Assembly: GCF_018305005.1 (NCBI RefSeq)
Contig: NZ_JAGQEG010000061.1
Coordinates: 1-35,414, forward strand
Length of the DNA stretch: 35,414 nt
Origin: Collimonas silvisoli
GTDB taxonomy: Bacteria; Pseudomonadota; Gammaproteobacteria; Burkholderiales; Burkholderiaceae_D
Direction: 5' to 3'
The first letter of the stretch is position 1. The number at the start of each line of letters is the position of its first letter. The notes below the pieces were generated by a model. The model was not told where the DNA came from. It made no database searches and was given only the letters and a program-made list of their open reading frames with translations. Both the position numbers and the translations under genes were made by a program. Below, in pieces: positions 1 through 35,414 of this stretch.

Positions 1-8
1 GAAGAAAC

Positions 9-578
9 ATGTTTGGACATAGAAGAGGTTGCGACCGCAGCCGTATGCATCAGGGCCATGAAAGGCAACATCGTGGCGGCGGTCTGTTTGAACGAGGCGG
101 GCGACGTGAAGGCGGGCGTGGCGGGCGCATGTTTGAGCAGGGCAGTTTGCGGCTGGTGATTCTTAATTTGTTGCAAGAAAAGCCACGTCACGGCTACGAG
201 GTCATCAAGGCGATCGAAGAACTGGTTGGCGGCGATTACAGCCCAAGCCCGGGCGTGATCTATCCAACTTTGACATTGCTGGAAGAGCTCGGTTACGCAG
301 CCATCGAGGCTGAAACCGGCGGTAAAAAGTTGTATCGCATCACACCGGAAGGCGCTGCGTTTTTAGCTGCCAACGGCGAAGCCTTGGCCCTGGCGCTGCA
401 GCGTCTGGAAACTGCACAACGTGCATCCGGCAGCTCCGCCCCCGAGTTGCGGCGCGCGATCCAGAATTTCCGCATGGCGCTGCATACACGGCTGGAACGC
501 GGCGAGCTCAGCCAGGAACAAATCCGCGCCATGGTCGACGCCATCGATCTGGCAGCGGTGAAAATCGAACGCATCTGA
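9..578 (+). CDS. PadR-family regulator, YqjI-like metal-responsive type
   Basis: A 189-residue PadR winged-helix repressor. The DNA-binding domain spans roughly residues 45-120 and contains GSLRLVILNLL, RHGYEVIKAIEEL and the very typical SPGVIYPTLTLLEELG, followed by the GGKKLYRITPEG wing. A C-terminal helical part (about 130-189) should dimerise. Before the PadR domain lies a 43-residue extension rich in Gly, Arg and His (H4, C8, H14, H17 and H21 can be seen). The same layout, with a His/Cys-rich head and a closely similar PadR body, is known from E. coli YqjI, a nickel/iron-responsive repressor of the ferric-chelate reductase gene yqjH. Whether this protein binds metal is inference, because its head has more Arg and fewer Cys than YqjI. 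The ATG at 9 is preceded by a purine-rich GAAGAA very close to the window edge. The upstream neighbour, which would test the YqjI link, is outside the window. Confidence 0.88.
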   Translation: MFGHRRGCDRSRMHQGHERQHRGGGLFERGGRREGGRGGRMFEQGSLRLVILNLLQEKPRHGYEVIKAIEELVGGDYSPSPGVIYPTLTLLEELGYAAIEAETGGKKLYRITPEGAAFLAANGEALALALQRLETAQRASGSSAPELRRAIQNFRMALHTRLERGELSQEQIRAMVDAIDLAAVKIERI

Positions 579-635
579 AGCAAGCCACCATGCCGCAACA
601 GGCAAAAGCACGTCGTTAGGAGAGAAGGAGCCGTT

Positions 636-968
636 ATGCGTGAACACCGTTACCGCATCACCCTGGAGCATCTGGCCACGCCGAAGCAAGACGCGCCGGC
701 CCATGCCGCCATCAGTTTTGAGACCGGCAACCACGACGATCTGTTCGCGATCGTCGGCAAGGTACGCAGCAAAGGCCAGTTTGACGCTGATAGCGCTGCC
801 TCATTGGCGCTGGGCTTGAAGCTATTCACTGAAGTGATGATAAAAAATCGCAGCAATCCGCTGTTCGCGGATATCCATCAGCCCATGCGCGATTTTATCC
901 AACAGCTGAAAGCGCAACCGCAAGTGGTGGCAACGCAAACGCCGTCAGCAATGGCGTCGGAAGTATAG
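636..968 (+). CDS. DUF3861 domain protein
   Basis: A 110-residue soluble protein. The N-terminal part (HRYRITLEHL, then ETGNHDDLFAIVGKV at about 29-43) matches my memory of the DUF3861 family, small proteins of unknown function. No signal peptide or membrane segment is visible. The ATG at 636 follows a good Shine-Dalgarno (GGAGAGAAGGAG, about 619-630). The gap to the PadR gene upstream is only 57 bp with no terminator, so the two are probably co-transcribed. A strong hairpin terminator follows at 1023-1068. Function is unknown; co-transcription with a possible metal-responsive repressor is the only clue. Confidence 0.75.
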   Translation: MREHRYRITLEHLATPKQDAPAHAAISFETGNHDDLFAIVGKVRSKGQFDADSAASLALGLKLFTEVMIKNRSNPLFADIHQPMRDFIQQLKAQPQVVATQTPSAMASEV

Positions 969-1022
969 AATGAACACCGAGCCTGGGCGGGACGCCGCTC
1001 GGGTCGTTGAAGTATAAAAAAG

Positions 1023-1068
1023 CAGGGCCAGGATAATTTTCGTAGGATCGGAAATTATCCTGGCCCTG
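1023..1068. terminator. Bidirectional intrinsic terminator
   Basis: A perfect 17-bp stem (arms 1023-1039 and 1052-1068, beginning CAGGGCCAGG) has a 12-nt loop. It is followed by TTTTG on the plus strand and, reading leftward, by CTTTTTT. It lies between the ends of the DUF3861 gene and sbcB, so it can stop both transcripts. Confidence 0.92.
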
Positions 1069-1111
1069 TTTTGTGTTTGCAGTCTTCCCGGGCCAAGCAA
1101 TGGCGGCGGGC

Positions 1112-2545
1112 TTATTCGCGCGCGGGCGCGATCATCTCGGCATAATCATACAGGGCGCCCAGAATTTCTTCGCCGCGTTCATCCGCCGATTCCGATAAAT
1201 TATCGATCTCTTCAAACAGCATATCGACCGTGCGCGCCTTGCCCTCACCCTCGAACAGGCGCGCGGCGCGATGCTCTTCCCAGCGTTGCTGATCATCTAC
1301 GCTCAAGGTTTCAGGGAAATTACGGGCACGGTAGCGGAATGCCAGCTCTTCCAGGCGCTGATCGTCAAAGCTGGTACGGGCGGCGGCCAGTTTTTGCGGC
1401 GACAGCGCGCGCAACTCGTTCAGTTTGCGGCGATCGGTATTGCCGACGAAACCGCCGTACAAGTCTTCATCGACATCGTTTGCCGCCTCTTCTGGGCGCT
1501 GGAAAACCTGGCGCCACAGGCCGTTGAGGTCGGGAGCCTGTGCCGCAATTTCCGCATGGCGCAGCGCTTGCGGGATATCTATGCCCCAGCGCGCCGCCAT
1601 GTCAGTCGATAGCGTCTGCAGTTTGTTGATCACCATCGGCGATTTGTTCAGATGGACCGACTTCAACGGCAGACGCGTCACGCCTTCGGGCAAATCATCG
1701 GTTTTGCTGAACAGGCGGGTGCGCACGGTATCTGCATCCAGGGAAAACAACTCGCTGGGATCAAACGCCAGATCCCAGGCCAGTATTTCATTCTTGTTGG
1801 TGGGATGCACGCCAAGCGGCCACATGACGGCGAGGCAGCCGCGTTCGGCCGGGAACATGCCGGAGATATGCAGGAATGGCCGCGGCGTCGGCAAGCCGAT
1901 TTCAGCGCCGACGCGGTCTTTTTTATGCAGGGCGAGGCAGAAATCGAACAACCTCGGCTGATGCTGCCGGATCAATCGCGCCAGGCCGATCGTTGCCCGC
2001 ACGTCGGACAGCGCATCGTGCGCGGCTTCGTGGCTGAGGCCGTTGGCGGCGGTCAGGTGCTCCAGGCGAAAACTCGGCCGTCCCTCACCGTTGAGCGGCC
2101 ACTGTATGCCGTCCGGCCGCAAGGCATAAGCGGTGCGCACCACATCCAGGATATCCCAGCGGCCGCATTGATTCTGCCATTCGCGCGCGTAAGGATCGAT
2201 CAGGTTGCGCCAGAACAGGAAACGCGTGACCTCGTCATCGAACCGGATCGTGTTGTAGCCGACGCCGATGGTGCCGGGTTCGGAAAACGCCTTTTCGATC
2301 TGCGCCGCGAACTGGTACTCGGCCACGCCGCGCTCCAGGCATAGTTGCGGCGTGATGCCGGTAATCAGGCAAGACTGCGGGTCCGGCAAGAAGTCATTTG
2401 CTGGCTGGCAATACAGCATGATCGGTTCGCCGATTTCATTCAGCTCGGCATCCGTGCGGATGGCGGCAAATTGGGCCGGGCGGTCGCGTCGCGGCTGGAC
2501 GCCGAAAGTTTCGTAGTCGTGCCAGAGGAAGGTGTGGGTAGACAT
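1112..2545 (-). CDS. sbcB: Exodeoxyribonuclease I
   Basis: A 477-residue 3'-5' single-strand DNA exonuclease used in recombination and mismatch repair, cytoplasmic, of normal family length. The DnaQ-like exonuclease fold occupies the N-terminal 190 residues: Exo I motif FLWHDYETFG (residues 6-15, acidic D and E binding metal), Exo II around GVGYNTIRFDDEVTRF, and Exo III HDALSDVRATIGLAR (about 176-190) with the catalytic His and Asp. The SH3-like and C-terminal helical domains follow (LNKSPMVINKL, then LEELAFRYRARNFPE), all diagnostic of ExoI. The start at 2545 gives MSTHTFLWHDYETFG, matching family N-termini. It is a single-gene unit read leftward that ends before the shared terminator at 1023-1068. 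Confidence 0.95.
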   Translation of the reverse strand: MSTHTFLWHDYETFGVQPRRDRPAQFAAIRTDAELNEIGEPIMLYCQPANDFLPDPQSCLITGITPQLCLERGVAEYQFAAQIEKAFSEPGTIGVGYNTIRFDDEVTRFLFWRNLIDPYAREWQNQCGRWDILDVVRTAYALRPDGIQWPLNGEGRPSFRLEHLTAANGLSHEAAHDALSDVRATIGLARLIRQHQPRLFDFCLALHKKDRVGAEIGLPTPRPFLHISGMFPAERGCLAVMWPLGVHPTNKNEILAWDLAFDPSELFSLDADTVRTRLFSKTDDLPEGVTRLPLKSVHLNKSPMVINKLQTLSTDMAARWGIDIPQALRHAEIAAQAPDLNGLWRQVFQRPEEAANDVDEDLYGGFVGNTDRRKLNELRALSPQKLAAARTSFDDQRLEELAFRYRARNFPETLSVDDQQRWEEHRAARLFEGEGKARTVDMLFEEIDNLSESADERGEEILGALYDYAEMIAPARE

Positions 2546-2605
2546 TGGGCTAAGGCTTGCGCATGAGGAAGGTGCAGCAGTTTACAGTCATCTTTCGATG
2601 CCTGT

Positions 2606-2696
2606 ATAGCAGTTTTACAACGCTTTAAGTCAAATCGTAAGAAGGCTCGAAATAGCGCTTTTAGCCCCTTAAATTCACAAAACTGATAACTGCTAT
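2606..2696. repeat. 9-bp inverted repeat in the sbcB/DUF3563 intergenic region
   Basis: ATAGCAGTT at 2606-2614 and AACTGCTAT at 2688-2696 are perfect inverted copies separated by 73 bp. They lie in an A+T-rich divergent promoter region (2546-2794). I see no convincing -35/-10 pair. The repeat could be a spaced operator or chance. Confidence 0.35.
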
Positions 2697-2794
2697 TGGC
2701 AATCGAAATTGGATAATTAATGGGGAAACGCTATTCTGATTGTGCGACGCAACAATTGGCTTGCGGTGAACGCAAAACGAAAGAGGAATTTATC

Positions 2795-3040
2795 ATGTCT
2801 ACAATGACAATCAGCAACAGTTCTAGTATTTCCCGTCCAGCTGCTTTGGTACAAGCTGCCGGTATTTTGAGCAGCATCTCGGCTTTCTTCAAGCGCGTTG
2901 GCACTGCTTACGAGCGTTCGGAAGCCGCACGTAAAGAAGCTTACCTGGCAGAAGCCGTCGATTTGTATGATCTGGAATATCGCATGCAACGCCTGGACCG
3001 TGAAAGCGCCGAGACTGCAGCATGGATCAAAGGTTTCTGA
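2795..3040 (+). CDS. Small DUF3563-family protein
   Basis: An 81-residue protein. The ATG at 2795 was chosen because AAGAGGA (2781-2787) lies at good spacing and the longer in-frame version from 2720 adds unrelated residues. After a Ser-rich N-terminus and a short hydrophobic patch (AALVQAAGILSSISAFF, about 17-33), the C-terminal half has the DUF3563 pattern of charged helices: SEAARKEAYLAEAVDLYDLE and YRMQRLDRES. Family members are short, abundant in Burkholderiales and functionally uncharacterised. The gene stands alone and no terminator is obvious after it. The stretch 3041-3249 holds nothing I recognise. Confidence 0.8.
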   Translation: MSTMTISNSSSISRPAALVQAAGILSSISAFFKRVGTAYERSEAARKEAYLAEAVDLYDLEYRMQRLDRESAETAAWIKGF

Positions 3041-3249
3041 GTTTCAGTTTGAGTCTAGCGTTAGGTTTGGCGGCAGCTAGTTGCCAGCAGTAATGGTATC
3101 TGCAATTGTTTGCAGTCAGAAGTAGTTTCAGCATCTTGTAGTTCATCTATACCGCTGCGTAGCAGTCGGGCATCCCGCCGGCACAGGCCGTCAGATCGGG
3201 TTGCCCCGCTGCTCACACAGTGCATCTCAGTTCACGCGCTGCTATGTAT

Positions 3250-3552
3250 TCAGTGCGATTCCGTCAATAGCGTGAAATGCTCGACGGTTGGCGGCACTGC
3301 AAAAAACGGTCCGACCAGCGCACGCCACTCGGCAAATGCCGGCGATTCGCGAAAATCCACAGTGTGATTTTCCAGTGTCTGCCAGGAAATTGTCAGCACA
3401 TAGCGTTCCGGCGATTCAATTCCCTTATGTATCTTGAAGCCGGAAAATCCCTTGGCTTTGCTGATGACTTGTTCGATCCCGCGTTGAATGGCGGCATCGA
3501 ACTCCTGTTGTTTACCGGGTTGGATACGGATATCGGCTAATTCGAGAATCAT
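3250..3552 (-). CDS. Antibiotic biosynthesis monooxygenase (ABM) domain protein
   Basis: A 100-residue single-domain protein with a ferredoxin-like dimeric alpha/beta barrel. It begins MILELADIRIQPGKQQEFDA, continues with KGFSGFKIHKGIESPERYV and ends with the ABM-typical WQTLENHTVDFRESPAFAEW and VEHFTLL. ABM proteins include cofactor-free monooxygenases, heme-degrading enzymes and many proteins of unknown substrate; I cannot choose among these. The ATG at 3552 is preferred because the upstream in-frame extension to 3618 is not family-like and a GGAAA sits just upstream. The gene is monocistronic and divergent from the membrane-protein gene at 3684. Confidence 0.85.
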   Translation of the reverse strand: MILELADIRIQPGKQQEFDAAIQRGIEQVISKAKGFSGFKIHKGIESPERYVLTISWQTLENHTVDFRESPAFAEWRALVGPFFAVPPTVEHFTLLTESH

Positions 3553-3683
3553 GGGATTTCCATCGTTGTTGGTTGGCGGAATCAGGATTGTCGCATTTTT
3601 AGCTGGATCAGGCGGCAATCAACCTTTGTGGATTGCCTGCCGATTGACTATGCTGAAAGCATAAACAGTCATAGGAGGCCATC

Positions 3684-4202
3684 ATGGTGGGCAGAAAAAG
3701 ACTTTACTTCATGTTGCCGGATGTTCCCAGTGCACGCAGCACGCTGGACGAGTTGCTGTTGGCCCGGATCGGGATTCGGCACATTCACTTCTGGGGCGCC
3801 GAAGGAAAGCTGCCGGCTGATATGCCTGAAGCCAATGTGTTGCATAAAACCGATCTTGCCAACGGTGCTGAAGTCGGTTTGCTGGCAGGCGGCGTGATAG
3901 GTTTGGTGCTGGGCATGTGGCTGGTGTATTTCCCGCCGGATTGGGTGCATCTGAATTGGCTGGCGCTGGTCGCGCTGACATTGGCAGGCGCAGTGCTCGG
4001 CAGCTGGATGTCGGGCATGGCGGCGGCGGCGATTCCCAACTCCCGCCTGAAGGAGTTTCACGCCGGGATTGAAGAGGGCAAGATACTGCTGCTGGTCGAT
4101 GTGCCGTTCAAACAGGTGCCGGCGATAGAAGAATTAATTGAAAAGCGTCATCCGGAAGCTGCTTTTTCTGGAGTGGAAAAACATATTCCTATGTTCCCAT
4201 GA
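3684..4202 (+). CDS. Two-helix membrane protein, DUF1269-like
   Basis: A 172-residue protein with a soluble N-terminal part (about 1-60, RLYFMLPDVPSARSTLDEL), two closely spaced hydrophobic Gly-rich helices (about 63-84 and 92-118) and a soluble C-terminal part (KILLLVDVPFKQVPAIEELI). This sandwich of two ferredoxin-like halves around a Gly-rich hairpin resembles the DUF1269 / general-stress-like membrane proteins. The family name is tentative and the function unknown. A strong AGGAGG (3673-3678) precedes the ATG at 3684. An intrinsic terminator follows at 4227-4254, so it is a single-gene unit. Confidence 0.85.
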   Translation: MVGRKRLYFMLPDVPSARSTLDELLLARIGIRHIHFWGAEGKLPADMPEANVLHKTDLANGAEVGLLAGGVIGLVLGMWLVYFPPDWVHLNWLALVALTLAGAVLGSWMSGMAAAAIPNSRLKEFHAGIEEGKILLLVDVPFKQVPAIEELIEKRHPEAAFSGVEKHIPMFP

Positions 4203-4226
4203 TTGCATCGGACTAGCGACAATCAG

Positions 4227-4254
4227 ACACCGGCCATCCCGCCGGTGTTTTTTT
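4227..4254 (+). terminator. Intrinsic terminator
   Basis: An 8-bp GC-rich stem (ACACCGGC 4227-4234 with GCCGGTGT 4241-4248), a 6-nt loop and a run of seven T follow the membrane-protein gene. Confidence 0.93.
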
Positions 4255-4428
4255 ATGCATTCGCAATACATTTATTTCCTGATCGCATTGTTATTTTGCG
4301 GCCGCCTTCGTACACTAGCTTCCGGTCAAAAACAAAATCAACCGTACGGTTTTACGCTGCCCCCGTGTTCGGCTAGCAGCCGATCCAGCCACGACAGGCA
4401 CGTAAATCGTCACACAGAGAGGAAATTC

Positions 4429-5727
4429 ATGGCGGCTTCTTATTTTCCCAGATGGCGTCTGCGCGCCAGTCCGGCCGACGGTCAGGGGCAGGTTATCGCT
4501 GCCGACGAACGTTTGCCGTGGCCGCAGACTTTCGCCATGGGGGTGCAGCACGTTGTGGCGATGTTCGGTGCGACGGTGCTGGCGCCATTGCTGATGGGTT
4601 TCGATCCGAATCTGGCGATTTTCATGTCAGGCATCGGCACCTTGCTGTTTTTTGTGCTGGTCGGCGGCCGGGTGCCGAGCTATCTCGGTTCCAGTTTTTC
4701 TTTTATCGGCCTGGTGATTGCGGTCAGCGCCTACGGCGGCCATGGCCTGAATTCCAACCTCGGCGTTGCGTTGGGCGGGATTATCGCCTGCGGCGTGTTG
4801 TACGCGCTGATCGGCTTGCTGGTGATGGCGATCGGCACGCGCTGGATCGAAACCTTGATGCCGCCGGTAGTCACCGGTGCGGTGGTGGCGGTGATCGGGC
4901 TCAATCTGGCGCCGATTGCGGTCAAGGGCGTCAGCGGTAATAACTTCGATGCCTGGATGGCGCTGGGAACGGTCTTGTGCGTCGGCGGCGTCGCCGTGTT
5001 TGCCCGCGGCATGGTGCAGCGGCTGCTGATACTGGTCGGCCTGATGCTGGCCTATGTGATTTATGCGGTGCTGACCAACGGCGCCGGTCTCGGCAAGCCG
5101 ATTGATTTTGGCATAGTCGCGCAAGCTGCCTGGTTCGGCGTCCCGCATTTTTCTGCGCCGGTATTCAAGGCCGATGCAATGGCTTTGCTGGCGCCGATTG
5201 CGATTATCCTGGTGGCAGAAAACCTGGGCCATATCAAGGCGGTGGCCGCCATGACCGGACAAAATCTCGATAAATACATGGGCCGCGCTTTCGTCGGCGA
5301 TGGCTTGGCGACGATTGTCTCGGGCAGCGTCGGCGGCACCGGCGTCACCACTTACGCTGAAAATATCGGCGTGATGGCGGTCACCAAGATTTATTCAACC
5401 TTGGTATTCGTGGTGGCGGCTTGCCTGGCAATCTTCCTGGGTTTCTCACCGAAATTCGGCGCCGTGATTCAAACCATTCCTGGCGCTGTGCTGGGCGGCG
5501 TCTCGAGTGTGGTGTTTGGCTTGATTGCCGTGGCGGGCGCGCGTATCTGGGTCGAGAACAAGGTCGACTTTTCCAACAATCGCAATCTGATCGTGGCTGC
5601 CGTGACCTTGGTGCTGGGGGCCGGCGACTTTACCTTGAAGCTTGGCCAGTTCTCCCTGGGCGGCATCGGCACCGCGACTTTTGGGGCGATTATCCTGCAC
5701 GCTTTGCTGCGGGAAAAGAAGGCTTGA
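4429..5727 (+). CDS. NCS2 (uracil/xanthine-type) nucleobase permease
   Basis: A 432-residue inner-membrane transporter with about 14 hydrophobic segments, normal for the nucleobase-ascorbate transporter family. Clear signatures are LPWPQTFAMGVQHVVAMFGA near the N-terminus (the QH motif), APIAIILVAENLGHIKAV (the substrate-contacting Glu of helix 8) and VGGTGVTTYAENIGVMAVTK (helix 10). The last resembles UraA/RutG rather than the xanthine or urate branches, so a pyrimidine, probably uracil, is the likely substrate, imported with protons. Start: AGAGAGGAAATTC precedes the ATG at 4429; the longer in-frame extension runs back into the previous gene and across its terminator and is rejected. It is a single gene with no metabolic partner in view. 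Confidence 0.92.
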   Translation: MAASYFPRWRLRASPADGQGQVIAADERLPWPQTFAMGVQHVVAMFGATVLAPLLMGFDPNLAIFMSGIGTLLFFVLVGGRVPSYLGSSFSFIGLVIAVSAYGGHGLNSNLGVALGGIIACGVLYALIGLLVMAIGTRWIETLMPPVVTGAVVAVIGLNLAPIAVKGVSGNNFDAWMALGTVLCVGGVAVFARGMVQRLLILVGLMLAYVIYAVLTNGAGLGKPIDFGIVAQAAWFGVPHFSAPVFKADAMALLAPIAIILVAENLGHIKAVAAMTGQNLDKYMGRAFVGDGLATIVSGSVGGTGVTTYAENIGVMAVTKIYSTLVFVVAACLAIFLGFSPKFGAVIQTIPGAVLGGVSSVVFGLIAVAGARIWVENKVDFSNNRNLIVAAVTLVLGAGDFTLKLGQFSLGGIGTATFGAIILHALLREKKA

Positions 5728-5812
5728 ACCAGGCTTGACAGTTCGTCCGTTCATAAAAAAGTTGGACATTGCGCTAGCCGTTCTGCCAAAGTGTGGCAAC
5801 GGCTAGCCTACG

Positions 5813-6352
5813 TTAAGAACTGCGTTTGCGTTGAACCGCCACTGCAGCCGCGGTTCCGGTTGCGTCAGGAGCAATTGGCTTGCGCACGACGGCGTGCAGC
5901 ATGTTCGCTTTTCGCTTGCCCAGCCAGATATGCAGCCATAATCCGGCCGCTGCAGCAGTACCGGCGATCCAGTGGATCAAGCTGATCCACGGACGGGATT
6001 GTTCATCTCCCGCATAGTACAAGCCGTACCCAGTCAGCAACAATACGGCGACAAGCGCCAGCATAAACAGGCCGCTGCGATGGTTTTTCCGTAGCCGCCA
6101 GGCGCTAGCAATGTGACCTGGCAGGAGAGAGCCGATGACCATCAGGAACCCCATCGCCGCCGCGCCATGCAAGCGCAGCCACCACGGCTCGGACGGATGG
6201 TGCGCGTCACCGAATTCTCCAGGAGCGGCAAGGAAATTGTGGGCGATCAGCCAACCGAGACCAGAGAGGAAGAGTATTGCGCCTATCAGATAAATCCAGC
6301 GCTCGTGTTGCCGGCTCAATCGTATCGGCATAGGTGGAATACGTGATTTCAT
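5813..6352 (-). CDS. Four-helix membrane protein, DUF4405-like, probable heme-binding electron carrier
   Basis: A 179-residue inner-membrane protein and last gene of the flavin operon. Its ATG overlaps the apbE stop as ATGA (6349-6352), which fixes the start. Four hydrophobic helices lie at about 19-41, 60-81, 94-114 and 123-144. Histidines sit near both ends of helix 2 (H62, H80) and of helix 4 (H127, H141). A 14-residue His-His spacing within a helix is what bis-His diheme b-type bundles use, and DUF4405/cytochrome b561-like proteins have this form. Heme binding is inference. The loop after helix 1 is rich in His, Trp and Pro (DAHHPSEPWWLRLHG). The C-terminal tail (about 145-179) is basic and Ala-rich. 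Its likely role is passing electrons between the quinone pool and the periplasmic flavoprotein encoded two genes upstream. Confidence 0.85.
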   Translation of the reverse strand: MKSRIPPMPIRLSRQHERWIYLIGAILFLSGLGWLIAHNFLAAPGEFGDAHHPSEPWWLRLHGAAAMGFLMVIGSLLPGHIASAWRLRKNHRSGLFMLALVAVLLLTGYGLYYAGDEQSRPWISLIHWIAGTAAAAGLWLHIWLGKRKANMLHAVVRKPIAPDATGTAAAVAVQRKRSS

Positions 6353-7245
6353 GGCGTTATTTCTGTTTGCAGCAGTCTTGCCCCGCACGAGCGGACGGCC
6401 TGCCCGTCGGTCACGATTGCTTGCGCATTAAAGCGCTCAAGAATAGCCGGCGCATCTATTGGCGCAAGTCGTACAACCTTGGTCAACGCATCGGCGGTCA
6501 TGCAGTCAGGCGCGACGACACTGACACTGTCGCCCCATGTGGTGCAAATCCGTTGTTGCGGGTCGACTAAAGGATCGATCCGATGTTTATCGCTGCCAAT
6601 GCCCGCAAAATATCCGGCTGAGGTAGCAATCGCATGGTTGGATAGGTATCCCAGCGGGATCAGCGAGGCAGGCTGGTCCGGCTGCCGCACATGAATCGCT
6701 TGCGGTTCGCCGAAGCAACGTAAATCTCCGCCCGCATTGACCGTGCCGCTGGCAATGCCGTGCGATTGCAGTGCTGCAATCGCACAATCAACGGCATATC
6801 CTTTCGCTATGCCGCCCAAGTCGATGCATCCACGGCGCTGCCAACGCACGCGGTGGCCATTGAGCAATTCCAGATCGCGATAAGTGACATCGATAGCTGC
6901 CGACTGTTGCAGGCGGTGCGCAGGCAAAAATCCGTTATCCACCAGAACCGCGGCGGTCGAGATGTCGAAAGCGCCTGCGGACAGGTCGCCCAATTGATGC
7001 GCGAATTCCAAGACCTTGAAAGTATGTGGATCAACGCAAATTTCACATGCCGGATCAGCTGCATTAATTCGCGAGACATCGCTGCCCGCGTCGTGAAAAC
7101 TCATCAGCTGCTGGACCCGCTCAATGGCTGCATATGCCGCGTTGCATGCTTCGGACAAGATCGCAGGATCGCCGGCGATCTTGATTTCGACCAGCGTTCC
7201 AAGCAGCGGGCGTGCCCGGCGCAGGCTATTTGAGGGCAACGGCAT
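6349..7245 (-). CDS. apbE: FAD:protein FMN transferase (ApbE)
   Basis: A 298-residue Mg-dependent flavin transferase that links FMN covalently to a Thr/Ser of FMN-binding domains. Visible signatures are RPLLGTLVEI (about 12-21), GAFDIST (91-97), DLGGIAKGYAVD (142-153), VNAGGD (169-174), HRIDP (221-225) and MTADALTK (249-256) with the metal-binding Asp. The immediately upstream gene encodes a protein with the target motif, so the substrate is almost certainly that neighbour. The ATG at 7245 is preferred (20-bp overlap with the upstream gene); an in-frame ATG at 7272 is possible. Neither start gives a signal peptide or lipobox, unlike E. coli ApbE, which is a periplasmic lipoprotein. No strong Shine-Dalgarno is visible, suggesting translational coupling. 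Confidence 0.94.
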   Translation of the reverse strand: MPLPSNSLRRARPLLGTLVEIKIAGDPAILSEACNAAYAAIERVQQLMSFHDAGSDVSRINAADPACEICVDPHTFKVLEFAHQLGDLSAGAFDISTAAVLVDNGFLPAHRLQQSAAIDVTYRDLELLNGHRVRWQRRGCIDLGGIAKGYAVDCAIAALQSHGIASGTVNAGGDLRCFGEPQAIHVRQPDQPASLIPLGYLSNHAIATSAGYFAGIGSDKHRIDPLVDPQQRICTTWGDSVSVVAPDCMTADALTKVVRLAPIDAPAILERFNAQAIVTDGQAVRSCGARLLQTEITP

Positions 7246-7741
7246 ACGTTGCCAGCACGCGCTTGACGCCATCGGCGATGTGCTTGGATGAGAGCGTTGC
7301 TCCGCTGATGTTGCGAATGTCTTTTTCCAGCTTTAACGAGTCTGCCGCGGTCTTGCCGACAAACTGCTTGCGCCATTCCGGATTGCGGACCTCGTAGCCG
7401 TACGATTCCCGGTACTCCATGATTTCGATCTGCTTGACGCTGCCATCTGCGTTCAAGCCGACTGCATACGTAATGAATTCATGCTTGCCGACCACCTCAT
7501 CGAGAATAAACCATCCGCCGCCGGCAACCTTCCACGCCTTGATCTCTTTATGACGGACATTGACGTCTGTCATCTTGTCGATTTGTTTAGCTTGCTCGTC
7601 GCTCAGGGTGATAAACGCGGGTGTGAATTTTTCATTCGGAAAGATGGCTTGCTGCGCCTGTTCCGGCGTGAAATAGGTAGTGGCGTAAACCGATGTCGAA
7701 ATAGCTGCCACCGGAAGCCATATCCATGGACTGTGTTTCAC
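7226..7741 (-). CDS. Exported FMN-binding domain protein, covalent flavinylation target
   Basis: A 171-residue periplasmic flavoprotein. A Sec signal peptide (MKHSPWIWLPVAAISTSVYA, about 1-20) precedes a region with TPEQAQQAIFPNEKF and then the FMN_bind domain (about 70-168): VVGKHEFITYAVGLNADGSV, IEIMEYRESYGYEV and DIRNISGATLSS. The S146-G147-A148-T149 motif is the ApbE flavinylation site, with Thr149 the expected FMN attachment residue. NqrC, RnfG and NosR use the same motif. The start is a GTG at 7741 with AGGGA eight bases upstream. The gene follows the DUF6662 gene by 25 bp and overlaps apbE. Its likely role is a one- or two-electron relay in the periplasm; the redox partner is inferred to be the membrane protein at 5813-6352. 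Confidence 0.93.
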   Translation of the reverse strand: MKHSPWIWLPVAAISTSVYATTYFTPEQAQQAIFPNEKFTPAFITLSDEQAKQIDKMTDVNVRHKEIKAWKVAGGGWFILDEVVGKHEFITYAVGLNADGSVKQIEIMEYRESYGYEVRNPEWRKQFVGKTAADSLKLEKDIRNISGATLSSKHIADGVKRVLATYAVALK

Positions 7742-7766
7742 TTAAGTTCCCTTAGCTTGGTTTCGT

Positions 7767-8690
7767 TTAAAAGTAGTAGCCGGCCTTGATGCGAAGGCGG
7801 CGTCTTTCAAAATCGTTATCGTAGGTTCGGCCGCCCACCAGCGTGCCTGGAACCGTATCGGCATGTGCATGCGCCCAAGGCATTTGTTCCAAAAAGGTCG
7901 CCGTCACAAAGAATTGCTTGCCGCCATAGTGCACGGTCGGGCCAAAATAGTAGCCGCTATTCGATTCGTTTTTGAAGTTATAGCTGTTGTACTCATGTTC
8001 GTTCAAGAGTTCAAATCCCGCCGCCCAGTTCGGCTTGAAGCGATAGGACACTGCGACGTTCGCATTGACATCGGTTTCTTCCTGCCAGCTTCTGCCGGAT
8101 GCTCTGGAGTCATCCGACAGATTCCGCCATTCAGGCGCATAGGTAAAGTTAAAAGCCATGGTCAGGCGGTCATCCAGGAAATTCTTTTGCAAGATGAGCT
8201 TGGTTTCCACTTCGCGGAAGCGGGGGCCGATGGTCGGCTCCACATAGAGCGCTACCCCGATGCCGTCGGTGTAGGGGCTAAGCAAACGGTAGATTGCTTC
8301 TGCCGAGACGCCGACAAAGCGTTTGTCACGGTAGCGCGCATTCGGATCGGGCTGATCGTCGGCAAACTGTTCGGGCGGTGTTGTCGCGCCATCGGGACCG
8401 TTGTGGTAGGCCGATGTCCAGTTATAGTTGCCGTACAGGGCCACCTGCAGCCGATCGGTAAGTCCGTATTCAACCTCGGTACGTCCTTCTACCTGGTCAT
8501 AACGGCCGGCGATTTTCTGGTGACGCCAGGTCATCCACTGCTCGACTTCCTTAGCTCCCTTTGGCAACAGGTCCGTCGTATAGACGTAAGCGAACTGACT
8601 TTCCTCGGCCAATGCAACGATATTGAATCCGCAATACAAGGTTAAGGCAGTGATAAGGAATGCGCCGCCGAAGCGGTGAGAGAGTGTCAT
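7767..8690 (-). CDS. DUF6662-type outer-membrane beta-barrel-like protein
   Basis: A 307-residue exported protein and first gene of the flavin operon. A signal peptide with cleavage after about VALA (residue 28) is followed by alternating aromatic beta-strand patterns (VEYGLTDRLQVALYGNYNW, GYYFGPTVHYGGKQFFVTAT). The C-terminus, RLRIKAGYYF, has the terminal Phe typical of outer-membrane barrels. KGAKEVEQWMTWRHQKIAGR just after the signal is characteristic of what I recall as DUF6662, whose function is unknown. There is no heme-binding CXXCH and no lipobox. The ATG at 8690 lacks a good Shine-Dalgarno. A candidate promoter with an overlapping dyad lies just upstream (8722-8768). It could be an outer-membrane component or substrate channel of the flavin system; this is inference from operon position. 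Confidence 0.82.
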   Translation of the reverse strand: MTLSHRFGGAFLITALTLYCGFNIVALAEESQFAYVYTTDLLPKGAKEVEQWMTWRHQKIAGRYDQVEGRTEVEYGLTDRLQVALYGNYNWTSAYHNGPDGATTPPEQFADDQPDPNARYRDKRFVGVSAEAIYRLLSPYTDGIGVALYVEPTIGPRFREVETKLILQKNFLDDRLTMAFNFTYAPEWRNLSDDSRASGRSWQEETDVNANVAVSYRFKPNWAAGFELLNEHEYNSYNFKNESNSGYYFGPTVHYGGKQFFVTATFLEQMPWAHAHADTVPGTLVGGRTYDNDFERRRLRIKAGYYF

Positions 8691-8721
8691 GATAGTTTTT
8701 ATTGCGGGCTGGAAAAACAGA

Positions 8722-8768
8722 ATAATAAACGCGAATCATTCTTTTTTACAATCAAAGAATTGTAAAAA
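8722..8768 (-). promoter_or_regulatory. Candidate promoter and operator dyad of the flavin operon
   Basis: Reading leftward, TTGTAA (8751-8746) and TATTAT (8727-8722) form a -35/-10 pair with an 18-bp spacer, placing transcription start about 25 bp before the DUF6662 ATG. A perfect dyad, TTTTTACAAT (8743-8752), N6, ATTGTAAAAA (8759-8768), overlaps the -35. Within the spacer, AATGATTC (plus strand GAATCATT, 8733-8740) resembles half of a Fur box, but the full 19-bp match is only about 11 of 19, so Fur control is weakly supported. Confidence 0.5.
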
Positions 8769-8925
8769 TCCGCGATGCTGCGTTTGCGGCTTAATCTGTT
8801 TGAGGAAGGGGTGTTTGCTACAGCCAGGCAGGTTGTTTGGGGCATTCCATCGGAGATGGTTAAAGTCTCATAGCCGGTCCCGGTGACTAGACTAGAGGGG
8901 GCACGGAATTTTTGTAATTCTTGCA

Positions 8926-8962
8926 TTGAAAAATTTCTCCACGAAAATTCCGTGGAGAAATT
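8926..8962 (-). terminator. Intrinsic terminator of betT
   Basis: A perfect 12-bp stem (arms 8932-8943 and 8951-8962, AATTTCTCCACG) has a 7-nt loop and, on the minus strand, is followed by a T run (8934-8927). It sits 21 bp past the betT stop. Confidence 0.85.
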
Positions 8963-8983
8963 CTGACAGCTTGCTAGTATCAA

Positions 8984-10579
8984 CTAAGCTTGCCTGGCGA
9001 CCTTCACAGCGGTTTTTACCGCAATTGCGGGTTTGAATTCCATGCGCAGAGTCTTCAACAGGCAAGCCATATACAGCACCAGCACCATGGAAAACGGCAG
9101 CGACGCCAGTACGATCGTGGTTTGAATCGCACTGATGTTATCCGCAAACATCAAGCCGACGGTGACCGCCATGATCAGCGCCGACCAGAAAATACGCAGC
9201 CAGTGCGGCGCATCGGCGTCGGCATCATGATCACTGCCGCTGCCGCGCACCGATAAATTGGCCAGCATCACGGCGCCCGAGTCGGCCGGTGTCAAAAACA
9301 GCACGAAGCCGACGAAAATCGCCACGCCCGACATCGCCGTGCCAAACGGGTAGTGCGCCAGCAGCATGTACATGGTCATGGCCGGCTGCTCCAGTGCGGT
9401 CCGGCTCAATTCAGTGGCGCCGTGGCTAATCAGCAGATCCAGGGCGCTGTTGCCGAACACCGAGAGCCATGCCAGCGTGAACGCCAACGGCAGCAACAGC
9501 ACGCCGGTCACCACTTCGCGAATGGTGCGTCCGCGTGAGATGCGGGCAATAAACAGGCCGACGAACGGCGCCCAGGAGATCCACCAGGCCCAATAGAACA
9601 GCGTCCACTTGCCGAGCCAGTCGCTAGGCCGGTCATAGGCATACAGGTCAAAAGTCTTGCCGACGAAGTTGCTGATGTAATCGCCCAGATTCTGGGTCAT
9701 TGCGTTCAGCAAATGCAGCGTCGGTCCCATGCTCAGTACAAAAAGCAGCAAGCTGGCAAACAGCAGCACATTCAGATTCGACAAACGGCGGATACCGACT
9801 TCGACGCCGGAAATCGCGGCCAGGGTCGCCACTATCGTCATCACGATGATCACCGCCAGCAGCGTGCCATGGCTGTTTTGCAGGCCGAACAGGTGTTCCA
9901 GGCCGGCGCTGATCTGCAGCGAACCTATGCCCAGGTTGCTGACCAGGCCCAGCACGGTAACCACGATGCCGAAACAATCGACAGCGTGGCCGGCGACGCC
10001 ATGGACGCGCTCGCCGAGCAAGGGATACAGCGCGCTACGCAACGCCAGAGGCTGCTTGTGGCGATACGCAAAGTAGCCTAGCGCTACCGCGATCAGCGCA
10101 TAAATAGCCCAGCCATGCAGGCCCCAATGCAGGAAGGTCAAGGTCATCGCCTGGCTGGCGGCCGCCGGCGTTGCGGCCGCACCCTGTGGCGGATACAGAT
10201 AATGGGTCAAGGGTTCAGAGGCGCCGAAATAGAGCAGGGAAATGCCGATGCCGGACGAGAACAGCATGCCGGCCCAGGCGCCGTAGCTAAAGGCCGGCTG
10301 TTCGTCGTCCGCTCCCAGTTTTATTTTGCCGTAAGGCGATAGCGCCAGCCAGATGATGAAGCCAAGGTAAGCGGCGACCACCAGTATGTAGTACCAGCCG
10401 AAGCTGTTGGCCAGCGTGATTTGCGCGCCCGACAGCCAAACGGTCGAGGCTTGCGGGAAGGCGATGATGACAATGGTGAAGGCGATGATCAGTAATGCTG
10501 ACGAAAAGAAAACAGGGCGGTTGAGTTTGTTCTTGCCCGACTGATGGCCAGCGGCGGTAGCGGCGGCGCTCATTTGCAT
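8984..10579 (-). CDS. betT: BCCT-family choline/glycine betaine transporter
   Basis: A 531-residue inner-membrane importer with about 12 helices, normal for the family. The diagnostic BCCT segment is present as LGKWTLFYWAWWISWAPFVG, followed by ISRGRTIREVVTGVLLLP. The Trp residues of this segment build the aromatic cage for trimethylammonium substrates. The gene is divergent from betI-betB-betA across a BetI-like operator, as in E. coli, so choline is the likely substrate. The C-terminal tail after the last helix is short (about 20 residues), so the long osmosensing tail known from E. coli BetT is absent. Start: ATG 10579 (10573 equally possible). The open frame extends to 10768 but would run through the operator/promoter, so it is rejected. 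No strong Shine-Dalgarno is visible. Confidence 0.93.
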   Translation of the reverse strand: MQMSAAATAAGHQSGKNKLNRPVFFSSALLIIAFTIVIIAFPQASTVWLSGAQITLANSFGWYYILVVAAYLGFIIWLALSPYGKIKLGADDEQPAFSYGAWAGMLFSSGIGISLLYFGASEPLTHYLYPPQGAAATPAAASQAMTLTFLHWGLHGWAIYALIAVALGYFAYRHKQPLALRSALYPLLGERVHGVAGHAVDCFGIVVTVLGLVSNLGIGSLQISAGLEHLFGLQNSHGTLLAVIIVMTIVATLAAISGVEVGIRRLSNLNVLLFASLLLFVLSMGPTLHLLNAMTQNLGDYISNFVGKTFDLYAYDRPSDWLGKWTLFYWAWWISWAPFVGLFIARISRGRTIREVVTGVLLLPLAFTLAWLSVFGNSALDLLISHGATELSRTALEQPAMTMYMLLAHYPFGTAMSGVAIFVGFVLFLTPADSGAVMLANLSVRGSGSDHDADADAPHWLRIFWSALIMAVTVGLMFADNISAIQTTIVLASLPFSMVLVLYMACLLKTLRMEFKPAIAVKTAVKVARQA

Positions 10580-10745
10580 TGCCCGCGGTGGTTTGGTGTG
10601 CTTGCCTGGCCAGGCTGTCTCATCGTTTCTGCGTTTGTTCGATGTTGCATTTAAATAAACCTCATTCCGATTCTGTTGCCGGTACTTTGATCTGATTTTT
10701 GTTTTTAAAAAGAACACATTGTGCTGCCATCGACAGCCTAAACTT

Positions 10746-10771
10746 AAATTGATTGAACGTCCAATCAATTT
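10746..10771. promoter_or_regulatory. BetI operator
   Basis: A nearly perfect 26-bp palindrome, matching its reverse complement at 24 of 26 positions, has inner arms ATTGATTG and CAATCAAT around AACGTC. It closely resembles the choline-responsive BetI sites known from enterobacteria and vibrios (TTGATTGGACGTTCAA-type). It lies between betT and betI, overlapping the betI -35, so BetI should repress both directions until choline binds. Confidence 0.88.
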
Positions 10772-10781
10772 AAATTATACT
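10753..10781 (+). promoter_or_regulatory. Sigma-70 promoter of betIBA
   Basis: TTGAAC (10753-10758) and TATACT (10776-10781) are separated by exactly 17 bp. The -35 lies inside the BetI palindrome. Confidence 0.7.
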
Positions 10782-10836
10782 GAATTCAGGCAACGGCTGG
10801 GCAGGCCGCTTTTCGCCGACGTTTTGGGAGAGTAAG

Positions 10837-11445
10837 TTGAGGAAAAGAAACGAGATGCTGCCGCTGCGCCGCAAGCAGCTGATCCAGGCCACGCTGGAAG
10901 TGATAGACCGGGTTGGGCTGGCTGATGCAACGATTGCCCTGATTGCCAAACAAGCCGGTTTGTCGACCGGGATCATCAGCCATTATTTCGGCGACAAGAG
11001 CGGCTTGCTGGAAGCCACCATGCGCCAGATCCTGCGCGATCTGAGAGAAGACACCCTGCGCCGCCGCAGCGAATCCACGGCAGACACCGCCACCCATTTG
11101 CGCGCCATCGTCGACGCTAACTTTAACGACAGCCAGGTCAGCGGCCCGGTCATGAAAACCTGGCTGGCGTTCTGGTCGTCCAGCATGCATCAGGAATCGC
11201 TGCGCAGATTGCAGCATGTGAATGACCGCCGCCTGCATTCCAACCTGTGCTGCCAGTTTTTACGCGAACTGCCGCTGGCGCAAGCGCGTCATGCCGCGCG
11301 CGGCCTGGCGGCGATGATCGATGGCTTGTGGTTGCGCGGTTCCTTGTCCGGCGCCGCCTTCGACGCCGGTGCGGCACGCCAGCTGGCCTACGAATATCTG
11401 GATCAACAATTGGCAAAGAAAATCGACGCTGTTGCAGCGGCTTGA
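10837..11445 (+). CDS. betI: Choline-responsive TetR-family repressor BetI
   Basis: A 202-residue repressor of glycine-betaine synthesis. The N-terminal helix-turn-helix is clear: [55 protein letters not shown]. The STGIISHYF recognition helix is the BetI hallmark. The ligand-binding C-terminal domain has [20 protein letters not shown] and [15 protein letters not shown], again BetI-like. Start: TTG at 10837 with GGGAGA (10826-10831) upstream. It gives [12 protein letters not shown], which aligns with the usual BetI N-terminus (M-P-K-x-G-M-x-P-x-R-R) in length, so TTG is preferred over the ATG at 10855. First gene of betI-betB-betA; the 41-bp gap to betB has no terminator. Confidence 0.95.
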
Positions 11446-11486
11446 TCTTTGACCTGTCTGATAGAAACCCTTTGAGGAGAATTTAC

Positions 11487-12959
11487 ATGCCTGTTTTCAA
11501 GCTACAACAACTATACATCGGCGGCCGCCGGGTCGACGCCAGCGGCAGTGATACTTTTCAGACCATTAATCCTGCCAATGGCGAAGTGCTGGCCGAAGTG
11601 CAGCGCGCCACCAAGGCCGATGTCGACCGCGCCGTCGCCAGTGCACAGCAAGGCCAGCGCGAATGGGCCGCCCAAACCGCCATGCAGCGCTCGCGGGTAC
11701 TGCGCCGTGCGGTAGCGATCCTGCGTGAACGCAATGACGAATTGGCCGAACTGGAAACCCTGGATACCGGCAAGGCCTTGTCGGAAACACGCGCCGTCGA
11801 TATCGTCACCGGCGCCGATGTGCTGGAGTATTACGCCGGCCTGGTGCCGTCGATAGAAGGCACCCAGATCCCGTTGCGCGAAAGTTCGTTTGTCTACACC
11901 CGCCGTGAGCCGCTGGGGGTAGTGGCCGGCATCGGCGCCTGGAATTATCCGATCCAGATCGCCTTGTGGAAATCGGCGCCGGCGCTGGCTGCCGGCAATG
12001 CGATGATTTTCAAGCCTAGCGAAGTGACGCCGCTGAGCACGCTCAAGCTGGCCGAAATCTATACCGAAGCAGGTTTGCCGGATGGCGTCTTCAATGTGCT
12101 GACCGGCAGCGGCCGTGAAGTCGGCAGCTGGCTCACCGAGCATGCCGGCATCGAAAAAATATCGTTCACCGGCGGCACCGCCACCGGCAAGAAAGTGATG
12201 GCCAGCGCCTCCAGCTCGACCTTGAAGGAAGTCACCATGGAGCTGGGCGGCAAGTCACCGCTGATCGTGTTTGCCGACGCCGATCTGGAGCGTGCCGCCG
12301 ATGTCGCCGTGATGGCCAATTTCTACAGTTCGGGCCAGGTGTGCACCAACGGCACCCGGGTGTTTGTGCATAGCTCGATCAAGGCGGCGTTTGAAGCCAA
12401 GGTATTGGAACGAGTAGCGCGTATCCGTCTCGGCAATCCGCTCGACATGCACACCAACTTCGGCCCGCTGGTCAGTTTCCCGCATATGGATAGCGTGCTG
12501 TCTTACATCGAATCTGGCCGTGCCGAAGGCGCACGCCTGTTGATCGGCGGCCAGCGCGAAATCGGCGGCGCCTATGCCAAGGGTGCTTATGTGCAGCCGA
12601 CCGTGTTCACCGATTGCCGCGACGACATGAAGATCGTCCGCGAAGAAATCTTCGGCCCGGTCATGAGCATCCTCAGCTTCGATGAAGAGGACGAAGTGAT
12701 CCGCCGCGCCAACGACACCGAATACGGTCTGGCGGCCGGCCTGATGACAGAAAACCTGAGCCGCGCGCATCGCGTCATCCATCAGTTGGAAGCGGGTATC
12801 TGCTGGATCAATACCTGGGGCGAATCGGCGGCAGAGATGCCGGTTGGCGGTTACAAGCAATCCGGCGTCGGCCGTGAGAACGGTTTGACCACGCTGGAGC
12901 ATTACACACGCATCAAATCGATTCAAGTGGAGCTGGGCGCTTATACCTCGGTGTTCTGA
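11487..12959 (+). CDS. betB: Betaine aldehyde dehydrogenase
   Basis: A 490-residue cytoplasmic enzyme oxidising betaine aldehyde to glycine betaine with NAD(P). The aldehyde dehydrogenase fold shows [20 protein letters not shown] (about 148-167), [19 protein letters not shown] (coenzyme loop), the general base in MELGGKSP (Glu252) and the nucleophile in [13 protein letters not shown] (Cys286). These numbers equal those of the characterised Pseudomonas BetB. The length is standard. Start: ATG 11487 with TTGAGGAGA upstream; the open frame reaching back to 11247 overlaps betI and is rejected. It sits between betI and betA in the usual order. Confidence 0.97.
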
Positions 12960-13032
12960 GCACCGTTCTCCAGCGCAACGTCCATGTTTTACAACGATGC
13001 CGCATCGCCGGCATCGGCAAGGAAGGATCATT

Positions 13033-14712
13033 ATGCAGCAAGCAAAAGAATACGATTACATCATCATCGGCGCCGGTTCGGCAGGCAATGTTCTGGCGAC
13101 ACGATTGACCGAGGACGGCGGCACCAGCGTGCTGTTGCTGGAAGCCGGCGGTCCCGATTACCGTTTCGATTTCCGTACCCAGATGCCGGCGGCGCTGGCG
13201 TTCCCATTGCAGGGCAGGCGTTATAACTGGGCCTATGAAACCGATCCGGAACCGCACATGAATGGCCGCCGCATGGAGTGCGGCCGTGGCAAGGGCTTGG
13301 GCGGCTCGTCGCTGATCAACGGCATGTGCTACATCCGCGGCAACGCGCTGGACTACGATCACTGGGCCAAACGGCCAGGGCTGGAAAGCTGGTCCTACCT
13401 GGATTGCCTGCCGTATTTCAAGAAAGCCGAAACCCGCGACATCGGCGGCAACGATTATCACGGCGGCGACGGTCCGGTCAGCGTGACCACGCCGAAGAGC
13501 GGCAACAACGTGCTCTACCATGCAATGGTGGAGGCCGGCGTGCAAGCAGGTTATCCGCGCACCGATGATCTCAACGGTTATCAGCAGGAGGGCTTCGGCC
13601 CGATGGATCGCACCACGACTCCGCACGGGCGGCGCGCCAGTACCGCGCGCGGTTATCTCGACCAAGCGCGGGCCCGTCCTAATCTGACCATCGTCACGCA
13701 CGCACTGACCGACCGCATACTGTTTGCCGGCAAACGCGCCGTCGGCGTCGCCTGGCTGCATAACGATCAGCCAGATCAACAACATACGGCGCAAGCCAGG
13801 CGCGAAGTGCTGCTGTGTTCGGGTGCGATCGCCTCGCCGCAGATCCTGCAGCGCTCCGGCGTCGGACCGGCGCAGCTGCTGCGTCAGCACGATATTCCCG
13901 TGGTGCTCGATTTGCCCGGCGTCGGCGCCAATTTGCAGGACCATCTGGAAATCTATCAGCAATACGAATGCAAGCAGCCGGTCTCGCTGGCGCCGGCGCT
14001 GAAACCGTGGAATCAGCCGCAAATCGGCGCCGAGTGGTTGTTGATGGGGACCGGCATCGGCGCCAGCAATCAATTCGAAGCCGGTGGTTTCATTCGCAGC
14101 GACGATAGTTTCGAGTGGCCGAATATCCAGTATCACTTCTTGCCGGTAGCGATCAATTACAACGGCAGCAATCCGATCAAGGTCCACAGCTTCCAGGCGC
14201 ACATGGGATCGATGCGTTCGCCGAGCCGTGGCCGGATCCATCTGCGCTCGAAAGATCCGCGCCAGCATCCGAGCATTTTGTTCAACTACATGTCGACCGA
14301 GCAGGATTGGCAGGAATTCCGCAACGGTATCCGGATCACGCGCGACATCATTGCGCAACAGGCGTTGTCAGCCTATGCCGGCCGCGAAATTTCGCCGGGC
14401 GTCCAGGTTCAGACCGATGCCGAGCTGGATGCTTTCGTGCGCCAGCACGCCGAAACCGCTTTCCATCCATCCTGTTCCAACGCCATGGGCTACGACGAGA
14501 TGGCGGTGGTGGATAGCGAGGGGCGGGTGCATGGCTTGCAAGGCCTGCGCGTGGTCGATGCCTCGATCATGCCGCAGATCACCACCGGCAACCTGAATGC
14601 ACCGACCATCATGATCGCTGAAAAAATCGCCGATCAGATTCGCGGGCGGCAACCGTTGCCGCGGGTGGAAGTGCCGTATTACGTCGCTGGCGACAAGCCG
14701 GCACGGCAATAA
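13033..14712 (+). CDS. betA: Choline dehydrogenase
   Basis: A 559-residue GMC-family flavoprotein that oxidises choline to betaine aldehyde, membrane-associated and feeding the respiratory chain. The FAD-binding motif [16 protein letters not shown] is at about 10-25, the GMC signature [20 protein letters not shown] around 95-114, and the second signature [16 protein letters not shown] near 270-285. The catalytic His lies in HPSCSNAMG (about 478), and the C-terminal FAD-contact region is [19 protein letters not shown]. Start: ATG 13033 with GGAAGGA upstream. Length and motifs match bacterial BetA. The gene ends 9 bp from the convergent MFS gene with no obvious terminator between, so read-through in either direction is possible. 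Confidence 0.96.
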
Positions 14713-14721
14713 TCTTCCGTG

Positions 14722-15984
14722 TCAGGCCTGTTGGAATGTGGCGATGAGCAGCGCTGCCATGGCATAGGCGATACCGGCCAGGCAGACGCCGCTCCAGCCG
14801 CCCATGACCCAGGCCAGCGCCGCGCTCGCCGCGCCCAGTGCGCCGCCAACGAAGAAAATGCCAACGAACAAACCGTTCAAACGGCCGCGCGCTTCCGCTT
14901 GCAGCAGGTTGATGGCGCGCCGGCCCAGGGTTTGATCGGTGGTTACGCCGGCGTCCAATCCGACGGCGGCGAGCACCAGCATGCCTAGCGCCAGCCAGGG
15001 ATGCAGGGCGATGGCAAAACCGCCCCAGCCGGCGCCAGCCACGCCCGCCAGCAGCAGCGCAGCTATCATCAGCAGATGCGCGGCCAGGGTGGCGGGCCGG
15101 GTCCAGCCGCGATCGCCGATGCGGCCGGCCAGTGGTGCGGCTACTGCGCCGGCAGCGCCTGCCAACGCGAACAAGGCGATATGGCGCTGGTTCATGTCGA
15201 AGGGCTGCTGCGTCAGAAGCAGGGCGACCGCCGTCCAGAACAGGCTGAAGGTGGCCATCCCCAGCGCTGCGGTAAGCGCACGCCGGCGCAGCACCGGCTG
15301 GCTGCACAGCAAACCCCATAGCGATTTGAGCAAAGCCAGATAAGACAGGCCGGCCGCAGGCTGGCGTTGCGGCAGCGTAAGGCTCAGGGTTGCCGCTACC
15401 AGGGAGATCGAGATCGTCAGCACCAGGTATAGCAGGCGCCAGCCGCCCGCATCCAGCAACAGGCTGGCCAGCGGCCGCGACAGCAAAATGCCGAACATCA
15501 GGCCGCTCATCACATTGCCCACCACCTTGCCGCGATGCGCTTCGCAAGCCATCAGGGCCGCCAGCGGCACCATGATCTGGATTGCGCTGGAGGCAGCGCC
15601 GGCCAAAAAAATCGCCAGCAGGAACAGCCAGCCGGAAGTCGACAGCGTGGCCGCCGCCAGCGCCAGGGCGCAGCAAGCCAGCAGGCGCACGATCAAACTG
15701 CGGTTTTCCAGCAGGTCGGCTAACGGCACCAGCAACACCAAGCCAGTGGCATAACCCAGTTGCGGCAACATGGCGACCATGCCGCTCAAGTGCGCATCCA
15801 GACCCAGCGCAGCGGCAATAGGGCCGATCAGCGTCTGTGTCGCGAATAAATTAATCACGGTGATACCGACTGCGGTGGCGAACAACAGTTGCAGCGCAAC
15901 GGGAATGCCATTGCCGGCGCTGCGGGTGGCGCTAGATTGGGAGGTAGCGTAGGTGGCGCTTGAGGGGAGTCGAGGTGCGGTCAT
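14722..15984 (-). CDS. MFS transporter, probable exporter
   Basis: A 420-residue major-facilitator protein with 12 hydrophobic segments. Motif-A-like sequence LVPLADLLENRSLIVRL follows helix 2, and helices 4-6 contain GAASSAIQIMVPLAAL and HRGKVVGNVMSGLMFGILLS. The loop-8 region has PLAGRIGDRG. This resembles the YgaY/NepI-type proton-linked efflux proteins, but the substrate cannot be read from sequence. The ATG at 15984 (GAAGA upstream) was chosen because it precedes a short, Ser/Thr/Ala-rich cytoplasmic head; an earlier ATG at 16047 would add 21 unrelated residues. It is divergent from a LysR gene, the usual layout for a regulator and its target exporter. Confidence 0.9.
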   Translation of the reverse strand: MTAPRLPSSATYATSQSSATRSAGNGIPVALQLLFATAVGITVINLFATQTLIGPIAAALGLDAHLSGMVAMLPQLGYATGLVLLVPLADLLENRSLIVRLLACCALALAAATLSTSGWLFLLAIFLAGAASSAIQIMVPLAALMACEAHRGKVVGNVMSGLMFGILLSRPLASLLLDAGGWRLLYLVLTISISLVAATLSLTLPQRQPAAGLSYLALLKSLWGLLCSQPVLRRRALTAALGMATFSLFWTAVALLLTQQPFDMNQRHIALFALAGAAGAVAAPLAGRIGDRGWTRPATLAAHLLMIAALLLAGVAGAGWGGFAIALHPWLALGMLVLAAVGLDAGVTTDQTLGRRAINLLQAEARGRLNGLFVGIFFVGGALGAASAALAWVMGGWSGVCLAGIAYAMAALLIATFQQA

Positions 15985-16072
15985 AGCATTCTTCGCGAGG
16001 GCGGGCAGCGGTGTCGGCGGAGTCCTATTCCTGGCAGCCCGTTTCAATGCACCGATTGTGCATCTGCGATGT

Positions 16073-16111
16073 TTATGCTACAAGTGAATTATTGTCATAA
16101 ATATTATGCTA
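16073..16111. promoter_or_regulatory. Candidate LysR binding region
   Basis: Direct repeats TTATGCTA at 16073-16080 and 16104-16111 are 31 bp apart, close to three helical turns. A perfect inverted repeat, CATAA-ATA-TTATG, is at 16096-16108. All lie in the A+T-rich 149-bp gap between the MFS and LysR genes. Confidence 0.5.
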
Positions 16112-16133
16112 ATTTGTTTGTGAAAATTCATCC

Positions 16134-17045
16134 ATGAATACGCATGACATCGAAGCCTTCGTCGCCGTGGTCGAGACCGGTTCCATCGTCGCTGCCGCGA
16201 CCCGCCTGCACCTGACCCAGCCCGGCATCAGCCGGCGTGTCCAAAGCCTGGAAGAGCGGCTGGGGGTGGCGTTGCTGGAGCGGCAATCGAAACCGCTCAA
16301 ACCGACTGCGGCTGGCCGCGAGGTTTACCAGCGCGGCCGCCGTGTGCTGGGATCGGTTGCTGATTTGTTGGCCGGCGTGGAAACAGGGTCGGAGGCAAGC
16401 GGCGAATTCCGCCTGGGAGTTGCGCCATTTCTGGCCGAACTGGCCCTGACTCAGCCCATCGATCGCTTGCGCAGCGAGTTCGTCAAGCTGACCTTGCGCA
16501 TTACGACCGGCTGGTCGCCGACGCTGCTGACTCTGCTGGAAAGCAATGCGATTGACGCGGCTGCAGTGGTCTTGCCTGACGATGTGATGCCGCCCAATAC
16601 ACTGACCACGCATCTGCTTTGTCATCAAATGCCGGTGATCGTGGCGCATCGTGAAGCACCACTGCGCAAGGGCCGTTTGTCGTTGCTGGAACTAGCGTCG
16701 CAAGCCTGGGTGCTGAATCAGGATGGCTGCGGCATACGCCGCTCGATCCGCCATACGCTGGACGCAGTGCGTTTGCCGATGGAGATTGCGGTGGAAACTT
16801 TCGGCACTGAGTTGCAATTGTCGCTGGTGGCGCGCGGCGTCGGCATCGGCATGGTGATGCCTGGCGCTTTGGCGCGTAGTGCATTTCGCGATGAGTTGCG
16901 GGTGTTGCAGGTGCCTGAATTCAAGGCCGGCGTGAATACCTGGCTGGTGCATGCCCGGGCGCCGGGGCGGCTGGCTGCGCCGATTGAACGCTTGCGTCAG
17001 GATATGAGTGAGATGCTGGATGCGGAGGAGGGCTTGCCGCTTTGA
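16134..17045 (+). CDS. LysR-family transcriptional regulator
   Basis: A 303-residue regulator of typical length. The winged helix-turn-helix covers residues 1-60: MNTHDIEAFVAVVETGS, AAATRLHLTQPGISRRVQSL, EERLGVALLERQ. A linker helix and a periplasmic-binding-like effector domain follow (about 90-295), including LRKGRLSLLELASQAWVLNQ and SLVARGVGIGMVMPGALARS. The inducer is unknown. Divergent transcription from the MFS gene and the repeats between them suggest it controls that transporter and itself. The ATG at 16134 has no strong Shine-Dalgarno. A strong terminator follows. Confidence 0.93.
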   Translation: MNTHDIEAFVAVVETGSIVAAATRLHLTQPGISRRVQSLEERLGVALLERQSKPLKPTAAGREVYQRGRRVLGSVADLLAGVETGSEASGEFRLGVAPFLAELALTQPIDRLRSEFVKLTLRITTGWSPTLLTLLESNAIDAAAVVLPDDVMPPNTLTTHLLCHQMPVIVAHREAPLRKGRLSLLELASQAWVLNQDGCGIRRSIRHTLDAVRLPMEIAVETFGTELQLSLVARGVGIGMVMPGALARSAFRDELRVLQVPEFKAGVNTWLVHARAPGRLAAPIERLRQDMSEMLDAEEGLPL

Positions 17046-17078
17046 GCCGTTGGTAGCGAGTAGCGACCAAGCGCAAGC

Positions 17079-17114
17079 CATGAAAAACGCGACCCGAAGG
17101 TCGCGTTTTTCATG
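17079..17114. terminator. Bidirectional intrinsic terminator
   Basis: A perfect 16-bp stem (arms 17079-17094 and 17099-17114) with a CGAA tetraloop; the 5' arm contains AAAAA and the 3' arm TTTTT flanking the GC core ACGCGACC. It separates the convergent LysR and DUF1993 genes and should work both ways. Confidence 0.93.
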
Positions 17115-17140
17115 CAAGGCAAATACGATTTACCGCCGGG

Positions 17141-17650
17141 TCAATAAGCGCCCATGAAATCGCGCTTGCCGATTTCCACGCCGTTGTGGCGCAGGATGTC
17201 ATAGGCGGTGGTCACGTGGAAGAAGAATTGCGGCAAGCCGTAACCCAGCAGATAGGTCTGGCCAGTCAGTTTCTTTTCTTTCGGCGTGCCAGGACGCAAG
17301 ACGATTTCGAGTGCTTCGCTGCCGTCGATCTGCGCCGCCGTCAGGCCGTCGATGAATGCCAGCGTCTTCTTGATGCGGGCATGCAAATCGGCAAAAGTCT
17401 GTTCGCTGTCTTCATACGCCGGAACTTCGGCGCCGGCCAGGCGTGCCGGTACGCTCTTGGCAAAATCGGCAGCGATCTGCACCTGGCGGACCAGCGGGAA
17501 CATGTCCGGGAACAGGCGTGCCTGCAGGAAGGCGTTGGGGTCGATTTTCTTTTCAGTTGCGTGCGCTTCGGCCTTTGCCAATACGTCGTTGAGCGCGGTC
17601 AACATCTGCTTGAAAACGGGAATCGAGGCGCTGTACATGGAGATGGTCAT
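17141..17650 (-). CDS. DUF1993 family protein
   Basis: A 169-residue soluble protein. SMYSASIPVFKQMLTALNDV at the start, FLQARLFPDMFPLVRQVQIA in the middle and YLLGYGLPQFFFHVTTAYDI, LRHNGVEIGKRDFMGAY at the end are a near-textbook DUF1993 pattern, a DinB-like four-helix bundle. The conserved HVTTAYDILRHNG helix carries histidines that could bind metal as in DinB-like proteins. Biochemical function is unknown. The ATG at 17650 follows AAGGAACACC. Monocistronic, ending in the shared terminator at 17079-17114. Confidence 0.9.
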   Translation of the reverse strand: MTISMYSASIPVFKQMLTALNDVLAKAEAHATEKKIDPNAFLQARLFPDMFPLVRQVQIAADFAKSVPARLAGAEVPAYEDSEQTFADLHARIKKTLAFIDGLTAAQIDGSEALEIVLRPGTPKEKKLTGQTYLLGYGLPQFFFHVTTAYDILRHNGVEIGKRDFMGAY

Positions 17651-17733
17651 GGGTGTTCCTTGGTTGGTATAGCTAGGGAAGGTGCGTGATTATAGTCCTT
17701 GCGCGCCGGCTCCGCTGCGCACGTGGCACAGGG

Positions 17734-18204
17734 TTAAAGTCCCAGCAGTTTTTTCTTGGTGCTGATCCATTCCGAACGCGAGATCAGGCCCTGTTTGTAT
17801 TGTTCCGCCAGCTTGTCAAGCTGGTCGAAATCTATGACGGCAGGAGCGGCTGCCTTGGCGGCAGCGATTTTTTTCTCGATCTGGCTTTTAAGATTCGCGA
17901 ATTCAGCGAATTGCCTGGGATTGAACAGCACCGTATTTTCATCGCTGGCGGCACGGATAAGGGTGTTGCCGGTTTGCTGGCCATCGGTTAAATAAAAATG
18001 GATATAACCATTGGTCAACAGACCGGGCAACTGGATCCGGACCGCGCTGAGATCGGAAATCGGGATGTCCTTGCCGCTATTCCTGGCTTGCGTCCATCGC
18101 GCCATGACACCAGCGCGTTTGATCTGGACTCGGTCGCTGAGCAGTGTTACTTGGCCATTGATACCGCGTACCTGTATCTCTACTTGTATAAGCGCTGGCT
18201 CCAC
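17734..18204 (-). CDS. SHOCT-domain protein
   Basis: A 156-residue cytoplasmic protein. The N-terminal 100 residues look like a PH-like/DUF4429-type beta domain (LLSDRVQIKRAG, GYIHFYLTDGQQ, NTVLFNPRQFAEFANLKSQI). An Ala/Lys-rich helical linker follows, then a C-terminal SHOCT motif (FDQLDKLAEQYKQGLISRSE, about 125-144, then W and KKKLL). SHOCT segments are short two-helix modules found at protein ends, thought to mediate oligomerisation. The start is a GTG at 18204 with no good Shine-Dalgarno, so it is less certain than the gene itself. The gap to DUF1993 is 83 bp, so the two may be co-transcribed. Confidence 0.83.
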   Translation of the reverse strand: MEPALIQVEIQVRGINGQVTLLSDRVQIKRAGVMARWTQARNSGKDIPISDLSAVRIQLPGLLTNGYIHFYLTDGQQTGNTLIRAASDENTVLFNPRQFAEFANLKSQIEKKIAAAKAAAPAVIDFDQLDKLAEQYKQGLISRSEWISTKKKLLGL

Positions 18205-18290
18205 GTTCTATTACTTTCTATTTCAATCTTCTCAGCAGCGATTGCTGTTGCCTGTAATTGGATAATGTAACACTGCCTCTACAAGTAATA

Positions 18291-18324
18291 AAGACGCGGC
18301 ACCGAATTTACGATGCCGCGTCTT
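18291..18324 (-). terminator. Intrinsic terminator of glnS
   Basis: A perfect 11-bp stem (AAGACGCGGCA 18291-18301 with TGCCGCGTCTT 18314-18324) and a 12-nt loop lie 57 bp past the glnS stop. On the minus strand a T-rich stretch follows (TTTATTAC); plus-strand TTTT also follows. Confidence 0.85.
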
Positions 18325-18380
18325 TTGCGTGCCAAAAATCGAATCTAAGCGGGTTTCGAAGCGCTTTCCGAATGGCTTTG

Positions 18381-20156
<1,776 letters not shown>

Positions 20157-20389
20157 GGAGAATTGGTTTATACGCTTTGCTGAATGGTAGGAATGTGCTT
20201 CATTCTACCGTAGCACGAGCGGTTTCAGGAGTGGCCGGGCAGATTTTGTTGCACTGCGGGCGCGGGAATGCGCGAGGGCTGTCGGGCGGCTTCCAAAGGC
20301 GGGCAGCGCTGATAGAGTGATTATCAAAAAGATATTTGTTGATCAAGACTGACGAATCGAAGCCGGCATCCGCCAGTCCTGAATATCCC

Positions 20390-21184
20390 TTACATCTGCC
20401 GGAACAGGTGTGCAAACACGCGGCTCACCGTCAGCACCTCCGTGCGGCCGCGCAGCTTGAGCGACAGTTTGCCGCTTTCGTCGCGTATCGCCATCTGGAT
20501 GCATTGGTGATTGACAATGGTGCCGCGATGCACCTGCCAGAACTGGCGGTTGTCGAGTTGCGGCAGCAAATCCTTGAGACTGGTGCGGATCAGCGACTCG
20601 CTGTCGGCGGTGACGACATTAATGTATTTGTCACTGGCTTCGAAATAGATCACTTCGCCGATCGGGATCATGCGGATCTGGTTGCCGACGGCGGCGCGGA
20701 TCATGGTCAGCGGCTCGGCGCCGGCCTTGGGCTGCATATCGTGCAGTTGGCCGATCAGGCGGTCCAGTGCGGCGTTGCTGTCGCCGTTTTGTCGCAGGCG
20801 CTGCTGCAGGCGGGCGATGGTCTTGCCCAGGCGGGCGTCGCTGATCGGCTTCAGCACGTAATCGGCGGCGGCATGCTCGAAGGCGCTGATTGCATATTCG
20901 TCATACGCGGTGACAAACACAATCAGCGGAAAGGGGGCGTTCTCCGGCCATTCCTCGGCCAGTTCCTGGGCTGCTTCAAGCCCGCTTTTGCCAGGCATCT
21001 TGATATCCAGGAACAGGATGTCGGGGCGCTGCCGCAGGGTTTGTTCGACCGCCGCCTGGCCGTTGTCGACGCTGGCGAGGATTTGCAGCTCCGGCCACAA
21101 ACGCTGCAAAGCCTGCAGCAGCGCGGCCGCCAGGATCGGTTCGTCTTCGGCAATCAGGGCGCGCAAATTGGATGGCGTAGTCAT
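20390..21184 (-). CDS. LytTR response regulator
   Basis: A 264-residue two-component response regulator. The receiver domain (about 7-130) has the acidic pocket IAEDEP (residues 11-16), the phosphoacceptor in DILFLDIKMPGKSG (Asp60), the switch Thr in IVFVTAYDEYA and the conserved Lys in ADYVLKPIS. The DNA-binding LytTR domain (about 160-262) shows IPIGEVIYFEASDKYINVVT, LIRTSLKDLLPQLD and FWQVHRGTIVNHQCI. Such regulators (LytR, AlgR, YpdB) bind spaced direct repeats. Its start overlaps the histidine kinase stop as ATGA (21181-21184), so the two are translationally coupled. Targets are not evident; no paired repeats were recognised in this window. Confidence 0.95.
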   Translation of the reverse strand: MTTPSNLRALIAEDEPILAAALLQALQRLWPELQILASVDNGQAAVEQTLRQRPDILFLDIKMPGKSGLEAAQELAEEWPENAPFPLIVFVTAYDEYAISAFEHAAADYVLKPISDARLGKTIARLQQRLRQNGDSNAALDRLIGQLHDMQPKAGAEPLTMIRAAVGNQIRMIPIGEVIYFEASDKYINVVTADSESLIRTSLKDLLPQLDNRQFWQVHRGTIVNHQCIQMAIRDESGKLSLKLRGRTEVLTVSRVFAHLFRQM

Positions 21185-22284
21185 GGCAGGATGGGCAGTT
21201 GGAGTTGGGCGATGACGCCGTGCGGCAGCTTTGGCTTCAGAGTCAGGCTGGCCTGTGGACCATACAGCGCCTGCAACCGTTCGTGGATATTGCTGAGACC
21301 GATGTGGCCGAGGTTGCCTGCCTGAGCGGCCGGCTGCTGCAGCGGCTCAGCCGCCAGGCCGAGACCGGTGTCGCTGACGTCGAGCAGCAGCAGCTGGCCC
21401 TGGCGACGGGCGGCAACCTCGATCCGGCCGCCTTCGATCTTCGGCTCCAGACCATGCTTGATGGCGTTCTCCACCAAGGGCTGTAGCAGCATCGGCGCAA
21501 TCACGGTGTCGCGCAGCGCAGCCGGCAGTTGCAGATCAAAACTGAGACGATTGCCCATGCGCAGCGACATCAGTTCCAGGTAGGCTTCCATCAGGCCGAA
21601 CTCCTGCGCCAGCGTGGTTTGCTCGATGCGCGACGAGGAGAGCGAGGCGCGCAGGAAATGGATCAGCTGGTCCAGCATCTGCTGCGCGCGCGGGGCGTCA
21701 AGCGCAATCAGGCTTTGCAAGGTGGCCAGCGTATTGAACAACATGTGCGGTTCGATCTGTGCCTGCAGCATCTGCAGCTGCGCTTGCAACGCCTGTTTCT
21801 CGATGGCGACGGCGCGCGCTTTTTCAGTAGCCGCCTGGTTGCGCAGCTCAGCCAGTGTGCTGAGGTTCCAGAAAAACAGCGTGTCGCCGATGCAGATCGA
21901 CACCGTCAGGATAATCAGGCCGAGACCGCCAACGTTCATATACATGGAAAAACTATTTGTGGGCAGCCCGAGCAGCCAGCTGGCCAACTGGCTGCCGAGG
22001 AATAGGGCGGCGCCTGCCGCCGCCAGTATGAACGCAAGAAAATGCATTTTCCGAGGCGTAGCGTTACGCCAGAACAGATAGCGGCCGCCATCAATGAGCA
22101 CCATCGCCAGCATGCCGATGCACAGCGAAAACACCAGATTCGGCAAGAACCGGTCGCTGATGCGCATCACATAAGTGACAATCACGGCGCAGATGACGTC
22201 GATGCCGAGGTTGATATACAGGCTGCGCAGCAGGCGCCGCGCCAATGGCTCGGTGGTTTGCGGCAATGCGGTGGCTGGTTTCAT
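21181..22284 (-). CDS. LytS-like sensor histidine kinase (His_kinase family)
   Basis: A 367-residue membrane sensor kinase paired with the downstream LytTR regulator. Four hydrophobic helices (about 27-40, 50-66, 81-105, 119-140) form the N-terminal half without a large extracytoplasmic domain, so it may sense the membrane itself or an integral-membrane partner. A short coiled coil (about 143-175, ELRNQAATEKARAVAIEKQA) leads to the phosphoacceptor motif QIEPHMLFNTLATLQSLI (His180), in which the usual Phe of PHFLFN is Met. The ATPase part has PMLLQPLVENAIKHGLEPKI (N box) and VSDTGLGL with GLSNIHERLQALYG (G boxes). The gap to the upstream 2TM gene is 15 bp. Confidence 0.94.
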   Translation of the reverse strand: MKPATALPQTTEPLARRLLRSLYINLGIDVICAVIVTYVMRISDRFLPNLVFSLCIGMLAMVLIDGGRYLFWRNATPRKMHFLAFILAAAGAALFLGSQLASWLLGLPTNSFSMYMNVGGLGLIILTVSICIGDTLFFWNLSTLAELRNQAATEKARAVAIEKQALQAQLQMLQAQIEPHMLFNTLATLQSLIALDAPRAQQMLDQLIHFLRASLSSSRIEQTTLAQEFGLMEAYLELMSLRMGNRLSFDLQLPAALRDTVIAPMLLQPLVENAIKHGLEPKIEGGRIEVAARRQGQLLLLDVSDTGLGLAAEPLQQPAAQAGNLGHIGLSNIHERLQALYGPQASLTLKPKLPHGVIAQLQLPILP

Positions 22285-22299
22285 GCGCGAGGAGTGTGC

Positions 22300-22578
22300 T
22301 TATTTTTGTCGAGTTTGTTTGTCTAATTCTCGTTCTATCATGCGCCGTTTCCATTGCGCGCCAGGGGTGTTGAGGAACACCGCCAAGGCGTGGAATAGTA
22401 ACCCGATTCCCCAACCCAGGAGCGGCCACATTGCCCACGGCTGCCCCGGATTATGCAAGAAATTCAGCAGCGCCAGGCCGCTGTTGACAATCAAATATGC
22501 CGCCAGGTGCACGAAAAAACCGATTTTCCTTTCTACCTGGCGCTTTGCGTCCTGACAGCTTGGGCTGGTGTCGTTCAT
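22300..22578 (-). CDS. 2TM-domain small membrane protein
   Basis: A 92-residue protein with two transmembrane helices (about 20-38 and 50-68) and charged termini. AKRQVERKIGFFVHLAAYLI, then VNSGLALLNFLHNPGQPWAM and WPLLGWGIGLLFHALAVF, is the typical 2TM-domain pattern (conserved H, N, P-W and W-G-I/H). 2TM domains are often found beside, or fused to, LytTR/His_kinase systems, as here where it is the first gene of the operon. It may tune or anchor the kinase; that is inference. The ATG at 22578 has a strong GGAGGA upstream on the minus strand. Confidence 0.88.
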   Translation of the reverse strand: MNDTSPSCQDAKRQVERKIGFFVHLAAYLIVNSGLALLNFLHNPGQPWAMWPLLGWGIGLLFHALAVFLNTPGAQWKRRMIERELDKQTRQK

Positions 22579-22852
22579 TGCCGTCCTCCGTGACGTGGGA
22601 ATGAAGCGATTGTGGCTTGATCAGCTGCCGTGAAAAAGCGGAATGCGACGAAACCGGGATTGCATGGCGCGAATCGCGGCCAGCGGTCGTCAATAGTCAC
22701 GGATGGCCGACGATTGCCAAATCAGTCAAATCCATTAAGATTGGTACTGACGGCAAGCAAAGGCTGTGGCTTTGTTTTCAAAACACTCCTGTCATGCATG
22801 CTGATTTATTTCCCTATTATTTCTTTATTTATTCGATGGAAAGAGAAGATTT

Positions 22853-23629
22853 ATGTGGCCCTATCCAAAAATAGTCGCGCATCGCGGCGGCGGTACGCTG
22901 GCGCCGGAAAATACGCTGGCAGCGCTGCGTTGCGGCCTGGAGCATGGATACCGTGCGGTTGAGTTCGATGTCATGCTGGCGCGCGACAGTGTACCGATCC
23001 TGATGCATGACGCAGTATTTGGCCGCACCGTGCGCGGCGTCGACAAGGTTGCCGATTTCACCGCGGATGAGTTGACCGCGATGGATGCGGGAAGCTGGCT
23101 GGGGCCGCAGTTTGCCGGCGAGCCGGTATGCACTTATCGGCAGGCACTCGATTTTTGCCGGCAGCACGGTATCTGGATGAATGTCGAAATCAAGCCGGCC
23201 GAAGGGAAAGAGGTGGAAACCGGACGCATCGTGGCCCAGGTCACAGAGGAATTTTTTGCGGATGAGGTGGCGGCGCACGTGGCCGACGGACGTGGCACCT
23301 GGGCCGACCCGGCTCTTCCTTTATTTTCGTCTTTCTCGTTTGAGGCGCTACGTGCGGCACAAGTCGCGGCGCCCGATATTCCGCGCGGTTTTTTGACTGA
23401 CGTCATCGAAGATGACTGGCAACAGCGCCTGCAGGAGTTGGATGCGGTTGCTCTGCACACCAACCACAAATACCTGTCGCCGATGCAGGCGCAGGCGGTC
23501 AGCCAGGCGGGCTACGGTTTGTTTTGCTATACGGTGAATACGCCGACAAGGGCCAGGGAGATCCTCGGCTGGGGCGTGGATGGGTTTTGCACTGACCGGA
23601 TCGACCTGATCGGCGCCGATTTTTCCTGA
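22853..23629 (+). CDS. ugpQ: Glycerophosphodiester phosphodiesterase
   Basis: A 258-residue cytoplasmic enzyme that hydrolyses glycerophosphodiesters to glycerol-3-phosphate and an alcohol. The GDPD TIM-barrel motifs are clear: IVAHRGGGTLAPENTLAAL (residues 7-25, with catalytic His and Arg and the metal-binding Glu), AVEFDVMLARDSVPILMHDA (about 35-54, with the second catalytic His) and MNVEIKP (about 109-115). The barrel end FCYTVNTPTRAREILGWGVD and GFCTDRIDLI agrees. The absence of a signal peptide and the short length favour the UgpQ type over periplasmic GlpQ. The usual ugp transporter genes are not adjacent. AGAGAAG precedes the ATG. The 274-bp gap before it holds no recognised element. 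Confidence 0.94.
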   Translation: MWPYPKIVAHRGGGTLAPENTLAALRCGLEHGYRAVEFDVMLARDSVPILMHDAVFGRTVRGVDKVADFTADELTAMDAGSWLGPQFAGEPVCTYRQALDFCRQHGIWMNVEIKPAEGKEVETGRIVAQVTEEFFADEVAAHVADGRGTWADPALPLFSSFSFEALRAAQVAAPDIPRGFLTDVIEDDWQQRLQELDAVALHTNHKYLSPMQAQAVSQAGYGLFCYTVNTPTRAREILGWGVDGFCTDRIDLIGADFS

Positions 23630-23818
23630 TCCGGGCGGCTGGAGCAAAGCCAAAACCAGCCGTAAGCTCATGTCAACCAAATCAACAAGCTGGCGTTAAT
23701 AGAGTGCAGAACCGAGTTTCAGGCCATATCCACCGTGATCAGGCGAATGGTTGATCGTCAGTTTTATGCGTAAAGCATCAAATTTGCTTGTTTTTACAAT
23801 AACCGAAAGGAAGTCAAA

Positions 23819-24031
23819 ATGAAGATCAATAAATTACTGGCTGCCGTAGTTATCGCTGCTTTCGCTTTGCCAGTCATGGCGCAAAACGCTCCAGCAGCAC
23901 CTGCTCCTGCCGCGCCAATGGCAGCTCCGGCCCCTGATGCCGCAGCAGCACCTGTAAAAAAAGTGAGCAAAAAACATCACCACAAGAAAAGCCACAAGAT
24001 CGCTCCTACACCAACCAACAAGGGCGCTTAA
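23819..24031 (+). CDS. Small exported Ala/Pro-rich protein with basic His/Lys tail
   Basis: A 70-residue protein. A clear signal peptide (MKINKLLAAVVIAAFALPVMA, cleavage about 21/22 before QN) is followed by a low-complexity Ala/Pro stretch (about 24-45). A strongly basic segment follows, KKVSKKHHHKKSHK (about 47-60), and the tail is APTPTNKGA. Composition recalls acid-shock (Asr-like) or metal-binding periplasmic peptides, but I cannot name a family. GAAAGGAAG lies upstream of the ATG at good spacing, and a strong terminator follows at 24104-24137, so it is a complete single-gene unit. Confidence 0.78.
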   Translation: MKINKLLAAVVIAAFALPVMAQNAPAAPAPAAPMAAPAPDAAAAPVKKVSKKHHHKKSHKIAPTPTNKGA

Positions 24032-24103
24032 AAGCTCGCTCTAGAGCTGATAGGAAGCTGAAATCAGGCGGAATTTCGCCGGAATGCAGGCTTCATATCA
24101 TTC

Positions 24104-24137
24104 AAAGCCCGTCGGGAGAGATCCTGATGGGCTTTTT
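24104..24137 (+). terminator. Intrinsic terminator
   Basis: A 14-bp stem with two G-U pairs (AAAGCCCGTCGGGA 24104-24117 with 24122-24135), a GAGA tetraloop and a TTTTTT run follow the small exported protein gene. Confidence 0.9.
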
Positions 24138-24175
24138 TCATCGTGCCGCGGCGGAATGGCCGGGCCGGTATCACG

Positions 24176-24181
24176 TATAAT
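24176..24181 (+). promoter_or_regulatory. Candidate -10 box of alaS
   Basis: A perfect TATAAT lies 121 bp before the alaS ATG and after the previous terminator. No -35 resembling TTGACA is found at 16-18 bp, so this is only a candidate. Confidence 0.4.
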
Positions 24182-24301
24182 CAAGGGTTTGCAAAAGGAC
24201 ATACATCTACCGTATTACGGATAGCTCTCGGATCCGCGTATGGTGTTGAGCCTGTTCCCTTGCCTTTTTTCCTTGCCCCGTTTCATTTTTTGCCCAAGAA
24301 C

Positions 24302-26926
24302 ATGAACTCAGCCGAAATCCGCGAAAAGTTTCTCAAATTCTTTGAATCCAAAGGCCATACCATCGTACGCTCGTCGAGCCTGGTGCCAGGCAACGATCCG
24401 ACATTGCTGTTTACCAACTCCGGTATGGTGCAGTTCAAGGACGTGTTCCTGGGCACTGAAAAGCGCAACTATGTGCGGGCTACCTCGGTCCAGCGCTGCC
24501 TGCGCGCCGGCGGCAAGCACAACGACCTGGAAAATGTCGGCTATACCGCGCGCCACCACACTTTTTTCGAAATGCTGGGCAACTGGTCGTTCGGCGACTA
24601 TTTCAAGCACGATTCGCTGGTTTGGGCCTGGGAACTGTTGACCAAGGTGTATGGCCTGCCGGCTGACAAGCTGTGGGCCACGGTGTATGAAACCGACGAT
24701 GAAGCCTACGACATCTGGCACAAGGTCATCGGCCTGCCGAAGGAACGCATCGTGCGTATCGGCGACAACAAGGGCGCGCCGTATGCGTCGGATAATTTCT
24801 GGCAGATGGCCGATACCGGTCCTTGCGGTCCTTGCTCCGAAATTTTTTACGATCACGGTCCCGATGTCTGGGGCGGCCCTCCAGGCAGCCCGGAGCAGGA
24901 CGGCGATCGTTACATCGAAATCTGGAACAACGTGTTCATGCAATTCGATCGCCAGATCGATCCGAAGACCGGCGAGGCTACCTTGACGCCGCTGCCGAAG
25001 CAGTGCGTCGATACCGGCATGGGCCTGGAGCGTCTGGCTGCGGTATTGCAGCATGTGCACAGCAACTATGAAATCGATCTGTTCCAACGCCTGATCAAGG
25101 CAGCTGCGCGCGAAACCAATATCACCGACCTCGAAAACAATTCGCTGAAAGTGATCGCCGATCACATTCGCGCCTGTTCTTTCCTGGTGGTCGACGGCGT
25201 GATCCCTGGCAATGAAGGCCGCGGTTATGTGTTGCGCCGGATTATCCGCCGCGCGCTGCGCCACGGCCACAAGCTGGGCCAGACCAAGCCGTTCTTCTAC
25301 AAGCTGGTCAAGGACCTGGTGCTGGAAATGGGCGCTGCCTATCCGGAATTGCCGGAAGCCGCAGAGCGCGTCGAACAGGTACTGAAGCAGGAAGAAGAAC
25401 GTTTCGGCGAAACGCTGGAACACGGCATGAAGATTCTGGAAACGGCATTGGCCAAGACGCCGAAAAAACTCGACGGCGAAACTGCATTCACGCTGTACGA
25501 CACTTTCGGTTTCCCACTCGATCTGACCGCGGATATCTGCCGCGAACGTGAAGTCGAGCTGGATGAAGCCGGCTTTGCCACCGCCATGGAACGTCAGAAA
25601 TCGACCGCACGCGCTGCCGGTAAATTCAAGATGGCCGCCGCCGTGGAATACAACGGCGACAAGACCAGTTTCGTCGGTTACGACGCCCTGGCGCATGACG
25701 CCAAGGTGCTGGCCCTGTATGTGGATGGCAGCGCAGTACAAAAAATCGAAGCCGGCCAGGATGCGATCGTAGTGCTCGATACCACACCGTTTTATGCCGA
25801 GTCGGGCGGCCAGGTTGGTGATTCCGGCGTGCTGGAAGCCGCCGGTGCTGTGTTTGTGGTTGCCGACACCCAGAAAATCCAGGCCGACGTTTTCGGTCAT
25901 CACGGCAATCTGAGCAGCGGTTCGCTGGCAGTCGGCGATAAGTTGAGCGCCAAGGTGGATAGCGCGGTGCGCGCGCGCACCGTGCGCAATCACTCGGCCA
26001 CGCACTTGATGCACAAGGCGTTGCGTGAAGTATTGGGCGGCCATGTCGCGCAAAAAGGTTCTTTGGTGGACGCCGACAAGACCCGCTTCGATTTCAGCCA
26101 CAATGCGCCGGTCAGCGCCGATGAAATTCGTCGCATCGAGGAAATCGTCAATCGCGAAATCCTGGCCAATGTGGCTACCGAAGCCAAGCTGATGTCGTTC
26201 GACGATGCCGTCGGCGCCGGAGCGATGGCCTTGTTCGGTGAAAAATATGGCGACGAAGTGCGGATGCTGGCTATCGGCACATCGCGAGAATTGTGCGGCG
26301 GCACCCACGTCAGCCGCACCGGTGATATCGGCTTGTTCAAGATCGTGGCCGAAGGCGGCGTTGCCGCCGGCATCCGCCGTATCGAAGCGGTGACCGGCGA
26401 AGCCGGGCTGGCGCTGGTGCAGAGCCTGAGCAATCGTGTCAATGAAGCTGCGGCGGCATTGAAAGCGCAACCGGAAGAACTGACCCAGCGTATCGCGCAG
26501 GTGCAGGAACACGTCAAGGCGCTGGAAAAGGAATTGAACAGCTTGAAGTCGAAACTGGCGGCGAACCAGGGCGACGAACTGGTCACCCAGGCCGTTGACG
26601 TCAACGGCATCAAGGTATTGGCGGCTACGCTGGAAGGCGCCGATAGTGCAACCTTGCGCGAAACCATGGATAAGCTGAAGGATAAGCTGAAGACTGCCGC
26701 GATTGTCCTGGCTGCGGTGAAGGATGGCAAAGTAAGCCTGATCGCCGGCGTTACCGCCGACGCTACCGCCAAGGTCAAGGCCGGCGAACTGGTCAACTTC
26801 GTGGCCCAGCAGGTGGGTGGTAAAGGCGGTGGTCGTCCCGATATGGCGCAAGCCGGCGGCACCGACGCCAGCGGCCTGGCGGCGGCACTGCAAGGCGTCG
26901 CTGCGTGGGTCGGCGAACGCGCGTAA
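24302..26926 (+). CDS. alaS: Alanyl-tRNA synthetase
   Basis: An 874-residue class II synthetase, standard length. The aminoacylation core begins [19 protein letters not shown] and holds motif 1 ([20 protein letters not shown]), motif 2 ([20 protein letters not shown]) and motif 3 ([12 protein letters not shown]). The editing domain has the zinc ligands in [12 protein letters not shown] (about 564-575) and [13 protein letters not shown] (about 664-676). A coiled-coil segment ([16 protein letters not shown]) and the C-Ala domain with the Gly-rich [16 protein letters not shown] end follow. Start: ATG 24302; the longer open frame back to 24143 covers the putative promoter and gives a non-family N-terminus. 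The Shine-Dalgarno is weak. A terminator follows at 26970-27025. Confidence 0.97.
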
Positions 26927-26969
26927 AAACTTGTTACAGAAAAAGCCGCCACTGAGGTAGTGGCTGGCC

Positions 26970-27025
26970 AAAGCGGGGAGCATCAAATCGCAGTAGTATC
27001 GCGGATTGGTTCTTCCCGCTTTTTT
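26970..27025 (+). terminator. Intrinsic terminator with long loop after alaS
   Basis: AAAGCGGG (26970-26977) pairs with CCCGCTTT (27015-27022) across a 37-nt loop, and T continues to 27025. A second small hairpin (GCCACT/AGTGGC) lies just before, around 26948-26964. The long loop makes it weaker than the other terminators here. Confidence 0.6.
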
Positions 27026-27054
27026 GATTCCGTCTTCACTTAATCAACTCTGCC

Positions 27055-27609
27055 ATGAGCGAATTTAAATTCTGTCCGGTTTGTGCCGCATCCTTGATCC
27101 AGCGTGCCGATGAAGGCGAGGCTGGAAAGTTGCGCCTGGCGTGTCCCGAAGGGCACTGGACGCACTGGGACAATCCCTTGCCGGTGCTGGCGGCGGTGGT
27201 TGAGATTGACGGCAAGATCCTGCTGGCGCGCAATGCGGCGTGGGAAGAGGGCATGTTTGCATTGATCACCGGTTTCATGGAACGCGATGAAACCCCGGAG
27301 CAGGGCGTCGCGCGTGAACTCAAGGAAGAAACCAATCTCGACGCCGAACAGATCACGCTGATCGGCGTCTACGAATTCATGCGCAAGAACGAGCTCATCA
27401 TCGCCTATCACGTCAAGGCGTCCGGCCGGATTCAACTGTCGCCGGAACTGCTGGAATATCGCTTGATAGAACCGCCTGCGTTGCGCCCTTGGCGCGCCGG
27501 CACCGGCCACGCTGTCGCCGACTGGATGCGGGCGCAAGGGCTGGCGGTTGAGTATGTCGACCGGCCTTTGTTGCCGAAGACGCAGCCTGAGCTTGCCTTG
27601 AAAACTTGA
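27055..27609 (+). CDS. NUDIX hydrolase with N-terminal zinc-ribbon-like head
   Basis: A 184-residue cytoplasmic enzyme. The head FCPVCAASL (C7, C10) with LACPEGHWTHWDNP (Cys29, His33) resembles the zinc ribbon in front of NUDIX domains of the NudC/YfcD-like groups. The NUDIX box is complete: GFMERDETPEQGVARELKEE then TNL (about 78-100), with the metal-binding REXXEE. The usual Gly near the box end is Asn. Such proteins hydrolyse nucleoside-diphosphate derivatives (NADH, ADP-ribose, FAD); the exact substrate is unknown. The ATG at 27055 lacks a strong Shine-Dalgarno. The next gene, a rhomboid protein, begins 113 bp later, after a large inverted repeat. Confidence 0.92.
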   Translation: MSEFKFCPVCAASLIQRADEGEAGKLRLACPEGHWTHWDNPLPVLAAVVEIDGKILLARNAAWEEGMFALITGFMERDETPEQGVARELKEETNLDAEQITLIGVYEFMRKNELIIAYHVKASGRIQLSPELLEYRLIEPPALRPWRAGTGHAVADWMRAQGLAVEYVDRPLLPKTQPELALKT

Positions 27610-27612
27610 AAT

Positions 27613-27668
27613 CGCATGGCAGCCAAGGCAGAAGAAAATTAATGTGCAAAAAATAACGCTGCCATGCG
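27613..27668. repeat. 11-bp perfect inverted repeat between NUDIX and rhomboid genes
   Basis: CGCATGGCAGC (27613-27623) and GCTGCCATGCG (27658-27668) are perfect inverted copies with 34 nt between. No T run follows, so it is not a standard terminator. A smaller GCAAT/ATTGC pair follows at about 27669-27689. It could be an mRNA leader structure or an operator for the rhomboid gene. Confidence 0.6.
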
Positions 27669-27722
27669 GCAATGACTGGGTAAAATTGCACTATTGAAAT
27701 TTTCTCCTGCTCCTGAGCCGCC

Positions 27723-29312
27723 ATGCTGATTATCCCGGTAGACCGTAAGCCAGACTGGAAGCGCCCGCCGCTGGTCACTATTTTGCTGGTGCTGGTCAAC
27801 TTGCTGATTTATTTCGGCATTCAGTGGCATGAGCGCAGCCAGATGGAGCCTGCCGCGCACTACTATCTGGTCGAGTCGCGCTTACCTGAATTCGAATTTC
27901 CTGCCTATGCGCGTTATCTGGAAAGCGATAACAAGCCTGAGGCCGCCACTGCCATGCGCCGTGCCTTGGCGCGCTGGCAGCAATTGCGGGCGCGCGCCGA
28001 TCTGGCTGCCGCCCGGGACGGCAAGACTCCTTCATTGAACGACTATCGGCAGCTTATTGAGACCTGGTACGCGCTGGATGCCGACCTTCGTTTTGGCGTC
28101 CTGATGCAGCAAGCGAAACCGGCTGTGCTGGGCGCCATCGCTGACGACGATCTGGCCGAATGGAAGGAGCAGCGAGAGCACTATGTGCTGACCCGCAAGC
28201 GCAGTTTTACGGAGCGCTATTCATTGATTCCGGCGCAAGCATCCGAGCGCCCGGTCACGCTGCTCACGCATATGTTTTTGCACGCCAGCGTCGAGCATGT
28301 GCTGGGCAATATGGTGTTCCTGGCGATGGTCGGCTATGCGGTGGAAATCCTGCTGGGCGGCGGCTGGTATTTGCTGTTTTATCTTTTGTCGGGCTTGTTG
28401 TCGGCGGCGTTTTATCTCGTGTTTCGCGGCGATAGCATGATCATGTCGCTGGGCGCATCGGGCGCGATTTCCGGTGTCATGGGGATGTACACCGTGCTGT
28501 ACGGTTTGCGCAAGATACGTTTCTTTTACTGGTTCTTGTTTTACTTCGATTTTTTCAAGGCGCCGGCCTTGATCATGTTGCCGATCTGGGTCGGTAAAGA
28601 GGCGTTTGATCTGTGGTTCGGCGGGCCGTCGAATACCAATTATTACGCCCATATCGGCGGCTTGCTGGGCGGCGCCTTGCTCGCCCTGGTCTATCGTTTG
28701 CTGGCGCGGCGCAAGCTGGAGCAGGCGCATGCCAGTTATGTCGCTCCTGCCGACGACGATAAGTTGTTGCGCAGCCTGCAGCAGAGTGCGTATGCGGCCT
28801 TGAGCAGACTGGATTTCGAGCGCGCCCGGCGCGATTTCAGTCACTTGGTGAGCAAGACACTGGCGCAGCAAAAAGCGCCGCAGCCGGACTGGTTGCTGCA
28901 ATTGTTCAATCTGTCGAAACAAGCGCCGGCAGGGGCGGCTTTCCACAAGACCGCCGCGCTGCTGCTGCGTTTGCCGAAAGGCAGCCTGGCCGAAGATAAG
29001 ATCCATCAGGTCTACCTGGATTATGTAGCGAGAGCCGAGCCGCGGCCACAGCTGAGCAGCGAGCAATCGCTGGCTGTCGCCAAGCGATTCGCCTTGAACG
29101 GCCAGCCGCAAACCGCGGCAGCCATTTTGCAGATATTGATGGTGACTGCGCGCCAGCATCAGCAATTGCCGCAGCTGGTGCAGTGCGTCGCCAGGGGTTT
29201 CATGGCGGCGGGTTTGCACGACAAGGCGCGGCATTACCAGCAATTGTTGTTGCAGCAGTTTCCCTTGAGTGAAGAAAGCCGGTTGGCGGCCAGTCCGGGC
29301 AATCGCTATTGA
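27723..29312 (+). CDS. Large rhomboid-family intramembrane serine protease
   Basis: A 529-residue inner-membrane protein. Helix 1 (about 17-34, PLVTILLVLVNLLIYFGI) is followed by an unusual 150-residue mostly charged insertion. The rhomboid core then follows: LTHMFLHASVEHVLGNMVFL (helix 2, HxxxN), MSLGASGAISGVMGMY with the nucleophile Ser246 in GASG, and YAHIGGLLGGALLALV with the catalytic His310. The Ser-His dyad is intact, so the protease should be active. The last 190 residues are soluble, helical and TPR-like (AALSRLDFERARRDF, AVAKRFALNGQPQTAAAILQ). Simple bacterial rhomboids are roughly 200-280 residues, so both the insertion and tail are extra. Substrate unknown. Its TGA abuts the convergent gene's stop. 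Confidence 0.92.
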   Translation: MLIIPVDRKPDWKRPPLVTILLVLVNLLIYFGIQWHERSQMEPAAHYYLVESRLPEFEFPAYARYLESDNKPEAATAMRRALARWQQLRARADLAAARDGKTPSLNDYRQLIETWYALDADLRFGVLMQQAKPAVLGAIADDDLAEWKEQREHYVLTRKRSFTERYSLIPAQASERPVTLLTHMFLHASVEHVLGNMVFLAMVGYAVEILLGGGWYLLFYLLSGLLSAAFYLVFRGDSMIMSLGASGAISGVMGMYTVLYGLRKIRFFYWFLFYFDFFKAPALIMLPIWVGKEAFDLWFGGPSNTNYYAHIGGLLGGALLALVYRLLARRKLEQAHASYVAPADDDKLLRSLQQSAYAALSRLDFERARRDFSHLVSKTLAQQKAPQPDWLLQLFNLSKQAPAGAAFHKTAALLLRLPKGSLAEDKIHQVYLDYVARAEPRPQLSSEQSLAVAKRFALNGQPQTAAAILQILMVTARQHQQLPQLVQCVARGFMAAGLHDKARHYQQLLLQQFPLSEESRLAASPGNRY

Positions 29313-30662
29313 TCAGGTTTGTCCGGAACTCTGCGTCAAGCCTTCGATCACGTTCTTGTATTGCTGTGCTTCGCTGGCCGCCGGGTTGGTCGGCCATTGT
29401 GTTATCACATGATTGAACAGGGATAAGGCGCGCGCATCCTGGCGCAGGTGATCTGACAACAGCTTGCCGGCCAAGACCAGCACTGCCGGCACATCTTTAT
29501 GATGCGCGGCGCGCTTGTGGAAGCCCGACACGATCTCTAGCGCAATCTGATATTCGCGCACCGAAGCGGCGGCCGCTGCAATTTCCAAGACATGATCGGG
29601 ATTATCGATTTTGAACTCAGGATCGAGCTGGCGCGCTTGGCGCCAGGCATCGCCGATACGGCCGGCTTTACCCGAGCGGGCCAGCGTAAACAGATGGCGC
29701 GGTGCATATTCCAGCTGCTTGCTCTTGTCGCCCTTCAGCATCAGCAGTTTGGCGTAATGGCCAGACAATTGCGGGTTGAATTGATCGTAGCGCAGTTCTT
29801 CCCACACCATTTCGATCGCCGTGTTGATATCGCCGTCGCGAATCAGCGCACCGATTTGTTGCGCCAGAATTTCATCGTCGCTCAAAGGACGATTGCTGCG
29901 GCTGCTGGCGAGCGCATTGGTTTCAAAATTGCGATCCGGCGCATAGCCGATCGCCTGGTGGTATTGGTACATCGTGTAACCCATCAAATTGAAGCCTACC
30001 AAAGTGAAATAGGCGAAAGCGAAGATGCTGAGGCCGATCAGCAGGGTTATCGGCAATTTTCCCAGAAAAAGCTCAACCGTAATCGGCGCGCACTGGCTCA
30101 ATATGAAGCCGAACGCCCACAGCGCCAGATAAGGCCAGCCGCAGGCCTTGATCATCTTGAACACGTTGAACGGATTGATGGCGTGGGTAAAGCTGTGAGT
30201 ATGTCCCAGCACCATGATGCTGGCCGGTAGCATCAGGTTGGCCACGGCGTTTCCCGACAGACCGAGGAAGGGATGGAGTTCGGCCATGATGCCGATGAAA
30301 AGACCTTGTACCAGCATCACAAAGTAGAGCTTGTAGGGCGTCATCTTGTGCATGTCGTCCGGCGCGTCGAAATCGGCATAACGCAGGTTGCCGAGCGAGG
30401 TTTGCTCCAGAATCCGGAATGCCTGGCGCATCAGGTCGAGAGAGAGGCCCAGCCCGACCAGTATCGCGATGATGAGAATGATCGGTGAGAAGCCGTCATC
30501 CTCGCCGCTCCTGCCTAATAACCATAAACCGCTGCCGATCAAGGCATACAGCGCCGGGCGCCAGATCAGCTGTTGCTGCATCGGATACAGGAAAAAGTGC
30601 GGTAAGCGTTGCCAGAACGGAGTAATGTTGTTGTAAGGTTTTTCGCTAAAACTGTCCCGCAT
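29313..30662 (-). CDS. Unrecognised multi-pass membrane protein with TPR-like tail
   Basis: A 449-residue protein I cannot place in a named family. The N-terminal half has about six hydrophobic helices (roughly 33-50, 60-77, 111-130, 136-152, 175-194, 202-228). A His-containing stretch, VLGHTHSFTHAINPFNVFKM, lies between helices 4 and 5. The C-terminal half (about 255-449) is soluble and helical with repeat-like pairs (ALIRDGDINTAIEMVWEELR, EYQIALEIVSGFHKRAAHHK), consistent with TPR-type repeats. The ATG at 30662 is the only strong start. It converges on the rhomboid gene: the two stops share the palindrome TGATCA with no base between. The similar layout, membrane half plus helical-repeat half, suggests but does not prove a shared process. 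Confidence 0.85.
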   Translation of the reverse strand: MRDSFSEKPYNNITPFWQRLPHFFLYPMQQQLIWRPALYALIGSGLWLLGRSGEDDGFSPIILIIAILVGLGLSLDLMRQAFRILEQTSLGNLRYADFDAPDDMHKMTPYKLYFVMLVQGLFIGIMAELHPFLGLSGNAVANLMLPASIMVLGHTHSFTHAINPFNVFKMIKACGWPYLALWAFGFILSQCAPITVELFLGKLPITLLIGLSIFAFAYFTLVGFNLMGYTMYQYHQAIGYAPDRNFETNALASSRSNRPLSDDEILAQQIGALIRDGDINTAIEMVWEELRYDQFNPQLSGHYAKLLMLKGDKSKQLEYAPRHLFTLARSGKAGRIGDAWRQARQLDPEFKIDNPDHVLEIAAAAASVREYQIALEIVSGFHKRAAHHKDVPAVLVLAGKLLSDHLRQDARALSLFNHVITQWPTNPAASEAQQYKNVIEGLTQSSGQT

Positions 30663-30893
30663 GCTGGTTCCTCAGAATGGTTCACCAGGAGTCGCTGGGG
30701 GAGCGAAATTATCCCTGATGTGTATCCGTTACATTTAGTTACTTTGTGGCATGAATGTTAGCATGTGAATTGATTAAAAATTGTATTAAAGACATATTTG
30801 TTCGTGACGCTGCTGTTGTAAAAATGATTGATGGTTTGCTGCGATGCGTCAAAGGGATCTGCGTTTGGAGTAGAATCATCAAATAGCAGCAAA

Positions 30894-30910
30894 TGTTAAA
30901 AATTTTTACA
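30894..30910. promoter_or_regulatory. A/T-rich palindrome before the TusA-like gene
   Basis: TAAAAATTTTTA (30897-30908) is a perfect palindrome, flanked by TGT and CA to give 15 of 17 symmetric positions. It sits 16 bp before the ATG, a place where an operator could block initiation. It may also be chance in A+T-rich sequence. Confidence 0.3.
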
Positions 30911-30926
30911 TTAAGACGAAGTGGTT

Positions 30927-31154
30927 ATGGAATTTAATAAAGAACTCGACGCACGCGGTCTGCATTGCCCCCTGCCGATTTTGAAAACCAAGAAGGCGTT
31001 GGCAGACATGCTGAGTGGCGAAGTACTCCGCGTGTTGGCGACTGATTCTGGCTCGGTGCGCGATTTTCAGGCGTTCGCGAAGCAGACCGGTAATGATTTG
31101 CTGGAGCAGAGCGAAGAAAACAGAGAGTTTATTTTCTTCATGAAGCGCAAATAA
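30927..31154 (+). CDS. TusA-family sulfur-carrier protein
   Basis: A 75-residue single-domain protein. FNKELDARGLHCPLPILKTK carries the TusA signature CPxP with the sulfur-accepting Cys, and the rest (LADMLSGEVLRVLATDSGSV, RDFQAFAKQTGNDLLEQSEE) has the expected length and fold. TusA proteins carry persulfide sulfur to tRNA thiolation, molybdenum cofactor or sulfur oxidation; with no partner genes here the pathway is open. ATG 30927 is preferred over a GTG two codons upstream. It may be the paralogue common in betaproteobacteria rather than the tRNA-specific TusA, so no symbol is given. Confidence 0.92.
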   Translation: MEFNKELDARGLHCPLPILKTKKALADMLSGEVLRVLATDSGSVRDFQAFAKQTGNDLLEQSEENREFIFFMKRK

Positions 31155-31551
31155 GAAAGTAGTTAAAAACAGTAGTTAAAAAATAGTTAAGCGCCGTTCT
31201 GCCGTAAGTCTTTGCCCATCAATATTTATGCTACAACCAGCGTCCTGCTGGTCGTGCCTTATCTCAGTTTTGCCTTTTTTCGGCCGCCTTGATCCAGGTC
31301 GACACATCCTATTCCCAATGCATAAACCAGGTCCAGCCTGCCTTGTTTTACAAGAGGCAGGCGCGATTAGTCGGTTTGCTCTAATATTTAATAGAACGAT
31401 CGTGCTAAATTTCAGCGTCGGATCGAATTCTCTCTTATAATTCCAATTAGGATTTACGTTAACGTCAATTCGCGTCGATTCGCGTCGATTCACGCGGATT
31501 TGTATTGGCCCGCATCAACCCAGATTTTTTATTTCAATAAAAGGCATAACG
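31155..31551. other. Gene-free leader region before etfB
   Basis: No credible gene is seen in these 397 bp. It holds 13-bp-period repeats just after the TusA-like stop (AGTAGTTAAAAAC at 31158-31170, repeated from 31171). A short hairpin (ACCAGC/GCTGGT, 31236-31252) lacks a T run. A TATAAT at 31436-31441 is a likely etfB -10 box without a clear -35. Decamer repeats follow at 31463-31500. The etfB ATG at 31552 has only weak purine-rich sequence (AAAAGG) upstream. Confidence 0.6.
31463..31500 (+). repeat. 10-bp tandem repeat in the etfB leader
   Basis: Three decamers in a row, CGTCAATTCG, CGTCGATTCG and CGTCGATTCA (31463-31492), plus a degenerate fourth, CGCGGATT (31493-31500), lie between the TATAAT and the etfB start. 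The period equals about one helical turn of DNA. Confidence 0.8.
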
Positions 31552-32304
31552 ATGAAAGTATTAGTACCAGTCAAGCGTGTCGTCGACTACAACGTCAAGG
31601 TGCGGGTGAAGTCGGACGGTAGCGGCGTAGATATTGCTAACGTCAAGATGTCGATGAATCCGTTTGACGAAATCGCGGTGGAAGAAGCCACACGCCTGAA
31701 AGAAGGCGGCAAAGTGACCGAAGTGATCGCGATTTCCTGCGGCGTGACGCAATGCCAGGAAACCTTGCGCACGGCGATGGCGATTGGCGCCGACCGCGGC
31801 ATCCTGGTCGATACCGCTGACGCCGATCTGCAACCGTTGGCGGTGGCCAAACTGTTGAAAGTCGTGGCTGACAAAGAACAGCCGCAGCTGATCATCCTCG
31901 GCAAGCAGGCAATCGACGACGATTGCAATCAAACCGGTCAGATGCTGGCCGCGCTGCTGGGCTGGCCGCAAGCGACCTTTGCATCCAAGGTCGTGCTGGA
32001 AGAAGGCAAAGTCACTGTCACGCGTGAAGTCGACGGCGGCCTGGAAACCATTGCCCTGACGCTGCCAGCCATCATCACCACCGATTTGCGCCTCAATGAG
32101 CCGCGCTATGTGACGCTGCCAAACATCATGAAAGCCAAGAAGAAAACGCTGGACGTGTTCAAGCCGGCCGATCTGGGCGTGGACGTCACGCCGCGTCTGA
32201 AGACGCTGAAGGTGGTGGAGCCAGCCAAGCGCAGCGCCGGTATCAAGGTGCCTGACGTAGCGACTCTGGTCGCCAAGCTGAAGAACGAAGCCAAGGTCCT
32301 ATAA
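31552..32304 (+). CDS. etfB: Electron transfer flavoprotein beta subunit
   Basis: A 250-residue subunit that binds AMP and, with EtfA, accepts electrons from acyl-CoA dehydrogenases and passes them to ETF-ubiquinone oxidoreductase. [20 protein letters not shown] at the start, [16 protein letters not shown], then [20 protein letters not shown] and [20 protein letters not shown] are strongly conserved ETF-beta segments; the length matches mitochondrial-type (group I) ETF. It is the first gene of etfB-etfA-acyl-CoA dehydrogenase. Confidence 0.97.
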
Positions 32305-32404
32305 GCGAGCAGCGGCTTAGCTTATCGAACCACAACCTATTCAAGAATCAAGCGCCGCGCCGCGTCCCGTGATGCAGGCGAGCGTACACAACACAGGAGC
32401 CCAC

Positions 32405-33334
32405 ATGACAGCCTTAGTCATTGCTGAACACGATAATGCCTCATTAAAAGGTAGCACTCTCAATACCGTCACTGCCGCCAGCCAATGTGGCGGCGAAGTC
32501 CACGTTCTGGTTGCCGGCAGCAACTGCGGCGCAGCCGCTCAAGCCGCAGCGCAACTGGCTGGCGTGAGCAAAGTATTGGTAGCGGACGCCGCCTATTTTG
32601 CTGATGGCCTGGCCGAAAATGTCGCCGAGCAGGTACTGGCCCTGGCTGCCGCCTACAGCCATATCCTGGCGCCGGCTACAGCCTACGGTAAAAACATCTT
32701 GCCGCGCGTGGCGGCCAAGCTGGACGTCGGCCAGATTTCCGAAATCACCAAGGTCGACAGCCCAGACACATTCGAACGTCCTATCTATGCCGGTAACGCA
32801 ATCGCCACCGTGCAATCGAGCGATGCGACCAAGGTCATCACCGTTCGCACCACCGGTTTTGATGCCGCTGCAAGCGGCGGTTCTGCTGCCGTGGAGAATA
32901 TCGCGGCCGCAGCCGACTTCGGCAAGTCCGCATTTGTCTCGCGCGAGCTGGCCAAGTCGGATCGCCCTGAACTGACGGCTGCCAAGATCATCGTATCCGG
33001 CGGCCGCGGCCTGGGTTCTGCCGACAATTTCAAGATCCTGGAGCCGCTGGCCGACAAGCTGGGCGCTGCAATGGGCGCTTCGCGCGCTGCGGTCGATGCG
33101 GGTTTTGTGCCTAATGACTGGCAAGTCGGACAGACCGGCAAGATCGTCGCGCCGCAGCTGTATATCGCGGTCGGCATTTCCGGCGCGATCCAGCATCTGG
33201 CCGGGATGAAAGATTCCAAAGTCATCGTCGCCATCAATAAAGATGAAGAAGCGCCGATTTTCTCGGTGGCGGATTACGGTATCGTCGGCGATTTGTTCGA
33301 GATCGTGCCGCAATTGGTGGCGGCACTGGGCTAA
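32405..33334 (+). CDS. etfA: Electron transfer flavoprotein alpha subunit
   Basis: A 309-residue FAD-binding partner of EtfB. The N-terminal domain ends near residue 185. The FAD domain shows [36 protein letters not shown], then [18 protein letters not shown] and [20 protein letters not shown], all canonical. Start: ATG 32405 with AGGAG upstream; the frame is open back to 32369 but without a better start. The 100-bp gap from etfB has no terminator, so co-transcription is expected. Confidence 0.97.
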
Positions 33335-33457
33335 GTCACTAGCGTTTTACACGGCGTTGATTGCAACGCTTGGTTAAAAATGGAAAGCATACGGGTGGTA
33401 TCGCGGGTACTGGCAATGTCAGGCCAAGTGGTGCCGCCCAATTTTTTGGAGTAACTC

Positions 33458-35248
33458 ATGAGTTATGTCGCCCCGTTGAAAGACATGCTGTTCGTGCTCA
33501 ACGAACTGGCGGGTCTGGAGCAGGTCAGCACACTGCCTGGTTGCGAAGACGCGACGCCGGAAACCGTTGAAGCAGTGCTGCAAGAGAACGCCAAATTCTG
33601 TAGTGAAGTGGTGGCGCCCTTGAACCGTAGCGGCGATCAGGAGCCCAGCTATTGGCATGACGGCGAAGTCACTACCAGCAAGGGTTTTAAAGAGGCATTC
33701 AAGGCATTTGCGGAAGCGGGCTGGCAAGGCGTGCAGCATCCGGTCGAATTTGGCGGCCAGGGTTTGCCCAAGCTGGTGGCGACTCCGTGCATAGAGATGC
33801 TGAATGCAGCCAATCTTTCTTTTGCCTTGTGCCCGCTGTTGAGCGACGGTGCGATTGAAGCTTTGCTGACAGCCGGCAGCGACCAGCAAAAACAGATCTA
33901 TCTGGAGAATCTGGTATCCGGCAAATGGACCGGCACCATGAACCTGACCGAACCGCAAGCCGGCTCCGACCTGGCGCTGGTGCGCACCCGTGCCGTGCCG
34001 CAGGGCGACGGTACTTACAAGATTTCCGGCACCAAGATTTTCATCACCTACGGCGAGCACGATATGGCTGAAAATATCGTCCATCTGGTGCTGGCGCGCA
34101 CGCCGAATGCACCGGAAGGCGTGAAGGGCATTTCGCTGTTCATCGTGCCGAAATTCATGGTCAATGCGGACGGTTCGCCGGGCGTGCGCAACGACGTCCA
34201 TTGCGTCTCGCTGGAACACAAGCTCGGCATCAAAGCCAGCCCGACCGCGGTGCTGCAGTTCGGCGATCACGGCGGCGCTGTCGGCACCTTGGTGGGTGAG
34301 GAGAATCGCGGCCTCGAATATATGTTCATCATGATGAACGCTGCGCGTTTTGCGGTGGGCTTGCAAGGCATCAGCGTCGCCGAGCGTGCTTATCAAAAAG
34401 CGCTGGCCTACGCCAAAGACCGGGTGCAATCGCGCGATCTGGCGGGCTCCGCCGGTGCGGTGACGATTATCCACCAACCCGATGTGCGCCGCATGCTGAT
34501 GAGCATGCGCTCGCAGACCGAGGCGGCGCGCGCGCTGGCTTACGTCACCGCGGCTGCTCACGATGCGGCCCATCATCATGGCGACGAGGCAACGCGCAAA
34601 GCCAATCAGGCGTTCTATGAATACATGGTGCCGATTGTCAAAGGCTGGTCGACCGAGATCTCGATTGATGTGGCGTCGACCGGCGTGCAGATCCACGGCG
34701 GCATGGGTTTCATCGAAGAAACCGGCGCTGCGCAGTTCTATCGCGATGCGCGGATTCTGACGATTTATGAAGGCACCACGGCAATTCAGGCCAACGATCT
34801 GATCGGCCGCAAGACAGTGCGCGACGGCGGCGCAGTCGCCAAGGGCATCGTCGCTCAAGTGCGTGCTACGCAAGCGGAACTGGCGAGCAGCGGTGCGGCT
34901 GATCTGGTTGCCATCGGCAAGCAGCTGGCCAGCGGTGCTGATGCGCTGGAGCAGGTTGTCAGCTACGTGGTCGACAATCTGAAGAGCGATATCAAGGGCG
35001 TGTTTGCCGGTAGCGTGCCGTATCTGAAACTGGCCGGGATTGTGCTGGGCGGCTGGCAGCTTGGGCGTGCAGCGCTGATTGCGACGCAAAAACTGCAGTC
35101 GGCTGCGGGCGATAGTAATTTTTATCAGGCCAAGATCGGTACGGCGCGTTTCTTTGCCGAACACATACTGTCCCAGGCTGACGCTTATCGCATCTCGATT
35201 GTCGAAGGCAGCAGCGGGGTGATGGCGTTGACAGAGGATCAGTTCTGA
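33458..35248 (+). CDS. Acyl-CoA dehydrogenase (DmdC/long-C-terminal type)
   Basis: A 596-residue FAD enzyme. An N-terminal helical extension (MSYVAPLKDMLFVLNELAGL) precedes the acyl-CoA dehydrogenase core: GWQGVQHPVEFGGQGLPKLV, the flavin/substrate loop WTGTMNLTEPQAGSDLALVR and KISGTKIFITYGEHD, then VQIHGGMGFIEETGAAQFYR and the catalytic Glu in ILTIYEGTTAIQANDLIG. About 120 further residues form the extra C-terminal domain found in 3-methylmercaptopropionyl-CoA dehydrogenase-like proteins. The exact acyl substrate (fatty acyl or methylthio-propionyl) cannot be read from sequence. It lies 123 bp after etfA, whose product is its natural electron acceptor. TTTTGGAG precedes the ATG. Confidence 0.94.
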   Translation: MSYVAPLKDMLFVLNELAGLEQVSTLPGCEDATPETVEAVLQENAKFCSEVVAPLNRSGDQEPSYWHDGEVTTSKGFKEAFKAFAEAGWQGVQHPVEFGGQGLPKLVATPCIEMLNAANLSFALCPLLSDGAIEALLTAGSDQQKQIYLENLVSGKWTGTMNLTEPQAGSDLALVRTRAVPQGDGTYKISGTKIFITYGEHDMAENIVHLVLARTPNAPEGVKGISLFIVPKFMVNADGSPGVRNDVHCVSLEHKLGIKASPTAVLQFGDHGGAVGTLVGEENRGLEYMFIMMNAARFAVGLQGISVAERAYQKALAYAKDRVQSRDLAGSAGAVTIIHQPDVRRMLMSMRSQTEAARALAYVTAAAHDAAHHHGDEATRKANQAFYEYMVPIVKGWSTEISIDVASTGVQIHGGMGFIEETGAAQFYRDARILTIYEGTTAIQANDLIGRKTVRDGGAVAKGIVAQVRATQAELASSGAADLVAIGKQLASGADALEQVVSYVVDNLKSDIKGVFAGSVPYLKLAGIVLGGWQLGRAALIATQKLQSAAGDSNFYQAKIGTARFFAEHILSQADAYRISIVEGSSGVMALTEDQF

Positions 35249-35289
35249 TTCTGATATTTTGTCGATGTAAAAAAAGCAGCTTGGGCTGT

Positions 35290-35320
35290 AATGCCGTTCA
35301 GTTAAGCCCAGAACGGCATT
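35290..35320. terminator. Hairpin after acyl-CoA dehydrogenase, possible terminator
   Basis: A 10-bp perfect stem (AATGCCGTTC 35290-35299 with GAACGGCATT 35311-35320) and an 11-nt loop are followed by CTTTAG, a weak T run. An overlapping alternative pair, TGGGCT (35282-35287) with AGCCCA (35305-35310), would compete with it. On the minus strand the structure is followed 13 nt later by seven T. Confidence 0.55.
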
Positions 35321-35340
35321 CTTTAGATGGACCGATGCGG

Positions 35341-35414
35341 TCATTCCGTCATCCCCGCGGACGCGGGGATCCATGTTGCAGAGCATGGTGATTAAAAATG
35401 GATTCCCGCGTTCG
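35341..35414. repeat. Dispersed palindromic (REP-like) repeat, cut by window end
   Basis: CGTCATCCCCGCG followed by CGCGGGGATCCATG gives a 9-bp stem (35351-35359 with 35362-35370). After about 30 bp a second unit begins, GGATTCCCGCGTTCG, and is cut off at 35414. This GTCATNCCCGCG...GCGGGNATCCA pattern is a familiar intergenic repeat in many betaproteobacteria, related in form to REP elements and the neisserial dRS3 repeat. Confidence 0.7.

Follow-up and report, generated by a model that had tools for sequence, protein, structure and literature searches.

A four-gene DUF6662, FMN_bind, ApbE and cytochrome cassette under a Fur-like box in Collimonas silvisoli: a candidate flavin-based ferric reductase

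Four genes and the proteins they encode

Four leftward genes lie close together in the window (the whole 35,414-nucleotide stretch of Collimonas silvisoli DNA that was analysed). A 25-bp gap separates the DUF6662 and FMN_bind genes, a 20-bp overlap joins the FMN_bind and ApbE genes (ApbE start at 7245), and a 4-bp overlap, ATGA, joins the ApbE gene to the fourth (end at 6349, start at 6352). The gene coordinates (Table 1) bear out in full the layout described in the first-pass annotation.

Table 1. Features of the cassette (positions in the window).
Feature	Position	Strand	Basis
DUF6662 gene	7767..8690	-	307 aa, PF20367 match
Exported FMN_bind gene	7226..7741	-	171 aa, GTG start, PF04205 match
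SGAT motif, predicted FMN attachment at Thr149	7295..7306	-	sequence; T149 invariant among relatives
ApbE (FAD:protein FMN transferase) gene	6349..7245	-	298 aa, PF02424 match
Four-helix membrane protein, probable diheme cytochrome b	5813..6352	-	179 aa, invariant H62, H80, H127, H141
Candidate promoter TTGTAA-18-TATTAT	8722..8751	-	promoter search, not above chance alone
Fur-like box AAGAATGATTCGCGTTTAT	8725..8743	-	53 bp before DUF6662 ATG; matrix score
Whole unit absent from same-genus genomes	5728..8983	-	comparison with same-genus genomes

The first protein matches PF20367 at 53 bits (cut-off 27). Its AlphaFold2 model has 12 strands (pLDDT 92.2), and the best Foldseek matches are FapF (5o67/5o65), followed by a COG4313 channel (4rl8). 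These channels are similar in barrel size, with TM-scores of 0.53-0.62 normalised to the model, but share only 10-12% identity with DUF6662, and a PDB sequence search gave no match at E up to 1. A hydrophobic leader is present in 52 of 52 DUF6662 proteins, the window protein ends in YYF, and charged residues are conserved on what should be the lumen side. The leader, the even number of strands, the fold matches and the C-terminal aromatic residue extend the earlier description of an exported barrel-like protein to a predicted 12-strand outer-membrane barrel. FapF has a plug and a coiled coil, for which we noticed no counterpart in DUF6662. A search of the literature by the name DUF6662 found nothing.

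The second protein scores 47.6 bits against PF04205 (cut-off 22) and carries an SGAT-type motif, as had been claimed; GATLS, with T149, is kept in 39 of 39 aligned relatives, and FMN is presumably attached covalently to Thr149. It is neither NqrC (22.1 against a cut-off of 144, NCBIfam nqrC) nor RnfG (25.4 against 102, NCBIfam rnfG), and a search of viral contigs with it gave no matches. The ApbE assignment is secure at 158.1 bits against PF02424 (cut-off 25.6), and the genome has no other ApbE match. A simple hydropathy rule finds a hydrophobic leader in none of 48 cassette ApbEs, so that the export signal or lipoprotein anchor of a classical periplasmic ApbE is not seen; this is no special mark of the cassette, because control ApbEs from the same bacterial family look alike (leader in just 2 of 30 by the same rough rule).

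The fourth protein is probably a diheme b-type cytochrome. Its model has four helices (pLDDT 92.7), and four histidines (H62, H80, H127 and H141 in the window) are invariant in 48 of 48 sequences, the number that DUF4405-type proteins conserve for two hemes, which are predicted here. The view of it as a four-helix, diheme-like protein with paired histidines therefore stands, but the DUF4405 label attached to it does not, because its score against PF14358 (18.8-20 bits) is below the cut-off of 26.7 and its model has four transmembrane helices, against six in the DUF4405 models shown by Huang et al. 2024 (PMC11334425). Among its relatives at E <= 0.01, PF01292 (cytochrome b561) is found in 16 of 46 and DUF4405 in 5 of 46. 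Foldseek gave weak matches, none with E under 0.001 and with soluble bundles ranked at the top, and a PDB sequence search gave zero matches at E up to 1. Searches of Pfam and NCBIfam matched none of the four proteins to a known catalytic subunit, in agreement with the first reading of the locus.

Conservation of the set and exchange of the barrel

Conservation of the gene set beyond close relatives had been fixed beforehand as a test, and it was passed: all four genes occur in the same order and on the same strand in 46 of the 52 other DUF6662 loci fetched, which were picked by DUF6662 similarity regardless of their neighbours. The association exceeds chance. Two plasmid loci (Novosphingobium, Sphingomonas) also have the conserved order. 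The distribution is patchy and the cassette comes as a unit; in same-genus genomes a RutG-like permease gene and a BetT-like transporter gene are adjacent with nothing of the cassette between them, while in the window the cassette sits between the two.

In 50 of 52 DUF6662 loci a barrel gene lies next to the gene for the flavoprotein. Barrels can be exchanged over a core that persists. A porin takes the place of the DUF6662 barrel at other loci, the history of the barrel differs from that of the core at one locus, and neither barrel family lies beside the core's FMN gene in 22 of 67 classifiable places. That the barrel is swapped while the electron-supplying core is steadier suggests a plug-in arrangement, with the substrate determined by the barrel.

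Porin-cytochrome conduits (MtrAB, PioAB) and Cyc2 join an outer-membrane barrel to a periplasmic redox protein, and the cassette likewise encodes both. It differs in having a predicted FMN in place of c-type heme (there is no CxxCH in the four translations, where a conduit of this kind would have a c-type cytochrome) and in the smaller size of its barrel and carrier. A flavin version of such a conduit, with the FMN_bind protein docked in the DUF6662 barrel and electrons crossing the outer membrane to an external acceptor, would fit the close linkage of barrel and flavoprotein, the use of another barrel type in the same slot elsewhere and the conserved charges of the lumen; moreover, no flavinylated porin conduit was found among the best literature matches. 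We nevertheless regard it as quite improbable, as no second cofactor is known that would help a single FMN to span the outer membrane, the histories of barrel and core are partly separate, and the core's FMN gene so often lacks both barrel families. Equally doubtful, taken as a whole, is its fuller form, in which a small acid-lined barrel and a flavoprotein with one covalent FMN would pass electrons from the inner-membrane cytochrome to iron on or outside the cell surface, as a c-heme-free conduit exchanged as a four-gene cassette.

Exchange of the barrel over a constant core, as if the barrel set the range of substrates, would also suit a barrel that admits an acceptor other than iron, respired by the core in the periplasm, with Fur control reflecting the iron or oxygen state indirectly; so would the arrival of a patchy cassette as a unit. 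This is very unlikely: no known catalytic subunit is matched by any of the four proteins, and Fur-like sites are the sole regulatory signal found, FNR/ANR-like and NarL-like patterns each being absent upstream of DUF6662 at all 53 loci.

Rough gene calls on 48 loci, taken beyond the four genes, gave few recurring neighbours. One cluster, in 11 loci, has an ABC transporter as its one scanned member; two others (6 and 4 loci) have signalling proteins as scanned members; and another, seen in 13 loci, consists mostly, by position, of opposite-strand frames. A porin recurs in 7 flanks, 6 from one genus group and one at this genome's second locus, where an FMN_bind-cytochrome pair adjoins a catalase gene; a PDB sequence search with the second-locus porin gave chance-looking matches only.

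A Fur-like box and the link to iron

The single candidate promoter proposed earlier does exist as a site, and a predicted Fur box lies across it, covering the spacer and extending into the -10 element, but on its own it is no better than chance, because positions 5600-9100 hold two promoter-like sites, where shuffled sequences average 2.4. The box scores 14.5 bits with a matrix built without the window's group. None of 300 shuffles reaches this score; 2.6% of 153 control upstreams (taken before other genes of these loci) do, and among 132 tiles of 400 bp from two contigs of this genome only the tile holding the box itself does. With the plain Fur consensus the best match in the window is 12/19, in another register.

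Matches to the consensus of at least 13/19 within 200 bp were found at 19 of 53 DUF6662 loci (the window included), against 11 of the 153 controls. Under leave-group-out matrices 34 of 53 loci, or 19 of 29 groups, have a site within 200 bp in the controls' top 5%, and 9 of 53 loci reach the top 1%; as the matrix started from the Fur consensus and was then refined with the upstream regions of DUF6662 genes, these have an advantage over the controls, a bias that leaving groups out lessens but does not remove. A good box within 200 bp is lacking at 19 of 53 loci, including the Bradyrhizobium loci and G459. Nine of these 19 have a distal one: when 14 loci were rechecked at 400 bp, a set without a matched control, 10 showed boxes that score 14.0-21.7 bits and lie between -270 and -380. 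The box at the promoter and its recurrence at other loci point to iron as the likely substrate, a question that the first reading had left open.

Iron genes of this genome have comparable sites. Two TonB receptor genes are preceded by boxes that differ from the consensus at 1 and 3 positions, and one with 3 mismatches lies about 300 bp upstream of the feoB match (0 with the reversed-pattern control); an ftrABCD-like operon is preceded by a Fur-like box of 18.8 bits, and 6 of 28 TonB-receptor upstreams reach the score of the window box. Within the window, iron-transport genes are missing both from the cassette and from the positions next to it, and annotation of the few neighbours that recur brought none to light.

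The same core without DUF6662 has a top-5% Fur-box score at only 3 of 38 loci, and the core is therefore not tied to iron as such. This would suit an iron-controlled system with no part in iron import, a redox-homeostasis or respiratory line (serving, for example, the repair of proteins or an organic acceptor) that is switched on when the cell is short of iron-rich cytochromes, with flavin in place of c-type heme as the periplasmic carrier; the pair beside the catalase gene would suit it too, and replacement between flavins and cytochromes is discussed by Meheust et al. 2021 (PMC8238504). We consider it unlikely, since sparing iron makes an outer-membrane channel unnecessary, the cytochrome itself is expected to carry two hemes, and the Fur box is associated with the barrel-bearing loci.

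A possible ferric reductase and its published relatives

We give a probability of roughly 0.6 to the cassette being a self-contained, Fur-controlled quinol-to-flavin ferric reductase that serves iron acquisition. At low iron Fur would leave the promoter and the operon would be expressed. The cytochrome would take electrons from quinol and pass them over two hemes, at H80/H141 on the cytoplasmic side and H62/H127 on the periplasmic side, to FMN on Thr149 of the exported protein, where the cassette's own ApbE would have attached it. At the outer membrane or within the periplasm the flavin would then reduce ferric species, with the DUF6662 barrel as the channel by which a ferric (or cationic) substrate enters. 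The genome encodes FeoB and the FtrABCD-like system, either of which would import the Fe(II) product. The general line from quinol through heme and FMN towards the outer membrane, proposed at first reading, is supported as an idea, and so are the exported barrel, the SGAT protein, ApbE, the probable diheme cytochrome and a linkage reaching well past close relatives.

Systems that pair a carrier flavinylated by ApbE with a DUF4405-like cytochrome are already published (Huang et al. 2024, PMC11334425); the DUF4405/FezC flavinylation clusters likewise combine genes for ApbE, for an extracytosolic protein that is flavinylated and for a small multi-histidine membrane cytochrome. The present cytochrome departs from them in its helix number and its score against DUF4405, and neither DUF6662 nor a Fur box figures in the descriptions of these clusters that were consulted. 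The earlier statement that no function is described for this exact set thus holds only for the set with DUF6662, because the general kind is published; no description of a DUF6662-FMN_bind-ApbE set was found in the paper passages searched. Clusters of PepSY, DUF2271 and ApbE genes are reported as Fur-repressed and tied to iron reduction (Meheust et al. 2021, PMC8238504), and an iron/Fur table for Caulobacter includes DUF2271 and ApbE genes (PMC3751524). As described by Meheust et al., the PepSY/DUF2271/ApbE clusters resemble the cassette in Fur control (predicted here), ApbE, a flavinylated periplasmic protein and an electron-transfer membrane protein, but the four proteins have no Pfam match to PepSY or DUF2271, and a 12-strand barrel stands where those clusters sometimes have a TonB receptor in the outer membrane.

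The cassette is best read as a variant of the published flavinylation/cytochrome-b systems, set apart by the Fur-like box and the partnership with DUF6662. For the unnamed family DUF6662 this provides a fold, a probable cellular location and a constant set of partners; a flavinylation system would also be tied to iron control via an outer-membrane barrel other than a TonB receptor. It becomes a testable question whether the Proteobacteria that carry the cassette use a covalent flavin, along with a simple channel, for reducing Fe(III) in their envelope. A DUF6662-like neighbour of FTR1 was seen in 0 of 17 FTR1 loci fetched; a barrel-cupredoxin-FTR1 set does occur in Methylocella, as a single case.

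Predicted electron line of the cassette

The four-gene cassette, a core of FMN_bind, ApbE and cytochrome genes joined to a DUF6662 protein predicted to form an outer-membrane barrel, probably works as an electron line from quinol through flavin to ferric iron. Quinol would feed a cytochrome b whose two hemes carry electrons to the periplasmic face; from there they would pass to FMN on Thr149 of the FMN_bind protein, and then to a ferric species let in by the DUF6662 channel. The resulting Fe(II) might be imported via FeoB or an FtrABCD-like system. This order follows the known behavior of such parts (PMC11334425, PMC8238504), and iron is proposed as the substrate because of predicted Fur control. 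The wider kind is published: PMC11334425 describes DUF4405-like cytochromes together with carriers flavinylated by ApbE, and PMC8238504 describes PepSY/DUF2271/ApbE clusters repressed by Fur. No mention of DUF6662 was found in the literature searched, nor, in the passages covered, any account of this set with an outer-membrane barrel.

The sequence bears out the four genes and spacings of the first-pass annotation. Its labels DUF6662, FMN_bind and ApbE are secure by Pfam; DUF4405 falls short, the fourth protein scoring 18.8 bits against a cut-off of 26.7. The model of this 179-residue protein has four helices (pLDDT 92.7), with H62, H80, H127 and H141 invariant in 48 of 48 sequences and in all 46 of an alignment. 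The histidine pairs lie 18 apart in helix 2 and 14 apart in helix 4, and such paired spacing in two helices is typical of diheme b cytochromes. PF01292 is the commonest Pfam match among the relatives, reached at E <= 0.01 by 16 of 46. Structural matches are weak, with cytochrome b of E. coli hydrogenase-1 (TM-score 0.57, E 0.02) ranking below soluble four-helix bundles.

The DUF6662 model (AlphaFold2, 52 aligned sequences) has 12 strands, with pLDDT 92.2 and pTM 0.85. Foldseek matches it first to FapF (E 1e-9; its two best chains have TM-scores of 0.58 and 0.60) and next to a COG4313 outer-membrane channel. The lipid side of each strand was taken as its more hydrophobic parity, by rule and not from coordinates, so the alternation, with a hydropathy gap of 0.7 to 4.4 units between sides, is partly by construction. 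By the same rule, the non-lipid side carries residues conserved across the 52 sequences, many of them Glu: E48 (51), E72 (50), E74 (51), E162 (49), E205 (45), E227 (51) and E233 (41), as well as R217 (52) and H254 (51). A channel lined with acids in this way would suit a cation. All 52 proteins have a strong hydrophobic core in their first 32 residues. A distant relative in Methylocella tundrae (own HMM E 5e-18, Pfam Phenol_MetA_deg) is followed directly by a cupredoxin and then an FTR1 iron permease.

An SGAT-type motif (strict pattern) occurs in 48 of 52 FMN proteins, and GATLS in all 39 aligned. Their leaders look like Sec signals, judging by sequence; 38 of 52 have a strong hydrophobic core in the first 32 residues, RR occurs in two, and the lipobox pattern in none of the 52. 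A hydrophobic leader stretch was found in 0 of 48 cassette ApbEs, 0 of 30 ApbEs from other FMN loci, and no more than 2 of 30 controls, which are ApbEs from the bacterial family; the anchor used for the scan is rough, and in some controls it is misplaced. Most ApbEs are secreted and cytosolic ones exist too, according to a review (PMC12052999). The ApbEs of the window and of loci L220-L249 are mostly leaderless, though the cassette's substrate is exported. Three loci (L146, L154, L156) have an open frame ahead of their FMN and cytochrome genes; the frames share a similar FSGST-IRKSCD tail at the end, whose SGST may be another flavinylation motif.

Coordinates of the features discussed
Feature	Sequence	Positions	Strand
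Cassette	window	8690-5813	leftward
ApbE gene	window	6349-7245	leftward
Predicted Fur-like box, across the candidate promoter before the DUF6662 gene	window	8743-8725	
Perfect inverted repeat TACAAT-N6-ATTGTA	window	8747-8764	
Cassette and promoter, putative insertion	window	5728-8983	
OprO/P-like porin, FMN_bind and four-His cytochrome	own genome, contig C12 (L058)	12317-16299	
Distant DUF6662 relative and neighbors	Methylocella tundrae plasmid (L252)	3452-5770	

Predicted iron control

Fur-like boxes were sought in 53 upstreams, those of the window and 52 DUF6662 loci. A consensus scan of 300 bp finds at least 13/19 matches in 24 of them, versus 4.8% of shuffles. At 200 bp, 19 of 53 reach that level; among 153 control upstreams, taken from other genes of these loci, 11 do. 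At least 12/19 is reached by 36 of the former and 26 of the latter. The window site, at -53, scores 14.5 bits by a matrix made without the window's group, a score that none of 300 shuffles and 2.6% of the controls attain. With each group left out in turn, 34 of 53 loci (19 of 29 groups) fall in the controls' top 5%, and 9 of the 53 loci in their top 1%. The matrix started from the Fur consensus and was refined with the upstreams of DUF6662 genes, and so is biased towards these loci. Rescanning 14 loci at 400 bp (a length picked after the 300-bp result, using a matrix that was not leave-group-out and no matched 400-bp control) gives ten with boxes between -270 and -380 (14.0 to 21.7 bits), one with a box at -138 (L078), and three with none; L078 and one of the distal ten (L088) are already among the 34. 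For the two cassettes on plasmids the scores are 12.7 and 14.2 bits, versus 9.5 for the controls' 95th percentile.

As a positive control, the same genome has boxes that differ from the consensus at 1-3 positions ahead of two TonB receptors and, at a distance of about 300 bp, ahead of the feoB match; the reversed pattern gives none. An 18.8-bit site precedes an ftrABCD-like operon, in which FTR1 is assigned by Pfam and P19, cupredoxin and polyferredoxin by sequence reading. Upstreams of 6 among 28 TonB receptors score at least as high as the window. As a negative control, two of the genome's contigs were cut into 132 tiles of 400 bp, and only the cassette-promoter tile reaches that score. Of the 53 upstreams, the window's alone has the inverted repeat, which lies just upstream of the box.

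Conservation, and absence from other genomes of the genus

Loci were gathered by DUF6662 similarity alone; besides the window, 52 were examined (15 from genome contigs, 37 further stretches; L058, not chosen by DUF6662, is counted apart). The set proposed as one operon recurs with all four genes in identical order and strand in 46 of the 52. Three of the others (L053, L064, L078) have DUF6662 and FMN_bind only; in one (L065) DUF6662 diverges from FMN_bind-ApbE and no cytochrome match is present; two (L068, L070) have DUF6662 alone, with a full cassette elsewhere in the same genomes (L069, L087). FMN_bind therefore adjoins DUF6662 in 50 of 52 loci, upholding the suggested linkage, and does so in all three genomes represented by short loci only (G243, G413, G576; L025, L020, L019). 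By a hand count of genus-level groups that may overlap, there are 31 for the 52 loci and 28 for the 46 full cassettes. Hosts include Variovorax, Ralstonia, Dyella, Rhodanobacter, Luteibacter, Bradyrhizobium and a Hyphomicrobiaceae MAG, and plasmids of Novosphingobium and Sphingomonas carry all four genes.

The spread is patchy. In the DUF6662 search, the order has it in 28 of 399 genomes and the family in 7 of 195, own genome included in each, while 0 of 11 others of the genus do. Eight same-genus genomes, with a full-length BetT-like match, were aligned to the window; DUF6662 and FMN_bind queries give no match in the eight loci. The RutG-like permease lies beside BetT in seven (gap 50 bases to about 1 kb), and the eighth contig ends at the BetT flank. 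In the closest relative (L211), alignment breaks at 8983 and restarts at 5727, the two ends lying about 50 bases apart in that genome. Because the flanks adjoin where the cassette is missing, an insertion of about 3.26 kb is the simplest reading; repeated loss among these relatives may instead account for the same pattern.

Exchange of the barrel

Compared pair by pair, identities covary among the three core genes (r 0.84-0.87), and less so for the barrel (0.58-0.73). In one genome, G459 (L079), the FMN protein shares 82% identity with that of the window, the DUF6662 only 28%. The core tree places it in the window's six-row clade (SH-aLRT 100); the barrel tree places it elsewhere and rejects the forced clade (p-AU 8e-6), in quick trees with some long branches and for a group named from the core comparison.

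Across the order's 399 genomes, the FMN protein family occurs at 69 places in 61 genomes; 28 of the places adjoin DUF6662 by our count. Among the other 41, a porin occupies the same upstream slot in 14 and lies downstream in 3; 22 have neither barrel family nearby, and 2 are at contig ends. The porins have a coiled-coil-like N-terminus, and Porin_O_P is above cut-off in 3 of 7 scanned, the own genome's member falling below. Both barrels occur together at six loci, all from one genus group. Fur-like boxes are rare at DUF6662-free loci (3 of 38 reach the top 5%). So barrels of more than one kind occur at the loci that the core serves, and the iron signal follows DUF6662.

A genome search finds one ApbE in the C. 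silvisoli genome, the cassette's, and two FMN_bind proteins, the second (49% identical) belonging to the porin set on contig C12. Neither an adjoining ApbE nor a good Fur-like box was found for that set; some 100 bases past it, on the opposite strand, is a catalase gene. Six small genomes of genus g61 (1.6-2.1 Mb; L143, L151, L171, L174-L176) carry an FMN-ApbE-cytochrome core with neither barrel family near it, and in L143, L171 and L174 a gene that reads as quinone-oxidoreductase-like lies upstream of the core.
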